Origin: Chitinophagaceae bacterium
Lineage (GTDB): Bacteria; Bacteroidota; Bacteroidia; Chitinophagales; UBA10324
Length of the DNA: 64,000 nucleotides
Assembly: GCA_947469485.1 (NCBI GenBank)
Contig: CANIPU010000006.1
Coordinates: forward strand, 62,001-126,000
Direction: 5' to 3'
Shown here piece by piece: positions 1 to 64,000 of the stretch. Both the position numbers and the translations under genes were made by a program. The notes under the pieces were generated by a model. The model was not told where the DNA came from and searched no databases. It saw nothing but the letters and a program-made list of their open reading frames with translations. How positions within the stretch are numbered: the stretch's first letter is position 1; each line of letters begins with the position of its first letter.

Positions 1-765
1 TGTAACAATGTATGGAACCAGATTTCCGTTCTGATAAAAATCGTAATGATAACGCGTAAACAGCAAATCCCATTTTGGTTTTATTGGTTCAGGATAAACT
101 ACTTTATTTCCATGTTGAATACTAAAGTAGGTATAAGCATAAGCAGGTTCCTTCGACATAACAATTTCATGTAAATCACTATTGTCGAGATTGGCATATT
201 TAAATTTGTACTCGTATTGATTTACAGTTTGGAAAACAATTTTTTTAAATCTTTCAGCCGAATTTAAACTGGGGCCAAGGTCAACCAGAAAAACACCAAT
301 AGCCTCTTCAGTTTGTTCAATTTTTCCTGAAGCAGAATTATAAGCAACACCTTTTACTTCAGATGGATCGGCGGGATTAGTATTTACCCAATCACCAATT
401 GCCGTTGAATCTTTATTCCAACTGCTTGCATCCCATCTCCATTTTGATCCGATGGTATCAGTTATAAAATTGAAATTGGAACTATTGGTTCTGGAAACTA
501 AAACCTGATTTCCACTATTAATCCAAATATGGAAACCGTTAAATGAAGTTTCGAATGCAAGATCCCAGCTACCATGTTCGCTTATAAAAGTGTCTTTTGT
601 TGCAAGTTTAAAATATACTTGATTTATATAGTCGGGCCCCATTCCAACTTGAGACACCTGAACTTCACCTGGCGGAGGTAATACGACTGCATCATCTTTT
701 TTAAAGCAAGATGACAATAGAACTGAAACAGATAAAAAAACAATTAATCGAACACGCAAAATCAT
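1..765 (-). CDS. HmuY-like lipoprotein, 3' part outside window
   Basis: The reading frame is open from an ATG at 765 to the window edge (255 codons seen, no stop), so the C-terminus is missing. The N-terminus is a lipoprotein signal with lipobox LLSSC (Cys about residue 20), followed by a charged and proline-rich linker. Two blocks typical of HmuY-family haem-binding proteins are visible: WDLAFETS near residue 66 and WDLLFTRY near residue 238. It starts 18 nt after the stop of the TonB receptor and is co-directional, so the two are probably one operon. It aligns by eye along its length with the secreted protein at 3028-4284. Binding of haem or another tetrapyrrole is inferred from family and context; no haem ligand residues were identified. 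Confidence 0.75.
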   Translation of the reverse strand, partial: MILRVRLIVFLSVSVLLSSCFKKDDAVVLPPPGEVQVSQVGMGPDYINQVYFKLATKDTFISEHGSWDLAFETSFNGFHIWINSGNQVLVSRTNSSNFNFITDTIGSKWRWDASSWNKDSTAIGDWVNTNPADPSEVKGVAYNSASGKIEQTEEAIGVFLVDLGPSLNSAERFKKIVFQTVNQYEYKFKYANLDNSDLHEIVMSKEPAYAYTYFSIQHGNKVVYPEPIKPKWDLLFTRYHYDFYQNGNLVPYIVT

Positions 766-783
766 TGAAAGCAAAATTAAGGT

Positions 784-3006
784 CTATTGTTTAAAAAATT
801 TTAGTACAAGTTTTAATGAAGCAAATCTTCCTGTACCGGTAGGTACTAATCCACTATTATCTGAATGCACACCTCCAATAACATTGCTGTTTATGTTTAT
901 GACATTTAATAAATTTTTTCCGGCCACAGAAATTGAAAGTCGTTTCTTCCAGAAAGTTTTTGATATTCCGGCTTCAAGCATTGTATAAGAATCAATCTGG
1001 GTTTGATAAATATTGGAACTGTCGTCAATTGCATAACCAAGTGTTGTGCCTGTTACTTTCAATTGCATAGTTGTTTTCAAATTCAGTTTTTTCCATTCAT
1101 AACCAATCTGCCCGTTCCATTCAGGTGAATATGAAAACTGAGGAATGCTCTTGTCTGTAATTGAAAGAGAATTAAATAAACCGGTTAGTGAAAATCCACT
1201 TGCAAAATCAAATGACTGGAATTGATAGTCAGCTTCAATTGATCCAACTGCAGTCTTATAATTTTCAATATTTATGTATGAATAAAGAAGTTGAGAAGAA
1301 TTAGTTAAAGCGAGAGTGATAATATTATGAATATCGTTATAGGAAAATGCACCTTTTAATTTAACAGTTGACTGGTCAATTTTTTTTGAATATGTACCTG
1401 AAAATAAAATATGATGCGAGTCTTCTGTCTTCAAATCAGGGTTACCCTGAATGTTATGATTGACATCAACAAAATATAAATCCATTTCTTTTAATGATGG
1501 TGCTCTGAATCCACGCGAATAACTTAAACGAATTGCCCATTTATTATCAGGATTGTAAACAAAGTTTAAGGAAGGAATAATTGGTTCTGCATAGCGAGTA
1601 TTATAACCATATCGAATAGCTGGCCTTAAAATGAGTTTATTAAATTTCCATTGCAGACTACCAAAAACAGCATAATCTTCAATTGATTGATTATGATCAA
1701 CTAATTTTTGTCCATGTGCATTTTCGAAATTGATATCATAACCGGCTATGTAACTGAAGTTATTTGTTGAAAGCACTTTACTTATACTTCCACGAAAAGC
1801 ATAAGCAGTAAACAAACTAGTATCCTGCATACTTGAAACCGGAATTAATTCCTGCGTTAGCAAAACCAGATCTTTACGATATGTATTTCTGATTCGGCTG
1901 TAATTTGAATACGCATTTGTAAAATCAAGTTTAAGGTTATGTGTAAGGCGAACAGATTGAAGCAAGGTTACATTCCATCGGTCAGTTAAATAATATTCGT
2001 CAAATGCATAAGCTTCATAAGGGCTTGTAACAGGCAAACCTTTATTTTGATTTGACTCATGAAAATAATCTGATTTCAATTGAAGGTCAGTGTATTTGGA
2101 TTTTAAACCATAAGCTATTCCAAAAAAATGTTGTTCATAAGGTTTCCATTGCTGCCACCTTCCGGTATCAGGATTACTAAACCCATCAAAAAAATTTCTC
2201 CCTCCATTTGCCGAAAAATGGTCGGCACCAAATTTGAAAAACACACTTCCATCAAAATTATATCTGCCGTTTGATTCATATAACACATTAGTGGCACCTT
2301 CAGAAGTGTTTTTAGAATTTTGTTTGGTAATAATATTTATTAATCCACCAATTGCATCGGTTCCATACATTGAACTCATTGGGCCTTCAATCAATTCTAG
2401 TCGTTCAACATTAGAAAGTAAAATTTGGGATAAATTGATATTCCCATTTTCTCTTCCAATCACAGGTACACCATCAATCAGAATCTTAACATTCTGTCCG
2501 TTCAATCCATTTATACTTATACCGGTTCCGAGAATATTATCTTCACTTAATCTAATATTTAATTGAGTATTTAATAAATCAGCTAAGCTGCTTACTTGTT
2601 TTGATTCAATTTGTTTGGCATCAATTACCCGTATATTATAAACTGATTTATCGCTTGCAGTTAAATTATATTCCCCTGTAACAACTACTTCTTGTAAACT
2701 GTTGGTTGATGGATTAAGTGATATTGTTGTGTCAGATTTATTTAACGATGTTTTTATTTCATTGTACCCAATTAAATGGATAGTTAAAAAACACGGCGGT
2801 ACAATTGATAATTGAATAAGCCCATCCTCATTTGTTAGACCAACAATTTGTTTGTTGTTATTGTTTTCTGCAACAACAATAACACCTGTAAGTGGTTGCT
2901 GATTTTCTGAATCAATAATTTTTACAGAGATTTTTTGTTGTGCATAAGAAACCTCTGCGCAACAAATCACCAATAAAAAACTCAAAAATATTTTGATTTG
3001 ATTCAT
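784..3006 (-). CDS. TonB-dependent outer-membrane receptor
   Basis: A 740-residue TonB-dependent receptor. The signal peptide ends near AEVSYA; residues about 25-100 form a carboxypeptidase-regulatory-like beta-sandwich (GVIVVAEN...GLIQLSIV), common in Bacteroidota receptors. The plug follows (about 110-230, with the motifs ILIDGVP and MYGTDAIGGLINIIT), then a 22-strand-type barrel with the late GFRAPSLKEM segment. I place the start at the ATG at 3006; an upstream in-frame TTG at 3012 would only add two residues before the signal peptide. It lies between two HmuY-like genes, so a haem/porphyrin-type ligand is the best guess, analogous to HmuR of Porphyromonas. It is not the SusC type, and no SusD gene is present. 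Confidence 0.9.
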   Translation of the reverse strand: MNQIKIFLSFLLVICCAEVSYAQQKISVKIIDSENQQPLTGVIVVAENNNNKQIVGLTNEDGLIQLSIVPPCFLTIHLIGYNEIKTSLNKSDTTISLNPSTNSLQEVVVTGEYNLTASDKSVYNIRVIDAKQIESKQVSSLADLLNTQLNIRLSEDNILGTGISINGLNGQNVKILIDGVPVIGRENGNINLSQILLSNVERLELIEGPMSSMYGTDAIGGLINIITKQNSKNTSEGATNVLYESNGRYNFDGSVFFKFGADHFSANGGRNFFDGFSNPDTGRWQQWKPYEQHFFGIAYGLKSKYTDLQLKSDYFHESNQNKGLPVTSPYEAYAFDEYYLTDRWNVTLLQSVRLTHNLKLDFTNAYSNYSRIRNTYRKDLVLLTQELIPVSSMQDTSLFTAYAFRGSISKVLSTNNFSYIAGYDINFENAHGQKLVDHNQSIEDYAVFGSLQWKFNKLILRPAIRYGYNTRYAEPIIPSLNFVYNPDNKWAIRLSYSRGFRAPSLKEMDLYFVDVNHNIQGNPDLKTEDSHHILFSGTYSKKIDQSTVKLKGAFSYNDIHNIITLALTNSSQLLYSYINIENYKTAVGSIEADYQFQSFDFASGFSLTGLFNSLSITDKSIPQFSYSPEWNGQIGYEWKKLNLKTTMQLKVTGTTLGYAIDDSSNIYQTQIDSYTMLEAGISKTFWKKRLSISVAGKNLLNVININSNVIGGVHSDNSGLVPTGTGRFASLKLVLKFFKQ

Positions 3007-3027
3007 CACCAATTCGCAGTCTTTTTT

Positions 3028-4284
3028 TTAACGCGCTATTACCAGTTTAAGTACTGCTGAATTTTTTTCTTGTGAATTTTTAATAAAATAAATTCCGTTT
3101 TCAAATGATACGGTATTTAAACCGATTGAATTTATACCGCTGTGAACTGTAGCGTTTTGAATCATTATCAATTCACCAACAGCATTATAAATATTGAATG
3201 ATGCATTTTCAGATTTATCAGAACTTACCAATAGTGATGAATTTCCGGATGATGGATTTGGAAAAATAGAAGCTAAAACCAAGCTTCTAGTTACATCTGA
3301 ATATCCAACATTAGTAAGCATTTTCTTGTTGAATACCGCTTTGCCAATACTGCTTGTAAAACTGGTAAACTGCAATTGCCATATTGCACCATTATTGTCT
3401 TTTACAAAATAGACCATTGAATCTTCGATTACATAAGCCGTTCCATCAAAAAATTTCCAGTCATATCCAATAATTGAAATATTAGAATCCAGTTGACTTT
3501 GATAATTAATAAAGTCAACGGTATTAACATCTATTTGATTTGCCTGAGCTGATAGAATTTTTACATTTCCCAATACACCAGTAACATTATAAAATCCAAT
3601 TCCGGTTACCTCACTTGTGTAACGCGTAAAAGTTAAATCCCAATTATCGGATGTTGGTTCGCGATTTAATTCTGATTGATTTGTCAAAGAGTAATAAGAA
3701 AAATTTTTGCCTGAATAATTGCTCAGCAAAACAGTATCAGTAACATCATTTGTATTATCAAGATTAGCAAATCTGAAAATCCAATCACCTGTAACATCCT
3801 TTTTAATTAACCATAATTTTTTAAAAGTATATGGTGCAACAAATCCGGTTCTCACTAAAAACAATGAATCGCCTGTAACAATATGAGTGACCTGATCATA
3901 TGTTCCCCATCCATAATTCGGATGTACGGTCATGTTCTGATTAAAGGCACCTAAATTCCAGGTGGTTTCAGAATTGCGAAGCATTTGCCAGTTTAAATAG
4001 CCAGTTGTATCAAGAGTTGAAAATCCGGTTAAATCAGTATTCGGAACCATAAAAACAGCAACCCCCAGAGTAGTATTTGCTAAAGCACTTGCCCCCATAA
4101 GTTTTGTAGTAAATGCAATTTCCCAATTATTGTTTGGCGCTTGCGATACTTCACCATTTTGCATGCTATACCAAATTTGATTTGCATATCCAGCACCCAT
4201 AGTAACAGAATCATTTACAACTGTTTGGGCATGAAGATTAAGAGTAATTAATAATGCAAAAGCAAGGGATAAAATTTTTTTCAT
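3028..4284 (-). CDS. HmuY-like protein exported by type IX secretion
   Basis: A 418-residue protein with a cleavable signal peptide (cut after NLHA, near residue 19), two HmuY-like blocks (NWEIAFTT and NWDLTFTRY) and a type A T9SS sorting domain over the last 80 residues (begins IFPNPSSGNSS; contains NAVGELI and GIYFIK). It is therefore expected to be secreted or surface-attached, whereas classical HmuY is a lipoprotein. The start is the ATG at 4284 in an A-rich context; the longer frame would start at a TTG and bury the signal peptide. It is the first gene of the three-gene locus, 21 nt upstream of the receptor. It aligns with the lipoprotein at 1-765 over shared blocks such as MGxxYxNQ, FANLDN/YANLDN and WDLxFTRY. 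A role as a secreted ligand-binding partner of the receptor is inferred. Confidence 0.75.
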   Translation of the reverse strand: MKKILSLAFALLITLNLHAQTVVNDSVTMGAGYANQIWYSMQNGEVSQAPNNNWEIAFTTKLMGASALANTTLGVAVFMVPNTDLTGFSTLDTTGYLNWQMLRNSETTWNLGAFNQNMTVHPNYGWGTYDQVTHIVTGDSLFLVRTGFVAPYTFKKLWLIKKDVTGDWIFRFANLDNTNDVTDTVLLSNYSGKNFSYYSLTNQSELNREPTSDNWDLTFTRYTSEVTGIGFYNVTGVLGNVKILSAQANQIDVNTVDFINYQSQLDSNISIIGYDWKFFDGTAYVIEDSMVYFVKDNNGAIWQLQFTSFTSSIGKAVFNKKMLTNVGYSDVTRSLVLASIFPNPSSGNSSLLVSSDKSENASFNIYNAVGELIMIQNATVHSGINSIGLNTVSFENGIYFIKNSQEKNSAVLKLVIAR

Positions 4285-4341
4285 TTTTGGGGTTTTAATA
4301 ATGAATTGCAAATTTACTATTGCACTACCCGTATTACTTAT

Positions 4342-4372
4342 AACTTATATCATTCATTATGATTTTGACAAA
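4342..4372 (-). promoter_or_regulatory. possible promoter of the HmuY-like/TonB locus
   Basis: On the minus strand TTTG (4372-4369) is followed after 19 nt by TATAAGTT (4349-4342), an imperfect match to the Bacteroidota -33/-7 pattern. It lies about 60 nt upstream of the ATG at 4284. No terminator separates the preceding histidine kinase, so read-through is also possible. Confidence 0.25.
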
Positions 4373-4416
4373 GCGATGACAATGCTTTTTATTAATACTT
4401 AAATTAGACCAGAATA

Positions 4417-5445
4417 TTACTTTTTCATGAGGGTAAAACCAAAGGTGGTTCCAACTCCAATACTGCTGCGCACATTAATAGTTTGTCCGTGAGCTTCAAT
4501 AATATGTTTGACAATTGATAGCCCTAAGCCAGTACCTCCAATATCTCTTGATCTGCTTTTATCTGCCCTATAAAATCGTTCGAATAACCGATTTAAGTGT
4601 TGCTCATCAATTCCATTTCCATCATCAGTAACTTCAACTAAAATATTTTCATCTATTTCATAGAAACTTACAACGGTGTTACCATTTTCTTTACCGTATT
4701 TTATTGAATTATCTAAAAGATTAATTAAAACCTGACGGACTTTTTCTTTGTCAGAAAAAACATAAAATGGCTCATCACTTCCTTTCTGAAAAGACAATTT
4801 GATTTTTCTTAAAGAAGATTTTAAATCGAGGGAATCAAAAACATCATTGGTAAGCATATGAATGTCAAATACTTCCTGCTCTAAAGTATAACTACCTGAT
4901 TCCAGTTGAGTAATTACTTCCAGGTCAGATATAAGATTTGTAAGCCTGTCAACATTGCGCGAGGCTTTTTCAAGAAAAATTTTGTTAACCTTTTCATCTT
5001 CCAAAGCTCCATCCAGTAAAGTATGAATGTATCCCTGAATGCTGAACAAAGGTGTTTTTAACTCATGAGTAACATTTGCAACAAATTCTTTACGATATAC
5101 TTCAAGTTTTTTCAGTTGCTCAATTTCTAATATCTTTTCATTTTCCCATTCAACAACCTCTTTATTCATTTTGTCAATCGGATCTTCATTTAACTTGTAC
5201 TTCAATAGGGATTCTTCTTTTCCTGATTTTAAATGATGAATTGATTTGTAAACCAATTTTATTTTCCGATAAATAAAAATTTGTAATGCATAAAAGAATA
5301 CTATGTACCCAATAACAAAAACAGAAACAAAAAGGATTAATACTGATGACCAATTAAATGAAGTTAACAGAGCGATAAGGGCCGCAGCTATAGCAATAAC
5401 TGAACTGGCATAAAAGGAGAGAATTGAAGGTTTTGGATTCTTCAT
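4417..5445 (-). CDS. sensor histidine kinase, PhoR-like
   Basis: A 342-residue membrane histidine kinase. Two adjacent hydrophobic segments (about 10-30 and 34-56) leave almost no periplasmic loop, so the signal is probably sensed in the membrane or cytoplasm. The HisKA domain has the phosphoacceptor His127 in NVTHELKTP; the ATPase domain shows the N box (LINLLDNSIKYG, Asn246), G1 (DDGNGI, 275-280), F box (LFERFYRAD) and G2 (GGTGLGLS, 303-310). It is encoded 56 nt downstream of its response regulator and co-directional. The H-box and order are like PhoR/PhoB, but there is no PAS domain and no phosphate gene nearby, so the stimulus is unknown. Confidence 0.92.
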   Translation of the reverse strand: MKNPKPSILSFYASSVIAIAAALIALLTSFNWSSVLILFVSVFVIGYIVFFYALQIFIYRKIKLVYKSIHHLKSGKEESLLKYKLNEDPIDKMNKEVVEWENEKILEIEQLKKLEVYRKEFVANVTHELKTPLFSIQGYIHTLLDGALEDEKVNKIFLEKASRNVDRLTNLISDLEVITQLESGSYTLEQEVFDIHMLTNDVFDSLDLKSSLRKIKLSFQKGSDEPFYVFSDKEKVRQVLINLLDNSIKYGKENGNTVVSFYEIDENILVEVTDDGNGIDEQHLNRLFERFYRADKSRSRDIGGTGLGLSIVKHIIEAHGQTINVRSSIGVGTTFGFTLMKK

Positions 5446-5501
5446 TGTTGCAAATTTGCAAATCGAGGTGTAATGAAACGAATCAATTAATTAACTCAAA
5501 A

Positions 5502-6182
5502 TCAGGAATCGAACTTATAACCGATTCCTTTGATTGTAACAATGTGATTATCACCAAACCTCTGACGGAGTTTTCGGATATGAACATCAATTGTACGATC
5601 ACCAACAATTACTTCAGTTCCCCATACTTTGTTTAATATTTCATCGCGATGAAAAACTTTTCCTGGTTTAGATACCAACAAATTAAGCAGTTCGAATTCT
5701 TTCCGGGGTAATGAGAAATGTTCGTCTTTATAATGAACCAAATATTGCTCCATATCAATTATAAAATCTCCGATTTGATTTTTACCCGGAATTTCAGAAG
5801 GTAGCAGCCTTCTTAATAGCGCATTAATTCTTGATAATAATAACTTGGGTTTTATCGGCTTAATTATATAATCATCAGCTCCTGCATTTAAACCTTTGAT
5901 TTCCGATTGTTCATCACCAAGGGCTGTTAGAAAAACAATCAATGTATTTTTAAACATCGGATTGCGACGAAGGTGTTCACAGGTTTCAACCCCATCCAAC
6001 TTCGGCATCATTATGTCAAGAATAATTAAATCTGGTTTTTGTTTTTCCGCAGTTTTTATTCCCTCAAGGCCATCATTTGCTGAACATACTTCAAATCCTT
6101 CTTTCTTAAGATTGTAAGAAATAAACTCAACTATATCAGGCTCATCATCCACCACTAATATTTTGAAACTACTATTCTCCAT
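5502..6182 (-). CDS. response regulator, OmpR/PhoB family
   Basis: A receiver plus winged-helix DNA-binding regulator of 226 residues. The receiver has the acidic pair in LVVDDEPD, the phospho-acceptor Asp56 in LIILDIMMPK, Thr86 in FLTALG and Lys108 in IIKPIKP. The C-terminal domain (about 138-226) is a PhoB-type winged helix with the recognition-helix region RTIDVHIRKLR. I chose the second ATG (6182): a TAnnTTTG -7 element ends at 6190, one base before the first ATG at 6188, which would place that ATG upstream of the expected transcription start. It is first in the operon with the kinase at 4417-5445. Confidence 0.92.
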   Translation of the reverse strand: MENSSFKILVVDDEPDIVEFISYNLKKEGFEVCSANDGLEGIKTAEKQKPDLIILDIMMPKLDGVETCEHLRRNPMFKNTLIVFLTALGDEQSEIKGLNAGADDYIIKPIKPKLLLSRINALLRRLLPSEIPGKNQIGDFIIDMEQYLVHYKDEHFSLPRKEFELLNLLVSKPGKVFHRDEILNKVWGTEVIVGDRTIDVHIRKLRQRFGDNHIVTIKGIGYKFDS

Positions 6183-6189
6183 GCGCATG

Positions 6190-6197
6190 CAAAAGTA
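6190..6197 (-). promoter_or_regulatory. -7 element of the two-component operon
   Basis: TACTTTTG on the minus strand matches TAnnTTTG. It ends 7 nt before the ATG at 6182, predicting an mRNA with almost no leader. I do not see a clear -33 element. Confidence 0.35.
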
Positions 6198-6265
6198 ATG
6201 GAAGTTAAAGAGAGACCGAGACTGATTATGTTAAGTAAAGGTTAACAATCAAATTAATTGCAATT

Positions 6266-8170
6266 TTACTCTGCTACTGCCCCGCCTTTATAAAGTTGTT
6301 TCCTGTATTTTAACGATGGCGAAATAATGAAGTCACCTAAACCCAATTTACTCCACTTTTCATCAATAGAATGAATTGTTTTTTCATCCATAGCTAAAAT
6401 ATTCGGCCAGTCCCGATCAAAATTATCAAACTCTTTAGTTTTGCGGGTACCATCAAGGGCAATGTGCGAAATTCCCTTCGAATCTTTTTCTTCAACTATA
6501 AAACTATCGCGGCGCGGATCAATGTTATTGGTAAATCTCCAAATGGCATCCTTTATATCCGAACAATCAACATTCGCCTCAAGGAAAATTATAATTTTAA
6601 TTGTACTTAATTCAGAATGGTCAAATAATAGGGGTGTAATTTCTTTTAAATGATTTTTTCTGTTCTTCTGTACAGAAATAAATAAAACTGAAATTCCATG
6701 AGCCATCAGGCTATCATTCACTTGTATTATCTCAGGAAAATCTTCCTTAAGTTTTTTAGAATTAACAGAGCTTGTAACTTTTGAAATCTGATTGCTATTT
6801 GATGTTCTTAATTCTTCAGGAAATTTTCTTGTTGCATCAACACACATTTTTCCACCGAAAGAAAATTTAGAGCAACTATGATCAAGCACATCCATTGGTC
6901 CCTGAGAAAAATAAAAATCCTGCTGAGGGTCAACATTCATTGATATTGTTTGTGAAACTTTTTTATAATCGTGAATGTCAATATCATCATCAACAATCAC
7001 AAGAATTTTGTTGAACATCATTTGTCCGGCACCCCACATGGCATTTGTAACCTTAATTGCCTGACCTGCATATTCCTTTTTTATTTTTACTATTGTGAGA
7101 TTATGAAATACTCCTTCAATAGGTAGTTCCATATCTTTTATTTCCGGAATCATTGTCATTTTAATCGGGGCCAGAAAAATCCGCTCGGTTGCTTTCCCTA
7201 ACCAGGCATCTTCTTGTGGCGGAATACCAACAATGGTTGAAGGATAAATTGGATTCTTTCTGTGTGTTATACAAGTGATATGAAACTTCGGATAAAAATC
7301 AGCGAGAGAATAATAACCGGTATGGTCGCCGAACGGACCTTCCAAAATATTTTCTTCCATCGGGTCAACATATCCTTCAATAATTATTTCCGCATCTGAA
7401 GGCACTTGTACATCTTGAGTGATGCATTGCACGAGTTCCACTTTTTTATTTCGCAGAAAACCTGCAAGCATGTACTCATCAATGTTATCCGGCAGGGGAG
7501 CAGTGGCGCAATATGTATAAACCGGATCACCGCCAAGAGCAACAGCAACAGGCATTTTAATTCCGAGTTTTTTATATTCCTGAAAATGACGAGCAGATAC
7601 TTTGTGTTTGTGCCAATGCATTCCAGTTACGGTAGGTGAAAAAACCTGCATGCGATACATCCCTACATTTCGGATATTGGTATTCGGGTCTTTGGTATGA
7701 ATAACCGGAAGGGTTATAAAAGGACCACCATCTTCGGGCCAACACTTCATTACCGGAAATTTTGTGATGTCAGGATTCATATTTACAACTTCCTGACAAG
7801 CTCCTCTGCCTCTCACAACCTTCGGCATCCATGAAGCCATCTGAGAAAGTTGAGGAAGCATGCGTAGTTTCTCAATGATGTTATCCTTCGGTTTCATCAG
7901 CATTTTAAAAAGCTCTTCAATTCTGGTTGTAACATCATCAAGATGATTTACTCCAAGCGCCATGCACATTCTTTTCTCAGAACCAAAAGCATTTATCAGA
8001 AAGGGTATTCCAGTTCCGGTATTTTCAAACAACAAAGCCGGCCCGTGATTTTTCGAAATGCGATCGGTGATTTCGGTTATTTCCAATTCAGGATTTACAT
8101 ATTCTTTAATACGAATTAATTCACCTGCATTTTCTAATTGTGCAATAAAATCTCGAAGAGAGGAATACAT
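6266..8170 (-). CDS. UbiD-family decarboxylase, probably menaquinone synthesis
   Basis: A 634-residue UbiD-family enzyme, a prenylated-FMN-dependent (de)carboxylase. Family residues are visible in NVGMYRMQ (Asn168, Arg173) and the acidic active-site block EGYVDP...LEGPFGDHTGYY (about 265-287). It is longer than E. coli UbiD (about 490), having a divergent C-terminal extension of roughly 150 residues; Bacteroidota homologues annotated as menaquinone biosynthesis decarboxylases share this size, so that role is the likeliest. No ubiX or other quinone gene is adjacent. It is a single gene, with the two-component operon downstream and an independent transcript upstream. Exact substrate is not determinable from sequence. 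Confidence 0.85.
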   Translation of the reverse strand: MYSSLRDFIAQLENAGELIRIKEYVNPELEITEITDRISKNHGPALLFENTGTGIPFLINAFGSEKRMCMALGVNHLDDVTTRIEELFKMLMKPKDNIIEKLRMLPQLSQMASWMPKVVRGRGACQEVVNMNPDITKFPVMKCWPEDGGPFITLPVIHTKDPNTNIRNVGMYRMQVFSPTVTGMHWHKHKVSARHFQEYKKLGIKMPVAVALGGDPVYTYCATAPLPDNIDEYMLAGFLRNKKVELVQCITQDVQVPSDAEIIIEGYVDPMEENILEGPFGDHTGYYSLADFYPKFHITCITHRKNPIYPSTIVGIPPQEDAWLGKATERIFLAPIKMTMIPEIKDMELPIEGVFHNLTIVKIKKEYAGQAIKVTNAMWGAGQMMFNKILVIVDDDIDIHDYKKVSQTISMNVDPQQDFYFSQGPMDVLDHSCSKFSFGGKMCVDATRKFPEELRTSNSNQISKVTSSVNSKKLKEDFPEIIQVNDSLMAHGISVLFISVQKNRKNHLKEITPLLFDHSELSTIKIIIFLEANVDCSDIKDAIWRFTNNIDPRRDSFIVEEKDSKGISHIALDGTRKTKEFDNFDRDWPNILAMDEKTIHSIDEKWSKLGLGDFIISPSLKYRKQLYKGGAVAE

Positions 8171-8250
8171 TTTTTAAAATTTATTAACGAAGACAAAAAT
8201 GAATAATCATTTTCATTAGAAACAAATAAAAAGCAGAACAGTTTTAATAA

Positions 8251-8280
8251 AAAAACTTGATTAGATAGTAATCAAGTAAA
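8251..8280 (-). terminator. intrinsic terminator after the arylsulfotransferase-like gene
   Basis: An 8-bp stem ACTTGATT/AATCAAGT (8255-8262 with 8270-8277) with a 7-nt loop, followed on the minus strand by a T-run. It sits just after the stop at 8283. Confidence 0.65.
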
Positions 8281-8282
8281 TT

Positions 8283-9959
8283 TTACTCTGCAATCACAAA
8301 TTTGCTTCGCGAAATTTTTCCTTCTGATAAAATGAAAATAAAATAAATTCCACTAAACAATGATTTTGAATCAAACTGAATTCCGGAATTTGAAATGGCT
8401 AGCGGGATAAAAATTTCTCTTCCTGATAAATCATAAATTTTAATCTCTGAATTATCCAAGTTGAAATTATTAAACCTTAAAATAAAAAAATCATCGGCAG
8501 GAATAGGATAAATACTAAATGAGTTTAAATCTGAATTTAACTTTGTATTTCCATTAATAATTTCAATAGCTGTATCAAGTTCACAGGTGTACGGAAGCGG
8601 ATTTATTTCAAGTGGTAGCCCGGCTATTAAAGAATAGCCAGCAAACCCACTGAAATCCATTGGATAAAACTCAGCTCTGAAACACTGATTTTGGGAAGGA
8701 GTTGACCCTTGTGTCATAGCTCCCGTAGCGCCTATTGGATTGATATAATTCCAAACTGTATTCTTTGATGAATCAATTTCAAAAAATGTTCCTTTTGCTC
8801 CGGCACAAATAAGCAAATTGCCATTTTCAAATATTTGAGCACCAGAAATATTTGAAGAATAAAAATCGGTTGGAGTTGGTGCTTCATAAGTCCAGGTTAA
8901 TACTGAAGGTAAATAGGGTAATGACTGATTGTATTCGCCTTGAGTATTTACAGGAGTAGTGATTATATCTATGGAGGAAAAGTTTCCGGCAGGCCTTCCA
9001 GCTCCATTATTAAATATCATGATACTTCCTTCAAAAGGTAAACCAGGAGTAATCCATTTTGCATTGTGTTGACCAAATAATTTTTTGTCAGTCATTAATC
9101 CGTTATTATAAGTCTGCGGATTTCCCCATCGATATAACAGGTCACCTCCTTTTCCTGAATTTCCACCTGAATGAGAAGATGCCTGAGCAGTAGTTGTACT
9201 ATGATCAATTACCCATATTTCATTAAAATTATGAGAACTCAAAAGTATCTGATCCAACTGCGGATTGTAATCAACTGAATTCATATGCAACCAATCAAAA
9301 TTCGCCAATCCAATTCCGGGAAAATTTATATTCAGCAATTCCGGATGCAAACCAACAATTCCAAAATTGTTTTTTGTTGAATCATATTCCTGTACCAAAT
9401 GATCCCACACATGCCATTCCCAAACAATATTTGCACTGTCAGCACCAATCGGTTGTAATTCAATAATTTTTTCGCTCCATAATGAAGTTGACAACCATGA
9501 TGGATCTCTTCCTTCTGCCACTGCGGCGGAATTTGATTTATTATCCCATACAATGGCTAAAACATTACCATTTGGCAATGGTTTTATATCGTGATGCTGG
9601 CATTCACTGTTGCTCGAAATAGAGTAACTCCATAATACATTTCCGCTCCAATCTATTTTTTCAATAACTCCTCCTTGGCCACCGGAAATAAAAGTTGTGT
9701 TGTTTGCATTTCCTGCTCTTAATAAATTTCCATCAGGTAATAAATAAACCGCTTGTCCCGGCCTATAAGCACTGTTCCATTCTTTAACTTCCTTTCCGCA
9801 TTTATCAATTAAATAAGTTTTAGTTGAACCAATGGGCGAAAATAAAACATATCCATTGTCAATTGCTCCTGAATCATGCTGTATCAACCCCATTGTTTGA
9901 GCTACTGATTTCAAACTGAAAAATGAAATAAAAATTAGGGTGTAAATATTTTTTTTCAT
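8283..9959 (-). CDS. arylsulfotransferase-like protein with T9SS sorting domain
   Basis: A 558-residue exported protein. A signal peptide (cut after SVAQ, near residue 20) precedes a beta-propeller of the arylsulfotransferase (ASST) family: short PDGN/PNGN turn motifs (YLLPDGNLL, PLPNGNVLA), WSGNVLW, and conserved His-containing segments (CQHHDI, WLHMNSVDY, GQHNAKW) that could supply the catalytic histidine. The last 75 residues are a T9SS sorting domain (SIYPIPADDF...LFSGIYFI). The start is the ATG at 9959; the longer frame runs 26 codons upstream from a non-preferred region. ASST enzymes move sulfate between phenolic compounds; whether this one is catalytic is not shown. Monocistronic, flanked by terminators. 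Confidence 0.75.
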   Translation of the reverse strand: MKKNIYTLIFISFFSLKSVAQTMGLIQHDSGAIDNGYVLFSPIGSTKTYLIDKCGKEVKEWNSAYRPGQAVYLLPDGNLLRAGNANNTTFISGGQGGVIEKIDWSGNVLWSYSISSNSECQHHDIKPLPNGNVLAIVWDNKSNSAAVAEGRDPSWLSTSLWSEKIIELQPIGADSANIVWEWHVWDHLVQEYDSTKNNFGIVGLHPELLNINFPGIGLANFDWLHMNSVDYNPQLDQILLSSHNFNEIWVIDHSTTTAQASSHSGGNSGKGGDLLYRWGNPQTYNNGLMTDKKLFGQHNAKWITPGLPFEGSIMIFNNGAGRPAGNFSSIDIITTPVNTQGEYNQSLPYLPSVLTWTYEAPTPTDFYSSNISGAQIFENGNLLICAGAKGTFFEIDSSKNTVWNYINPIGATGAMTQGSTPSQNQCFRAEFYPMDFSGFAGYSLIAGLPLEINPLPYTCELDTAIEIINGNTKLNSDLNSFSIYPIPADDFFILRFNNFNLDNSEIKIYDLSGREIFIPLAISNSGIQFDSKSLFSGIYFIFILSEGKISRSKFVIAE

Positions 9960-10043
9960 TGAAATGGGTTTTGTATTGGATGCAAATTGATAAAGAAAGT
10001 TTAGAGAGAGAAAATTTTTTCTTTCTGCTACACTCATAAAATT

Positions 10044-10080
10044 AAAAATTCCTGTTCTGCAAAAGCAAAACAGGAATTTA
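10044..10080 (-). terminator. intrinsic terminator after the FadL-like gene
   Basis: An 11-bp stem AAATTCCTGTT/AACAGGAATTT (10046-10056 with 10069-10079), with a short inner TGC/GCA pairing in the loop, followed by a T-rich tract on the minus strand. It lies 40 nt after the stop at 10121. Confidence 0.7.
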
Positions 10081-10120
10081 GTTTTTCAGTTAGTTGATTG
10101 CTATAAATTATTTTAAGCAA

Positions 10121-11623
10121 TTACCACTTCCATCCGATTGTAAAAGTGAATTGATTAGTATAAGTATTCAGTTTCACTCCCGGAACATCAACTCCAGCCA
10201 AAGAATAAGGCTGAAGAAAGGAAGCATACTTTGTTCTTCCGAAACCAAAGTCAATAAAATAAGCATCTTGTTTAATTCCGATACCGCCACTGTAAACTGT
10301 TGCTTTATTATCAAAACCACTTTGAGCAACCCCGCTTTTAAACGGACTTCCGTACAAGGCATATCCTGCGCGAAAACGAATAACATCCAACGAAGCTTCT
10401 CCTCCTATACGAATATTATAGGATGAACCGTATTTATTATTAATTGTCTGATTGAGGTTATTCTCATAACTTTTTCCATCAGTAGAATTATCATCATTGA
10501 ATGAGAAGAATGCTTCACTATAATCAAGAAATTCATAATCAAAAGAAAGGAATCCATATTTTTTAAAAGTAAGTGCAAGGCTTCCATTCAACCTCCAAGG
10601 TGTAGTCAAATTATAATCATATTTTCCTATTGGGGAATCAGCATTATAAGTTCCAAGCGTATCATCTAAAACAGTTTTCATTGAACTGCTATACCTATCG
10701 CTCAAAAAAAGAAACGAAGGACTGTGAACTGAGCCTCCTAAACGGATATAATCATTCAATCGAGCAATCAAACCAAACTTAACATTTATTCCTGTACCAT
10801 TTGTGCTCTGGCTTTGATCCAAAGTAAATGATTTAAAATAATCAATACTGTCGTTAATATCAGTTTCAGTATAACCTGAGCTATATCTGTAGTTTATATC
10901 AACAAAACCAAGCGAACCACCTATGTATAATTTATCATTATAATTAGCTCCCATAGTGAATGCATACTCTGTCATTCCACCGCGTGTAGTATAAGTTTGT
11001 TCCTGTTTAACTCCACCACCTTCTGTTAGTGCCCAATATTGAGTAGTGTCATTAGAAAAAGTCTGTAATAATGCTGTTTCATAAGCTAAGCCTGCATCAA
11101 ATGGATAGGCATTAGAAATTTCATTTGTGGTAATTCCACCTGAGCTGTTTACACTTTCTACAAATTTTTCTGCAAGACTTGATGAAGGGTTAAAACCCGT
11201 GTAATAAACATTATTGTGAAAACCGGCAATACGATTGCCGCCAAAAGCAAAATTTAGATTACGCCACTTCCCACTGTTTTTTTCATCTAACTGTTTCACC
11301 CAAACAATTCCAAAACCTGAAGCATTGAAATTGTATTTATGTTCCTCACTTGAATTAGAATCAAATAAACTGTTGCTTTTTATTGAAAGAAACGATGGTG
11401 AAATAGAAAACTGGTTGTTTTGAAAAATTGAAACTCCTGCTGGATTAATTACAAGTGAGCTGTAATCTCCACCCAATGCACCAAATGCACTTCCTGCACC
11501 AAGTCCTCTGCCACTTGACCCGTACATCAATTGTGAATAGCGAAGAGCGTCTTCATCACTTTGAGCATTAATAAAATTGGAAAGAAGTAGGGACACACTT
11601 ATGGCTGTAAGAATCTTTTTCAT
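10121..11623 (-). CDS. FadL/OmpP1-like outer-membrane barrel
   Basis: A 500-residue outer-membrane protein: signal peptide cut after FINA, a Gly/Ala-rich N-terminal segment typical of the OmpP1/FadL/TodX group (SSGRGLGAGSAFGALGGD, then NPAGVSIF), alternating beta-strands throughout, and a terminal aromatic residue (FTIGWKW). Family members transport hydrophobic molecules such as fatty acids; in Bacteroidota many are loosely labelled hemin receptors without proof. It is co-directional with the lipoprotein gene ending at 11646 (22-nt gap) and probably co-transcribed, ending at the terminator at 10044-10080. Substrate is unknown. Confidence 0.8.
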   Translation of the reverse strand: MKKILTAISVSLLLSNFINAQSDEDALRYSQLMYGSSGRGLGAGSAFGALGGDYSSLVINPAGVSIFQNNQFSISPSFLSIKSNSLFDSNSSEEHKYNFNASGFGIVWVKQLDEKNSGKWRNLNFAFGGNRIAGFHNNVYYTGFNPSSSLAEKFVESVNSSGGITTNEISNAYPFDAGLAYETALLQTFSNDTTQYWALTEGGGVKQEQTYTTRGGMTEYAFTMGANYNDKLYIGGSLGFVDINYRYSSGYTETDINDSIDYFKSFTLDQSQSTNGTGINVKFGLIARLNDYIRLGGSVHSPSFLFLSDRYSSSMKTVLDDTLGTYNADSPIGKYDYNLTTPWRLNGSLALTFKKYGFLSFDYEFLDYSEAFFSFNDDNSTDGKSYENNLNQTINNKYGSSYNIRIGGEASLDVIRFRAGYALYGSPFKSGVAQSGFDNKATVYSGGIGIKQDAYFIDFGFGRTKYASFLQPYSLAGVDVPGVKLNTYTNQFTFTIGWKW

Positions 11624-11645
11624 AAAGATTTATTTAATGGATTAA

Positions 11646-13433
11646 TTATTTAGGATTTTTCTGGAATGATGGTTTGCTTCCTGAAGAAGAAGAAGAACTT
11701 TTACTGCTGTTTCCTGAACTATTTGACGATGAACTTTTGTTATTGCTTCCTGAATTAGTTGAAGAACTCTGCGAGGGTTTTGTATAACCTGGTGCAGAGT
11801 TTTGTTGTGGCGGAGCAGAATATTTAGGTGCTGAGTTTTGTTGTTGCTGAACTTTCGGTGCGCTATAATTATTTGAATTTTGGTCAGAAGGCTTATTGTA
11901 TTGTTGTGATTGTTGATTTGAATTACTGTTGCCTGAATTACTGTTGTATTGGTTAGATGGTTTTTGATTTGAAGAATTCTGTTGTGAATTATTTGAATAC
12001 GACTGACCATTGTAACCATTATCATATGATGTTTCCTTCGGAGTTTTCGGAGGATTGTTTTGTGATGGTTGAGTTACTTTAGGTGCGGTATTCTGTTGTT
12101 GAGGTGAAGTATATTTTGGTGCTGAATTATTTTGTTGCTGAGGAGCAGTATACTTTGGAGCCGTATTGTTTTGCTGAATTTGCTGATTTGGTACACTAAC
12201 CTTAGGATTTGAATTGTTCGGCTGAGTTTGTTGTTGAACAGGTTTATTCGAATTGGTTGAATTCTGCTGATCATATTTAATTCCATTATTGCTATTAAGC
12301 TGCTGAGAGGGCGCCTGTGTATTATTCTGCTGCTGAATGGGCTTGTTAATATTTGAAGAATTTGAATTCTGCTGATCATACTTACCACTGCTATTACTAT
12401 TCAAAGGTTTAGAAGTTGAATTCAGGGTTTGGGATTGAATATCTCCTTTGCCGGAATAATTTCCACCATCAGTTACTTTAGTATTTGAGTTTAATCCGTT
12501 TGAATTAATTACATCAGGTTTTACTTGTAATCCATTCGAGTTAATATTTGAACCTGTAGAATGATTTTGTAAATCACTACCATTCACAGCATGATTATAA
12601 TCTATTGATTCTTCATTCTTTCCTCCTAAACCACCGGTTTCATAAGTGGTATTTGAAGTATTACCTCCGTAACTGGTGTGATAACCATAATAAGTTTCCG
12701 GAGTATAGTAGTAAGAAGGATTATAATAGTTATCGTAACCTCCATATCCATAATTGTTTCCATAATATCCGTCGTTATATCCATTCCAGTAACCGTTATA
12801 ATATCCGTTATTATATCCATTATAATACCCGTTGCCATAGCCGCCATAACCATACCCGTAATATGGATAGCCATAGTTGTGATAGCCATAATTATGATAT
12901 GGACTATACCATGGATAATACCAATTGTTACTAGCACATCCCCACCAAGGGTTATAATTTCCAAAGCTTATTGAAAATGAAAAACCACCGGGATAATATG
13001 AGTAATAAGACGGAGCGTAGGAGTACCAATAAGGGTTACAATAAATATCGCTATAAAAATTATATCCGCTATAGGGTGAATACCATCTGCGGATATTTCT
13101 TGTATAGTAATAGTCATCATCGTCGTAGGCATAACTTGTACTACCATCATAATAATTATTGGTTATATAAGTATTGCCATTTCCGTCTGTTTCAGTACGC
13201 TGATTATCGGCCTGGTTATTTAAATCATAATTCTGATTATTATCCTGTACATATTCTTGTTGTTGCTCCTGTTGCACTGGAGCGGCATCATAATTATTTA
13301 CTTTATCCTGATTGCTTTGTCTATCAGCCTGACTGTAATACAAATCATCGGTCGTTTTTGAAACCTGACCGGTTGTGCTGCAAGAAGTAATAATTCCGGA
13401 AAGTATGAGAAAGCCAAATATGTATTTGCTCAT
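11646..13433 (-). CDS. low-complexity Tyr/Gly- and Gln/Asn/Ser-rich lipoprotein
   Basis: A 595-residue lipoprotein I do not recognise. Lipobox GIITSC (Cys about residue 18). About 30-95 is Asn/Gln/Asp-rich; about 95-250 is dominated by Tyr, Gly and Asn in short NGYYNGY-type repeats with a few YYPWYSPY segments; about 270-595 is a disordered tail of Gln, Asn, Ser and Pro with repeated APKYTAPQQQ-like units, ending in a Ser run and basic residues. The start is the ATG at 13433 (SKYIFGFLIL); the longer frame hides the lipoprotein signal. The composition resembles prion-like or adhesive surface proteins. The gene precedes the FadL-like gene by 22 nt. Function unknown; a structural or surface-coating role is speculation. 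Confidence 0.7.
   Translation of the reverse strand: MSKYIFGFLILSGIITSCSTTGQVSKTTDDLYYSQADRQSNQDKVNNYDAAPVQQEQQQEYVQDNNQNYDLNNQADNQRTETDGNGNTYITNNYYDGSTSYAYDDDDYYYTRNIRRWYSPYSGYNFYSDIYCNPYWYSYAPSYYSYYPGGFSFSISFGNYNPWWGCASNNWYYPWYSPYHNYGYHNYGYPYYGYGYGGYGNGYYNGYNNGYYNGYWNGYNDGYYGNNYGYGGYDNYYNPSYYYTPETYYGYHTSYGGNTSNTTYETGGLGGKNEESIDYNHAVNGSDLQNHSTGSNINSNGLQVKPDVINSNGLNSNTKVTDGGNYSGKGDIQSQTLNSTSKPLNSNSSGKYDQQNSNSSNINKPIQQQNNTQAPSQQLNSNNGIKYDQQNSTNSNKPVQQQTQPNNSNPKVSVPNQQIQQNNTAPKYTAPQQQNNSAPKYTSPQQQNTAPKVTQPSQNNPPKTPKETSYDNGYNGQSYSNNSQQNSSNQKPSNQYNSNSGNSNSNQQSQQYNKPSDQNSNNYSAPKVQQQQNSAPKYSAPPQQNSAPGYTKPSQSSSTNSGSNNKSSSSNSSGNSSKSSSSSSGSKPSFQKNPK
12730..12905 (-). repeat. degenerate tandem repeat coding for NGY/GYG units
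   Basis: Short, imperfect repeats built around ATATCCATTATA-like units encode alternating Asn-Gly-Tyr-Tyr in the lipoprotein at 11646-13433. The repetition is at the protein level with varied codons rather than as an exact DNA repeat. It also creates long spurious open frames on the opposite strand. Confidence 0.5.
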
Positions 13434-13661
13434 AAAAATTATTTTAGTGAAATTGAGATTGTTAATTTTCGATTTCATGGCTTTTAATTTATTGTTTGAA
13501 TATTAGAAAATGTTAAAGTTTAAAATTGAGCTAAAATTATTTAAAATCAGTTTGTTTTTGTTAACCGTTTCTCCAAAAAAACAAAATTGTGACTATCAAT
13601 TTTCGAAAGGTTGAAAAAACATTTTTACTATTGTTTTCCAACATTATGCCAAACTTACAAC

Positions 13662-15137
13662 ATGAGTAAAGAAATAACGAGCAGAGAGCAGGATTATTCG
13701 CAATGGTACAACGACCTTGTAATTAAAGGAGGACTGGCAGATTACTCTGCAGTTCGGGGTTGTATGGTAATAAAACCTTATGGTTATTCAATTTGGGAGA
13801 AAATTCAACGAACATTGGATGATATGTTCAAAGCAACCGGACATGTGAATGCCTATTTCCCGCTTTTCATTCCGAAAAGTTTTTTGTCGAAAGAGGCGGC
13901 ACATGTAGAAGGATTTGCAAAAGAATGTGCGGTTGTTACACATTATCGTTTGAAAAATTCTCCTGATGGAAAAGGAATTATTGTTGATCCTGATGCGAAA
14001 CTGGAGGAAGAATTAATTGTGAGGCCAACTTCCGAGACCATTATCTGGAACACATACAAAGACTGGATAACATCTTATCGCGATTTGCCATTGCTCATTA
14101 ATCAGTGGGCTAATGTGGTTCGGTGGGAAATGCGCACACGATTGTTTTTGCGTACTGCAGAATTTTTGTGGCAGGAAGGTCATACTGCTCACGCAACAAA
14201 AGAAGAAGCAGTGGAAGAAACCATGAAGATGCTCGGTGTATATGCTGACTTTGCCGAACAGTGGATGGCGATTCCTGTTATTAAAGGATACAAAACCGCG
14301 AACGAGCGGTTTGCAGGTGCAGAGGATACTTACTGCATTGAAGCCTTGATGCAGGATGGAAAGGCATTGCAGGCAGGAACTTCGCATTTTCTCGGACAAA
14401 ATTTTGCGAAAGCATTTGATGTGAAATTTGTAACGAAGGAAAATAAATCTGAATTTGTTTGGGCAACATCGTGGGGAGTTTCTACCCGTTTGATTGGTGC
14501 CCTTATTATGGCGCATTCTGATGATAAGGGATTAATTCTTCCTCCGAAACTTGCACCAATACAAGTAGTGATTGTTCCAATTTATAAAACCGAAGAACAA
14601 CTCGCAACAATAAATGAAAAAGCAACCGAGATAAAAAAATCACTGGAAGCAAAAGGCATCAGTGTGAAGTATGATAACGATGATAAACAAAAACCGGGGT
14701 GGAAATTTGCCGAGTATGAAATGAAGGGAGTACCGATTCGCATTGCAATGGGACCACGCGATATTGAAAACGGAACAGTAGAAATTGCGCGCCGCGACAC
14801 CGGAGAAAAACACACTTACTCGTTTACTGACCTCACCACAAAAGTGGAACACTTGTTAGAACAAATTCAGTTAAATATTTTTCAGAAAGCTTTGGACTAC
14901 CGAGATGAACACATTACACGCGCTGATACCTGGGATGAATTTGTAGATGTGTTGGAAAATAAAACCGGATTTGTTGCTGCGCATTGGGATGGAACTTCAG
15001 AAACCGAATTGAAGATTAAAGAAAAAACAAAAGCCACCATCCGTTGCATTGAATTGAATGCACATGCCGAAGAAGGAAAATGCATTCTCACCGGAAATCC
15101 TTCGCATAAGAGAGTGCTGTTTGCAAAAGCGTATTGA
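13662..15137 (+). CDS. proS: proline--tRNA ligase, archaeal/eukaryote type
   Basis: Class II aminoacyl-tRNA synthetase of 491 residues, charging tRNA-Pro. Motif 2 ([19 protein letters not shown]) and motif 3 ([15 protein letters not shown]) are clear, followed by the anticodon-binding domain ([11 protein letters not shown]) and the C-terminal zinc-binding-type domain ending in KAY. It lacks the editing insertion of the 570-residue bacterial ProRS and so belongs to the short type 3 group. I chose the ATG at 13662 ([16 protein letters not shown]), the family's usual start, over a frame-opening TTG at 13611. The downstream lipoprotein gene begins 22 nt later. Confidence 0.96.
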
Positions 15138-15159
15138 AAAATTTTGAATAAATTGCACA

Positions 15160-15681
15160 ATGAAAAAAATATTATTCATCATTGTTGCTTTAATATTTTT
15201 TTATGGTTGTAAACGATATGAAGAAAATCCACTAATAGTATTTCATTCTGTTAGAAGTCGCTTGAATGGAAATTGGAAAGTAGAAAATTTATTATTTAAC
15301 AATGAAATAAAACCTGCTGAATTAGATACTTTTATTGTAGATTATTATAATTTTTTAATTGCCTCAAAAAGTGATAAAAGGAAAACTAATGGTTATTATG
15401 ATGGGGGATTTTTAATTTATTTTCAACAAAATTCATTAGCTGTATTTACTATTAAATTATCGGAAGATTATAAAAGTTTTTCAATTTGGAACGATTACCC
15501 CGGAATATCAATGACTTCTTATATTCCGGGGACTTTAGTTGATACTTCTTTTAATTATTCAAATCACGCATACTACCGTGAGGAATGGGATATAATTAAA
15601 CTAACAAATAAAGAACTCTGGATTAAAACTGTTTATAATAACAATAATTATGAAACTCATTTTAAAAAAATGGAAGATTGA
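15160..15681 (+). CDS. small lipoprotein of unknown function
   Basis: A 173-residue lipoprotein with lipobox FYGC (Cys about 17). The segment LNGNWKVENLLFNN followed by beta-strand-like stretches is reminiscent of lipocalin-like lipoproteins of Bacteroidota, but the match is weak. It follows proS by 22 nt on the same strand and is followed by the gene at 15705 with a 23-nt gap, so the three may be co-transcribed. Its AT-rich codon use contrasts with proS. I do not assign a function. Confidence 0.6.
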   Translation: MKKILFIIVALIFFYGCKRYEENPLIVFHSVRSRLNGNWKVENLLFNNEIKPAELDTFIVDYYNFLIASKSDKRKTNGYYDGGFLIYFQQNSLAVFTIKLSEDYKSFSIWNDYPGISMTSYIPGTLVDTSFNYSNHAYYREEWDIIKLTNKELWIKTVYNNNNYETHFKKMED

Positions 15682-15704
15682 TTAATAAAAATAGTTGATG
15701 TGAT

Positions 15705-16412
15705 ATGACTAAAAACAAAAAACAACCACAAACACCAAGAGACCTCATAATCGAAAACCTTCGGCTAAAAGGTCAGGTGATAAAGCAGGTTGCTGCCACA
15801 ACTCACGAAGTGTTTCACGAGTTTAAAAACCTGTTGCGTAAAACTCAAAGCGAACTGGCTTACACTCTAGTGAAGAGTAATATCAAAATTGATTTACAAT
15901 ATTCCGACATCGGGCAGTTTGAAGCGGAGATGAAAATAAATGATGAAGTGGTGATTTATGCGCAGCACTCCAATGTATTTACTTTTGATCAAGACCATTA
16001 TATCTGGAGGCTTCCTTACATTCAGGAAGATCCGTTGCGAGCGCATTGCGGCATGATTCAGATTTATAATTTTCTGAGCGATTCATTTAAGTACAACCGC
16101 AATCATGATGTTGGTTACATGATTGCACGGATATTCGTGAACAAGGACAAACATTTTTTCATTGAAGGAAAACGACAACTCGGCTTTTTATATAATGATT
16201 TTGAAAACCTGATACTAGATGCTTCACACATTCAGGATGTAATTGAATCCTCCATTCTTTACACCTTGAATTTTGATTTGCTGGTTCCGCCTTACGAGAT
16301 GGTGAAAGAATTAACCATCAATCAGAAAATTGAAATGCAGGGAATACAATCGCAACAAACCGGCAAGCGCTTAGGGTTTCGCTTCAGTGCAGATGATGAA
16401 GAAATTCGTTGA
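15705..16412 (+). CDS. uncharacterised cytoplasmic protein
   Basis: A 235-residue protein without signal peptide or membrane segment. It opens with a basic tail (MTKNKKQPQTPRD), then a helical region (about 15-55), followed by mixed alpha/beta with aromatic-rich segments (FTFDQDHYIWRLPY, FKYNRNHDVGYMIARIF) and a polar C-terminus. It looks like a conserved Bacteroidota protein, but I recognise no domain or catalytic motif. It ends 2 nt from the convergent permease gene, leaving no room for a terminator between them. Confidence 0.7.
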   Translation: MTKNKKQPQTPRDLIIENLRLKGQVIKQVAATTHEVFHEFKNLLRKTQSELAYTLVKSNIKIDLQYSDIGQFEAEMKINDEVVIYAQHSNVFTFDQDHYIWRLPYIQEDPLRAHCGMIQIYNFLSDSFKYNRNHDVGYMIARIFVNKDKHFFIEGKRQLGFLYNDFENLILDASHIQDVIESSILYTLNFDLLVPPYEMVKELTINQKIEMQGIQSQQTGKRLGFRFSADDEEIR

Positions 16413-16414
16413 TC

Positions 16415-17506
16415 TTATTTTTTTGATTTAACAATTGTTTGCTCACTTGTGCCTAGCAATAGAGCAAGTGTTTTTAAACTTTCTGTTCTGTCCGCAATCA
16501 TTTTTATTATTCCAACGAAAGGAATAAACAAAATCATACCGGCTGCTCCCCACAATATTCCACCAATAAAAATTACAATAAGTGTAACCAGGGTATTTAT
16601 GTTTAAACGACTACTTACTGCAAATGGAAAAATGATATTTGCCTCCAGATATTGTACAAAAGCAAAGATGGCTATTACACCAATCGGATACCATATTGAA
16701 TCGTAAGTAATCCATGCTACTGAAATTGGTAAAAGCGATGCAACCATGATTCCGACATATGGAATGAAAGTTAAAATGGATGCAATAAATCCAAAAAGAA
16801 TAGCATGCGGTATTCCGAGAATCAGAAGTCCGATGCTGTTTAAAGTTCCTACAATCAGATAAACAAGCATCATTCCTTTTATGAAGTTGTAATATGAATG
16901 AACAGTTTCAATTAGAATATCGCGAATGTTTTCCATTTTTTCAGATGGAAAAATTCCCTTAAGCACATGGAGAAATAAATTTCGGTAGAATAAAATAAGC
17001 GCCGAGAAAACAGGAATCAGAATAACTAAAACAAAAGTGACTGAAAGAGAATAGGCGGTTGAACTCAGGAACGGAAGAACATCACCACCTGAACTGGTTG
17101 CAATATTTTTCATCCAATTATTTTGTTCTTCAGAACTGAAATTCAAATTCTCAGCAACATACAAACTCAGTTGATCTGAGGCCTCAATCAATTTCAATTT
17201 TATATCCTGCCATTCAGAAGCAAACGAACTAATCTGCCAAAGAAATATAACAACAATCAGTGACAGCAATACAGTAAGCAGCGATAAAGCAATTGCAATT
17301 GCCACACTTCGGTTCATTCCCTTTATTTCTAACCACTTACAAATCGGAAACAAAACAAAACTGATTAGCATTGAAATGCTCAAAGGGATAAATAAAGTTT
17401 TACCAAAATAAAGAACGACAGAAATTAAAACTGTGTATTGAAGAATCGTTAGTATTGTAATTCTGCCTGATTGCTTTTTTTCATTCACTAAAAAATCTTC
17501 GCTCAT
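16415..17506 (-). CDS. AI-2E family (YdiK/PerM-like) membrane permease
   Basis: A 363-residue inner-membrane protein with about seven to eight transmembrane segments: a cluster near 20-100, a soluble stretch near 105-150, then helices to about 345. Family signatures include FIPYVGIMVASLLP and a C-terminal GGILWGAAGMILFIPFVGI. The AI-2E transporter family includes putative autoinducer exporters and Na+/H+ antiporters, so the name does not establish substrate. It lies 46 nt downstream of the P-type ATPase on the same strand and could be co-transcribed with it. Confidence 0.88.
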   Translation of the reverse strand: MSEDFLVNEKKQSGRITILTILQYTVLISVVLYFGKTLFIPLSISMLISFVLFPICKWLEIKGMNRSVAIAIALSLLTVLLSLIVVIFLWQISSFASEWQDIKLKLIEASDQLSLYVAENLNFSSEEQNNWMKNIATSSGGDVLPFLSSTAYSLSVTFVLVILIPVFSALILFYRNLFLHVLKGIFPSEKMENIRDILIETVHSYYNFIKGMMLVYLIVGTLNSIGLLILGIPHAILFGFIASILTFIPYVGIMVASLLPISVAWITYDSIWYPIGVIAIFAFVQYLEANIIFPFAVSSRLNINTLVTLIVIFIGGILWGAAGMILFIPFVGIIKMIADRTESLKTLALLLGTSEQTIVKSKK

Positions 17507-17552
17507 TTCTATAATATTAATTAATGCAATTTAGAAAGTTGAATTTTTAATA

Positions 17553-20108
17553 TCAATGATTAATGTAATTGTATTTCCGTCGTAAAATTTTAAATAACTC
17601 AAACCATATAATACTGAAAACTCCTGCTGCCAGGCAAATAAAAATATCATTCAAGTGCAAAAAACTAAAATGAAAAAATCGTCGCGCAAGCGGAACATAT
17701 AAAACAATAGAAAGAAAAATTATACCTCCACCAATTACCCATTTAACCGATTTGTTTTTTTCGCGGAATGTTTCAACGATGGTTCTTGTCCATGAGCGGT
17801 TAATCAGAATCAAACCCAGATTTGAAAAAATTAAAGTGGTGAAAGTGAGTGCACGAACTTCATCAGTTGGTCGTTCCAATTTTATAGCGATGAAATAAAC
17901 TCCCAATGAAATTGCAAGCACGAAAGCCCCCTGAATGGTGCTGATAATAATTCTCTGTAAACCAAAAACTTTGCTGTTGTTTTTCCTCGGGGGTCTATTC
18001 ATGATATTTTTTTCTTCTTCTTCTCCTTCAAAAATCAATGTGCATGCAGGGTCAATAATTAACTCGAGAAAAGCAATGTGCAACGGAAACATTACGATTG
18101 GTATTCCTAAATATAGAACAGGAATCAATGTTAAACCTGCAATGGGAAGATGAACAGAAAAAATATATCCCATTGCTTTTTGCATGTTATCGTAAATCCG
18201 TCTTCCCAATCTGATGGCAGCGATGATGGATGAAAATTTATCGTCCAATAAAACCAATGATGATGCTTCACGCGCTACATCTGTTCCGCGCATTCCCATT
18301 GCAATTCCAATGTGTGCTGCTTTTAATGCAGGTGCATCATTTACTCCATCACCTGTCATCGCCACTATTTCTCCGTTTTCTTTCAGGGCATTTACAATCA
18401 TTAATTTTTGTTCGGGAACTACTCGGGCAAAAATGTTTGTCGTTCTTATTTTTTCACGAAGCATTAATTCATTCAATTCATTCAGCTCGTGGCCAGTTAA
18501 AATTTGTTCCGGATTTTTCAAACCCATTTGCTGCGCAATGTTTTGTGCCGTTATGGGATAATCTCCAGTAATCATAATCACCCGCACACCTGCATCGTAG
18601 CATGATTTTAAATCTTCAATCACCGTTTCTCGCAACGGATCTTCCAATCCAAGCAGTCCTAGAAATTCAAAATGAAAATCATGTTGCTCTTGCGGAAATT
18701 TTTCTGAATGTGTTTTTGATTTCGCCACTCCGAGCACGCGATAACCTTCAGATGCAAGTTGCGAAATATTTTTTTTCAATGCTTCTTCATCAGATTCATT
18801 CAAATGACATAGTTCTAAAATGGCCTCTGGCGAACCCTTAGCTGCAATGACAAATTCATTTTTTACAGGTTCATGAAACACATGCGACATGGCCAACAGC
18901 TCCGATGACAATGGATATTCTTTCAGCAATTGCCAATCGGAGTGCAGGTGTTCGGTCTTCGATAATTTTATCTCGCCCAATTTTAAAATTGCTTTTTCCA
19001 TTGGGTCAAAAGGATTTTTCTGACTTGCCAGAATTGAATACTCTATCAACGAATGAAAATCTTCTTCCAACTCCGAATTGTTTGATTCATTCACTTCAAT
19101 AAACTTTCCATTAGCGAAAAGTTTTTTCAGAGTCATTTTATTTTCAGTGAGTGTTCCGGTTTTATCGCAACACAAAACAGTTACAGACCCCAATGTTTCA
19201 ATGGCTGAAGGTTTTCGCGTCAATACATTTTTTTTAGAAATGCGCCACGCTCCCATCGCCATAAAAATGGTGAGTACTACTGCAAATTCTTCGGGCAACA
19301 ATGCCATGGCAAGTGAGAGTCCTGATAAAATTCCATTCAACCAGTCACCGCGTGTTAATCCATAAACAACAATTAATATGATGCAGGTGAACAACCCGAC
19401 AATTGAAAATATTTTTACAATGCTTGCAGTTTCTTTTTGTAACAAAGTTTTTTCGGTCTCTACTGCTTCTAATGATTTTCCAATTTTTCCTAATTGAGTA
19501 TTTGTTCCGGTTGCAACAACTCTGGCAATTCCATGCCCCTGCACAATCATGGTTGCCGAATAAACGAATGCTGAATTTTCTCCAGATGGAAATACGAAAG
19601 CATCCAGCTCATTCCATTTTGATTTATGAACCGATACTGATTCACCGGTCAGCAATGATTCATCTACACGAAGATTGAGAGACTCCAGCACAATTGCATC
19701 AGCGGATATTCTGTCACCTTCTTGTAACAGAATTATATCATCCTTCACCAAATCTCTTCCTGCAATTCTTTTTTCTTCGTCATTCCTAATTACCAATGCA
19801 CGAGGACTCGATAATTCTTTCAACGCATCTAACGCACGCTCACTTCTTCGTTCCTGATAAAAAGTGATAATGATGATAATGACAACTGATGCCATAAGCA
19901 TAATCCCTTCGCCTGTATCTCCAAGAATAATATACAATGCGCCACTTGCTACCAGTAAAAGAAACATGGGTTCCTTTATTACTTCCAGCACAATACGAAA
20001 AGCGGATTTTGGTTTTGATGATTTCAATTCATTGAACCCATCGCGCTTCAACCGTAAATCAACTTCTGAATCTGAAAGTCCTTTCAATAAATAAGTCTCT
20101 TTATTCAT
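17553..20108 (-). CDS. cation-translocating P-type ATPase, P2-like
   Basis: An 851-residue P-type ATPase, ATP-driven cation pump of the inner membrane. N-terminal cation-ATPase domain, actuator motif TGES (about 154-157), phosphorylation site Asp315 in CDKTGTLT, nucleotide-domain motif KGSPE, and hinge TGDGVNDAP (585-593), with about ten membrane segments. It resembles Ca2+ (SERCA/PMR1-like) pumps overall, but the ion-binding helix 4 reads LLPEEFAV instead of PEGLP, so the ion is uncertain. The start is the ATG at 20108 (MNKETYLLKGLS), the usual N-terminus of the family. Upstream is folA, downstream the AI-2E permease. Confidence 0.92.
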   Translation of the reverse strand: MNKETYLLKGLSDSEVDLRLKRDGFNELKSSKPKSAFRIVLEVIKEPMFLLLVASGALYIILGDTGEGIMLMASVVIIIIITFYQERRSERALDALKELSSPRALVIRNDEEKRIAGRDLVKDDIILLQEGDRISADAIVLESLNLRVDESLLTGESVSVHKSKWNELDAFVFPSGENSAFVYSATMIVQGHGIARVVATGTNTQLGKIGKSLEAVETEKTLLQKETASIVKIFSIVGLFTCIILIVVYGLTRGDWLNGILSGLSLAMALLPEEFAVVLTIFMAMGAWRISKKNVLTRKPSAIETLGSVTVLCCDKTGTLTENKMTLKKLFANGKFIEVNESNNSELEEDFHSLIEYSILASQKNPFDPMEKAILKLGEIKLSKTEHLHSDWQLLKEYPLSSELLAMSHVFHEPVKNEFVIAAKGSPEAILELCHLNESDEEALKKNISQLASEGYRVLGVAKSKTHSEKFPQEQHDFHFEFLGLLGLEDPLRETVIEDLKSCYDAGVRVIMITGDYPITAQNIAQQMGLKNPEQILTGHELNELNELMLREKIRTTNIFARVVPEQKLMIVNALKENGEIVAMTGDGVNDAPALKAAHIGIAMGMRGTDVAREASSLVLLDDKFSSIIAAIRLGRRIYDNMQKAMGYIFSVHLPIAGLTLIPVLYLGIPIVMFPLHIAFLELIIDPACTLIFEGEEEEKNIMNRPPRKNNSKVFGLQRIIISTIQGAFVLAISLGVYFIAIKLERPTDEVRALTFTTLIFSNLGLILINRSWTRTIVETFREKNKSVKWVIGGGIIFLSIVLYVPLARRFFHFSFLHLNDIFICLAAGVFSIIWFELFKILRRKYNYINH

Positions 20109-20200
20109 TTCAGCAATAAAACTAACCTGAAATAAATATTTCAAAACTGAATTATATCAGTTGAATTTATAAAATGAACTTTTTAGGCGGATACAAAAAA

Positions 20201-20698
20201 CTATTCATTGTTCCGTTCATACACTAGAAAAGTATATGGATATTTATTTTTTTCATCGGGAGCATGTTTGTCAGATGAAATTTCTTTCCAATCAGTTGAT
20301 ACAAGTGATTGGAAAAAAGTATCTCCTTCAAATGATTGATGAATTCGGGTTAAGTAAATTCTATCAGTCCATATTAATGCCTGAATAAAAATATCTCCTC
20401 CACCAATAATAAAACATTCTGATTCGCCATTATCTCTGGCATAATCTATTGCATGTTGCAACTGATTTACAACAATACAACCATCTACTGCAAAATCTTC
20501 CTGCCTGGTAATTATAATATTTGTTCTGTTCGGAAGAGGTTTTCCGAGTGCTTCAAAAGTTTTGCGCCCCATTATAATACAGTGGCCTGAAGTGGTTTTC
20601 CTGAAATACTTCATATCAGCAGGTAAATGCCAAGGCAATTGATTTTCTTTTCCAATCACATCATTTTGTGCTACAGCAACAATTATGGAAACTATCAT
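20201..20698 (-). CDS. folA: dihydrofolate reductase
   Basis: A 165-residue DHFR reducing dihydrofolate to tetrahydrofolate with NADPH. Visible landmarks: [15 protein letters not shown] (Trp23, and Asp28 equivalent to the catalytic Asp27 of E. coli), [10 protein letters not shown] for NADPH binding, and IIGGGDIF. Its ATG overlaps the thyA stop by 4 nt, so translation is probably coupled; thymidylate synthase produces the dihydrofolate that this enzyme recycles. Confidence 0.97.
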
Positions 20699-21489
20699 AC
20701 AGCAATGGGTGCTTTGATGGATGGATGAGGGTTGTAATTCAATAAATCAAAATCGCTGAACTTGAAATCGAAAATATTTTTCACATCAGGATTAAGTTTC
20801 ATCTGAGGTAAAGGTCGAAAATCCCGTGTTAATAATTCATTAACTTGTTCCATATGATTCTGATAAATGTGCGCATCGCCAAAGGTGTGAACAAATTCGC
20901 CGGGCTGTAAATCGCAAACCTGAGCCACCATCATCAGCAACAAAGCATACGATGCTATATTGAACGGCACACCCAGAAAAACATCGGCACTGCGCTGGTA
21001 TAACTGACAACTTAATTTTCCATTAGCTACATAAAACTGAAATAGTGAATGGCAAGGAGGCAACTTCATTTTATCTACATCTGCAACATTCCATGCACTT
21101 ACAATTAACCTTCGCGAATCAGGATTCTTTTTTATTTGTTCAATCAGTTGCGCAACCTGATCAATCGCTCGTCCATCATTCGTTTCCCATTTGCGCCACT
21201 GCTTGCCATACACCGGACCGAGTTCACCATTTTCATCAGCCCATTCATCCCATATGCTTACACCATTTTCTTTTAAGTATTTAATGTTTGTAGAACCCTG
21301 CAAAAACCAAAGCAATTCGTGTATGATTGATTTTGTGTGAAGTTTTTTTGTTGTAAGTAAAGGAAATCCATCAGTCAGATCAAAACGCATTTGGTACCCG
21401 AAATAACTGATGGTACCTGTACCGGTGCGGTCAGATTTCTTTACCCCTTTTTCTAATACTGTTTTTATGAGATCGTGGAATTGCTTCAT
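20695..21489 (-). CDS. thyA: thymidylate synthase
   Basis: A 264-residue ThyA (same length as the E. coli enzyme) converting dUMP and methylene-THF to dTMP and dihydrofolate. Catalytic Cys146 lies in [12 protein letters not shown]; Arg21 of the phosphate loop (KSDRTGTGT), RRLIVSAWN, and the C-terminal closing peptide IKAPIAV are intact. It is first of the thyA-folA pair, overlapping folA by 4 nt. A -7 box lies 8 nt before the ATG. Confidence 0.98.
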
Positions 21490-21497
21490 GCAGGATT

Positions 21498-21531
21498 CAA
21501 AAATAATAGATGAATCAGCTTTTTTCTCAAA
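21498..21531 (-). promoter_or_regulatory. promoter of thyA-folA
   Basis: TATTTTTG on the minus strand (21505-21498) ends 8 nt before the thyA ATG; a TTTG at 21531-21528 lies about 22 nt upstream, slightly long for the -33 spacing. The predicted leader is only a few nucleotides. Confidence 0.4.
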
Positions 21532-21546
21532 TAGTTAATCCACAAA

Positions 21547-22710
21547 TTATTTTTTTCTTCTTGCCAGTTCTTTTTTTAGCAAACTTAACTCGCGCCCCAT
21601 TTGTCCACTTACTGATGTGTTTTCCTGAGCACGGCGCATGAGATAAGGAACAACATCTTTAACAGGTCCATATGGTACATACTTGGTAACATTAAATCCA
21701 TCCTTCGCTAAATTAAATGTGATATGATCGCTCATTCCCAGCAATTGAGAGAAATGAACATGCGAATGATTGTGCGGCATATTATTATCAATAAGATATT
21801 TTGCTGCAAGCATATTGCTCTTTTCATTATGAGAAGCAACACAAACTGAAATTGAATTTATGTTTTGCAAACAGAATTCTACACCTGAATTGTAATCATT
21901 ATCTGTGGCTGTTTTATCAGAATTGATAGGAGATTGGTAATTCATCTTCAAAGCTCTTGCTCTTTCCTTTTCCATATAAGCACCGCGAACCAACTTGACT
22001 GCCAGTAAATAGTTATCGCGCTTTGCTTTTTCCAGCGAAGATTTTAAAAAAGCTAAACGATCGTGACAATAATGTTGAATAGTATTGTAAACCACTGCTC
22101 GCTCTTTATTATAAAACTGACTCATCTCTTCCACCAAATCATCAACAGGTTTTTGAATCCAGGATTCCTCGGCATCAATCATCATAGATTTTCCATTATC
22201 ATGTGCGCACTTGCAAATGCGATGCATTCTTCCTTTTACTCTATTCCATTCAACGGTTTCAGATTCGCTGAGTTTTTCATTATCAGCAAGTTTTTCCAAT
22301 AAATAAAACCGGGCTATACCAGTAACTTTTAAACTCAGAAACGGAATACTTTTTTCTGGTCCTGAAAATTTAATTGCTGTAACAAATTCATCAGTTGCAT
22401 GATCAAAATCCGCATCGCTTTGTTTTCCTTCTACACCATAATCGAGGATAGTTCCAACATTAAACTTCGATAATTTTTTAATCACCTGCAATGATTCGTT
22501 TAATGTTTCTCCCCCGCAAAAATGATCGTAAATAGTAGTTTTAACAATTGACTTAATTGGCAAACGGAGATTAAAGGCAATAGGTGTTAATCTTGTTCCA
22601 ATATTTACAAGAACATTATTGTTTATTAGCTTGAAAAGAAAGTTCGACTTTCTTAATTCCTTATCAGTTTTATAAGCGAAAGCATTTTCAGTATTGTCGA
22701 ACGACAGCAT
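21547..22710 (-). CDS. proline dehydrogenase
   Basis: A 387-residue FAD-dependent proline dehydrogenase (stand-alone ProDH domain, as in the N-terminal half of PutA), oxidising proline to pyrroline-5-carboxylate. Signatures of the TIM barrel: AVKLVRGAYMEKER, ASHNEKSN and the C-terminal YVPYGPVKDVVPYLMRRAQEN. The partner P5C dehydrogenase is not in the window. The start is the ATG at 22710 (MLSFDNTENAFAYK); an upstream in-frame ATG would overlap the predicted promoter. It is divergently transcribed from the DAHP synthase fusion. Confidence 0.93.
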   Translation of the reverse strand: MLSFDNTENAFAYKTDKELRKSNFLFKLINNNVLVNIGTRLTPIAFNLRLPIKSIVKTTIYDHFCGGETLNESLQVIKKLSKFNVGTILDYGVEGKQSDADFDHATDEFVTAIKFSGPEKSIPFLSLKVTGIARFYLLEKLADNEKLSESETVEWNRVKGRMHRICKCAHDNGKSMMIDAEESWIQKPVDDLVEEMSQFYNKERAVVYNTIQHYCHDRLAFLKSSLEKAKRDNYLLAVKLVRGAYMEKERARALKMNYQSPINSDKTATDNDYNSGVEFCLQNINSISVCVASHNEKSNMLAAKYLIDNNMPHNHSHVHFSQLLGMSDHITFNLAKDGFNVTKYVPYGPVKDVVPYLMRRAQENTSVSGQMGRELSLLKKELARRKK

Positions 22711-22743
22711 AATAATTTGATTTTGCAAGTAAGCAGAAGTTGG

Positions 22744-22751
22744 CAAATATA
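22744..22751 (-). promoter_or_regulatory. -7 element of the proline dehydrogenase gene
   Basis: TATATTTG on the minus strand, 33 nt before the ATG at 22710. No convincing -33 element. It supports the shorter start over the one at 22758. Confidence 0.4.
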
Positions 22752-22865
22752 AAATCATTGTTTGTAAGGAAAACGATGATTAGTGTCAGGTTTATTTTGT
22801 TTTGAACCGTGAAATAAAATTTGAGAAAATATATTTATTCATTTCGAGTGTTTTACTAATTCGCT

Positions 22866-22873
22866 TAGGTTTG
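22866..22873 (+). promoter_or_regulatory. -7 element of the DAHP synthase fusion gene
   Basis: TAGGTTTG ends 6 nt before the ATG at 22880, predicting a nearly leaderless mRNA and excluding the longer frame that opens at 22802. A weak TTTC at 22842-22845 is the only -33 candidate. Confidence 0.42.
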
Positions 22874-22879
22874 CAGCGC

Positions 22880-23998
22880 ATGCAATTTGATTTATTTTCA
22901 AAATGGTCTTTAAAAGCCGGCTATCCATTTCTAATGGCTGGACCTTGTTCTGCCGAAAGTGCTGAACAGGTGCTTACTCTTTCCAAGGAATTGAAAAATA
23001 AAGCGATTCATCTTTTTCGTGCAGGTGTATGGAAACCGAGAACAAGACCGAATAGTTTTGAAGGATCGGGTGAAGAAGGATTAAAATGGTTAAAAGCAGC
23101 TAAAGAAGAAACCGGACTGCCAAACACAGTTGAAGTTGCTACTGCTGCACATGTGGAACTTGCATTAAAATATGGTATAGATGCTTTATGGATTGGTGCT
23201 CGTACAATGGTTAGTCCATTTGCCGTTCAAAGTATTGCTGATTCTTTAAAAGGGGTAAATATTCCGGTTATTGTAAAAAACCCTGTAAACCCGGATATTG
23301 AATTATGGATTGGTGGAATTGAGCGTATTTATAACAATGGTATTATTCAAATTGCTGCAATACACCGTGGGTTTTCGTCCTATGATAAAAGTAAATACCG
23401 AAATAAGCCACTTTGGGAAATACCGCTTGAATTAAAGCGTAGGTTTCCTGATTTACCACTTTTGTGTGATCCTAGTCACATTGGAGGGAAACGAGAATTG
23501 ATAGCTTCCCTTTCACAAAAAGCATTGGACTTGAATTTCGATGGATTAATGATTGAGGTTCATCCAGATCCGGATGAAGCACTGAGTGACCCACAGCAGC
23601 AGATTACACCAGCTGAATTTTCAGAATTAATAAATAATCTTGTTATCCGAAAAAGAAATGCTGAAGATAGTATTGCTTATTCTTCGTTGGAAGAATTGCG
23701 AATAACTATTGATAAAATAGATGAACATCTATTAGAAACTTTGAATGAAAGAATGACTTATTCTGAAAAAATAGGTGTATTTAAAAAAGAAAATGATATA
23801 GCAATATTTCAACCTGAAAGGTGGAATGAAATTGTAACCAGGGTAAAATTTCTGGCAGCAGAAAAAAATTTATCTGAGGATATTGTTCTTAAAATATTTG
23901 ATTACATACAGAAAGAATCAATACGCAAACAAACCAATATAATGTATGGCAACAATTCGGTTGATATAAAGTCTGAATCAGAAAACCGAAATCAATAG
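22880..23998 (+). CDS. DAHP synthase-chorismate mutase fusion
   Basis: A 372-residue bifunctional shikimate-pathway enzyme. Residues 1 to about 265 are a KDO8P-like (type I beta) DAHP synthase joining PEP and erythrose 4-phosphate: GPCSAES, KPRTRP, KNPVNP, CDPSH and EVHPDPDEAL are intact. Residues about 275-360 are an AroQ-type chorismate mutase (LEELRITIDKID...LNERM...FKKEN). Such fusions allow prephenate to inhibit the first step. The ATG at 22880 is preferred over the longer frame because of the adjoining promoter box. aroE lies 1.3 kb away on the other strand, not in the same operon. Confidence 0.95.
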   Translation: MQFDLFSKWSLKAGYPFLMAGPCSAESAEQVLTLSKELKNKAIHLFRAGVWKPRTRPNSFEGSGEEGLKWLKAAKEETGLPNTVEVATAAHVELALKYGIDALWIGARTMVSPFAVQSIADSLKGVNIPVIVKNPVNPDIELWIGGIERIYNNGIIQIAAIHRGFSSYDKSKYRNKPLWEIPLELKRRFPDLPLLCDPSHIGGKRELIASLSQKALDLNFDGLMIEVHPDPDEALSDPQQQITPAEFSELINNLVIRKRNAEDSIAYSSLEELRITIDKIDEHLLETLNERMTYSEKIGVFKKENDIAIFQPERWNEIVTRVKFLAAEKNLSEDIVLKIFDYIQKESIRKQTNIMYGNNSVDIKSESENRNQ

Positions 23999-24002
23999 CA
24001 AG

Positions 24003-25304
24003 CTATTCCTCAGCTCTTTGTAGCAATCCGGTATTAATGCTTTTTGAAGCTTTTGCTCCAAGCTCTTTTATTTTTTCAGTAGTTCGAATCAGATTGCCAT
24101 TTCCTTCAGATAATTTTTTCATTGCCTCCACATAACCTGATTTACTCTGATCGATTTTCTTTCCTATTTCAATCATATCATCTGTAAAGCCAACAAATTT
24201 GTCATAGAGCGAACCACTTAGTCGTGCAATTTCAAGTGCATTATTGTTTTGCCTTTCCTGTTTCCAGATGCTTGCTATTGTTCGTAGAGTTGCATGCAAT
24301 GTTGAGGTGCTTACAATTACTATATTTTTATCAAAAGCTTCATTCCATAATTCTGGTTCACATTGCACAGCAATGTTAAAGGCGGGTTCAATTGGCACGA
24401 AAAGAAGTACATAATCCAATCCGTCAAGTTCATATAAATTCTGATATTTCTTTTCACTTAATCCTTTCATATGATTGCGAAGAGATTGAATATGTTGTGC
24501 TAAAGCGCGCTTGCTGTCATCTTCATTTTCCGCCGAACAATAATTTTCATAAGCAAGCAATGAGACTTTTGAATCTATGATGATATTTTTTCCTTCAGGT
24601 AATTTTACAATTACATCAGGCTGATATCTTTTACCATCTTCACTTTGAAAACTTTGTTGTGTAAAATATTCACGGTCTTTTACCAGGCCTGATTTTTCCA
24701 ATATGCTTTCCAAAATCATTTCACCCCAATTACCCTGAATTTTTGTTTGACCTTTAAGCGCATTAGTTAAATTACTTGCTTCTTGATTTAATTTTTGACT
24801 TGATTCGAATAAACTTTTTATTTCCCCTTTAAGCGAATTGCGTTCAGCAGCTTCAGTTTTATAAGCATTGTCAACTTTCTTTTCAAATTCCTGAATTCTT
24901 TCTTTCAGTGGATTTAAAATAATATCGAGATTGGTTTTATTCTGCTCAGTAAATTTTTGTGATTTCTCTTCCAGAATTTTATTGGCGAGATTTTCAAATT
25001 CAACTTTTAGTTTCTGATTTAATTCTTCTAACTGAATTTTCTGTTCACTTAATCGCAGATTCAGATTTGCATTTTCATTTTGAGTTTTGGAATACTGATT
25101 GTTAAGGCGCAAAACTTCTTCAGTGCTAAGATTTAATTGAGTTTTTAACTGATCCAACTGTAATCGAATATCGTTGCTTTGTTGTTCAGCCACCGCCTTT
25201 GCTGTTATTAGTTCATTAATATTTCCTGACGAAACGGTTTTTGAATAAAACCAGCCAATAACTAACCCTGCAACCAAACCGATAAGTAAAAAAATAATTT
25301 CCAT
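24003..25304 (-). CDS. rmuC: DNA recombination protein RmuC
   Basis: A 433-residue RmuC homologue. An N-terminal transmembrane helix (2-20) is followed by a long coiled coil (about 30-180) and the RmuC nuclease-like domain (about 185-385): QGNWGEMILESILEKSGL, DVIVKLPEGKNIIIDSKVSL and VLLFVPIEPAF. The family limits inversions at short repeats. It is the last gene of a four-gene minus-strand cluster and converges on the DAHP synthase gene with only 4 nt between stops. Confidence 0.93.
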   Translation of the reverse strand: MEIIFLLIGLVAGLVIGWFYSKTVSSGNINELITAKAVAEQQSNDIRLQLDQLKTQLNLSTEEVLRLNNQYSKTQNENANLNLRLSEQKIQLEELNQKLKVEFENLANKILEEKSQKFTEQNKTNLDIILNPLKERIQEFEKKVDNAYKTEAAERNSLKGEIKSLFESSQKLNQEASNLTNALKGQTKIQGNWGEMILESILEKSGLVKDREYFTQQSFQSEDGKRYQPDVIVKLPEGKNIIIDSKVSLLAYENYCSAENEDDSKRALAQHIQSLRNHMKGLSEKKYQNLYELDGLDYVLLFVPIEPAFNIAVQCEPELWNEAFDKNIVIVSTSTLHATLRTIASIWKQERQNNNALEIARLSGSLYDKFVGFTDDMIEIGKKIDQSKSGYVEAMKKLSEGNGNLIRTTEKIKELGAKASKSINTGLLQRAEE

Positions 25305-25343
25305 GAAGAATGAATTAATGATTAAAGATAACCAGAAAGAAAT

Positions 25344-26069
25344 TTAACTATTCCAAATCTCCCAACTTTTATCAGCCTGAATTTCCAGCATTCGAAATCC
25401 ATTAACAGCAGTAGCCCCTTTTTCCAAACCTTTTTTCATAAATAATGTTAGTTCGGGATTATAAATCAAATCAAATAACAAATGCATATCAGTTAAAGCC
25501 GAATATGAAATAGGAGGGAACGAACTTTCGTTTGGGAACATGCCCAAAGGGGTGCAATTTACAATAAGCGTGTTTTCTGAAATTTGTTTCTCAGTTAAAT
25601 CACGCCATAAAATATCGCCCTTTGATTTATCACGAACAACTGTTTTAAAATCGATTCCTGATTTTTGCAAAACATATTTAACAGCTCTTGCAGCTCCTCC
25701 TGTTCCTAAAATTAAAGCATTTTGATGCTTTGATTTCATTACTTCATTTAATGAAAGTTGAAATCCATAAGCATCAGTATTGAATCCAATAAATTTTTCA
25801 TTCTCCACTTTCACACAGTTTACTGCACCAATTTCCTTTGCCTCATTATCGAGCGAATCGACCATTGAGATGATTTTTTCTTTATATGGAATTGTGACAT
25901 TAAATCCATTCAGTTTTTTTTCTTTCACTATGGAATGAATCTGATTCAAATCTTCAATAGGGAAAGCAGCATAAGTTGCCGCAATATTTTCCTTCAAAAA
26001 TTTTTTTTTGAAATATTCAGGACTGAAAGTATGAGTAAGCGGAAATCCGATAACTCCGTAATTTCTCAT
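25344..26069 (-). CDS. aroE: shikimate dehydrogenase
   Basis: A 241-residue AroE, reducing 3-dehydroshikimate with NADPH. Substrate-site features: GFPLTHTFSP, Lys63 in NVTIPYKEK, and Asp99 in GFNTDAYGF; the Rossmann fold has LGTGGAARAV. It is somewhat shorter than E. coli AroE (272). It starts 11 nt after the ComA-like gene's stop, in the same operon. Confidence 0.95.
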   Translation of the reverse strand: MRNYGVIGFPLTHTFSPEYFKKKFLKENIAATYAAFPIEDLNQIHSIVKEKKLNGFNVTIPYKEKIISMVDSLDNEAKEIGAVNCVKVENEKFIGFNTDAYGFQLSLNEVMKSKHQNALILGTGGAARAVKYVLQKSGIDFKTVVRDKSKGDILWRDLTEKQISENTLIVNCTPLGMFPNESSFPPISYSALTDMHLLFDLIYNPELTLFMKKGLEKGATAVNGFRMLEIQADKSWEIWNS

Positions 26070-26080
26070 TGAAAAATTTA

Positions 26081-26848
26081 CTAAGCCGGCGGATTCAGAA
26101 AGTGCAATAAAGTATCACCTCTTAATCCAAGCCGAAGTGTTTCTAAAGGTAAAACTTCTGCAGGCGAAATATTGCCAAGATTAACATTTGCACCTGCTAA
26201 TTTGATAAACCAAACTTGCTGAGCTTTTGCCGGCGCTTCCCAAATAATATTCTCGCCTGGAATCTGCCATAAAATTTCTTCAACTAAACCACTGCGAACT
26301 TCTCCGGTACCACGATAGATTCCAACATTTCCGCCTTCGCGAGCTTCGGCAATTACTTTCCATGCCCCTGCTTCCAATTCGCTTTTCATCAATTCAATCC
26401 ATTTGTACGGAGGAATAATTTTCAATTCATCTTTAGAACCTACTTCAGAGAAAACAGTCCGGGTTTTGGAAAGTGTATTTATGTATTTGCACTTTTCATC
26501 ATGGGGCATTTCAATACTTCCATCAGACACTTCAACATATTCAATTTTAAACTTATCCATTAACCGCAGATAATCTTCAAACTGATTCCTGATAATAAAA
26601 CACTCCATTAAAGTTCCTCCGAAGTACACCGGAATTTTTGCATTGCGGTAAACTGCAAGTTTTTTTTCAAGATTCGGTGTAACGAATGCAGTTCCGAATC
26701 CCAGTTTTATAACATCTATATATTGTTCGGCAACTGATAAAAGGTCTTCGGCTTCGCGTACACTTAATCCCTTATCCATTACCATTGCTAAACCTGTTTT
26801 GCGTGGTTTTGCTGAACGATCAGGTAAATTCTTTAATTCAAAATTCAT
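26081..26848 (-). CDS. phosphosulfolactate synthase-like (ComA family)
   Basis: A 255-residue TIM-barrel protein of the ComA family; characterised members add sulfite to PEP giving (2R)-phosphosulfolactate, the first step of coenzyme M synthesis in methanogens. Conserved-looking segments: YIDVIKLGFGTAF, VYFGGTLMECF, EVSDGSIEMP and EAREGGNVGIYR. Bacteroidota do not make coenzyme M; a C3-sulfonate such as sulfolactate or cysteate for sulfonolipids is one possible use, but this is inference. The ATG at 26848 leaves a 13-nt gap to the TPR gene; the longer frame would overlap it. Downstream is aroE. Confidence 0.85.
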   Translation of the reverse strand: MNFELKNLPDRSAKPRKTGLAMVMDKGLSVREAEDLLSVAEQYIDVIKLGFGTAFVTPNLEKKLAVYRNAKIPVYFGGTLMECFIIRNQFEDYLRLMDKFKIEYVEVSDGSIEMPHDEKCKYINTLSKTRTVFSEVGSKDELKIIPPYKWIELMKSELEAGAWKVIAEAREGGNVGIYRGTGEVRSGLVEEILWQIPGENIIWEAPAKAQQVWFIKLAGANVNLGNISPAEVLPLETLRLGLRGDTLLHFLNPPA

Positions 26849-26861
26849 ACAATTAATTTTC

Positions 26862-28316
26862 TCAGGTGTAAATATCAATAATTCTATTCACCTCGTTATC
26901 ATTTTTCATTTCGGGCATTAAACGAAAGAATAATTTGCATTTGTTTTTATCAGCAAATAATGTCTGACTTAGCAATTCAATAGCTTGTTGTCGTAATCCA
27001 GATTTAAATAACACAACAGCTTTTAACAAAGTGATATTGGTTGAATGGCCTTTATCTTGCTCAATAATTGAAATAAATTCATGCGCGTGCTCAAGACAAT
27101 TCAATTGAATTAGTAATTGAATAATTTGTTCGTATGCTTTAAACCCTTTTACCTTAGGAGAAAGTGCAATTAAACGATCACTTACTTCAATTAATTGACT
27201 TACATCTTTTAAAGCTACTGCAGTTTTTGCTGCTGCCATTAAAAAAGTAAGTCGTTGCGGATCCATTCGCATTGCCTTCTTGAAAAAAGAAAGAGCACTG
27301 TGGTATTGTTTTTCTTTTTGAAAAGTTATTCCGATTCTATAAATCGCAATATCCAATTCAGGTTCAATATTTACAGCTTTACGGTAATACAATCTTGCTT
27401 TACCATATTCTTTCAGTTTCTCGTAACATTCTCCAATACAGTAATACAAATCTTCAAACGGACGGGAATAATGAATCGCTTTTTGATAAAACTCTATTGC
27501 TTTATGATAGCTGCCCATCCTGTAAAGCGTTTCCGCACAATCACGATATGCTAAGTCATAGGTTTCGTTAATAGCAATTACAAATTCAAAAGATTCAACA
27601 GCTTTTTCATATAGTCCCATCCCAAAATAAGCTAACCCCAAATTCTGCCAAGCCAAATAGGAATAAGGAGAATCATCAATTAATTTTTGATGAAAATCAA
27701 TGCTGTCTTCAAATCTTTTTGAAAGATCAACACTATACCACATGCGGTTTAGTGCTTCTTCATTAGTTGGGTCAATTGTCAGTGAAGTTTTTAAACAATC
27801 AAAGACTTTGTTAAACTCATTTAAATCTTCGTAAACATCAGCTAATTCAAGCCACAATTCTGCAACCTCATCTTTCTCAGCAACCTCCATTGCCTTTTGA
27901 ATTACTTCAATACATTCTTCGTGTTTTCCTTTCTGTAATAAAATATCAGAACGCAATAAATAGACACTTACCTCGCCGGGATCAATACTTTCTGCTTTAT
28001 CTAATAATTTAATTGCTTCATTATACTTACGATGTTGCATAAGCAATGAAGCTTTTTTAACAATTAAGGCAGAAGAGAAGGGATAAATCCCAATTGCAAA
28101 ATCAACAGCTTCCAAAGCTTTAGCTGTTTTTCCCTGCAATTCATAATATTCAATTAACTCTTCAAAAGTATTCAGATCGAAGAAGAGCGATTTATTCTTT
28201 TTAAGTTGCTCTTCATATTGTTTAACTGCCGAAAGAATATCTTCGGGGTTTTCGTTGTAATCATCTCGTTCGTTCATTCGCTCGTGTTCAAGTACTTTCC
28301 AAATGTAACAATCCAT
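26862..28316 (-). CDS. tetratricopeptide-repeat protein
   Basis: A 484-residue soluble protein made almost wholly of TPR helices (about ten repeats from residue 45 on; clear units include AWQNLGLAYFGMGLYEKAVESF and YYCIGECYEKLKEYGKARLYY). No signal peptide or membrane segment, so probably cytoplasmic scaffolding. It is the first gene of the cluster TPR - ComA-like - aroE - rmuC. The first ATG (28316) directly follows an in-frame stop; an ATG at 28277 (MNERDDYNENPED) is an equally plausible start. Partner proteins are unknown. Confidence 0.88.
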   Translation of the reverse strand: MDCYIWKVLEHERMNERDDYNENPEDILSAVKQYEEQLKKNKSLFFDLNTFEELIEYYELQGKTAKALEAVDFAIGIYPFSSALIVKKASLLMQHRKYNEAIKLLDKAESIDPGEVSVYLLRSDILLQKGKHEECIEVIQKAMEVAEKDEVAELWLELADVYEDLNEFNKVFDCLKTSLTIDPTNEEALNRMWYSVDLSKRFEDSIDFHQKLIDDSPYSYLAWQNLGLAYFGMGLYEKAVESFEFVIAINETYDLAYRDCAETLYRMGSYHKAIEFYQKAIHYSRPFEDLYYCIGECYEKLKEYGKARLYYRKAVNIEPELDIAIYRIGITFQKEKQYHSALSFFKKAMRMDPQRLTFLMAAAKTAVALKDVSQLIEVSDRLIALSPKVKGFKAYEQIIQLLIQLNCLEHAHEFISIIEQDKGHSTNITLLKAVVLFKSGLRQQAIELLSQTLFADKNKCKLFFRLMPEMKNDNEVNRIIDIYT

Positions 28317-28446
28317 TTAAAATTTGATGCTCATAAAAAAATTTTATTTTCAAACACAAAGTGTTATATGAAATTTTTAAGAATGTTAAATATTTACTTT
28401 TTAACTGAATTTAATACCTGATACTTAAATTTCTGTTTTCGAATTA

Positions 28447-28950
28447 ATGAAATTTTTAAAAAATATATTTTTTCTTATTTCAGCTTTAACAATAAGCTAT
28501 GTGTCTGATGCTCAGTCTTCTTTTCTATGTTTAGAGTTTCCCCTTCCTATTGACATGTTGCGCTTTAAGGAAAATAAATTAAACAGAATTACTCTTAAAT
28601 ATCAGTTTTATAATACTTCATCAAATGAACCAGAACTGAAAAATAAATTAAAAGCACAGGTTCTTTTTTTTGTTTTCCAAAATAAAATCGTGAAAGGTTT
28701 TGGTTCAAACTTGTTGCTAAATAGAAATTCATTTAGCATTTATAATCAGTATAAAAACCCAGAGCCCAAAATTTATTACACTGGCAAAAGAATTTATCGC
28801 ATTGATTGTTTTGATAAAAGTAATCAGGCAAACGGAATGTATTTATATACTTATAATGAGTATAAATTACTGAAGAGAATCTTCTTTTATAAATATGATT
28901 CAATTGGCGATTTAATGCTTTCTGAAAGAATTGATGTCAGTTATCATTGA
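28447..28950 (+). CDS. small secreted protein of unknown function
   Basis: A 167-residue protein with a clear signal peptide (cut after VSDAQ, near residue 22) and no lipobox. The mature part is basic and aromatic with likely beta-strands (NRITLKYQFYN, KIYYTGKRIYRIDCF, MYLYTYNEYKLLKRIFFYKYD). Tyr/Asp-containing strands such as YNEYKLLKR recall antitoxin-like or MORN-like wrap-up repeats, but too few to name. It lies 58 nt before the M1 peptidase gene, which has its own promoter box. Confidence 0.6.
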   Translation: MKFLKNIFFLISALTISYVSDAQSSFLCLEFPLPIDMLRFKENKLNRITLKYQFYNTSSNEPELKNKLKAQVLFFVFQNKIVKGFGSNLLLNRNSFSIYNQYKNPEPKIYYTGKRIYRIDCFDKSNQANGMYLYTYNEYKLLKRIFFYKYDSIGDLMLSERIDVSYH

Positions 28951-28984
28951 GTATTTATATAAAAGCATAACTGTAGCGTTCAAT

Positions 28985-28992
28985 TATATTTG
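28985..28992 (+). promoter_or_regulatory. -7 element of the M1 peptidase gene
   Basis: TATATTTG ends 15 nt before the ATG at 29008, supporting that start over the frame-opening codon at 28990, which lies inside the box. No clear -33. Confidence 0.4.
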
Positions 28993-29007
28993 TTCAACTC
29001 TTTTATT

Positions 29008-32000
29008 ATGAAGAAATTAATTTCAAATTGCTCAATACTGTTTTTTGTTTTTAAAATAATTAATTCATCAGAATCTCAAGCACAGAATAATCTCAGGAAT
29101 TATTGGCAGCAGGAAGTTAATTACACTATTCAGGTAAAACTAGACGATGTTAAAAATTACTTAAGAGCTACAGAAAGTATCAACTATATAAATCATTCAC
29201 CTGATACTTTAAAATATATATGGTTTCATCTTTGGCCGAATGCCTATAAGAATAACAATACTGCATTTGCCAAACAAAAAGTTGAAAATGGTTCGGTTGA
29301 TTTTTATTTTTCAAAGGAAGAGGACCGTGGTTTTATTGATTCATTAAATTTTGAAGTAAATGGTGAACAGCTAAAGCTTGAATATGATTCTGCAAATATT
29401 GATATAGCTAAGGTATGGCTTAACAAACCTTTGATTCCCGGAGAGCAGGTTTTAATTACTACACCTTTCCGTGTAAAAATTCCAACAACATTTTCGCGAT
29501 TAGGACACGCAGGTCAACAATATCAAATAAGTCAATGGTATCCTAAGCCTGCAGTTTATGACCGAAAAGGTTGGCATGCGATGCCATATTTAGATCAAGG
29601 TGAATTTTATTCGGAATATGGTGTGTTCGATGTATTTATCACACTTCCGAAAAATTATTTAATGGATGCCACTGGCTCATTGGAAAATGAAGAAGAAAAA
29701 CACTGGCTATTAAGAAAAAATGTTGCATCAAAAAGGAAACTCAGTATTGAGTTGAATTATTTAGAGAAAGAAATTGAAAATTCTTATCCGAATGATACTA
29801 TTGGCGGAATGGTATTTCCGGTATCGGCTTCGGAATTAAAAACATTACATTATCATGCTGAAGATGTTCACGACTTTGCATGGTTCGCTGATAAAAGATA
29901 TTTAATTGTTAATGATTTGGTAGTGCTCGAATCCGAAAAAAAAGTTGTTACAACGGTTCTTTTTACCGAAAATCATTCAGCAACCTGGAAGAATGCAATC
30001 AACTACATTGATTCTGCAATTTATTACTACTCAAAATGGATAGGTGATTATCCTTATTCGCATGCTACAACGGTTGATGGTGCATTAGTAGCAGGTGGTG
30101 GCATGGAGTATCCGATGATTACAGTAATTGGTGGAGTAGGGAATTCTTTAGATGAAGTAATTGCTCATGAAGTCGGGCATAACTGGTTTTACGGAATTCT
30201 TGGCTTTAATGAACGGGATCATCCATGGATGGACGAAGGAATAAATTCTTTTTATGAAGCAAGATATTCTGACCGGAAACTAAAACCCGGAAACTCAATT
30301 GCTCCAAAATTTCTTGGCCTAGCAGGAATGACCAATTTGAAATTGAAACACCTGACCTATTTAATTACTGCTCGTCCGCACAACGATCAACCGGCCGACA
30401 TACCATCTGTTCAATACACTCAATTAAATTATGGTGCAATTGTTTACAGCAAAGTTCCTGTAATGCTGAGTCACCTTTCTTCAGCAATGAGGTCGGAAAA
30501 TTTTGACAAAACAATGCATTCACTTTTTAATGAATGGAAATTCAAACATGTATATCCTGAAGACATGAAGAAAGTGTTTGAACAATCATCACCAATGTAT
30601 TTCGATTGGTTTTTCGAGCAGTATTTAAATACAACTGATATACTTGATTTTAAAATATTGAATGCAAAAGACACCACACATATAGTTTCTTCGGTTTACT
30701 ACAAGGTAAAAGTTAAGAATAACGGAGGACTCAAAGCCCCATATAGTATCACTGCAATTAAAGATAACAAACCAGTTTTAACAAAATGGTATGGTGGAAT
30801 GATGGGCAAGTGGGATGTGCTTTTCCCGTATGGCGATTATGATGAATTTGCAATTGATTATAAAAATGAAACTCCGGAATTCCGGCAAAAAAATAATCAG
30901 TTGAAAATGCATGGCATACTGCGCCGTATGGAAAAATTAAAACTGCAACCGGTGGTCAGCATTGAAAATCCGAAGCGGACTCAAATATTTTTTTCTCCAA
31001 TAGCAGGATGGAATAATTATGATCAAGGAATGGCCGGCTTGGCGGTTTATAACTCATTTATTCCATCAAGAAATTTTCAATATCAGTTAGCGCCTTTGTA
31101 TTCATTTAATACAAAGCAGATGACGGGCATTGGAAGATTACAGTTCTATTTTTATCCAAAAGAAAGCGAGGTTAATAAAATTTCAGTTAATGCAACTGCA
31201 TCAACTTTCCATTTTGATTTGTTTCAGGATTCAATTTTCAGTTTTGAGAGATATTCAACCAGATTTGACTTTCACTTAAAGAATGAATCACAAAGATCAA
31301 ATGTGAAAAAATGGTTGACACTAAGAAGTGTTTTACTTAGAAAAGAAGTCTTTTCAAATATCGATTGGGGATACTTTTCATGGGAACATTATTTCAATAC
31401 TCAGCTAAAATTCTCCTTTGAAAAACAACAGGCAATAAATCCTTTTGCCTTTTATATCAATGTGGAAAACATAAGTGAAAATCCACTGCGATACAATAGT
31501 TTCATTGAAAGAGGTTGGCTTATGAATGTTGAATTCAATTACCGAATCAATTACAAAAAGAAGAACGATGGATTCGGAATTCGTTTTTATGCTGAGTACT
31601 CTCCCGATTTATCAAATGTGCATGGATTCAATCCACATTTAACAGCAACGCAAGGTTCTGATGATTATGGTTTTGATGAAGTGTTTTTAGCTCGCTCAGA
31701 ATCAACCGGTTTTCTGTCTCATCAAATGATGATGAACAGAGGCGGAATGAAATTTTCTAATGCGCAATTGATATCTCCGATTGGTGGTAGAGGAGTCTCA
31801 ACCATTGCACTAAATCTGACATCAACGCTTTTAATTCCTGTTCCTGTTTTTGCATTTGCAGATTTCGGATGCTCAAATAATAGTTCCCTCACTACTACAT
31901 TTTACAAATCATTTCAATACGATGGCGGCATCGGAATAAAAATCATTCCTGATATCTGCACTGTTTATCTCACTTTGGTTTCTTCACCAGATATTAAACT

Positions 32001-32109
32001 GAATGCCTTCTCAGTTCCTGAATATGATAAATGGTACAAGCGGTATTTCTTCACCTTAAATTTTTCGCGCATTGTTCCGTTTGATAAAATCAGAGATTTG
32101 AAAATTTAA
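29008..32109 (+). CDS. large exported M1-family metallopeptidase
   Basis: A 1033-residue zinc peptidase. The signal peptide ends near SQAQ; the N-terminal beta domain (about 30-290) contains the common IWFHLWPNAY block; the gluzincin domain has GGGMEYP (exopeptidase motif, about 365) and the zinc site H387EVGH391 with Glu410 (HExxH-18-E, in WMDEGIN). The C-terminal half (about 640-1033) is a long beta-rich region with amphipathic strands, unusual compared with the 850-residue PepN type, and suggestive of an outer-membrane barrel or surface anchor. Probably a periplasmic or surface aminopeptidase; catalytic residues are intact. Confidence 0.88.
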   Translation: MKKLISNCSILFFVFKIINSSESQAQNNLRNYWQQEVNYTIQVKLDDVKNYLRATESINYINHSPDTLKYIWFHLWPNAYKNNNTAFAKQKVENGSVDFYFSKEEDRGFIDSLNFEVNGEQLKLEYDSANIDIAKVWLNKPLIPGEQVLITTPFRVKIPTTFSRLGHAGQQYQISQWYPKPAVYDRKGWHAMPYLDQGEFYSEYGVFDVFITLPKNYLMDATGSLENEEEKHWLLRKNVASKRKLSIELNYLEKEIENSYPNDTIGGMVFPVSASELKTLHYHAEDVHDFAWFADKRYLIVNDLVVLESEKKVVTTVLFTENHSATWKNAINYIDSAIYYYSKWIGDYPYSHATTVDGALVAGGGMEYPMITVIGGVGNSLDEVIAHEVGHNWFYGILGFNERDHPWMDEGINSFYEARYSDRKLKPGNSIAPKFLGLAGMTNLKLKHLTYLITARPHNDQPADIPSVQYTQLNYGAIVYSKVPVMLSHLSSAMRSENFDKTMHSLFNEWKFKHVYPEDMKKVFEQSSPMYFDWFFEQYLNTTDILDFKILNAKDTTHIVSSVYYKVKVKNNGGLKAPYSITAIKDNKPVLTKWYGGMMGKWDVLFPYGDYDEFAIDYKNETPEFRQKNNQLKMHGILRRMEKLKLQPVVSIENPKRTQIFFSPIAGWNNYDQGMAGLAVYNSFIPSRNFQYQLAPLYSFNTKQMTGIGRLQFYFYPKESEVNKISVNATASTFHFDLFQDSIFSFERYSTRFDFHLKNESQRSNVKKWLTLRSVLLRKEVFSNIDWGYFSWEHYFNTQLKFSFEKQQAINPFAFYINVENISENPLRYNSFIERGWLMNVEFNYRINYKKKNDGFGIRFYAEYSPDLSNVHGFNPHLTATQGSDDYGFDEVFLARSESTGFLSHQMMMNRGGMKFSNAQLISPIGGRGVSTIALNLTSTLLIPVPVFAFADFGCSNNSSLTTTFYKSFQYDGGIGIKIIPDICTVYLTLVSSPDIKLNAFSVPEYDKWYKRYFFTLNFSRIVPFDKIRDLKI

Positions 32110-32120
32110 ATTCTATAAAA

Positions 32121-32159
32121 CAAAAAAGGCTGCTCTGGAATTTCAGAGCAGCCTTTTTG
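32121..32159. terminator. bidirectional intrinsic terminator
   Basis: A near-perfect 15-16 bp hairpin (32121-32137 with 32144-32159, GC-rich core GGCTGCTCTG, 6-nt loop) flanked by A-run and T-run, so it works on both strands. It separates the convergent M1 peptidase and adhesin-like genes. Confidence 0.9.
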
Positions 32160-32175
32160 TTAAATTAATTTATAA

Positions 32176-35100
32176 TTATTTTATAAGTGTAACATTTCCT
32201 TTATACACTTTTGAACTGCCTTCGCACTCTGTTAATATATTATAAATATAAACTCCTACCTGACAGTCATCAGAGTTATTCTTTCTTCCATCCCAACCTT
32301 TTTTAGCATCATCATCAAAGAATACTCTTTCACCCCATCGGTCATAAACTTCAAATCTTGTTACAACTTCAATTCCAACGATATAAGGTAATAAAACATC
32401 ATTGGTTCCATCGGCATTTGGAGAAAACACATTGGGCATCATTAACGATTGGCAAGGTGATAATAGGTTAACAACCACTTCATCATAATTGGTGCATCCG
32501 TTAATACTTGTTCCTAAAACTGAATAAGTTGTTGTAACTATTGGAGAAACGGTATAGGTTGAAGAACTACTTCCGTCACCATCTGCAGGTTGCCATGCAA
32601 ACGAGGCTCCTCCGTTCATCCATGCAATTAAGGTTGTTGATTCTCCGGGAATAATTGACACATCATTACCTGCATTTATAATAGGAGGAGTGAAAATATC
32701 AATTGAAACAGAATCGTGATTGAAACAACCAAATGTATCAGTTACAGTAATTGTATAGGTGGTAGGTAAAACAGGAGAAACTGTTGTGTTTTGAGCATTT
32801 GGATTTGATGCACTCGGTGATGGTTCCCATAAGAATGTTACTCCCTGGTCTACACTTACATTAACACCAACCCCCATACAGGTAATTGTATCGGGAGTAA
32901 CAATCAGGTTTAAAGGCTGAAGAACAAAAACAACTATCGAATCAAATCCTGCACAACCATTTGCATCGGTTACAGTTAAAACATAGGTGGTTGTAGTTGC
33001 AGGAATTGCAGTTGGTCCGGAAATTAATGGGTTGCTTAATGATAATGCCGGACTCCATGTATAAGTAGCCCATGTACCTGAAGGAACCATTAGCACAGAA
33101 TCATACCAACACATTGTTTGATCAACCCCGGCACTGAATCCAGGTAATGGATTAAAATTTACAACTACAGTATCATAATCTCCGCATCCTGATGCATTTA
33201 TACCATATAAGACATAAGTGGTTGTTAATATAGGTGAAACTAAAGGATTTGAAGTATTACTCGTAAATCCTGCAGGAATTGATGTCCATGAATAGGTTAC
33301 GGCATTTGACCCATTTAATTGAGCTGATCCTCCGCCAAGACAAATTGAAGTATCATTTCCTGCACTGCATTGATAGTTGGTTATTACATTAACAATAACT
33401 GTATCTGTATTTGAACAATAACCACCACTTGTAACAGTCAGAGTATATGTTGTTGTTTGAATAGGTGAGGCAATAGGATTTTTTATAGTAGCATTACTAA
33501 GTGAAGAAGCTGGGGACCATAAGTAAGTTAAGTTTCCGCCATCAATATAAATATCATAATCTTCACATTCTCCATAACTAAATGCAGCACCACAATAATC
33601 TGTCGCAACAGGAACTGTAGCGTATCGGCATAAAACCCTTAAACGAGTCCAACCAGGTATTGCAGTTACAGGGATTGTAATATTTCCATTAAAAACTGTT
33701 GTTGCGGAAGATCCACTGGTATAAACAAATTCTCCCGCATCGGCAAATGAACCATTCTGATTGTAATCTATCCAAACGCCAAATCCTTGTCCCCATGATG
33801 CTCCGGCTTGCATTGAAATTGGATAGGAACTTCCTAAATTGACTGTTGTAGTTGGAGCTCCGACATAGTAAGTATAGTTATTTGCATTTCCCGAACAACC
33901 TGAAGTATTATTAGCTAAAGTATTAAAAGAAAAATTTTCAATGTAATCTCCTGAAGAACACGCTATAGAATAAGTTGGCGTACAAAAATTTCCACCACCA
34001 CTTGGATTAATATCCAATTGAGAGGTTTGTCCAACACAAATTGTTTGAGGCGAAGCAACAAGATTTAATGGAGGAGCTATTCCGGCAACAAAAACAACAG
34101 CATTACTTGTTTTAGTACATCCTGCATTACTTGTAATAGATACATCATAAGTGGTAGTTACTGCTGGTGAGGCTGAAGGAGTTGAAGTATTTGCTCCAAG
34201 TAAAGTTGCTGAAGGCGTCCACGAATAAGTATATGGTGCCCCCCCTGCACTTCCAACAATACCAAGTTGCGATTGCTGATTTAAACATATTGTATCTAAT
34301 GTAGGAGTTACAGTGAATGTAAAATCAGGAACAACATAAACTACCATTGTATCTGTATTACTGCAACCACCGGTTAAATTACTGTTTACAACATAGGTGG
34401 TTGTTTGACTTGGTGTGGCAATCGGATTGGAAATGTTTGCATTATTTAAACCTGTGGCTGGTGACCAGGCAAACGATGTTCCCCCGGTCGCCTGTAATTG
34501 AGCAGTCATGCTTCCGCAAATAGTGATGTCAGGGCCAGCTGATGTACCTGATAAAACATAAATTTGAAAAGAATAAATCTGTTGACCTTGTATTGGACAA
34601 GCATCATCATGTATTGTTAAAGTAAATGAATGAAATCCTGTATCTGAGCCCGATGGTTGCCAGTAAAAAGTAGAGATAACAGGATTTGTTCCTGTACTTG
34701 TCATAGTTGCTCCGGGTAATACACTGGCTAAGTTTGTTGACACAGAAAGTATTTGACCTAAATCTGGATCAGTTCCAGTAACTTGAAAACCTAAAGGCTG
34801 ACCGGGACATACCTCAAATGAGGTTGGACCAGTAACATAACCACCTGTTACATTTGTTGGAGAGCCTAAAGTTGGTACCTGATTGTTACAGTTTAAAACC
34901 ACTAATTGAATGTCTCTTGTAACTGAACCAACCCATACTCCATTTCTGTATTCATCAACACGAACAGCAACAACTGTTATTTGAGTTGCATTTGGAGTAA
35001 AAGACATTTGACCGGTAGAAGGATCAAAAGTTACAGTTCCTGAGGTTGTAGAAAGTGGATAGGTGGGACTAAACGGAGAAGCATAAGGAATCGCAGCTCC

Positions 35101-35721
35101 ACCTAACCAATCCATTGGATCAATCAAAGTATATACTAAAGAATCACCATCTAAATCAAATGCTCCATGATTGTAATTGAATGGTTGATTTGCACATATG
35201 TAAGGTACAGGCAGAGTTGTAAATACCGGTGAGTTATTACAAAGACTATTGGTATTATCAATATGAGCTTCTATTCTAATTCCGTATCCTGACGCAGCAG
35301 TAATATTTGTAATCGCGGCATTTCTGCAACAACTTTCATAAGAAACAACCCAATCATTACATGCAACAGGCAATGTAATATCACCTTCATAAACATATTG
35401 TTGTACACCAGGTAATGTACCGCCATTACATGAGCTCTGTGCTAATTGAGCCGGGCATAATGGACTAACTTCAACACCATTAATTGTTTGATTTAGTGTT
35501 GCTGTAAGTGTCTGCCCGCAAGAAGCTGACACATAATCAATAGTAGCACTTGTTGGCGCCTGAGCTGCACCAGAACAGTCTCTGTAAAAAGAAAGGTTTA
35601 TATGATATTGATTTGGACCAACACATTTATATGAAATATCCATTCCCATCATATGCGTAGCCTGAGAATTGAATTGGATAAAAGTTGTTAAAATGAAAAG
35701 AAGTGTAAAAAATTTTTTCAT
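32176..35721 (-). CDS. multidomain adhesin-like protein with gliding-type C-terminus
   Basis: An 1181-residue exported protein. Signal peptide cut near NSQA; a Cys-rich N-terminal region (about 22-290) with a cadherin-like block; several PKD/Ig-like repeats marked by SPATGLNNANISNP-type and TTTYVL motifs; a GEVED-type domain at about 615-728 (WIDYNQNGSFADAGEF, ending ECEDYDIY); and a gliding-motility-associated C-terminal domain (about 1095-1181: PNVFSPNADGTNDVL, YDRWGERVF, GVYIYNI), a type B T9SS signal. Likely a cell-surface or released adhesin; ligand unknown. Single gene with its own promoter and a strong terminator. Confidence 0.88.
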   Translation of the reverse strand: MKKFFTLLFILTTFIQFNSQATHMMGMDISYKCVGPNQYHINLSFYRDCSGAAQAPTSATIDYVSASCGQTLTATLNQTINGVEVSPLCPAQLAQSSCNGGTLPGVQQYVYEGDITLPVACNDWVVSYESCCRNAAITNITAASGYGIRIEAHIDNTNSLCNNSPVFTTLPVPYICANQPFNYNHGAFDLDGDSLVYTLIDPMDWLGGAAIPYASPFSPTYPLSTTSGTVTFDPSTGQMSFTPNATQITVVAVRVDEYRNGVWVGSVTRDIQLVVLNCNNQVPTLGSPTNVTGGYVTGPTSFEVCPGQPLGFQVTGTDPDLGQILSVSTNLASVLPGATMTSTGTNPVISTFYWQPSGSDTGFHSFTLTIHDDACPIQGQQIYSFQIYVLSGTSAGPDITICGSMTAQLQATGGTSFAWSPATGLNNANISNPIATPSQTTTYVVNSNLTGGCSNTDTMVVYVVPDFTFTVTPTLDTICLNQQSQLGIVGSAGGAPYTYSWTPSATLLGANTSTPSASPAVTTTYDVSITSNAGCTKTSNAVVFVAGIAPPLNLVASPQTICVGQTSQLDINPSGGGNFCTPTYSIACSSGDYIENFSFNTLANNTSGCSGNANNYTYYVGAPTTTVNLGSSYPISMQAGASWGQGFGVWIDYNQNGSFADAGEFVYTSGSSATTVFNGNITIPVTAIPGWTRLRVLCRYATVPVATDYCGAAFSYGECEDYDIYIDGGNLTYLWSPASSLSNATIKNPIASPIQTTTYTLTVTSGGYCSNTDTVIVNVITNYQCSAGNDTSICLGGGSAQLNGSNAVTYSWTSIPAGFTSNTSNPLVSPILTTTYVLYGINASGCGDYDTVVVNFNPLPGFSAGVDQTMCWYDSVLMVPSGTWATYTWSPALSLSNPLISGPTAIPATTTTYVLTVTDANGCAGFDSIVVFVLQPLNLIVTPDTITCMGVGVNVSVDQGVTFLWEPSPSASNPNAQNTTVSPVLPTTYTITVTDTFGCFNHDSVSIDIFTPPIINAGNDVSIIPGESTTLIAWMNGGASFAWQPADGDGSSSSTYTVSPIVTTTYSVLGTSINGCTNYDEVVVNLLSPCQSLMMPNVFSPNADGTNDVLLPYIVGIEVVTRFEVYDRWGERVFFDDDAKKGWDGRKNNSDDCQVGVYIYNILTECEGSSKVYKGNVTLIK

Positions 35722-35744
35722 CGCTTTATAAATTTATTTGAATT

Positions 35745-35774
35745 CAAATATAATAATGCATAAACAGGCTGCAA
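35745..35774 (-). promoter_or_regulatory. promoter of the adhesin-like gene
   Basis: On the minus strand TTG (35774-35772) is followed after exactly 19 nt by TATATTTG (35752-35745), a very good fit to the Bacteroidota consensus. The -7 box ends 23 nt before the ATG at 35721. Confidence 0.55.
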
Positions 35775-35844
35775 GTAGAAGAATGAAATACCGTTATTAT
35801 TATTAAGTAATAGTTTATTGATTTATTACATATCCAAAAACTAA

Positions 35845-35882
35845 AAAACAAAAAAACCGAAAGAAAATTAATTCTTCCGGCT
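35845..35882 (-). terminator. intrinsic terminator after the DUF4197 gene
   Basis: A stem CCGAAAGAA/TTCTTCCGG with one mismatch (about 35858-35880) and a long T-run on the minus strand, 25 nt after the stop at 35905. Confidence 0.65.
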
Positions 35883-35904
35883 TTCTATTCAATGAATTAA
35901 ACAA

Positions 35905-36651
35905 TTACCAAAGACCGCTGAAAACCTTTTGTATCAAAGCACTTGCAGTACCAACAGGGTCCTTTCTGATTTTAGCTTCTTCCTGAGCAACCATATAAAA
36001 TAATCCATCCAAAGCTTTTTGAGTTACATACGATGGTAAATCAGAATTTACTTTTGTTACGAATGGAATTTTATTATATGTATCAAAAACCTGCTTCCAG
36101 TATTTTGTTGCTTCGGTTTTATCTAATTCTTGTTGAATAATTGGTTTAAAAGCAGAAGTTAATTGAACAGAGGTGCTTTTCTTTAAATATTGCGTTGCGC
36201 CATCTTGAGGGCCTTTAATAATATTAACAGCATCAACTATACTCATTGATTTTATAGCATCGACAAAAATTGGTTTTGCTTTTGGTCCAGCTTGTTCAGC
36301 TGCCCTATTCATTCTTAAAATAGCGTCATCAACCAAATTCCCCATACCTAATGACCGAAGTTTGCTTTCTACTTCTTTTGCTTCAGGAGGCATTAATACT
36401 TTTATAACGGCATTCTTAAAGTACCCATCAGTTTTTGAAACATTATCGGCCCCTTTTGATACGCCAATATTTAAAGCTTCTTTTAATCCACCTATCATTT
36501 CATCGTTTGAAGGTTTTCCTGAGGAATTGCTCCCTCCTGTATTTACTTTAGGAACGGTGTATGTTTTTTTTCCAATTTTTATTTGTGCGCAGGAAATAAA
36601 AGGAGTGCATAGTACTAATAGTGCGAAAGTTTTCAGAGTTTTCATAATCAT
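35905..36651 (-). CDS. DUF4197 lipoprotein
   Basis: A 248-residue lipoprotein (lipobox FISC) with a DUF4197 domain (about 50-245): LKEALNIGVSKGADNVS, NAVIKVLMPPEA, FVDAIKSMSI and a C-terminal block GLFYMVAQEEAKIRKDPV. The family is widespread in Gram-negative bacteria and has no established function. ATGs at 36651 and 36645 are both possible; the longer frame opens at a TTG. It is a single gene between a terminator and the tRNA-Gln promoter. Confidence 0.85.
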   Translation of the reverse strand: MIMKTLKTFALLVLCTPFISCAQIKIGKKTYTVPKVNTGGSNSSGKPSNDEMIGGLKEALNIGVSKGADNVSKTDGYFKNAVIKVLMPPEAKEVESKLRSLGMGNLVDDAILRMNRAAEQAGPKAKPIFVDAIKSMSIVDAVNIIKGPQDGATQYLKKSTSVQLTSAFKPIIQQELDKTEATKYWKQVFDTYNKIPFVTKVNSDLPSYVTQKALDGLFYMVAQEEAKIRKDPVGTASALIQKVFSGLW

Positions 36652-36745
36652 GAATTGTTTGTATGGTGTGCTTTTCAAATGCCTTGCCAAAGAAAGCAGA
36701 AATAAAATATGATTAAATTAAATTAATTGGAATAAGAGTAAACTA

Positions 36746-36775
36746 TTGCATAAAGAAAATGAGTTTATACATTTG
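36746..36775 (+). promoter_or_regulatory. promoter of tRNA-Gln
   Basis: TTG (36746-36748), a 19-nt spacer, then TACATTTG (36768-36775), ending 9 nt before the mature tRNA. One of the best consensus matches in the window. Confidence 0.6.
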
Positions 36776-36784
36776 CGCCCTTAT

Positions 36785-36857
36785 TGACCGATGGTGTAAC
36801 TGGCAACACGTCTGATTTTGGTTCAGAAGAGTCTAGGTTCGAAACCTAGTCGGTCAA
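36785..36857 (+). tRNA. tRNA-Gln (anticodon TTG)
   Basis: A 73-nt cloverleaf: acceptor TGACCGA/TCGGTCA, D stem GTGT/ACAC, anticodon stem TCTGA/TCAGA with loop TTTTGGT giving anticodon TTG, and T stem CTAGG/CCTAG with loop TTCGAAA. The CCA end is not encoded. Own promoter and terminator. Confidence 0.95.
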
Positions 36858-36863
36858 CAATTT

Positions 36864-36897
36864 AGCCCTTGATTTCTTCAGGGGCTTTATTTTTTTT
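36864..36897 (+). terminator. intrinsic terminator after tRNA-Gln
   Basis: A 9-bp stem AGCCCTTGA/TCAGGGGCT (one G-U pair, 5-nt loop) followed by a T-rich run. It ends just before the prs promoter. Confidence 0.75.
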
Positions 36898-36903
36898 GGG
36901 AAG

Positions 36904-36933
36904 TTGCTAAAGCACCAACTTCTGCTATATTTG
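36904..36933 (+). promoter_or_regulatory. promoter of the prs-rplY-pth operon
   Basis: TTG (36904-36906), a 19-nt spacer, then TATATTTG (36926-36933), 20 nt before the prs ATG. It overlaps nothing but the T-run edge of the tRNA terminator. Confidence 0.6.
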
Positions 36934-36953
36934 CCACCCCAATTTTTTGGCAC

Positions 36954-37898
36954 ATGTCATCTGAAATCGAATCAAAAGTTAAAATTTTCGCCGGAACAGC
37001 GTCCGAATACCTTGCAAAAGAAATTGCAATGGAGTATGGTGTTGATTTGGGTTTGGCAAAATTGTATCGTTTCAATGACGGCGAAATGCAGCCAGTAATA
37101 AATGAAAGTATAAGAGGCGATTATTTTTTTATTGTGCAAAGCACTTTTGCTCCTGCAGATAATTTAATGGAATTATTATTAATGATAGATTCAGCTCGAA
37201 GAGCATCTGCTGAATACATAACTGCAGTTATTCCTTATTTTGGCTATGCGCGGCAAGATAGAAAGGACAAACCTCGTGTTTCTATTGCCAGTAAGATGGT
37301 AGCTAATTTATTAACTGCTGCCGGAGCTGATAGAGTAATGACAATGGATTTACATGCTCCTCAAATACAGGGATTTTTTGATATTCCGGTTGATCATCTG
37401 GAAAGCAACACGATATTTATTCCTTATCTTAAGGAGTTGAATTTACATGATATGACTTTTGCCTCACCTGATGTGGGCAGTACAAATCGTGCTAGAATAT
37501 TGGCTCAGCACTTTGAAAAAGAAATGGTGATAGTTGATAAACATCGCAAGCGTCCAGGGGAAATTGCCGGTATGACATTGATTGGTGATGTAAAAGGAAG
37601 AAATGTGATTTTGGTTGATGATATCATTGATACCGCAACAACCTTATGCAATGCTGCTTCTCTTTTAATAGATAAGGGTGCTTTAAGTGTTCGGGCAATG
37701 TGCACTCACGCTGTTCTTTCAGGAAATGCAATAGAAAAAATTGATAATTCTAAACTAACTGAGTTGGTGGTTTGCAATACTATTCCGCTTCGTAAGTTTT
37801 CTCCAAAAATAAAAGTACTATCTGTGGCACCGTTATTTGCTTCAGCAATTCGCAACATGCACGAGCACAAATCAATAAGTTCATTATTCATCAACTAA
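36954..37898 (+). CDS. prs: ribose-phosphate pyrophosphokinase
   Basis: A 314-residue class I PRPP synthetase, making PRPP from ribose 5-phosphate and ATP for purine, pyrimidine, His and NAD synthesis. Features: FNDGEMQPVI, PYFGYARQDRKD, the catalytic flexible loop VDKHRKRPGE (Lys196, Arg198), and the PRPP-binding loop VILVDDIIDTATT (218-230). First gene of a prs-rplY-pth cluster, an order shared with many bacteria. Confidence 0.97.
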   Translation: MSSEIESKVKIFAGTASEYLAKEIAMEYGVDLGLAKLYRFNDGEMQPVINESIRGDYFFIVQSTFAPADNLMELLLMIDSARRASAEYITAVIPYFGYARQDRKDKPRVSIASKMVANLLTAAGADRVMTMDLHAPQIQGFFDIPVDHLESNTIFIPYLKELNLHDMTFASPDVGSTNRARILAQHFEKEMVIVDKHRKRPGEIAGMTLIGDVKGRNVILVDDIIDTATTLCNAASLLIDKGALSVRAMCTHAVLSGNAIEKIDNSKLTELVVCNTIPLRKFSPKIKVLSVAPLFASAIRNMHEHKSISSLFIN

Positions 37899-37914
37899 GT
37901 AAATTTAATAAACA

Positions 37915-38556
37915 ATGAAAGCAATAGTTATCGAAGGAACACTTCGCTCAGGTTCAGGAAAAAAATTATCAAATGATTTGAGGAAGAACGAAGAAGTTCC
38001 CTGCAATATCAACGGCACTGAAAATTTTTGTTTTTCTGCTCCGGTTAAATCATTCAAGCATTTGGTTTATACACCAGACTTTAAAACCGCTACTATTAAG
38101 TTAGGGGATAAAGAAGTTAATTGCGTTATTCAGGAACTTCAATTTAATCCTGTTTCAGATGAACTGGTTCACATTGATTTTCTTGAACTAGTTCCAGGAA
38201 AAAAATTAACTGTTGAAATTCCATTACAATTAAATGGAACGCCAAAGGGTGCTAAAGATGGAGGTAAAATAACTCAGCGTATAAAAAAATTAAAGGTTAT
38301 AACTACTCCTGAAAAATTAGTTGAAAGAATTCAAATTAATATTGCAGATATTGAATTAGGTAAATCAATCCGCGTGATTGATTTAAAATTGGATGGAATG
38401 GAAATTTTAAATCCACCACAATTCCCTGTTGTTTCTGTTTTAATTCCTCGTGCAATTAAAGAAGAAACTCCAAAAACTGCTACACCTGTTGCCGCTGCTG
38501 CGCCTGCTGCCGCTGCACCTGCTGCAGCTGCAAAACCTGCTGCAAAAAAGAAATAA
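37915..38556 (+). CDS. rplY: 50S ribosomal protein L25 (Ctc/TL5 form)
   Basis: A 213-residue long form of L25, binding 5S rRNA. The N-terminal L25 domain (1-95) begins GTLRSGSGKKLSNDLR; the TL5-type C-terminal beta domain (about 96-185) contains LELVPGKKLTVEIPLQLNGTPKG; the final 30 residues are an Ala/Pro/Lys tail. It begins 16 nt after prs and ends 7 nt before pth. Confidence 0.95.
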   Translation: MKAIVIEGTLRSGSGKKLSNDLRKNEEVPCNINGTENFCFSAPVKSFKHLVYTPDFKTATIKLGDKEVNCVIQELQFNPVSDELVHIDFLELVPGKKLTVEIPLQLNGTPKGAKDGGKITQRIKKLKVITTPEKLVERIQINIADIELGKSIRVIDLKLDGMEILNPPQFPVVSVLIPRAIKEETPKTATPVAAAAPAAAAPAAAAKPAAKKK

Positions 38557-38563
38557 TAATTAA

Positions 38564-39130
38564 GTGAATTACCTGATTGCAGGTCTCGGAAATATTGGTG
38601 ACGAATACGCCAACACCAGGCACAACATCGGATTTAAAATTACAGAAGCACTTGCTGATGAAGCAGGTGCTTCTTTTGTTTTGGAGCGATTAGCTTTTCA
38701 TGCATCGTATAAATGGAAAGGAAAAAACATTCATTTGATTAAGCCAACAACCTACATGAATGAAAGTGGAAAGGCAATTCGTTATTGGATGAATGAAATG
38801 AAAATTCCAGTTGAGCGATTGATTGTGGTGTTGGATGATTTAGCCATTCCATTCGGACAAATAAGATTGCGGAGCAAAGGCAGCGACGGCGGACACAATG
38901 GTTTAACAAGTATTCAGCAAAATTTAAACACCACAATATATCCTCGTCTTCGATTCGGAATCGGAAACGAATTCCGTAAAGGTTCGCAAGTAAATTATGT
39001 TTTGGGGGAATGGAATGCAGAGGAGAAAAAAAATCTTGCAGAGCGAATTAAAGAATCAGCCGAAGCAATAAAAAGTATAATCAGTATCGGGCTTGAACGC
39101 TCCATGAATATTTACAATACACAGAAATAA
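38564..39130 (+). CDS. pth: peptidyl-tRNA hydrolase
   Basis: A 188-residue Pth that releases peptides from drop-off peptidyl-tRNA. Catalytic and binding residues are present: Asn10 and His20 (GLGNIGDEY...TRHNIGF), Asn66 in TYMNESG, the Asp pair at 91-92 in VVLDDL, and GGHNGL at 109-114. The start codon is GTG at 38564, 7 nt after the rplY stop; there is no alternative ATG before the conserved N-terminus. Confidence 0.96.
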   Translation: MNYLIAGLGNIGDEYANTRHNIGFKITEALADEAGASFVLERLAFHASYKWKGKNIHLIKPTTYMNESGKAIRYWMNEMKIPVERLIVVLDDLAIPFGQIRLRSKGSDGGHNGLTSIQQNLNTTIYPRLRFGIGNEFRKGSQVNYVLGEWNAEEKKNLAERIKESAEAIKSIISIGLERSMNIYNTQK

Positions 39131-39141
39131 TTTTTTGATTT

Positions 39142-39171
39142 TTTGTGACATTACTTACTTGGTTATTTTTA
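39142..39171 (+). promoter_or_regulatory. possible promoter of the FAH-family gene
   Basis: TTTG (39142-39145), an 18-nt spacer, and TATTTTTA (39164-39171), one base off the -7 consensus, 22 nt before the ATG at 39194. Confidence 0.3.
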
Positions 39172-39193
39172 GCTCTTTAAAATTTAAGCGCGA

Positions 39194-39805
39194 ATGAAAA
39201 TTTTTTGTATCGGACGAAATTATGCTGAGCACGCAAAAGAACTGAACAACGAAGTGCCTGATGCGCCTGTGATTTTTATGAAGCCACAAACTGCTTTACT
39301 GCAAAACAACAAACCATTTTATTTTCCTGATTTCACAAAAGACTTACACTATGAAACCGAAATTGTTTTAAAGATTGGAAAGAACGGAAAAAATGTTCCT
39401 GAGAAATTTGCTGGAGTTTATATTGATAGTGTTACAGTCGGAATTGACTTTACTGCGCGCGATTTACAAGCCAAACAAAAAGCAAAAGGATTGCCATGGG
39501 AAATTTCAAAAGCATTTGACCACTCAGCAGTGATTGGCAAATGGATGCCTGTAAAAGAATTTAAAGATTTGAAAAATATTCACTTCTGCATGTATCAGAA
39601 TAAAGTGATCAAACAAAACGGTAACACAAAAGATTTGATTTTCCCTTTTGAAAAAGTGATTAGTTATATTTCGCAATTCTTTACACTGCAAAAAGGAGAT
39701 TTACTTTTCACAGGAACTCCTTTCGGTGTTGGACAAGTGAACATCGGAGATAAGATTGAAGCATTTATTGAGAACGATAGTTTGTTGGAGTTTGAAATAA
39801 AGTAA
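39194..39805 (+). CDS. fumarylacetoacetate hydrolase-family protein
   Basis: A 203-residue FAH-domain protein, about the size of the minimal single-domain acylpyruvase/oxaloacetate decarboxylase (FAHD1-like) group. Visible motifs: the opening IGRNYAEHAKEL, metal-binding Glu pair in HYETEIVLKIGKNG, GIDFTARDLQ, and the C-terminal LLFTGTPFGVG. Substrate cannot be told apart within this family. It begins about 60 nt after pth and ends 8 nt before the fused E1 gene. Confidence 0.9.
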   Translation: MKIFCIGRNYAEHAKELNNEVPDAPVIFMKPQTALLQNNKPFYFPDFTKDLHYETEIVLKIGKNGKNVPEKFAGVYIDSVTVGIDFTARDLQAKQKAKGLPWEISKAFDHSAVIGKWMPVKEFKDLKNIHFCMYQNKVIKQNGNTKDLIFPFEKVISYISQFFTLQKGDLLFTGTPFGVGQVNIGDKIEAFIENDSLLEFEIK

Positions 39806-39813
39806 AACATTGA

Positions 39814-41898
39814 ATGGATCTTTCAACCAAAAATTCAAAATCAGGAATCAGTATTGATTCGCACTACCTCAAAGCATTTGAGTTGATGTGTTGTGCGAAG
39901 TACATGGCAATTGTGTATGAAGAAAATCGAGCCATCACAAAATATGTACACAGCACTTCGCGCGGGCACGAAGCCATTCAACTCGCTACAGCATTTCAAT
40001 TGAAGCCATGTGATTTTGCGGCACCTTATTATCGTGATGAAAGCATGTTGCTCGGTATGGGTTGGGAGCCGTATGAATTGATGTTACAGTTGCTGGCAAA
40101 AAGAGATGACCCGTTTTCAGGTGGAAGAAGTTATTACTCACATCCGTCATCGCGCAGAAAAGACCGACCTGTTATTCCGCATCAAAGCAGTGCAACAGGT
40201 ATGCAGGCAATTCCCGCAACTGGCATGTCGCAGGGAGTTCAGTATTTAGAGAAAAGAAATTTATTAAAGAGTGATGAACCACCTGTTGTGTTGTGTTCGT
40301 TCGGCGATGGAAGTGTAACGGAAGGCGAAGTGAGCGAAGCATTTCAATTCGCAGTGCTGAAACAATTACCGATAATTTATTTAGTGCAGGATAATGAATG
40401 GGGAATAAGTGCATCGGCTGATGAAACGCGGGTGATGGATGCTTATGATTATGCTGCCGGTTTCAAAGGATTGAAGAGAGTGCGTGTGGATGGTAGCGAA
40501 TATCATCTCGCACATAATTGCATGAAGGATGCGATAGAATATGTGCGCACGCAACGCAAACCGATTTTGGTTCATGCGAAAGTTCCGCTGTTGGGTCATC
40601 ATACCTCAGGAGTTAGAAAGGAATGGTATCGCACCGAAGAAGATTTGAAAAAACACTATCGCGACGATCCGTTTCCGAAACTGCGGAGTTTTTTATTGAA
40701 GATGGGTGTGGAAGAAAAATGGCTGAACGAAACTGAAGCACAAGCGAAAGAAAAAGTTTACAAAGATTTTGAACGCGCAGTTGCATCACCCGACCCTGAA
40801 CCTGAAAGTGTGATGCTGCATGAGTTTGCTGAAACTCCTGTGAAAGAAGAAACAGGCGACCGCTCACCAGAAGGAAGAGAAAAAGTAGTGATGGTTGATT
40901 CAGCATTGCATGCTGTGGATGAAATATTAAAAGCAAATGAAGATGCAATCTTTTTCGGACAAGATGTTGGTCGCAGATTAGGTGGTGTGTTTCGCGAAGC
41001 AGCAACACTCGCCGAAAAATATGGTGACGACAGAGTATTCAACACCGCAATTCAGGAAGCATACATTGTTGGAAGCACAGCAGGATTAAGTGCAGTCGGC
41101 GTGAAGGCAATGGTTGAAATTCAGTTTGCAGATTATATATGGTCAGGAGTAAATCAACTCGTAACTGAACTTTCAAAAAGTTGTTATCTCACTATGGGAA
41201 AATTTCCGGTGAATGCAGTTATCAGAATTCCGATTGGCGCGTATGGTGGAGGTGGTCCTTATCACAGCGGTTGCATTGAGTCAAGTATTCTTGCAGTGCG
41301 TGGAATAAAAGTTTGTTATCCGAGCAATGCGGCTGATATGAAAGGATTAATGAAAGCTGCATTCCTCGATCCGAATCCGGTAGTGATGTTCGAACACAAA
41401 GGTTTGTATTGGAGCAAGGTTCCAGGCACTGATGATGCAAAAACCATTGAGCCCGCAGAGGATTATATTCTTCCACTTGGTCAAGCAAATATTGTTCAGC
41501 AGACAAGCGAAGAAGAATTAGCAAACGGAAATACTGTTACTGTTATAACTTATGGAATGGGTGTTTACTGGGCGAAAAATGCAAGTAAAAATTTCCCAGG
41601 TTCGGTAGAGATTGTTGATTTGCGCACGCTCAATCCTTTGGATGAAGACACGGTGCTCGCTTCTGTTCGCAAGCATGGAAAATGTATCGTGCTCACTGAA
41701 GAACCTGTGCAGAATTCATTCGCGCAATCACTCGCCGGAAAAATATCTGAACTTTGTTTTCAATCACTCGATGCTCCGGTGAAAACTATTGGCGCAAAAT
41801 CATTGCCCGCTGTTGCATTAAATATGGGACTGGAAAAAGCAATGCTGCCGAATGCAGATATTGTTGCTGATGAGATTGAGAAAATGCTTAATAATTGA
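39814..41898 (+). CDS. fused E1 alpha-beta of a 2-oxoacid dehydrogenase (copy 1)
   Basis: A 694-residue TPP-dependent dehydrogenase E1 with both subunits in one chain. The alpha part (1-330) has TSRGHEAIQLA and the TPP motif from GDG (164-166) to DN (193-194); the beta part (from about 348) has IFFGQDVGRRLGGVF, VEIQFADYI and IGAYGGGGPYHSG. A charged linker of about 20 residues joins them. Substrate is probably a branched-chain 2-oxoacid or related; no E2 or E3 gene is in the window. It follows the FAH-family gene by 8 nt. A second, more divergent fusion lies at 57241-59664. Confidence 0.9.
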   Translation: MDLSTKNSKSGISIDSHYLKAFELMCCAKYMAIVYEENRAITKYVHSTSRGHEAIQLATAFQLKPCDFAAPYYRDESMLLGMGWEPYELMLQLLAKRDDPFSGGRSYYSHPSSRRKDRPVIPHQSSATGMQAIPATGMSQGVQYLEKRNLLKSDEPPVVLCSFGDGSVTEGEVSEAFQFAVLKQLPIIYLVQDNEWGISASADETRVMDAYDYAAGFKGLKRVRVDGSEYHLAHNCMKDAIEYVRTQRKPILVHAKVPLLGHHTSGVRKEWYRTEEDLKKHYRDDPFPKLRSFLLKMGVEEKWLNETEAQAKEKVYKDFERAVASPDPEPESVMLHEFAETPVKEETGDRSPEGREKVVMVDSALHAVDEILKANEDAIFFGQDVGRRLGGVFREAATLAEKYGDDRVFNTAIQEAYIVGSTAGLSAVGVKAMVEIQFADYIWSGVNQLVTELSKSCYLTMGKFPVNAVIRIPIGAYGGGGPYHSGCIESSILAVRGIKVCYPSNAADMKGLMKAAFLDPNPVVMFEHKGLYWSKVPGTDDAKTIEPAEDYILPLGQANIVQQTSEEELANGNTVTVITYGMGVYWAKNASKNFPGSVEIVDLRTLNPLDEDTVLASVRKHGKCIVLTEEPVQNSFAQSLAGKISELCFQSLDAPVKTIGAKSLPAVALNMGLEKAMLPNADIVADEIEKMLNN

Positions 41899-41995
41899 CT
41901 TTGCAATTTTTAATAATTAAGGTTTCATTTCAATTTTAAACAGGTTTTTCCATTCGAATAATCGCTTGTCAATTTTTCCTTAATCTTACACCAGA

Positions 41996-43231
41996 ATGAA
42001 TCTCTTAGAAAATATTCGTCAGGCACTGCGCGCTATCCGTGCGAATCTCACTCGTACCATTCTAACCTGTTTGATAATTGCATTTGGTATAATGGCATTG
42101 GTTGGAATACTAACCGCAGTTGATTCGCTTAAAGCTTCCATCTATACCAACTTCAGCACGCTTGGTTCAAATACTTTCAGCATAAGACAAAGCGGTCAAA
42201 GTATGAGAAGAAGAGGAGGTGGAAGTGATGAAAAGGTGAGTCCTCCGATTGTTTATGACCAGGCAAAATTGTTTAAGGACAGGTATACCTTTCCTTCAAA
42301 AGTATCTGTTACAACAATGGCAACCATGATTGCCACAGTGAAGTATAATTCAGAAAAAACAAATCCGAATATTGGTGTTTGGGGAATTGATGAAAATTAC
42401 CTGGAAGCCAGCGGATATGAAATAGCACAAGGCAGATTTTTTACTCCCAACGAAATAAAAGAAGGAACAAATGAAGTTGTAATTGGCAATGATGTATTGG
42501 TGAAATTATTCAAAAACAAATCAGACCCGATTAATCAATTTGTATCTATCAAGAATATGCGATACAGGGTTATTGGTGTAATGAAAACCAAGGGAAGCAG
42601 TATGGTTCGAAGCGGCGATAACACAGTTTATATACCTATATTAAATGCTATTCGATATTACAGAGGACCAAATGCCTCAGTTGGAGTTTCGGTTACAGTG
42701 GATAATATTGATCAATTAAATTATGCAATTGATGAAGGAATCGGATTGTTCAGGAGTATTAGAGGATTGAAACTAAGCGAAGAGAATAATTTTGAAATGA
42801 GCAAGAGCGATGCTATTGCGAATACCGTAGTTGATCAGATTAGTTATGTAACAATTGCAGCCACTGTTATTGGTGTTATCACCCTATTTGGTGCGGCAAT
42901 AGGTTTAATGAATATTATGCTGGTATCAGTTACTGAGCGAACAAGAGAAATTGGTGTGAGCAAGGCCTTAGGTGCAACCCGTAAAGCAGTACGAACCCAG
43001 TTTTTAGTTGAAGCAATTGTTATTTGCCAGATAGGAGGGTTATTAGGAATTATTTTCGGAATACTCGCCGGCAATGGTGTTTCATTATTGATTGGCGGCG
43101 ATTTTATTATTCCATGGGTATGGATTATTGCAGGAATTGTTTTTTGTTTTATTGTTGGATTGGTTTCAGGTTTATATCCTGCAATTAAAGCTTCTAAATT
43201 GGATCCTATTGAAGCTTTAAGATACGAATAG
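41996..43231 (+). CDS. MacB/FtsX-type ABC transporter permease
   Basis: A 411-residue permease of the MacB family. One N-terminal membrane helix (about 18-42), a periplasmic MacB core domain (about 45-270), then three helices (about 283-306, 335-360, 373-397) forming the FtsX domain (VTERTREIGVSKALGATR). It ends in the usual LDPIEALRYE. No ATPase or membrane-fusion protein gene is adjacent, so the ATP-binding partner is encoded elsewhere. Substrate unknown. Confidence 0.9.
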   Translation: MNLLENIRQALRAIRANLTRTILTCLIIAFGIMALVGILTAVDSLKASIYTNFSTLGSNTFSIRQSGQSMRRRGGGSDEKVSPPIVYDQAKLFKDRYTFPSKVSVTTMATMIATVKYNSEKTNPNIGVWGIDENYLEASGYEIAQGRFFTPNEIKEGTNEVVIGNDVLVKLFKNKSDPINQFVSIKNMRYRVIGVMKTKGSSMVRSGDNTVYIPILNAIRYYRGPNASVGVSVTVDNIDQLNYAIDEGIGLFRSIRGLKLSEENNFEMSKSDAIANTVVDQISYVTIAATVIGVITLFGAAIGLMNIMLVSVTERTREIGVSKALGATRKAVRTQFLVEAIVICQIGGLLGIIFGILAGNGVSLLIGGDFIIPWVWIIAGIVFCFIVGLVSGLYPAIKASKLDPIEALRYE

Positions 43232-43251
43232 GTCAAATTTTAAAGTCGTTT

Positions 43252-43884
43252 CTATTCTGCTTTTTTCTTAAAGGAAAATTTGTTTTCCTCTCCTTTTAAT
43301 AACCGACGAATGTTTTCGCGATGAGTATAAATTATTAATACCGGAAGCAGCAGCGAAAAAACATTTATCAAAATCGAATAATATTTTAGTACAAATAATA
43401 CCCGTATTGCGAAAGCAATACTTGCTGCAATTGATGAGAGCGAAACATATCGGGTGAAAAAAAACACACCAAAAAAAACAGCCATACAAACCAAGGCAGT
43501 CATTGGAAAAACCGCAATCACAACTCCGAAAAGAGTTGCCACTCCTTTTCCTCCTTTAAACCACAAATAAATCGGATAGATATGGCCGAGTGCCGCAGTT
43601 AACCCGAGCGAAAGCTGGTAAAGAATAAACTTTTCGTCAGACATTGAAATGTTGCCGAAGTAGTACGAAAGCGAAACCGCAAACATTCCCTTTGCAATAT
43701 CCATCAATAACACAATTGAACCTGCGCGATTGCCTAAAACCCTGAATGTGTTGGTTGCACCGGCATTGCCGCTTCCGAATTTGCGAACATCTCTACCATA
43801 AATTAATTTTCCGATTAATACCGAAAACGGAATTGCTCCAACCAGGTAAGCAATTTCAAAAGCAAAAATGACAGAGAAACTCAA
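43252..43884 (-). CDS. plsY: glycerol-3-phosphate acyltransferase PlsY
   Basis: A 210-residue inner-membrane acyltransferase using acyl-phosphate to form lysophosphatidic acid. PlsY motifs are present: IPFSVLIGKLIYGRDVRKFGSGNAGATN near the N-terminus, then FKGGKGVATLFG in the middle loop; five or so membrane segments. The Lys/Gly clusters bind phosphate. Convergent with the MacB-type permease, 20 nt between stops, without an obvious terminator. Confidence 0.95.
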   Translation of the reverse strand: MSFSVIFAFEIAYLVGAIPFSVLIGKLIYGRDVRKFGSGNAGATNTFRVLGNRAGSIVLLMDIAKGMFAVSLSYYFGNISMSDEKFILYQLSLGLTAALGHIYPIYLWFKGGKGVATLFGVVIAVFPMTALVCMAVFFGVFFFTRYVSLSSIAASIAFAIRVLFVLKYYSILINVFSLLLPVLIIYTHRENIRRLLKGEENKFSFKKKAE

Positions 43885-44009
43885 TTAATTTATTTGTGGG
43901 TTGTTAAATTAAAGTTCGAAAAATAATCTTAACTCATTTCAATTCTACATAAATAATTTTGAAACCTATTTTTACATTAAATTATATAAGCCGCGCAATA
44001 AATTCCTGA

Positions 44010-44801
44010 ATGAGACTTGTACCTGTTTTTCTTTTTATCAGTATGCTTTTTCTGCAAACAGGTTGCGTTACAGTTTATAAACCAAACTCAATTAACACAC
44101 CCAATTTATATGCGCGCCATCAGTTCAGGGGTTCGGGCGGACTTGGTTTAGCCGGTTGCGGAGTATTGAATTTGCACGGCGCCTATTCAGTAAACCGGAA
44201 AGTTGGAGTAACGGGCAGTGTAATGGTTCATTCAAAAAATTCGGAATACCAGGCACCAAGCAGTTTGGGGTTAGGCCGCCACAATCAGTATTTTGCCGAA
44301 GGAGGGGCAGGGTACTTTAAAAGCATTGACCGTATGAAACGGTTTTATATTCAGGCATACGGCGGTGCAGGCCTTGGTTATTCCGATAATTATTTTTCGC
44401 AACCCGATTCGCGCCACATTAAACTGCAATGCACTTACCATAATTTATATGCGCAACCCGGAATTTATTACACCAATAAATATTACGATGCCTCTTTTGA
44501 TTTACGCGCCACTTACCTCAATATGTTCGGCATTCATTCCTCATCAATTTTGTACCGGCAAAAATCTTTTTATTTTTTAAATGCCGAACCCACCGTTACA
44601 CTGCGCGTGGGCAGCAAGGGGTTCAGGGTTTTTATGCAAACGGGTTATACTTTACCGTTAATGGATACCGAAAATTACTATGCATTAAATACCGATGCCG
44701 CCAAGCAAACCCAGTCGCTCGTAAAGTTTTCGCTCGGGTTCAATATCACCTTTACCGAAAACATGCGCAACAGCCAGAAATGGCTGAAATGGAAAAATTA
44801 A
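44010..44801 (+). CDS. lipoprotein with beta-barrel-like domain, tandem copy 1
   Basis: A 263-residue lipoprotein (lipobox LQTGC, Cys about 19) followed by YKPNSINTP and amphipathic strands like those of outer-membrane proteins (GLGLAGCGVLNLHGAYSV, FYIQAYGGAGLGYSDNYF, FSLGFNITF). I do not recognise a named family. It is clearly paralogous to the next gene. Codon choice looks more GC-rich than its copy and neighbours, which may point to different ages or expression. No function proposed. Confidence 0.7.
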   Translation: MRLVPVFLFISMLFLQTGCVTVYKPNSINTPNLYARHQFRGSGGLGLAGCGVLNLHGAYSVNRKVGVTGSVMVHSKNSEYQAPSSLGLGRHNQYFAEGGAGYFKSIDRMKRFYIQAYGGAGLGYSDNYFSQPDSRHIKLQCTYHNLYAQPGIYYTNKYYDASFDLRATYLNMFGIHSSSILYRQKSFYFLNAEPTVTLRVGSKGFRVFMQTGYTLPLMDTENYYALNTDAAKQTQSLVKFSLGFNITFTENMRNSQKWLKWKN

Positions 44802-44884
44802 ACTATAAAAATTGATATGATTGGAATCATTATTCAATAAATATTCTCAGTATAATGTTGCATGAAACAATTTGAAGTTAGTTT

Positions 44885-45664
44885 ATGAAACCACTTGGAA
44901 TAAAATGTGTTTTTGTTTTGTTGCTTTTAACCCAAACAGGTTGTGTTACTTTATATAAACCCAATGCAATTAACACTCCCTTGCTTAAACAGCAAGGAGA
45001 TTTTAAAGGTACAGTTGGTATGGGTGTATCCGGAACCGGATTATTAAATATTCAGAGCGCTTATGGTTTAACCAATCATTTGGGTTTAATGTTAAATGGC
45101 ATGTATCACTACAAACATTCAACAACTGATTCGGTGATTATTGGAAAACACAAACAGTATTTTGGCGAAGCCGGTGCGGGCTATTTTACTGCTTTTGGTT
45201 CGCAAAAAAATGGGGTCTTGCAATGTTTTGGCGGCGGCGGTTTCGGTTATACAAATGATTACTACTCGCATACCGACGAGAACCATGCCCGCTCAACAGC
45301 CACCTACAATAATTATTTTATTCAACCCGGAATTGCTTATGCCGCTGAAACGGTAGAAGTTGCATTCGATTTGCGCAGCAATTATGTAAGCATTTTTAAT
45401 ATTCGATCATCTGATGCTTTTTATAACGATACAACTTTCAGCTTTATAAATATTGAACCAACATTAACGCTCAGGGCCGGCGGCAAAAAGTTAAAAGGGT
45501 TTATTCAAACAGGGCTTACGATTCCGGCCTACAATTCCGAGGCTTATTTCAGTGCAAATAATGCAAACGGGTTTTTATTTGGTCCGATATTTAAATTTTC
45601 AATAGGTCTTAACATTGCACTCAACTTATCAAAACCTGAAAAGGTATCAGTTCCTACACCTTAA
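44885..45664 (+). CDS. lipoprotein with beta-barrel-like domain, tandem copy 2
   Basis: A 259-residue paralogue of the preceding gene, 83 nt downstream. Shared blocks include the lipobox region QTGCVTLYKPNAINTP, GKHKQYFGEAGAGYF, GGGFGYTNDYYS and FDLRSNYVSIFNIRSS. The lipobox followed by strands suggests an outer-membrane lipoprotein. It converges on the 1486-residue protein gene with 16 nt between stops. Confidence 0.7.
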   Translation: MKPLGIKCVFVLLLLTQTGCVTLYKPNAINTPLLKQQGDFKGTVGMGVSGTGLLNIQSAYGLTNHLGLMLNGMYHYKHSTTDSVIIGKHKQYFGEAGAGYFTAFGSQKNGVLQCFGGGGFGYTNDYYSHTDENHARSTATYNNYFIQPGIAYAAETVEVAFDLRSNYVSIFNIRSSDAFYNDTTFSFINIEPTLTLRAGGKKLKGFIQTGLTIPAYNSEAYFSANNANGFLFGPIFKFSIGLNIALNLSKPEKVSVPTP

Positions 45665-45680
45665 AACCCTTAAGAAACTC

Positions 45681-48600
45681 TTATTGTTTATTGGGGTTGA
45701 ATTCTTTCTTGCCGGTTTCAATAAACTGCATGCGGGCAATAAAGGTGTTCTTTTTGTTTTCGCTGGCTACAGTGTACTGATATATTTTGCCGTCATCGGT
45801 TTTAGTGCGGCGCTTTTCGGGGTCAATGGCATTGAGTTCGGTCATCCATGTTCGGTCGCCACTTAAAATCTGCATGTTGTTATTCTGGTAAAAGAAGTAG
45901 TAGTATTTATCGTCGTCGCCCGGAATGTAAAGGTTCATGTAATCGCCACTCTTTTTATAACCGATTTCAAGGTATGCGCCCTGCACCATTCTGTTAATTG
46001 CAGTAGGGCCTATATAGGCAATGCCAATAGGACCTTTTGAATAAAACGAACGGGTTTCTTTATCCCACACCAAGTGAAGATCAGTAAAAAAGATGGTGTA
46101 CTTAAAATCTTCAGGTTTTTTAAAAGTACCGTCTTTATTCATTGCCTCACTAAATTTCTTATCGTTTTTCGGATTAATAAATTCAGGAATGTTCTTCGTA
46201 AAATCATCGCTGAAATAATCAACATCTTCCTGACTGAAATTATTTGCCAAAACAGTTTTGCCCATCATTTCGAGCAAATTATCTTTAATATCAAACTGAA
46301 TTCCGGCAAGCAATGTGAACTTGTATTCGTTTTTTATTAAATCGGTATTAATGTATCCACCTGCCTGAACATCCACCAGCCCGAAATTTAAACCCATATC
46401 CATTTTTCCCTCGGCATAAACTTTTGCAGTGGCATCGTTATACTTAATCATATTTCCTCTGGTAGCTTCATTCAGTATCTTCTCAGCATTACCTGCAATA
46501 AATTCTTTGGTTGTTTCATCATAATAAACAATACCATTTGCTAAAAACAGATTCCGGTCCTTACTTGTTTTTTTAGCCTGAAAGAATGAAGTGTATAAAT
46601 CAGAAGAATCGGCACCAAAAACAATACCTACTGTTGCAGGTTTATGATTGAGATCTTCAGGATCTTTGTAGTAAATCAATGATGAATCTGATGTGAAGTT
46701 GTTGTTTATACTGAACCATTCGGCTTTAACATTTGGGTTACTTAATTGCAATTTTGCATAACCTTCAAAATTGAGTTGCTCTTCAGTGGATTTTATATTT
46801 ACTAAACCACTATAATAGATTTTTGGAATCAACTGAAATTTTTGTGAAGTATCAATTACAGTTTTAGCATAAGTGCGCAAATGTTTTGTGCTGTCTTTAT
46901 AAACTCCGATATCGGTAAAGTTTATTTTTTGCTTGGTTCCTTTTTTTCCAACAAAATTATAATCGCCGCTTCCCTTGAAACTCTGTTTCCCGAAAACATT
47001 AGCGGTTACATTGAAAAAATTATGAAATTCATTTATGGTATCGGTACTGAGTTTTGCTTTGTAAAGTGTACGCATAACCGCATCTGGTTCCACAATAACT
47101 TTTCCGCTATCGGGGTAAATTTTTGCATCAACAACCCTTATGAATGGAACATCACTGACTTTTAATATAAAATCTGTTAATGAATAATTAGCTGTGCTTC
47201 CTGTGAAAGATAAAGAATCCTGATTAGGATGCATACTTGTGAAAAGCGCTTCTGTTCCTTCAGGGGCAATAAATTTTAAATTCTTTTTAGCCATATCCCA
47301 CTTAAACTCATTCATTGAAGTGCGATATTGATTGTATGGTAATTCAGTTGCTATATCATCCGTATTCGATTTAAACTCACCAACCTGTTTGTCAAAATCA
47401 ATATTGGAATTTACATTTTTTGTACTCAAAGCAAATTTCTTTGGATCAATGGATTTGATTACAAAATCTGATGTGTCGGCTGACATTTTGTTTTTGCCAA
47501 AACTTATGTCTCCCGATTTTAATGTTGCATCAACCCAATCCACAGTTCCGCTTCCTTTTAATCCACTTGGTGTTAGAACAAGTGTTCCACGCATATCTGT
47601 TTCTTTTCCAAACATTTTAAATGGAATTGAATCAACTTTTACCATCATACTATCTGCATATGGTTTCCACAAAACATTTACATCATGACCTTCAACAGTT
47701 GGATAATCGACACCTCCGTAAGTTGTAGCCTTCATATCAAATAAATTTGCAACTGCTTTTGTGGAGTCAGGAAAGAAAATAATGTTTTCGCTTTGTGTTA
47801 CAGAAGGTAAATAATTAATAGTTCCCTTTCCAAGCAAACCACGATTATCAAGTGAAATTGTATTAGTATAATTTCCTTTACCACCATACATAGGCAATGC
47901 AGTTCTTTTTGTTACAAAGCCAAGTGATAAATCTTTTTGAATACCTATAGGTTGAATAATATCCGGAAAAATTCCTGCTGAAATCAACTTTCCTTTAAAT
48001 TCAACTCTTGATGCGAGGAAGGAATTTAAACTGTCAAATTCAAATGGATCCAGCTGATAGAAAAATTTATTTTTATCATAAACACTTTTTTGAGCAGATG
48101 GGCGCTCATAAAAAACATAGGAATTATCGGTAGATTTTAATGCGGGCATTGACCATGTTCTCACCTTGCCGCTTTTATTAAACTTACTGTCAATTTGTAA
48201 TTCGCCGGTTAGTCTTTCTATGAAGCTATGAATTGGTACTAGTACAAGTGCACCTGTTTTATCGTATTGTCCATTTGGTAAATTAATAAGCATGCTGTCA
48301 ACATTTGTCAGTTTCATTTTCCAGTCATCATACAGTAAACCAAAACCTGACCCGTACATATCAATTCTTCCTGCAAAAATTTTTCCATCAAAATCAATAT
48401 CACGATTTTTCTTTTCAATTAAACTATCACTCCTTGGAAATATGACAACAAAGTTTGAATCACTTATAAGCACACTTTTTATTCCTTTTACATTCATGCT
48501 GTATGTGCTTAAGTCTAATTGCGCATTGGTAGAACCCTTTGGGGTTGAAGTCATTTTTATGTTATCATAATCCATTCGCTTTTGATCAGCTAAAACATAG

Positions 48601-50141
48601 TTTATTGTCTTTTGGCGAACAGTAACAAGTTCTTTAGATTCATCATAATAAATAAATCCATCTTCAACTAATTTGTATAAAGTTCTTCTGATTGTCTCTG
48701 CATTATAAGTTGGAGAAATAAATTTTGCCAACTCATCTGTATAAATTTCTTTGGTTTGGTTTTTCTCGGTATACTTTTTTATCATATTGATAATATTATA
48801 ATCAGAAACATTCTGATACTTATCCAATCGGCCTTTTTCAAAGTAGTTTACTGATTCGAAATTTGATTCACCCGCAGCTGAACCTGAAATCTCACTAAAC
48901 TTTACAATTAGTTCATCAAGCCGCCAGTAAATTGCATCAACATAAATTTCATTCTGATGAAAGGAATCAAAAAAAGGAGAACGGGCAATTCCATCTTTAC
49001 CTCGTTCTAAAATTAATTGCTTTGTGCTTACCCGATATTTAAGAGTCGCTCCGGTATGATAAATGGAATCTTTTCCAATATATATTTTAACTTCAGCTTG
49101 AGGAGCATAAATATCTTCAAACTTTTTAATAACAAATGTGTTTGAAAATGCTCTTACGCCAATTGCATTGTCATATCGTTTTAATTCAAGTATTGCCCTG
49201 AAATCTTTACCGCCACTACAACTGAGTTTGCTCCCCTGAATTGAAATTGCCCCTCGTAAAGCTGCATTATCAGCAATATTATCGATAAGGATATCATGAT
49301 TGTAAGAAATAAATCTTGGGTAGCTGCTGTTTTCAGGAGTATTGTTAGCTAAAAGTTTATCTTGAAATTGTCCTTTTAATTCTTGTTTTAAAAAAGGTTC
49401 ATAAGTCATGTATGCTGAATCAACCGAATATTCATTTTTGTCAAGATCAATTTTAAAGCCATCAAATCTTGCGTGAACTTGTGTTGCATCAAGGCCGGCT
49501 CTTGACCAATCCACCATTCCCTTGGTTCCAAGCCACATTTTATCAATTGGAAAAAATTTTCCTGATGTGTTATGAATAATTAATGTATCGCCATTAGTTA
49601 TTCCAAGCAAATCGGTGCTGCTGATAATTGCTACAGGCACATTATCTATATAATCCAAAGTAAATTCTGTTGCAGTTATTTTCCAGGTTCTGCCTGGCGC
49701 AATATTCAAAGCGTTTTCTGTGAAAATCGACTTGCTGAAATCAATGTATTCCTGAAAAGCTTTATTGTTTCCTTTCGGCAAATTGCTGATTAATTGTTTT
49801 AATGTGCTACTCCATTCATCAAAAGTGTTCGAAGAAATTTTTCCACCTGCATACGCATTAACAGCAACAACAAAATCGCGGAAATATGGTAGCACAAGCA
49901 TTTTTCTGGTTCGCATGAGATTAGCAATTTCAATCATGCTGTTTTGTTGCGATCCGTTAAGTTTCAACCAGGAATTTTCAAAACTCTTTGAAGCTGCTTC
50001 GCAATCAGGTTGCTTGGTATTATTTAATAAATTCATTAACTCCTTTTGGAAGTTGGAAGCTTCAAATGCTTTATCCGATTGTGCTGAAGCAAATGAGGTA
50101 ATAAAAAAAAGGAGAAAAAAAATGCGAAAAAATAATTTCAT
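45681..50141 (-). CDS. very large exported protein of unknown function
   Basis: A 1486-residue protein with a signal peptide (cut after SFAS/AQ, near residue 20) and no lipobox. After an N-terminal helical part (to about 130), the protein is dominated by beta-strands with recurring GxxxGSGxVDW / KGKGTINY-like units, reminiscent of AsmA/LPS-transport-like beta proteins, but without a recognisable domain. Residues about 447-530 form a helical stretch resembling a winged helix (TDELAKFISP, ETIRRTLYKLVEDGFIYYD). The C-terminus is strand-rich and polar. Its ATG overlaps the prmA stop by 4 nt, and it ends a tpiA-prmA operon. I propose no function beyond an envelope location. Confidence 0.75.
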   Translation of the reverse strand: MKLFFRIFFLLFFITSFASAQSDKAFEASNFQKELMNLLNNTKQPDCEAASKSFENSWLKLNGSQQNSMIEIANLMRTRKMLVLPYFRDFVVAVNAYAGGKISSNTFDEWSSTLKQLISNLPKGNNKAFQEYIDFSKSIFTENALNIAPGRTWKITATEFTLDYIDNVPVAIISSTDLLGITNGDTLIIHNTSGKFFPIDKMWLGTKGMVDWSRAGLDATQVHARFDGFKIDLDKNEYSVDSAYMTYEPFLKQELKGQFQDKLLANNTPENSSYPRFISYNHDILIDNIADNAALRGAISIQGSKLSCSGGKDFRAILELKRYDNAIGVRAFSNTFVIKKFEDIYAPQAEVKIYIGKDSIYHTGATLKYRVSTKQLILERGKDGIARSPFFDSFHQNEIYVDAIYWRLDELIVKFSEISGSAAGESNFESVNYFEKGRLDKYQNVSDYNIINMIKKYTEKNQTKEIYTDELAKFISPTYNAETIRRTLYKLVEDGFIYYDESKELVTVRQKTINYVLADQKRMDYDNIKMTSTPKGSTNAQLDLSTYSMNVKGIKSVLISDSNFVVIFPRSDSLIEKKNRDIDFDGKIFAGRIDMYGSGFGLLYDDWKMKLTNVDSMLINLPNGQYDKTGALVLVPIHSFIERLTGELQIDSKFNKSGKVRTWSMPALKSTDNSYVFYERPSAQKSVYDKNKFFYQLDPFEFDSLNSFLASRVEFKGKLISAGIFPDIIQPIGIQKDLSLGFVTKRTALPMYGGKGNYTNTISLDNRGLLGKGTINYLPSVTQSENIIFFPDSTKAVANLFDMKATTYGGVDYPTVEGHDVNVLWKPYADSMMVKVDSIPFKMFGKETDMRGTLVLTPSGLKGSGTVDWVDATLKSGDISFGKNKMSADTSDFVIKSIDPKKFALSTKNVNSNIDFDKQVGEFKSNTDDIATELPYNQYRTSMNEFKWDMAKKNLKFIAPEGTEALFTSMHPNQDSLSFTGSTANYSLTDFILKVSDVPFIRVVDAKIYPDSGKVIVEPDAVMRTLYKAKLSTDTINEFHNFFNVTANVFGKQSFKGSGDYNFVGKKGTKQKINFTDIGVYKDSTKHLRTYAKTVIDTSQKFQLIPKIYYSGLVNIKSTEEQLNFEGYAKLQLSNPNVKAEWFSINNNFTSDSSLIYYKDPEDLNHKPATVGIVFGADSSDLYTSFFQAKKTSKDRNLFLANGIVYYDETTKEFIAGNAEKILNEATRGNMIKYNDATAKVYAEGKMDMGLNFGLVDVQAGGYINTDLIKNEYKFTLLAGIQFDIKDNLLEMMGKTVLANNFSQEDVDYFSDDFTKNIPEFINPKNDKKFSEAMNKDGTFKKPEDFKYTIFFTDLHLVWDKETRSFYSKGPIGIAYIGPTAINRMVQGAYLEIGYKKSGDYMNLYIPGDDDKYYYFFYQNNNMQILSGDRTWMTELNAIDPEKRRTKTDDGKIYQYTVASENKKNTFIARMQFIETGKKEFNPNKQ

Positions 50142-50974
50142 GAATTTGCGAAGTGTTTTTTAAATATCATGGACATCCAATTGTCTTGAAATTTTTTGTC
50201 GATGAATTTCAAAGTTAGGTTTTCTGCTGGCTGTGTAATTGCAATTTCATCTTCCGGAAGAAATCCACTGCAAAACAGCAAACCATTTGGTTTAAGATTA
50301 TTTGAAAGTGAAGGAAGAAACTCGAGAATTACATTGCGGTTAATATTAGCAAGAATGATGTCAAATTTTTTAGATTCCAACACTGGTTGATCTGCAAGAA
50401 TAGGAATGCACTTCGCGGTTTTATTTCTTTCAAAATTTTCAAGCATATTTTCATAAGCCCAATGTTCATGATCCATTGCCTGTACTTCCAAAGAACCGAG
50501 TTTTTCGGCCATAACAGAAAGTATACCGGTACCTGCACCAAAATCAAAAACTGTAGCTCCTTTAAATGAAATTCTATTCATCAGCATTAATTCAACCATC
50601 ATGTGAGTGGTGGCATGATGCCCTGTGCCAAACGACATTTTAGGTTCAATAATTATTTCAATCGGAAAATGTTTTTCAACACTATGAAAAGTAGTTCTTA
50701 TTAATACTTCGTTATTTATTTCTATAGGAGTGATTTTGCTTTCCCATTCTTCATTCCAGTTTTTATCCGGAACTAATTCTGGCTTAGGTATAGCAATTCC
50801 GATTTGTGCCAATTTTTGAATTAAGGCTTCAGTAATATTTTTCTCTGATGTTGAATAAGCAGTTAAGAAATTTTCTTCTTCAAGAAATCCTTCAAAACCA
50901 TTTTCAGATAAAACAGCAATCAGAATATCTGATTGTTCTGGGCTGCAGCTGAATTTGAATGAAAAAAAATTCAT
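50138..50974 (-). CDS. prmA: ribosomal protein L11 methyltransferase
   Basis: A 278-residue SAM-dependent methyltransferase modifying L11. N-terminal substrate-recognition domain (1-95), then the catalytic domain with FDFGAGTGILSVMAEKLG and AMDHEHWA for SAM binding and the ANINRN motif in place of the common NPPY. The preceding FGTGHHATT loop is typical of PrmA. It overlaps tpiA upstream and the large unknown gene downstream by 4 nt each. Confidence 0.94.
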   Translation of the reverse strand: MNFFSFKFSCSPEQSDILIAVLSENGFEGFLEEENFLTAYSTSEKNITEALIQKLAQIGIAIPKPELVPDKNWNEEWESKITPIEINNEVLIRTTFHSVEKHFPIEIIIEPKMSFGTGHHATTHMMVELMLMNRISFKGATVFDFGAGTGILSVMAEKLGSLEVQAMDHEHWAYENMLENFERNKTAKCIPILADQPVLESKKFDIILANINRNVILEFLPSLSNNLKPNGLLFCSGFLPEDEIAITQPAENLTLKFIDKKFQDNWMSMIFKKHFANS

Positions 50975-51741
50975 TCTGAGGAAAAGCTAGATGCAATAGC
51001 AATAAAATCCTGAGCTTGTAATGCCGCACCTCCAATCAATCCACCATCTACATCAGGCTGGGCAAAAAGTTCTTTTGCATTTGAAGGTTTGCAACTTCCA
51101 CCATATAGTATTGAAATGCTCTCAGCTGTTTCAAAATCATATTGATGTGCTATTGATTTTCGAATAAAGGCATGCATTTCCTGAGCCTGTTCAGTTGTGG
51201 CAGTTTTTCCAGTACCAATTGCCCATACAGGTTCGTAAGCTATTACAACTTTGGAAATAGTTTCTTTATCTAAATGAAACAGGCTTTCACGAATCTGTTT
51301 TCCGATTAATTCGATGTGTGTGTTAGCTTCTCTTATTTGCAAAGGTTCACCGCAACAAAATATAGGAGTAAGACCATTTAGTAAAGTAGCATCAACTTTT
51401 TTTGCCAGTTGTTCATGTGTTTCATTAAAATATTGCCTGCGTTCAGAATGACCAATTATTACATAAGATGCACCACAACTTGCAATCATATTGCAAGAAG
51501 TTTCACCTGTATAAGCACCTTGACTTTCCCAATGGCAATTTTGTGCGCCGGTATTAATATGTTTTAAATCTTCAGTAAGTTTTGATGCTTTGCGCAAATG
51601 AATAAAAGGTGTACAGAAAATAATTTCAACTTCTTTAATTTTTTCCTTTTCTGCTAATTCAATGCAATCTTCAATTAAGTCAATGCCTTCTTTGAAGGTT
51701 TTATGCATTTTCCAGTTACCTGCAACTATTTTTTTTCTCAT
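50971..51741 (-). CDS. tpiA: triosephosphate isomerase
   Basis: A 256-residue glycolytic TIM barrel with all catalytic residues: Lys11 (AGNWKMHK), His98 (IIGHSERR) and Glu170 (AYEPVWAIGTG), plus the phosphate loop LYGGSCKPSNA and GGLIGGAAL. It begins 5 nt after the GlmU-like gene and overlaps prmA by 4 nt. Confidence 0.98.
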   Translation of the reverse strand: MRKKIVAGNWKMHKTFKEGIDLIEDCIELAEKEKIKEVEIIFCTPFIHLRKASKLTEDLKHINTGAQNCHWESQGAYTGETSCNMIASCGASYVIIGHSERRQYFNETHEQLAKKVDATLLNGLTPIFCCGEPLQIREANTHIELIGKQIRESLFHLDKETISKVVIAYEPVWAIGTGKTATTEQAQEMHAFIRKSIAHQYDFETAESISILYGGSCKPSNAKELFAQPDVDGGLIGGAALQAQDFIAIASSFSSE

Positions 51742-51746
51742 TTCAA

Positions 51747-52934
51747 TTACCTGTCTTTTAAATTATAAATGTGTTTAAGTATTTCTGAGTCAACTTCTGT
51801 CAATTCAATATTTCTTCGTTGCATAACCAGTTTGGCAACCTTCAATGCTTTATTAATATTATAATCTGTGAAACCGCTTGCTCCACCCCAGCTAAATGAT
51901 GGAATTATTTGACGAGGAAATCCGTCTCCAAAAATATTAGCACTTATTCCAACAACTGTTCCGGTATTAAACATACTGTTGATTCCACATTTACTGTGGT
52001 CACCCATCATTAAACCACAAAACTGTTGATTGGTGTTTTCAAAACTTTGAGAAGCATAATTCCATTGCTTCACTTCACTGTAGTCATTTTTTAAATTACT
52101 GGTATTGGTATCAGCACCAAGATTGCACCATTCACCTATTACAGAATTTCCAAGGTAACCATCATGTGCTTTATTACTATATCCGAAAATTACTGAATTA
52201 GTTATTTCTCCGCCAACTTTGCAATGCGGGCCAATAGTAGTAGCACCGTAAATTTTAGCTTGCATTTTTACTTCACTGTTATTGCACAATGCAAATGCCC
52301 CACGAATGGTAGAGCCTTCCATAACTTCTGAATCTTTACCTAAATAAATTTTTCCAGAAGAAGCATTAATAATTGAACATTCCATTTTAGCACCCTCTTC
52401 CATAAAAAAATTATCCGGAGCAATTATTTGATTGGTTGAAGAAGGCTTAGCAGTTTTTTTTCCTGATGTAAGTAATTGAAAATCTTCCTCAATTGCCCAG
52501 TCGTTCCATTTGAATATTTGCCATTTCTGAGTAATGATTCTGTCAGCAAATGAAATTTCTTTTGCATTGAGTTTGGAAAGGTTTTCTCCATTTGAAAATT
52601 TTCTGGCATCAGTTGCATCAACTCTGAACGCAACTAATTTACCCTCGCTTAATATTGCTTCTCCTTTAGAAATTGAAGAAATTATTTTAAATATTTCATC
52701 AGATGGAATCAAGCCACCACAGATAAATAAATTATCATCTTTAATCTCTGCTTCAAATTTTTTTTGTAAATAAACTTGTGTTAGTGAAGAGGTTATGGTC
52801 TTTAATCTTTTCTCCCATTTTTCACGAATAGTTAAAATTCCAATTCGAATATCACTTACAGGTTTTGTAAATGTGAATGGCAACAAATTATTTCTTTCCG
52901 CATGGTCAAATAATATCACCGAACCTGAAAACAT
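51747..52934 (-). CDS. GlmU-like putative sugar nucleotidyltransferase/acetyltransferase
   Basis: A 395-residue protein. The N-terminal region (FDHAERNNLLPFTFTKPVSDIRIGI) matches the Bacteroidota GlmU-like family, whose nucleotidyltransferase domain is degenerate (no GxGTRM loop). From about 190 on it has left-handed beta-helix hexapeptide repeats (IGPHCKVGGEITNSVIFG, LGNSVIGEWCNLGADTNTSNLKN) ending with a helix. An acyltransferase role on a sugar nucleotide is likely; substrate is unknown. First gene of the operon with tpiA and prmA. Confidence 0.85.
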   Translation of the reverse strand: MFSGSVILFDHAERNNLLPFTFTKPVSDIRIGILTIREKWEKRLKTITSSLTQVYLQKKFEAEIKDDNLFICGGLIPSDEIFKIISSISKGEAILSEGKLVAFRVDATDARKFSNGENLSKLNAKEISFADRIITQKWQIFKWNDWAIEEDFQLLTSGKKTAKPSSTNQIIAPDNFFMEEGAKMECSIINASSGKIYLGKDSEVMEGSTIRGAFALCNNSEVKMQAKIYGATTIGPHCKVGGEITNSVIFGYSNKAHDGYLGNSVIGEWCNLGADTNTSNLKNDYSEVKQWNYASQSFENTNQQFCGLMMGDHSKCGINSMFNTGTVVGISANIFGDGFPRQIIPSFSWGGASGFTDYNINKALKVAKLVMQRRNIELTEVDSEILKHIYNLKDR

Positions 52935-52956
52935 ATACTTGATTTTAAAGTGCGGT

Positions 52957-52964
52957 CAAAAATA
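52957..52964 (-). promoter_or_regulatory. -7 element of the GlmU-like/tpiA/prmA operon
   Basis: TATTTTTG on the minus strand, 22 nt before the ATG at 52934. No clear -33 element. Confidence 0.4.
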
Positions 52965-53040
52965 AAAAAGCGAAAGTCTTTTATTGAAATATTGTATTTG
53001 AGTTACTAAGAAATAATAACTAATAACTCATATAAATATG

Positions 53041-53407
53041 TGGAGCTGCAGGGATTCGAACCCTGGTCCAGACAATGTCATCATATGACTTCTACATGTT
53101 TATTTCTGTTTGATTTTCGGAAGATAGCAGGTACAGAACAACCGAACTATCATCTTATCTTTCATTTTGTCTCGCTCAACTTAAAAAGATAAAAGTTAAA
53201 CCAACCTGATTTTTCGAAGTTCGTAATGCAGCTTCTCAGGTAAAATCTGCAAGGAACTGAAGGCACTAAATCGCTCTGCGATTAAGCAGCCATTCTGTAA
53301 GAAGTGTTGCCAATTATGGCGTTGAAGGATAGATATTAGAGAGCTTGCCCTACAATGCTCTACATGCTTACATACAAAGAACGATGCTGTCAATTCCTGT
53401 CAGCCCC
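53041..53407 (-). ncRNA. ssrA: transfer-messenger RNA
   Basis: A 367-nt one-piece tmRNA. The 5' end GGGGCTG (53407-53401) pairs with CAGCTCC (53048-53042) as a 7-bp acceptor with one G-U pair; the T arm is in the segment CAGGGTTCGAATCCCTG near the 3' end. The tag frame is at 53311-53282. Pseudoknot-like stems are plausible between tag and T arm. CCA is not encoded in full (ends A-CA). A TAnnTTTG box lies 13 nt upstream. It frees stalled ribosomes and tags the nascent protein for degradation. Confidence 0.93.
53282..53311 (-). other. tmRNA tag-coding frame
   Basis: Codons GGC AAC ACT TCT TAC AGA then ATG GCT GCT TAA give the tag GNTSYRMAA plus the alanine added by the tRNA part. It ends MAA rather than the common LAA, as in the Cytophaga-type tag. 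No other frame here gives a tag ending in AA-stop. Confidence 0.85.
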
Positions 53408-53420
53408 AGGTTAATAAAAG

Positions 53421-53428
53421 CAAAAATA
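53421..53428 (-). promoter_or_regulatory. -7 element of ssrA
   Basis: TATTTTTG on the minus strand ending 13 nt before the tmRNA 5' end. The -33 element is not evident. Confidence 0.45.
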
Positions 53429-53473
53429 GGTGTAATAAGTTCCAATACGATGCTAAAAAAAATAATTGCCGAT

Positions 53474-53481
53474 TACATTTG
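53474..53481 (+). promoter_or_regulatory. -7 element of the Lys1-like gene
   Basis: TACATTTG, 40 nt before the ATG at 53522, back to back with the ssrA promoter on the other strand. Confidence 0.42.
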
Positions 53482-53521
53482 CGGCGCATTTGAAAAATTG
53501 GAGTTGTAAAATAAAGGACAT

Positions 53522-54715
53522 ATGAAAATTGCTTTGATAAGAGAAGGAAAAGTTCCTGTTGATACACGAGTAGCATTTTCACCTGAACAATGTGTCTGGT
53601 TAATGAATAAATATCCCGAGCTTCAAATAGTTATTCAACCATCCCCTTTTCGGTGTTTTAAAGATGAAGAATATTCTAATGAAGGTATTCAAATTCAGGA
53701 AGATGTTTCAGAGGCAGATATTTTAATGGGAATTAAGGAGGTGCCTAAAGAGCAATTGATTCCCGACAAAAAGTATCTTTTCTTTTCACATACCATAAAA
53801 AAGCAACCTCACAATCAGGAATTATTAAAAACCATTCTTAAGAAAAAAATTCAACTGATAGATTATGAATGCCTTGTTTGGGAAAATGGTGAACGAATTC
53901 TTGGCTTTGGTTTTTTTGCCGGAATTGTTGGAGCACACAATGGGTTTTTAACTTATGGAAACCGTTATAAGCTTTTCAATTTAAAACCTGCCTTTAAATG
54001 CGCTGATTATAATGAGATGCTCGAGCAATACAAGCATATTAAAATGCCACCGATTAAAATTGCTGTAACCGGCACCGGACGAGTTGCGCGTGGAGTTTTT
54101 GAAATATTAGAAAAATTAAATATCAGAATTGTAAGTGTTCAGAATTACCTGACTAAAACATTTGATGAACCTGTATTTGTTGTTTTGAATACTTCACAAT
54201 TGTATGAGCGTAAAGACGGAAAAACTTTTAACAGAGAAGATTTTCATTTGAACCCTGAACAATACGAATCGGCTTTTCTTCCATTCGCAAAAGTCACCAA
54301 CCTGTTTATCAACGCAATATATTGGTCTCCGAAAGCCCCTCAGTTTTTTACAAAAGCTGATATGCGTTCTCCTGATTTTAAAATAAAAGTAATTGCTGAT
54401 ATTACTTGTGATGTAAACGGATCAGTACCTTCAACTATTCGGGATACAAGTATTGAAAACCCAATATTCGGTTATAACCCCAATACTGAAATGGAAGAAA
54501 TTCCATATCAACCACAAGGAATAGATATTATGGCCGTAAGTAATCTTCCAAATGAATTACCACGAGAAGCAAGTTCTGAGTTCGGTGATAAATTAATTGA
54601 GTATGTTATGGAAGAATTAATTGAACAGGAGAGCAATATTATTGAGCGGGCAACTATCGCAAAAAATGGTCGACTTACCTCTAAATTTGAATATCTTCAG
54701 GATTATGCAGGATAA
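53522..54715 (+). CDS. NAD-dependent dehydrogenase, alanine/saccharopine dehydrogenase family
   Basis: A 397-residue protein of the AlaDH/PNT and Lys1 superfamily. The N-terminal domain opens KIALIREGKVPVDTRVAFSP with the Arg, and has GIKEVP and FFSHTIKKQ, which contain the Lys and His positions expected for catalysis. The Rossmann loop is GTGRVARG (about 184-191), unlike the canonical GxGxxG. It resembles saccharopine dehydrogenases (lysine-forming) more than alanine dehydrogenases, but the substrate is not certain. Convergent with the aminotransferase, 11 nt apart. Confidence 0.8.
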   Translation: MKIALIREGKVPVDTRVAFSPEQCVWLMNKYPELQIVIQPSPFRCFKDEEYSNEGIQIQEDVSEADILMGIKEVPKEQLIPDKKYLFFSHTIKKQPHNQELLKTILKKKIQLIDYECLVWENGERILGFGFFAGIVGAHNGFLTYGNRYKLFNLKPAFKCADYNEMLEQYKHIKMPPIKIAVTGTGRVARGVFEILEKLNIRIVSVQNYLTKTFDEPVFVVLNTSQLYERKDGKTFNREDFHLNPEQYESAFLPFAKVTNLFINAIYWSPKAPQFFTKADMRSPDFKIKVIADITCDVNGSVPSTIRDTSIENPIFGYNPNTEMEEIPYQPQGIDIMAVSNLPNELPREASSEFGDKLIEYVMEELIEQESNIIERATIAKNGRLTSKFEYLQDYAG

Positions 54716-54726
54716 AAAGTGAATTA

Positions 54727-55956
54727 TTATCCTACTGCATTTACCTCACTTTTAAAAACCGATTTTCCAGGATATACTTTGAGAGCTTCCTCTAAACATT
54801 TAATTGCATTTTTCAAATCTGTCTTGTTTAAGACATATGCAATTCGAACCTCTTGTTTGCCTTTTCCAGGAGTTGAATAAAATCCTGTTGCAGGTGCAAG
54901 CATAACAGTTTCATTATTGAATGAAAAAGATTCAAGTAACCACTGGCAAAATTTATCTGAATCATCAATAGGTAATTTGGCAATTGTATAAAAAGCACCA
55001 CCAGGTTTAGGACATGTAACTCCATCAATCTGATTCAAACCTTCAACTAATAAATTTCTTCGACTGATATACTCTTCATTAATAGCTTCGAAATAATTAT
55101 CGGCAACTTTTAGTGCAGCCTCAGAAGCAATTTGACCAAATGTCGGAGGAGACAGTCTTGCTTGCGCAAACTTTAGCATTGTATTCATCAATTCAGTATT
55201 TCGTGTAATAACACAACCAACTCGTGCTCCACACATACTGAATCTTTTTGAAACGGAATCCACTACAACTACATTTTTATCAAGTCCGTCTAGATTTAGA
55301 ACAGAAAAATGCTTTTTGCCGTCATAACAGAAATCTCGATATACTTCATCGACAAATAAAAACAAGTCATGTTTTATAACTAAATCTTTTAAATCTTTTA
55401 ATTCTTGTTCTGAATATAAGTAGCCTGTTGGGTTATTTGGGTTACAAATTAAAATTGCCTTTGTTTTGGAGGTGATTTTATTTTCAAATTCAGAAATAGA
55501 GGGTAAAGCAAATCCTGTTTCTATTTGGGCAGTCACCGGAATAATTTTTATATCAGCTGCACATGCAAATCCATTATAATTAGCATAAAATGGTTCCGGA
55601 ATAATAATTTCATCGAGTGGATTCATACAACTCATCATTGCAAATGAAAGTGCTTCACTACCGCCGGTTGTTATGATTACTTGTGAGAAATCAATATTAA
55701 TCTTGTACTTGCTTTTATAATTTTCTGCTAATTTTTTTCGATAAGTTTCAATTCCGGCACTATGGCTGTATTCCAATACTTTGAAATCGATATTGCGCAT
55801 TGCTTCAAAAACCTCATTTGGTGTTTCAATATCTGGCTGACCTATATTTAAATGATAAACTTTCTTTCCTGATTTTTTTGCTTGTTCAGCATATGGTACC
55901 AATTTGCGAATTGGCGACGCGGGCATTTGTTGCCCTTTTTTAGAAATGTCTGGCAT
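54727..55956 (-). CDS. class I aminotransferase (aspartate aminotransferase-like)
   Basis: A 409-residue PLP enzyme of fold type I. Schiff-base Lys237 (VDSVSKRFSMCGARVG), Asn175 (CNPNNPTG), Asp203 and Tyr206 (FVDEVYRDF) and Arg245 are all present; the N-terminal HLNIGQPDIETP opens the substrate site. Group I-gamma aspartate or aromatic aminotransferase is likeliest; the substrate is not settled. A -7 box ends 4 nt before the ATG. A terminator of the upstream DUF1573 gene separates it from that gene. Confidence 0.9.
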   Translation of the reverse strand: MPDISKKGQQMPASPIRKLVPYAEQAKKSGKKVYHLNIGQPDIETPNEVFEAMRNIDFKVLEYSHSAGIETYRKKLAENYKSKYKINIDFSQVIITTGGSEALSFAMMSCMNPLDEIIIPEPFYANYNGFACAADIKIIPVTAQIETGFALPSISEFENKITSKTKAILICNPNNPTGYLYSEQELKDLKDLVIKHDLFLFVDEVYRDFCYDGKKHFSVLNLDGLDKNVVVVDSVSKRFSMCGARVGCVITRNTELMNTMLKFAQARLSPPTFGQIASEAALKVADNYFEAINEEYISRRNLLVEGLNQIDGVTCPKPGGAFYTIAKLPIDDSDKFCQWLLESFSFNNETVMLAPATGFYSTPGKGKQEVRIAYVLNKTDLKNAIKCLEEALKVYPGKSVFKSEVNAVG

Positions 55957-55960
55957 GGTG

Positions 55961-55968
55961 CAAACCTA
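55961..55968 (-). promoter_or_regulatory. -7 element of the aminotransferase gene
   Basis: TAGGTTTG on the minus strand ending 4 nt before the ATG at 55956. Initiation would fall at or next to the start codon. Confidence 0.42.
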
Positions 55969-56024
55969 AAATAAATTAGAAATAGTATAAAGAATTCTAT
56001 TCAGGTAAAATCAATTCTATAAAA

Positions 56025-56059
56025 TAAAAAAACTCCGACTCTTTCGAGGCGGAGTTTTT
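56025..56059 (-). terminator. intrinsic terminator after the first DUF1573 gene
   Basis: A stem with ACTCCG/CGGAGT outer and CTC/GAG inner pairs around TTTC (about 56032-56055), flanked by A- and T-runs. Located after the stop at 56084. Confidence 0.75.
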
Positions 56060-56083
56060 AAAAAATTTTTAAGTATGAAAAAA

Positions 56084-56584
56084 CTACTTAGGAGTAGTTT
56101 GCATCATGTTAGGTTGTTGTTCTGGAGTAGTTTGTTCAACTGGTGCAGCGTCAACAGTTCCTTTTATGTATAACACTTTTGTAGGTGTTTTAGCATTTGA
56201 AGTAACAGTTATTGATTTATTGAAACTTCCAGCATGAGCAGCATTGTAAGTAACAGCAATAACTTCAGATTTTCCAGGAAGTATTGGTTCTTTAGGCCAC
56301 TTTGGTGAAGTACAACCACAAGAAGTTTGAACATTAGTAATTACTATAGGTTCTTTGCCTGTATTTGTGAAGGTAAAATCATGAGTAGTTGGTTTGTTTT
56401 GAGGAATATTGGAAAAATCCCAGGTTTCTTCAGCAAACTTAAAATCACCTGCATTTGGATTATCAGGAGCAGTAACTGGTGTTGTCGTAGTTCCTGTTGT
56501 TCCTGTAACAGGAGTTGTTGTTTGGGCAAATGAAACACCTGTTACAAAAGCAAGTGAAATCACTGTAGCGAAAATCTTTTTCAT
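56084..56584 (-). CDS. DUF1573 exported protein
   Basis: A 166-residue protein with signal peptide (cut after VSFA), a Thr/Pro/Gly linker (about 22-42), and a DUF1573 domain (about 45-140): FTFTNTGKEPIVITNVQTSCGCTSPKWP is the hallmark (SCGCTSPxWP). The fold is an Ig-like beta-sandwich found in Bacteroidota periplasmic and surface proteins, function unknown. The C-terminal 20 residues are Gln/Thr/Pro-rich. A second DUF1573 gene lies 75 nt upstream on the same strand. Confidence 0.88.
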   Translation of the reverse strand: MKKIFATVISLAFVTGVSFAQTTTPVTGTTGTTTTPVTAPDNPNAGDFKFAEETWDFSNIPQNKPTTHDFTFTNTGKEPIVITNVQTSCGCTSPKWPKEPILPGKSEVIAVTYNAAHAGSFNKSITVTSNAKTPTKVLYIKGTVDAAPVEQTTPEQQPNMMQTTPK

Positions 56585-56659
56585 TTCTTGGATTATTTAA
56601 GTTTTAAAATTAAAATTTTTTTATTGAGTTTGCAATGATGATGCCAAAAGAAGTAAAAA

Positions 56660-57121
56660 TTAATGAAGATTTAAAGTATTTTTTAAAGAATCGGCAATCT
56701 TTGAGTTTAGTTTTTCGTTTAAAAGCTCACATTTAATGTAAATATCCATTTGTGGAATTGTGGCATTTGAAAATATGTGCAAAGGCTTCATAATATTCCC
56801 ATATCCGGTTTCAATAATAAAGGTTGCCCAAACTGCACCTTCTCCACCCGGCATAATTGGTTCAGGAGTCCACCTAGAAGAAGTGCAACCACATTCCCTT
56901 TCAACATTACTAATTACCAGTGGTTTATTACCTGTATTAATAAATCTGAATTCATGGGTAACTTTTTCGCCTTGATAAATTTTACCAAAATCATATATGT
57001 ATTCATGAAAACTTAAAACTGCACTGTCTTTCTTAACTAAAATTTGTTGAGCAATTAAGTTTGGCAAACTCAGAATAAGAATTCCAATTATTAAAATAAG
57101 GTGGTTAAAAAAAACTTTCAA
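56660..57121 (-). CDS. DUF1573 exported protein, probable TTG start
   Basis: A 153-residue paralogue of the preceding protein with a signal peptide (cut after LIAQ), and a DUF1573 domain carrying the ECGCTSSRWTPEPIMPGG hallmark. No in-frame ATG precedes the domain, so the start must be the TTG at 57121, or another non-ATG codon. A TAnnTTTG box ends only 5 nt before it, so the mRNA should begin at or beside this TTG. Divergent from the fused E1 gene. Confidence 0.8.
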   Translation of the reverse strand: MKVFFNHLILIIGILILSLPNLIAQQILVKKDSAVLSFHEYIYDFGKIYQGEKVTHEFRFINTGNKPLVISNVERECGCTSSRWTPEPIMPGGEGAVWATFIIETGYGNIMKPLHIFSNATIPQMDIYIKCELLNEKLNSKIADSLKNTLNLH

Positions 57122-57126
57122 GGTCG

Positions 57127-57134
57127 CAAAGTTA
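57127..57134 (-). promoter_or_regulatory. -7 element of the DUF1573 gene starting at 57121
   Basis: TAACTTTG on the minus strand, 5 nt before the TTG start codon. Confidence 0.42.
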
Positions 57135-57194
57135 TAATATGAAATTGTATCGAATTAATGAATCAGACAAAAGAATTTCAAATTCATGAATTCG

Positions 57195-57224
57195 TTTGTT
57201 TCAAACCAATCTTGTTTATTTTTG
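57195..57224 (+). promoter_or_regulatory. promoter of the fused E1 gene (copy 2)
   Basis: TTTG (57195-57198), an 18-nt spacer, and TATTTTTG (57217-57224), 16 nt before the ATG at 57241. Confidence 0.5.
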
Positions 57225-57240
57225 AAGCGATACCAATTTT

Positions 57241-59664
57241 ATGAAGAAGCAATCGAAACAAGGCATGGCGGAGAAAACATTATCTTTCAAAGAATTCAGG
57301 AAAGAAATACTTGCTGATTTTAAACTCGCTTCAATAAGTCGAGAGGCAAGTTTGTTAGGCCGAAAGGAAGTTCTGACTGGTAAAGCAAAATTTGGAATAT
57401 TCGGTGATGGCAAGGAAGTCGCACAACTTGCAATGGCCAAAGTTTTTCAGAATGGCGATTTTCGTTCAGGTTATTACCGAGATCAGACTTTTGCATTGGC
57501 AACGGGTATTGCAACTTTGGAACATTTATTTGCTCAATTATATGCCGATGATAATATTGAGCGTGAGCCCCATAGCGGAGGCCGTATGATGAACGCGCAT
57601 TTTTCAACTCGATTGATTGATGAAAGCGGAGAATGGAAAGATCATACATCTTCAAAAAATACATCAGCTGATGCATCGCCCACTGCATCTCAAATGCCTC
57701 GTGCACTTGGATTAGCGCTTGCATCAAAAATGTATCGTGAATCTGAAGTTTTAAAAAATGAGAATAGATTTTCAAACAATGGAAATGAAGTAACATTTGC
57801 GACTATAGGCGATTCATCAACTTCTGAGGGGCACTTTTGGGAAACACTTAATGCTGCCGGAGTTTTAAAAGTCCCGCTAGCTATTTCTGTTTGGGATGAT
57901 GGATATGGAATTTCTGTTCCTCAGAAGTATCAAACAACAAAAGAAAATATTTCTGAAATAGTAAGTGGCTTTCAAACAGATGAAAATGGAAATGGAATTG
58001 ATATTTATATAGTCAATGGATGGGATTATCCAGCTTTAATTGAGACTTATACAAAAGCAATTTACAAAACCCGAACAACTCATATTCCATGTTTAATTCA
58101 TGTAAAAGAACTGACTCAACCTCAAGGGCATTCAACATCAGGGTCTCATGAAAGATATAAGTCAAAGGAAAGATTAGAGTGGGAAAGAGAATTTGACTGC
58201 AATAAAAAAATGCGGGAGTGGATTATAAAAACTGCAATTGCTTCATCAGACGAATTAGACGAAATTGAAAACGAATCAAAAAAAGAAGTTCGTGATGCAG
58301 GACGCAGAGCATTAAACGAGTTTAATCAGCCTTTAAAAGATGAAAGAAATGAATTAGCAAATTTGCTTGAGCAAGTTGCTGCACAGAGTGAATTTGCCAA
58401 AATTATATTACAGAAAAAAGACGAACTCTTGCAAATGCCTGATGCAATCCGCAAAGATGCTTTAATAACTGCAAGAGAAATTTTACTTGTTATCCGAAAT
58501 GAAAGTATATCTTCCAGAGAACTACTTATAGATTGGAAAAATGATTATCTCAAACGATGCAATCGAATATATACATCGCAATTAACAAGTGAATCAAAGT
58601 ATGCTGCATTAAATGTTACTGAAATCAAACCGCAATATGATGAAAATGCGATTTATGTTAATGGCTTTGAAGTATTAAATGCATTTTTTGATTATCAGCT
58701 TTCAAATAATAATCAATTGATTGCTTTTGGTGAAGATGTTGGCCGAATTGGAGATGTTAATCAGGGTTTCGCAGGTTTACAAGCCAAACATGGTGAACAT
58801 CGTGTTTTTGATACTGGTATAAGAGAAGCAACTATTGTTGGACAAGGAATTGGTTTGGCTATGCGTGGTCTTCGCCCTATTGCTGAAATACAATATCTAG
58901 ATTATCTACTATATGCCTTACAACCATTGAGCGACGATTTAGCAACCCTTTTGTACAGAAGTGCTGGAGGTCAAAAAGCTCCACTTATAATTCGTACCCG
59001 GGGTCATCGTTTTGAGGGTATATGGCACACTGGCTCACCAATAGGAATGATTTTAAATTCCATTCGTGGAATAAATTTTTGTGTTCCACGAAACATGACC
59101 CAAGCTGCAGGTTTTTATAATACACTGCTTCAATCTGATGAACCTGCCTTGGTAATTGAGTGCCTGAATGGTTATCGATTGAAAGAAAAACTTCCCTCAA
59201 ATATTGGTCATTTCACTGTTCCATTAGGTGTACCGGAAGTTATACGAAACGGAGAGGATATTACAATAGTAACCTATGGTTCATGCTGTCGAATTGCTGA
59301 AGAAGCAGCTGAAAAAGCTGCTTCGGTTGGGATTTCAGTAGAAATAGTAGATGTTCAAACTTTATTGCCTTTTGATGTACATTCTAATATTGTTGAAAGT
59401 ATTAAGAAAACCAATCGGGTTATTTTCCTGGATGAAGATGTACCAGGAGGGGCTTCGGCTTATATGATGCAGAAAGTACTTGAAGAACAGAAAGCATTGC
59501 AATTTCTGGATAGTTTACCTAAAACAATTACTGCAAAGGAAAATCGTGGTGCATATGCTAGCGACGGTAATTACTTCTGTAAGCCTAATGCTGAAGATGT
59601 ATTTGAAGTTGTTTACACCATTATGCGGGAAAGTGACCCCAATAGTTTTCCGGAGATAGGATAG
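57241..59664 (+). CDS. fused E1 alpha-beta of a 2-oxoacid dehydrogenase (copy 2)
   Basis: An 807-residue TPP-dependent E1 fusion, about 110 residues longer than the one at 39814. In the alpha part the TPP motif is changed: GDS (190-192) and DD (219-220) instead of GDG and NN. Residues about 320-460 are a charged, helical linker (ELDEIENESKKEVRDAGRRAL) absent from copy 1. The beta part (from about 465) has IAFGEDVGRIGDVNQGF, IQYLDYLLYAL and a TRGHRFEGIWHTGSP loop. Probably branched-chain or related 2-oxoacid dehydrogenase; substrate uncertain. Divergent from the DUF1573 genes. Confidence 0.88.
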   Translation: MKKQSKQGMAEKTLSFKEFRKEILADFKLASISREASLLGRKEVLTGKAKFGIFGDGKEVAQLAMAKVFQNGDFRSGYYRDQTFALATGIATLEHLFAQLYADDNIEREPHSGGRMMNAHFSTRLIDESGEWKDHTSSKNTSADASPTASQMPRALGLALASKMYRESEVLKNENRFSNNGNEVTFATIGDSSTSEGHFWETLNAAGVLKVPLAISVWDDGYGISVPQKYQTTKENISEIVSGFQTDENGNGIDIYIVNGWDYPALIETYTKAIYKTRTTHIPCLIHVKELTQPQGHSTSGSHERYKSKERLEWEREFDCNKKMREWIIKTAIASSDELDEIENESKKEVRDAGRRALNEFNQPLKDERNELANLLEQVAAQSEFAKIILQKKDELLQMPDAIRKDALITAREILLVIRNESISSRELLIDWKNDYLKRCNRIYTSQLTSESKYAALNVTEIKPQYDENAIYVNGFEVLNAFFDYQLSNNNQLIAFGEDVGRIGDVNQGFAGLQAKHGEHRVFDTGIREATIVGQGIGLAMRGLRPIAEIQYLDYLLYALQPLSDDLATLLYRSAGGQKAPLIIRTRGHRFEGIWHTGSPIGMILNSIRGINFCVPRNMTQAAGFYNTLLQSDEPALVIECLNGYRLKEKLPSNIGHFTVPLGVPEVIRNGEDITIVTYGSCCRIAEEAAEKAASVGISVEIVDVQTLLPFDVHSNIVESIKKTNRVIFLDEDVPGGASAYMMQKVLEEQKALQFLDSLPKTITAKENRGAYASDGNYFCKPNAEDVFEVVYTIMRESDPNSFPEIG

Positions 59665-59712
59665 GTTCCGTTGTTAAATTTTAAATTTCTAATAGATGAA
59701 GGATTATTCATC

Positions 59713-59742
59713 ATTGAACTCCTCTATCAAAACATATATTTG
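59713..59742 (+). promoter_or_regulatory. promoter of the lepA operon
   Basis: ATTG (59713-59716), an 18-nt spacer and TATATTTG (59735-59742), which ends 8 nt before the lepA ATG. A leader of only a few nucleotides is predicted. Confidence 0.55.
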
Positions 59743-59750
59743 CGCTTCTC

Positions 59751-61541
59751 ATGAAAAATATACGCAACTTTTGCATTATAGCCCACATTGACCACGGGAA
59801 AAGTACACTTGCAGACAGACTACTTGAAGTAACAAAAACAATTACCGAGCGTCAGATGATGAATCAGGTGCTTGATGATATGGATCTGGAACGCGAAAAA
59901 GGAATTACGATTAAGAGTCACGCCATTCAAATGAAGTTTCATCAGGATGGTGAAGATTATATTTTGAATTTGATTGATACCCCTGGTCATGTTGATTTCA
60001 GTTATGAAGTATCGCGAGCCATTGCATCTTGCGAAGGAGCTTTGTTGTTAGTGGATGCTTCACAAGGAATTCAGGCACAAACTATTTCAAATCTTTATTT
60101 AGCAATTGATAACAACCTGGAAATAATTCCTGTTGTAAATAAGATTGACATGGAGGGTGCTATGGTAGAGGAAACCATGGACCAGATTGTTGACTTGGTT
60201 GGATGTAAGCGTGAAGACATTATGCTCGCAAGTGGAAAAACAGGAAAGGGTGTTGATGAAATTCTTCGAGCAGTTATTGCTCGTATTCCGGCTCCAAATG
60301 GAAAGGAAGATGCACCATTGCAAGCGTTAATTTTTGATTCGGTATTTAATTCCTTTCGTGGAATCATTGCTTACTTCAGAGTATTCAATGGTGAAATTAA
60401 AAAGGGGGATAAAATTAAATTCTTCAATACTGGCCAGGATTATATAGCTGAAGAAGTTGGGGTGTTACTACTTGAAAAATCGCCGCGCGAAATTATTAAA
60501 ACCGGAGATGTTGGTTATGTAATTACTGGAATAAAGGAATCGAAAGAAATAAAAGTGGGTGATACCATTACATTATCTGCACGACCGACTGATGAAGTGA
60601 TTAAAGGTTTTGAAGAAGTGAAACCAATGGTGTTCGCCGGAATTTATCCAATAGATACTGATGATTATGAAGATATGCGCGATGCACTTGACAGATTAAA
60701 ACTCAACGATGCATCGCTCACTTATGAACCTGAATCATCTGTGGCACTTGGATTTGGTTTTCGTTGCGGTTTCCTAGGCATGTTGCATTTAGAAATAATT
60801 CAGGAACGATTGGATCGTGAGTTCAATATGAATGTGATTACCACAGTTCCGAATGTAAGTTTCTTTGCATACACCACTCGTGGCGAAAAATTAACTATAA
60901 ATAATCCGACTGATTTTCCTGATCCTACTATGATTGATCATGTAGAAGAACCGTGGATTAAAGCAACTACTATTTGTAAACCGGAATACATCGGAGCTAT
61001 CATCAATTTATGTATATACAAGCGTGGAATATTTAAAGGACAAACTTATCTCACTCCTTCGCGTGTTGAATTAGCATTTGAATTACCGTTGACTGAAATC
61101 GTTTTTGATTTTTATGATAAGCTGAAATCAATTACTCGTGGATATGCAAGTTTCGATTATCATCCACTTGATTTTCGTGAAAGTGATTTAGTGAAACTGG
61201 ATATTAAACTGAATGGCGAAAATGTAGATGCACTTTCTGCATTGATACATCGTGTGCGTGCTGAAGAGTTCGGGCGAAAAATTTGTGTGAAGTTGAAAGA
61301 ATTGTTGCCTCGACAGCAATTTGTAATTGCCATACAAGCAGCAATCGGACAAAAAATTGTTGCCCGCGAAACCATTAGTGCATTACGAAAAGATGTTACA
61401 GCAAAATGTTATGGTGGTGATATATCACGAAAAAGAAAATTATTGGAAAAGCAAAAGGAAGGAAAGAAGCGTATGAAGCAAGTTGGTAATGTTGAGATTC
61501 CTCAGTCTGCTTTCCTTGCAGTTTTAAAAATTGATGATTGA
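59751..61541 (+). CDS. lepA: elongation factor 4
   Basis: A 596-residue translational GTPase that back-translocates ribosomes. G-domain motifs: AHIDHGKST (11-19), [19 protein letters not shown], and the switch region [12 protein letters not shown]. The EF4-specific C-terminal domain (about 500-596) has [18 protein letters not shown]. First gene of a lepA-folD-queE operon with a short leader. Confidence 0.98.
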
Positions 61542-61556
61542 TTTAATAATTCAACA

Positions 61557-62438
61557 ATGGAACTACTTGACGGAAAAAAAGTATCTCAGGAAATAATTGA
61601 AGAATTGAGATTGGAAATTCTGCAGAGAATTTCGGAGAATAAAAAAATCCCACACCTCGCTGCTGTACTTGTTGGTCACGACGGTGGTTCTGAAACTTAT
61701 GTGGCAAGCAAAGTTCGTCACTGCGAAAAAATCGGATTCAAATCAACTCTAATTCGGTTAGATGATTCTGTAAGTGAAGAGGTTTTATTAAAAGAAGTTA
61801 AAAGATTAAATGAAGATGCTGATATTGATGGAATATTGGTTCAACTTCCTGTTCCAAAACACATTGATGTTGAAAAAATAACTGAAGCCATTTCCCCCTT
61901 AAAAGATGTAGATGGTTTTCATCCGGTGAATATTGGAAGAATGGTTAAAGGATTACCGGCACATGTGGCTGCAACACCTTATGGAATATGGCTGATGCTG
62001 CAACGATATAAAATTAATACAGCCGGAATGCATTGTGTTGTTATTGGTCGCAGCGATATTGTTGGAAAACCAATAAGCCTGTTGATGGCTCAAAATACAA
62101 ATCCGGGAAATGCAACGGTTACCATTTGCCATAGCCGAACAAAAGATTTAAAGGCAATGACTTTGCAAGCTGATATATTAATTGCTGCGCTCGGTAAAGC
62201 TGAATTTGTTAAAGCTGATATGGTAAAGGAGGGCGCAATAGTTATTGATGTTGGAATCACTCGATTGCCTGATGCTTCAAAAAAATCAGGATACAGAATT
62301 GTTGGTGATGTTGCTTTCAATGAAGTGGCGCCAAAGTGTAGTTACATCACACCGGTTCCCGGAGGCGTAGGTTTAATGACCATTGCTTCATTGATGATGA
62401 ATACAATGAATGCCTGTAAAATGATAACAGGTAGTTAA
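61557..62438 (+). CDS. folD: methylenetetrahydrofolate dehydrogenase/cyclohydrolase
   Basis: A 293-residue bifunctional FolD interconverting methylene-THF, methenyl-THF and formyl-THF. Tyr48 and Lys52 lie in SETYVASK, Gly-rich [16 protein letters not shown] binds NADP, and [11 protein letters not shown] and [10 protein letters not shown] are present. It begins 15 nt after lepA. Confidence 0.97.
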
Positions 62439-62493
62439 GGGTTAGAAAAAACAATAAATAGTCCTTTAGCTAAAGTATCAATAGAAAGTTTTA

Positions 62494-63114
62494 ATGAACA
62501 ACACCCAAATAAAAACCAATCTTCTCCCGGTTATGGAACAATTTTATTCCATTCAGGGTGAAGGTTTTTATCAGGGAAGCGCAGCCTTTTTTATCCGGTT
62601 AGGTGGTTGTGATGTAGGTTGTGTTTGGTGTGATGTTAAAGATAGTTGGGATGTAGATTCACATAAAAAATATTCGGTTGAAGAAATTATTTCAAACACA
62701 AATAATTACCCAACAGATCTTGTTGTTATAACTGGTGGTGAGCCTTTGATGCACAATCTTGAAGAATTCACTTCACAATTAAAATCTTCAGGAAAAAAAA
62801 CAAACCTTGAAACTTCCGGAACTCATCCATTGACTGGAACTTGGGATTGGATTTGTTTTTCGCCTAAAAAATTTAAAGCCCCGCTACCTGAAATATATAA
62901 TCTGGCAAATGAATTGAAGGTTATTGTTTTCAATCAGAGTGATTTTGAATTTGCTGAAAAATTTGCTCTACTGGTTTCAAAGAATTGCAAACTCTATCTT
63001 CAACCTGAATGGAGCAATTCAGAAAAAATGACTCCATTGATAATTGAATATGTAAAGTGCAATCCTAAATGGGAAATTTCGTTACAAATTCATAAATACA
63101 TGAACATCGACTAA
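62494..63114 (+). CDS. queE: 7-carboxy-7-deazaguanine synthase
   Basis: A 206-residue radical SAM enzyme converting 6-carboxytetrahydropterin to 7-carboxy-7-deazaguanine for queuosine. The cluster cysteines Cys39, Cys43 and Cys46 (GGCDVGCVWCD, CX3CX2C) and the FYSIQGEGFYQG opening are present, with TGGEPLMH for SAM binding. An internal ATG at codon 14 is an alternative start. Its stop overlaps the next ATG (TAATG). No other queuosine gene is near. Confidence 0.94.
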   Translation: MNNTQIKTNLLPVMEQFYSIQGEGFYQGSAAFFIRLGGCDVGCVWCDVKDSWDVDSHKKYSVEEIISNTNNYPTDLVVITGGEPLMHNLEEFTSQLKSSGKKTNLETSGTHPLTGTWDWICFSPKKFKAPLPEIYNLANELKVIVFNQSDFEFAEKFALLVSKNCKLYLQPEWSNSEKMTPLIIEYVKCNPKWEISLQIHKYMNID

Positions 63115-64000
63115 TGAAAAAACTGATTTTAATTTTTACTTTTTTTTTATTCTGTTTTAATTATGGCTACACTCAGGATTTTCATAATCTTAATACAGCA
63201 ACTAAAAAAGCTTTAAAATTATATTCTGAAGGAAAGGAATTATTAAACGAACAAAAGGATGCCGAAGCAATTAAGCCTTTTGAACAATCGGTAATTGAAG
63301 ATCCGATTTTTATTGATGCTTGGTTAATTCTTGGTGAATTGTATAATGAAACACAACAATATGAAAAGGCAATAACAGCTTTTGAAACTTCATTTACTTT
63401 AAAACCTGATGCAAGATCCAGTGCATATTATTTTGTTGCTGAAAGTTTTTGGAATCTGGATGATTATAAAAATACAATTGGTGCATTATCCAAGTATTTA
63501 TCATTTACCAATCTTCCACCGGAATGGGTTGAAAATTCAAAGCACATTTTGTCTAACGCAAAATTTGCTTTAGAAGCGGTTAAAAACCCGGTTCCATTTA
63601 ATCCTATAAACTTAGGAGACAGTATTAATTCTAAATACCTTGACTTATTTCCATCATTAACAGCTGATGAAAATACTTTGGTATTTATGCGAAGAGATCC
63701 TTATGGTAAAGATTGGAATGAAGATTTTTACATTTCTCATTTCGTAAAAGAGCGTTGGACCAAAGCAAGAAATATGGGTGATGAATTGAATTCAATTTAT
63801 CAGGATGGAGCTATGTCACTTACCAATAAAGGTAACGAAATGTATTTTGCATCTGATCGAAAAGGCGGGTTTGGCAGTGTAGATATTTATTATTCTCAAA
63901 GAAAAAACGGAAAGTGGACTATTCCGGTTAATCTGGGTGCTTCTGTAAATTCTGTTGCCTGGGAAACACAGCCGAGTATATCTGCTGATGGAAAAACATT
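63114..64000 (+). CDS. TPR/PD40 protein, PorE-like, 3' part outside window
   Basis: About 295 codons are seen from the ATG at 63114; the frame is open to the edge. The signal peptide is cut near GYTQ, then two or three TPR-type helical hairpins (ALKLYSEGKELLNEQKDAEAIKPF, AWLILGELYNETQQYEKAITAF) and PD40/WD40-like strands (LDLFPSLTADENTLVF, SLTNKGNEMYFASDRKGGFGSVDIY). This TPR-PD40 order followed by an OmpA domain is typical of T9SS component PorE; the OmpA part would lie beyond the window. It overlaps the queE stop by one base, so they are probably co-expressed. Confidence 0.75.
   Translation, partial: MKKLILIFTFFLFCFNYGYTQDFHNLNTATKKALKLYSEGKELLNEQKDAEAIKPFEQSVIEDPIFIDAWLILGELYNETQQYEKAITAFETSFTLKPDARSSAYYFVAESFWNLDDYKNTIGALSKYLSFTNLPPEWVENSKHILSNAKFALEAVKNPVPFNPINLGDSINSKYLDLFPSLTADENTLVFMRRDPYGKDWNEDFYISHFVKERWTKARNMGDELNSIYQDGAMSLTNKGNEMYFASDRKGGFGSVDIYYSQRKNGKWTIPVNLGASVNSVAWETQPSISADGKT

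Follow-up and report, generated by a model that had tools for sequence, protein, structure and literature searches.

A gene for a FadL-fold outer-membrane barrel and, directly before it, a gene for a low-complexity lipoprotein form a real, widely conserved and apparently uncharacterized pair. Both genes lie in the window, by which we mean the whole stretch of 64,000 nucleotides that was analyzed, and their features are collected in Table 1. The explanation that we prefer, and hold tentatively, is that the two are an old module in which a FadL-type barrel would act as a scaffold, not as a transporter, and would hold a disordered partner by a DDxYY motif, the partner serving as a periplasmic polymer. 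A pair kept so widely probably matters for the cell envelope of these bacteria. No paper was tied to the barrel and its partner in the literature that was searched, which leaves most subscription papers outside, and the available text of two papers on the BAM complex of Bacteroidota (PMC12611786; PMC12578637) does not describe the present barrel or its disordered partner.

Table 1. Positions in the window of the barrel gene, the partner gene and the neighboring proS gene, with the evidence for each feature
Feature	Position	Strand	Evidence
FadL-fold outer-membrane barrel P0002, 500 aa	10121..11623	(-)	AlphaFold2, Foldseek, VIA-align
Barrel N-tail QSDEDALRYS, predicted mature residues 1-10	11534..11563	(-)	predicted cleavage site
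Hatch motif NPA, barrel residues 60-62	11438..11446	(-)	N60 and P61 invariant in alignments A1 and A5
Disordered (predicted) lipoprotein partner P0001, 595 aa	11646..13433	(-)	ORF and translation
Signal peptide, partner residues 1-17; lipobox Cys is residue 18	13383..13433	(-)	sequence
DDLYYS motif, partner residues 29-34	13332..13349	(-)	alignments A2 and A6
Acidic Gln/Asn block, partner residues 34-90	13164..13334	(-)	composition
Tyr/Gly/Asn aromatic block, acidic, partner residues 91-265	12639..13163	(-)	composition
NGYx tetrad repeats, partner residues 201-225	12759..12833	(-)	sequence
Basic Gln/Asn/Ser/Pro tail, partner residues 266-595; five Y-S/T-x-P motifs, Ser-rich end	11649..12638	(-)	composition
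proS (proline--tRNA ligase), divergent conserved neighbor, outside the pair proper	13665..15134	(+)	Pfam/NCBIfam

Distribution of the gene pair

A low-complexity partner was found directly upstream of the barrel gene in 182 of 184 evaluable loci, whereas the same rule found one for 45 of 729 control genes. The original prediction had paired the lipoprotein with the outer-membrane barrel gene 22 nt downstream of it, and the association proved to be stronger than its author knew; over 169 loci, the gap between the two genes has a median of 38 nt. That the conserved pairing itself is real is close to certain. Altogether 190 loci were scanned (189 distinct), comprising 50 from relatives, 80 named loci and 60 from a phylum search. 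The named loci are the best 80 of 531 and therefore favor near relatives, while those of the phylum search were picked by hand from the matches, 40 within the class Bacteroidia and 20 outside it. Five of the 189 distinct loci were set aside because the available stretch had insufficient room upstream. A first automatic rule recognized a partner at 169 of the 190 loci; the 21 misses were inspected, and a broader rule based on tail composition was then applied. One of the two exceptions (L114) has a different upstream protein, as judged by eye. In the other (G047) the barrel is on contig C1 and the partner on contig C11, adjoining proS, so that a true absence of the partner is ruled out there and both genes are kept.

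The barrel was recovered in 56 of 60 relatives and, at E ≤ 1e-20, in 134 of the 149 class genomes sampled, nearly always as a single copy. Across the phylum, 166 of 198 genomes gave some match at E ≤ 0.001, many of them several, a level at which FadL subfamilies are mixed. Two class genomes that lack a barrel match (G096 and G153) gave no partner match either, a weak result because the partner profile misses some partners. All four sampled genomes of the family coded f70 (G261, G301, G333 and G362) were without a barrel match at E ≤ 1e-20, possibly reflecting loss of the barrel.

Outside the class, an ORF with CYT[QKR] near its start was present in 19 of the 20 loci fetched, and most of these ORFs correspond to the upstream lipoprotein and combine an acidic aromatic part with a basic tail. 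In two loci outside the class (L231 and L235), the ORF immediately before the barrel encodes a different kind of lipoprotein; that of L235 has a basic tail and a CGSCH motif like that of heme-binding proteins.

The barrel and its place in the FadL family

AlphaFold2 modeled the barrel with a mean pLDDT of 93 and a pTM of 0.88, with short helices before the first strand that resemble the FadL hatch. FadL-family chains (FadL, TodX, TbuX, CymD, BamG and PorV) made up all of the best 26 rows in Foldseek and VIA-align alike. Foldseek, with E-values down to 1.8e-16 against these chains, ranked Bacteroides thetaiotaomicron BamG first, followed by E. coli FadL mutants, other BamGs, TodX and CymD. In VIA-align the highest Z was that of CymD (32.3), with FadL and BamG at 28.9–29.8 and PorV at about 25. 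An N-terminal hatch together with a barrel resembling solved FadL-type structures places the protein in the FadL superfamily by fold, in agreement with the FadL-like barrel that had originally been predicted.

Although it shares the barrel fold and the NPA hatch with FadL, TodX, TbuX and CymD, the proteins of PF03349 (Z about 28–32), the window barrel differs from them in having no Pfam match: neither PF03349 (Toluene_X) nor any other Pfam family was found at E ≤ 0.1, and NCBIfam likewise gave none. Searching its own genome with PF03349 returned only a sub-threshold match, at another gene, and 16 of 46 barrel relatives matched this family at E ≤ 0.01. In a tree of 32 proteins, 21 barrels of the present kind, including five from outside the class, form one group with a support of 99*; the other groups are BamG (four rows, 100*), FadL (three rows, 99*) and the PorV-like proteins (four rows, 93). 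This is a quick tree in which the root was not inferred and the PorV rows sit on long branches. On these comparisons of sequence, the barrel is a FadL-family subfamily of its own, distinct from BamG, PorV and canonical FadL.

Two named candidates were considered for the barrel and rejected. BamG is ruled out by the separate tree group and by the presence of a second, BamG-like gene in the genome. An ORF at L268 matches three solved BamG chains (9hiv, 9hjm and 9n2d) with E-values of 5e-202, 1e-62 and 5e-36, and an ORF at L279, which groups with BamG in the tree, recovers the BamG-like gene on C12 of the window's genome; the barrel and the C12 protein match by BLASTP only at an E of 0.37. PorV shares the FadL fold and has a weak profile match to the N-terminal part of the barrel (6h3i_F, E 0.00036). 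It is ruled out by its separate tree group, the long branches of the PorV rows being kept in mind, and by the genome's having its PorV as a separate gene elsewhere (L253). Another PorV-like barrel in the same genome, 336 aa long (L252, 811–1821), has a lipoprotein gene directly after it.

Both of these proteins handle other proteins. In the available text of PMC12578637, PorV is the substrate-binding shuttle of type IX secretion, and BamG is, in what is available of PMC12611786 and PMC12578637, a FadL-like protein whose extended N-tail threads the lateral opening that FadL uses for passage of its substrate. BamG retains the lipoprotein BamH, which in F. johnsoniae is held by its lipidated N-terminal tail, and this pair of the Bacteroidota BAM complex is described as conserved across the phylum, with B. 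thetaiotaomicron having a second copy, BamG2-BamH2, in a putative operon (PMC12611786; PMC12578637). FadL-fold barrels in the Bacteroidota have been put to protein handling on at least two occasions, as PorV in type IX secretion and as BamG in barrel assembly, and the present barrels add a further subfamily.

It is by analogy with BamG and BamH that we suggest a scaffold. As in that pair, where the N-terminal tail of BamH binds BamG, a FadL-fold barrel with a long N-tail, predicted in the present case, is accompanied by a lipoprotein. Unlike the present partner, which has neither a predicted fold nor an export signal, BamH is described as a folded surface lipoprotein in the available text. The Asn of the NPA motif is at predicted mature position 40, a value that holds from the 5th through the 75th percentile among 174 barrels (186 examined, the cleavage site being called by pattern). 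Its equivalent in E. coli FadL is N33, according to the titles of structure entries, which makes the predicted N-tail of the barrel seven residues longer. VIA alignments of the barrel begin at residue 24 with BamG and PorV and mostly at residues 27–36 with FadL-type chains. Because the predicted N-tail exceeds that of FadL and is almost fixed in length, the barrel may serve as a scaffold, in the manner of BamG and PorV, and not as a transporter.

A fixed N-tail, measured here from a cleavage site guessed by pattern, is also compatible with a transporter. The barrel could be a true channel of the FadL type that passes a hydrophobic compound, with the disordered lipoprotein as an accessory that captures the substrate or gates the channel, a possibility that we regard as unlikely but worth serious attention. 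The nearest solved folds do include the transporters FadL, TodX, TbuX and CymD, the last with the top VIA-align Z; the hatch motif is retained, and a canonical FadL in another class genome (L264) also has an adjoining lipoprotein gene. However, the three Bacteroidia FadL rows group apart from the barrel, whose predicted N-tail is longer than that of FadL and near-constant in length, as the available text describes for the BamG tail that traverses the lateral opening (PMC12611786; PMC12578637), and a long charged disordered chain would be unusual as a substrate handler.

The canonical FadL gene at L264 2695–4182 has directly behind it a gene for a large lipoprotein whose sequence, by eye, resembles a GDSL/SGNH hydrolase. 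A lipoprotein and FadL pair has also been reported in Flavobacterium johnsoniae, Fjoh_4940/Fjoh_4941, both of which are raised on TamL depletion and for which the authors suggest a functional link in the available text of PMC12045153, the only paper in the searched literature (most subscription papers lying outside it) that names either gene. Like the present pair, it has a lipoprotein gene beside a FadL-like gene. There the FadL assignment comes from a Pfam and DELTA-BLAST match to FadL (PMC12045153), and on a comparison by description only, this match fits canonical FadL better than it fits the present barrel.

Composition and conservation of the partner

The partner ORF encodes 595 aa from the start at 13433, the one chosen in the original prediction, or 610 aa if translation begins at an ATG further upstream, at 13478, and the start at 13433 places a hydrophobic stretch N-terminal to the lipobox Cys18, as expected of the lipoprotein that had been predicted. 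The blocks of composition described in that prediction (Asn/Gln, then Tyr/Gly/Asn, then Gln/Asn/Ser/Pro with a Ser-rich end) are borne out by measurement. Residues 34–90 contain 21% Gln and 19% Asn with a net charge of −7; residues 91–265 contain 31% Tyr, 15% Gly and 14% Asn, also with a net charge of −7; and residues 266–595 contain 20% Ser, 19% Asn and 15% Gln with a net charge of +13. The Ser-rich stretch comprises residues 556–586, and the tail has 24 Lys and no Arg. The O-glycosylation motif D[ST][AILVMT] does not occur in the window partner.

Within its own genome of 3.08 Mb, the partner has a single full-length match. It matches no Pfam or NCBIfam family, a scan of the window protein and 41 members gave no convincing family for the partner type in either collection, and PHROGs offered nothing useful for partner or barrel. 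A single AlphaFold2 prediction from a gappy 54-row alignment gave a mean pLDDT of 43.1, with 522 of the 595 residues below 50, which suggests disorder. A search for relatives of solved structure returned six matches at E ≤ 1, the best (0.00081) to mL77, and these were rejected as matches of composition.

The conservation of the family lies in its layout. The mean column identity of the partner is 18% (alignment A6). D29, D30 and Y32 are invariant in alignments A2 and A6, whose rows were partly chosen by the DDxY pattern, and C18 is kept in at least 90% of A6. Of 149 Bacteroidia-type members, 144 have a strict DDxY or DGxY near the N-terminus (shuffled mean 15.3), a fairer count than A2 or A6 in that many members entered by profile or lipobox, DDxY still being one route of entry. 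Outside the class, DDxY is mostly missing, being found by a loose pattern in 3 of 17. Counts on 167 sequences, and those on 149 and 17, exclude two cut sequences (L126 and L152), and the latter also drop one duplicate.

Tyr and Trp are enriched in the first part of 147 of the 149 members, and Arg and Lys in the tail of 142. The net charge of the second half is positive in 166 of 167 relatives and that of the first half negative in 142 of 167, and 143 of 169 partners end in five residues of which two or more are basic, compared with 150 of 820 control ORFs and 12 of 190 barrels. The tails hold 329 occurrences of Y[ST]xP against 34 in shuffled sequences, with at least one in 90 of the 149 members, and repeats of the GYxxGY type are found in the aromatic block of 64 of the 149, against 1.8 after shuffling. 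The pattern [NS]GY was no more frequent than in shuffles (86 and 87.4). A RIRRF-like motif is present in 78 of 149 members and a YGPR-like motif in 109, and wherever all three motifs, these two included, are present, their order is identical (60 of 60). At the level of sequence, the conserved core is shown to consist of the DDxYY motif (within the class), an aromatic first part, a basic tail and Y-S/T-x-P.

The prion-like character claimed for the protein had a different fate. The threshold for such character is 30 Gln and Asn residues per 80, and the partner, with a maximum of 38, is the sole ORF to reach at least 30 among the 46 ORFs in the window that are 160 aa or longer. Just 19 of 167 relatives reach it, and Gln plus Asn declines with GC (rho −0.44), as does aromatic content (rho −0.40), so that Gln/Asn richness is ruled out as a conserved trait. 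The protein shares with prion-like or phase-separating proteins its Gln/Asn- and Tyr-rich stretches in the window and, in most relatives, an aromatic part and a basic tail; unlike in such proteins, the Gln/Asn richness is not conserved and the signal peptide makes the partner extracytoplasmic. The prion-like look is, from the sequences, a local flavor and not the conserved core of the family. The order of the blocks, which the original prediction had proposed to look for in homologues, is kept as an aromatic part followed by a basic low-complexity tail, while most have lost the Gln/Asn richness. Homologues lacking the low-complexity blocks had been named as counter-evidence, and here the outcome is mixed: the layout is generally kept, but one protein of 136 aa (L050) has the N-terminal motif without an aromatic block. 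The family thus offers a conserved low-complexity, apparently disordered extracytoplasmic protein whose rules, in motifs and charge order, can be read across a class.

Anchoring, location and possible role

In Bacteroidota, the surface export signal (LES) consists of two acidic residues after a basic or polar one, right behind the lipidated Cys, and its position is critical, according to the available text of PMC5080379. The N-terminus of the window partner after lipidation, CSTTGQV, has no acidic residue among the first six after the Cys; among 130 relatives called lipidated by pattern, 122 have none, six have one and two have two. The canonical signal is thereby shown, at the level of sequence, to be missing in the window partner and nearly all relatives. 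The original prediction had placed the lipoprotein at the surface, exported with the help of the barrel as a prion-like, amyloid or adhesive coat, and its claim of surface display is not supported by these N-termini. Both the blocks and the Gln/Asn density hold up in the window and in loci of the same genus, and the aromatic part and basic tail are conserved. Nevertheless, with the place of the export signal free of acidic residues in nearly all lipidated relatives, prion-like density in so small a share of the family, and no type IX sorting domain found by Pfam or NCBIfam in 41 members, some of them non-lipidated, we consider such a coat improbable.

The lipid anchor is itself variable. By pattern labels, 95 partners are lipidated and 26–27 of 121 are not, with 48 of 169 loci unlabeled, and three lipobox calls look false (L033, L194 and L204). 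On the FastTree of the barrels, these labels imply at fewest 10 changes between the lipidated and non-lipidated states. Non-lipidated partners have an ordinary signal peptide followed almost at once by DDxYY. Because the lipid is lost while the motif and the barrel stay, retention is best explained by the barrel, or by something that reads DDxYY. The periplasm would be the simplest site, since soluble forms outside the cell would be lost; this location is read solely from the missing export signal, and there may be other signals or routes.

In the scaffold explanation that we prefer, one gene would encode a FadL-fold barrel of its own subfamily and the preceding gene a dedicated, intrinsically disordered partner, whose N-terminal DDxYY segment would dock on the barrel. 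Docking of this kind would make the lipid anchor optional; since DDxY is mostly missing outside the class, it cannot be universal. The partner would lie under the outer membrane, in the periplasm, where its aromatic and basic blocks might form a flexible, self-sticking polymer that binds anionic envelope material (peptidoglycan or lipid A) and so perhaps helps to keep the outer membrane together. The Tyr-Arg chemistry of many relatives is weaker in the window partner, judging from its sequence, in which the tail has Lys and no Arg.

Chemistry that combines aromatic and acidic segments with basic Ser/Arg/Pro segments drives phase separation in the eukaryotic cytoplasm. A more speculative proposal, to which we give little credence, is that the Tyr/Trp-rich acidic and basic Ser/Arg/Pro protein forms an envelope condensate, seeded by its own barrel, that glues or patterns the outer membrane in most Bacteroidota. 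If true, this would be a lineage-wide condensate outside the cytoplasm, with its nucleator embedded in a membrane.

In E. coli, RcsF threads through porins. The disordered chain could likewise run through the barrel lumen to the outside, as a stress sensor or for partial surface display, in that a dedicated barrel adjoins a disordered lipoprotein that has no predicted folded domain to block its passage. This seems doubtful at best, since the hatch-like short helices before the first strand of the model should fill the lumen and the partner has no folded sensor domain.

The conserved proS neighborhood could explain part of the adjacency of the two genes. Of 109 loci examined, 89 contain a proS-like ORF, on the opposite strand in 88 and at most 1 kb upstream of the partner in 84. 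It is nonetheless very improbable that the two genes have no functional link and are merely retained in this old neighborhood, with the low-complexity protein a drifting filler: the frequency of proS as a neighbor and the low overall identity of the partner would fit, but the conservation of its motifs, charge order and basic C-terminus goes well beyond shuffled or control levels, and the pair also stands in 16 loci where proS was not found, only three of which have at least 2.5 kb before the partner.

Two further genes lie close to the pair. Two genes past proS, at 15705–16412 (+), is a protein of 235 aa with no convincing Pfam or NCBIfam family match; it is 43% identical to an ORF at L160, of a type seen close to the pair at 43 of 109 loci, and is another conserved unknown of this neighborhood. 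Immediately downstream of the barrel gene and likewise on the minus strand, at 8283–10037 (-), is an arylsulfotransferase-like gene whose product carries a type IX secretion C-terminal sorting domain.
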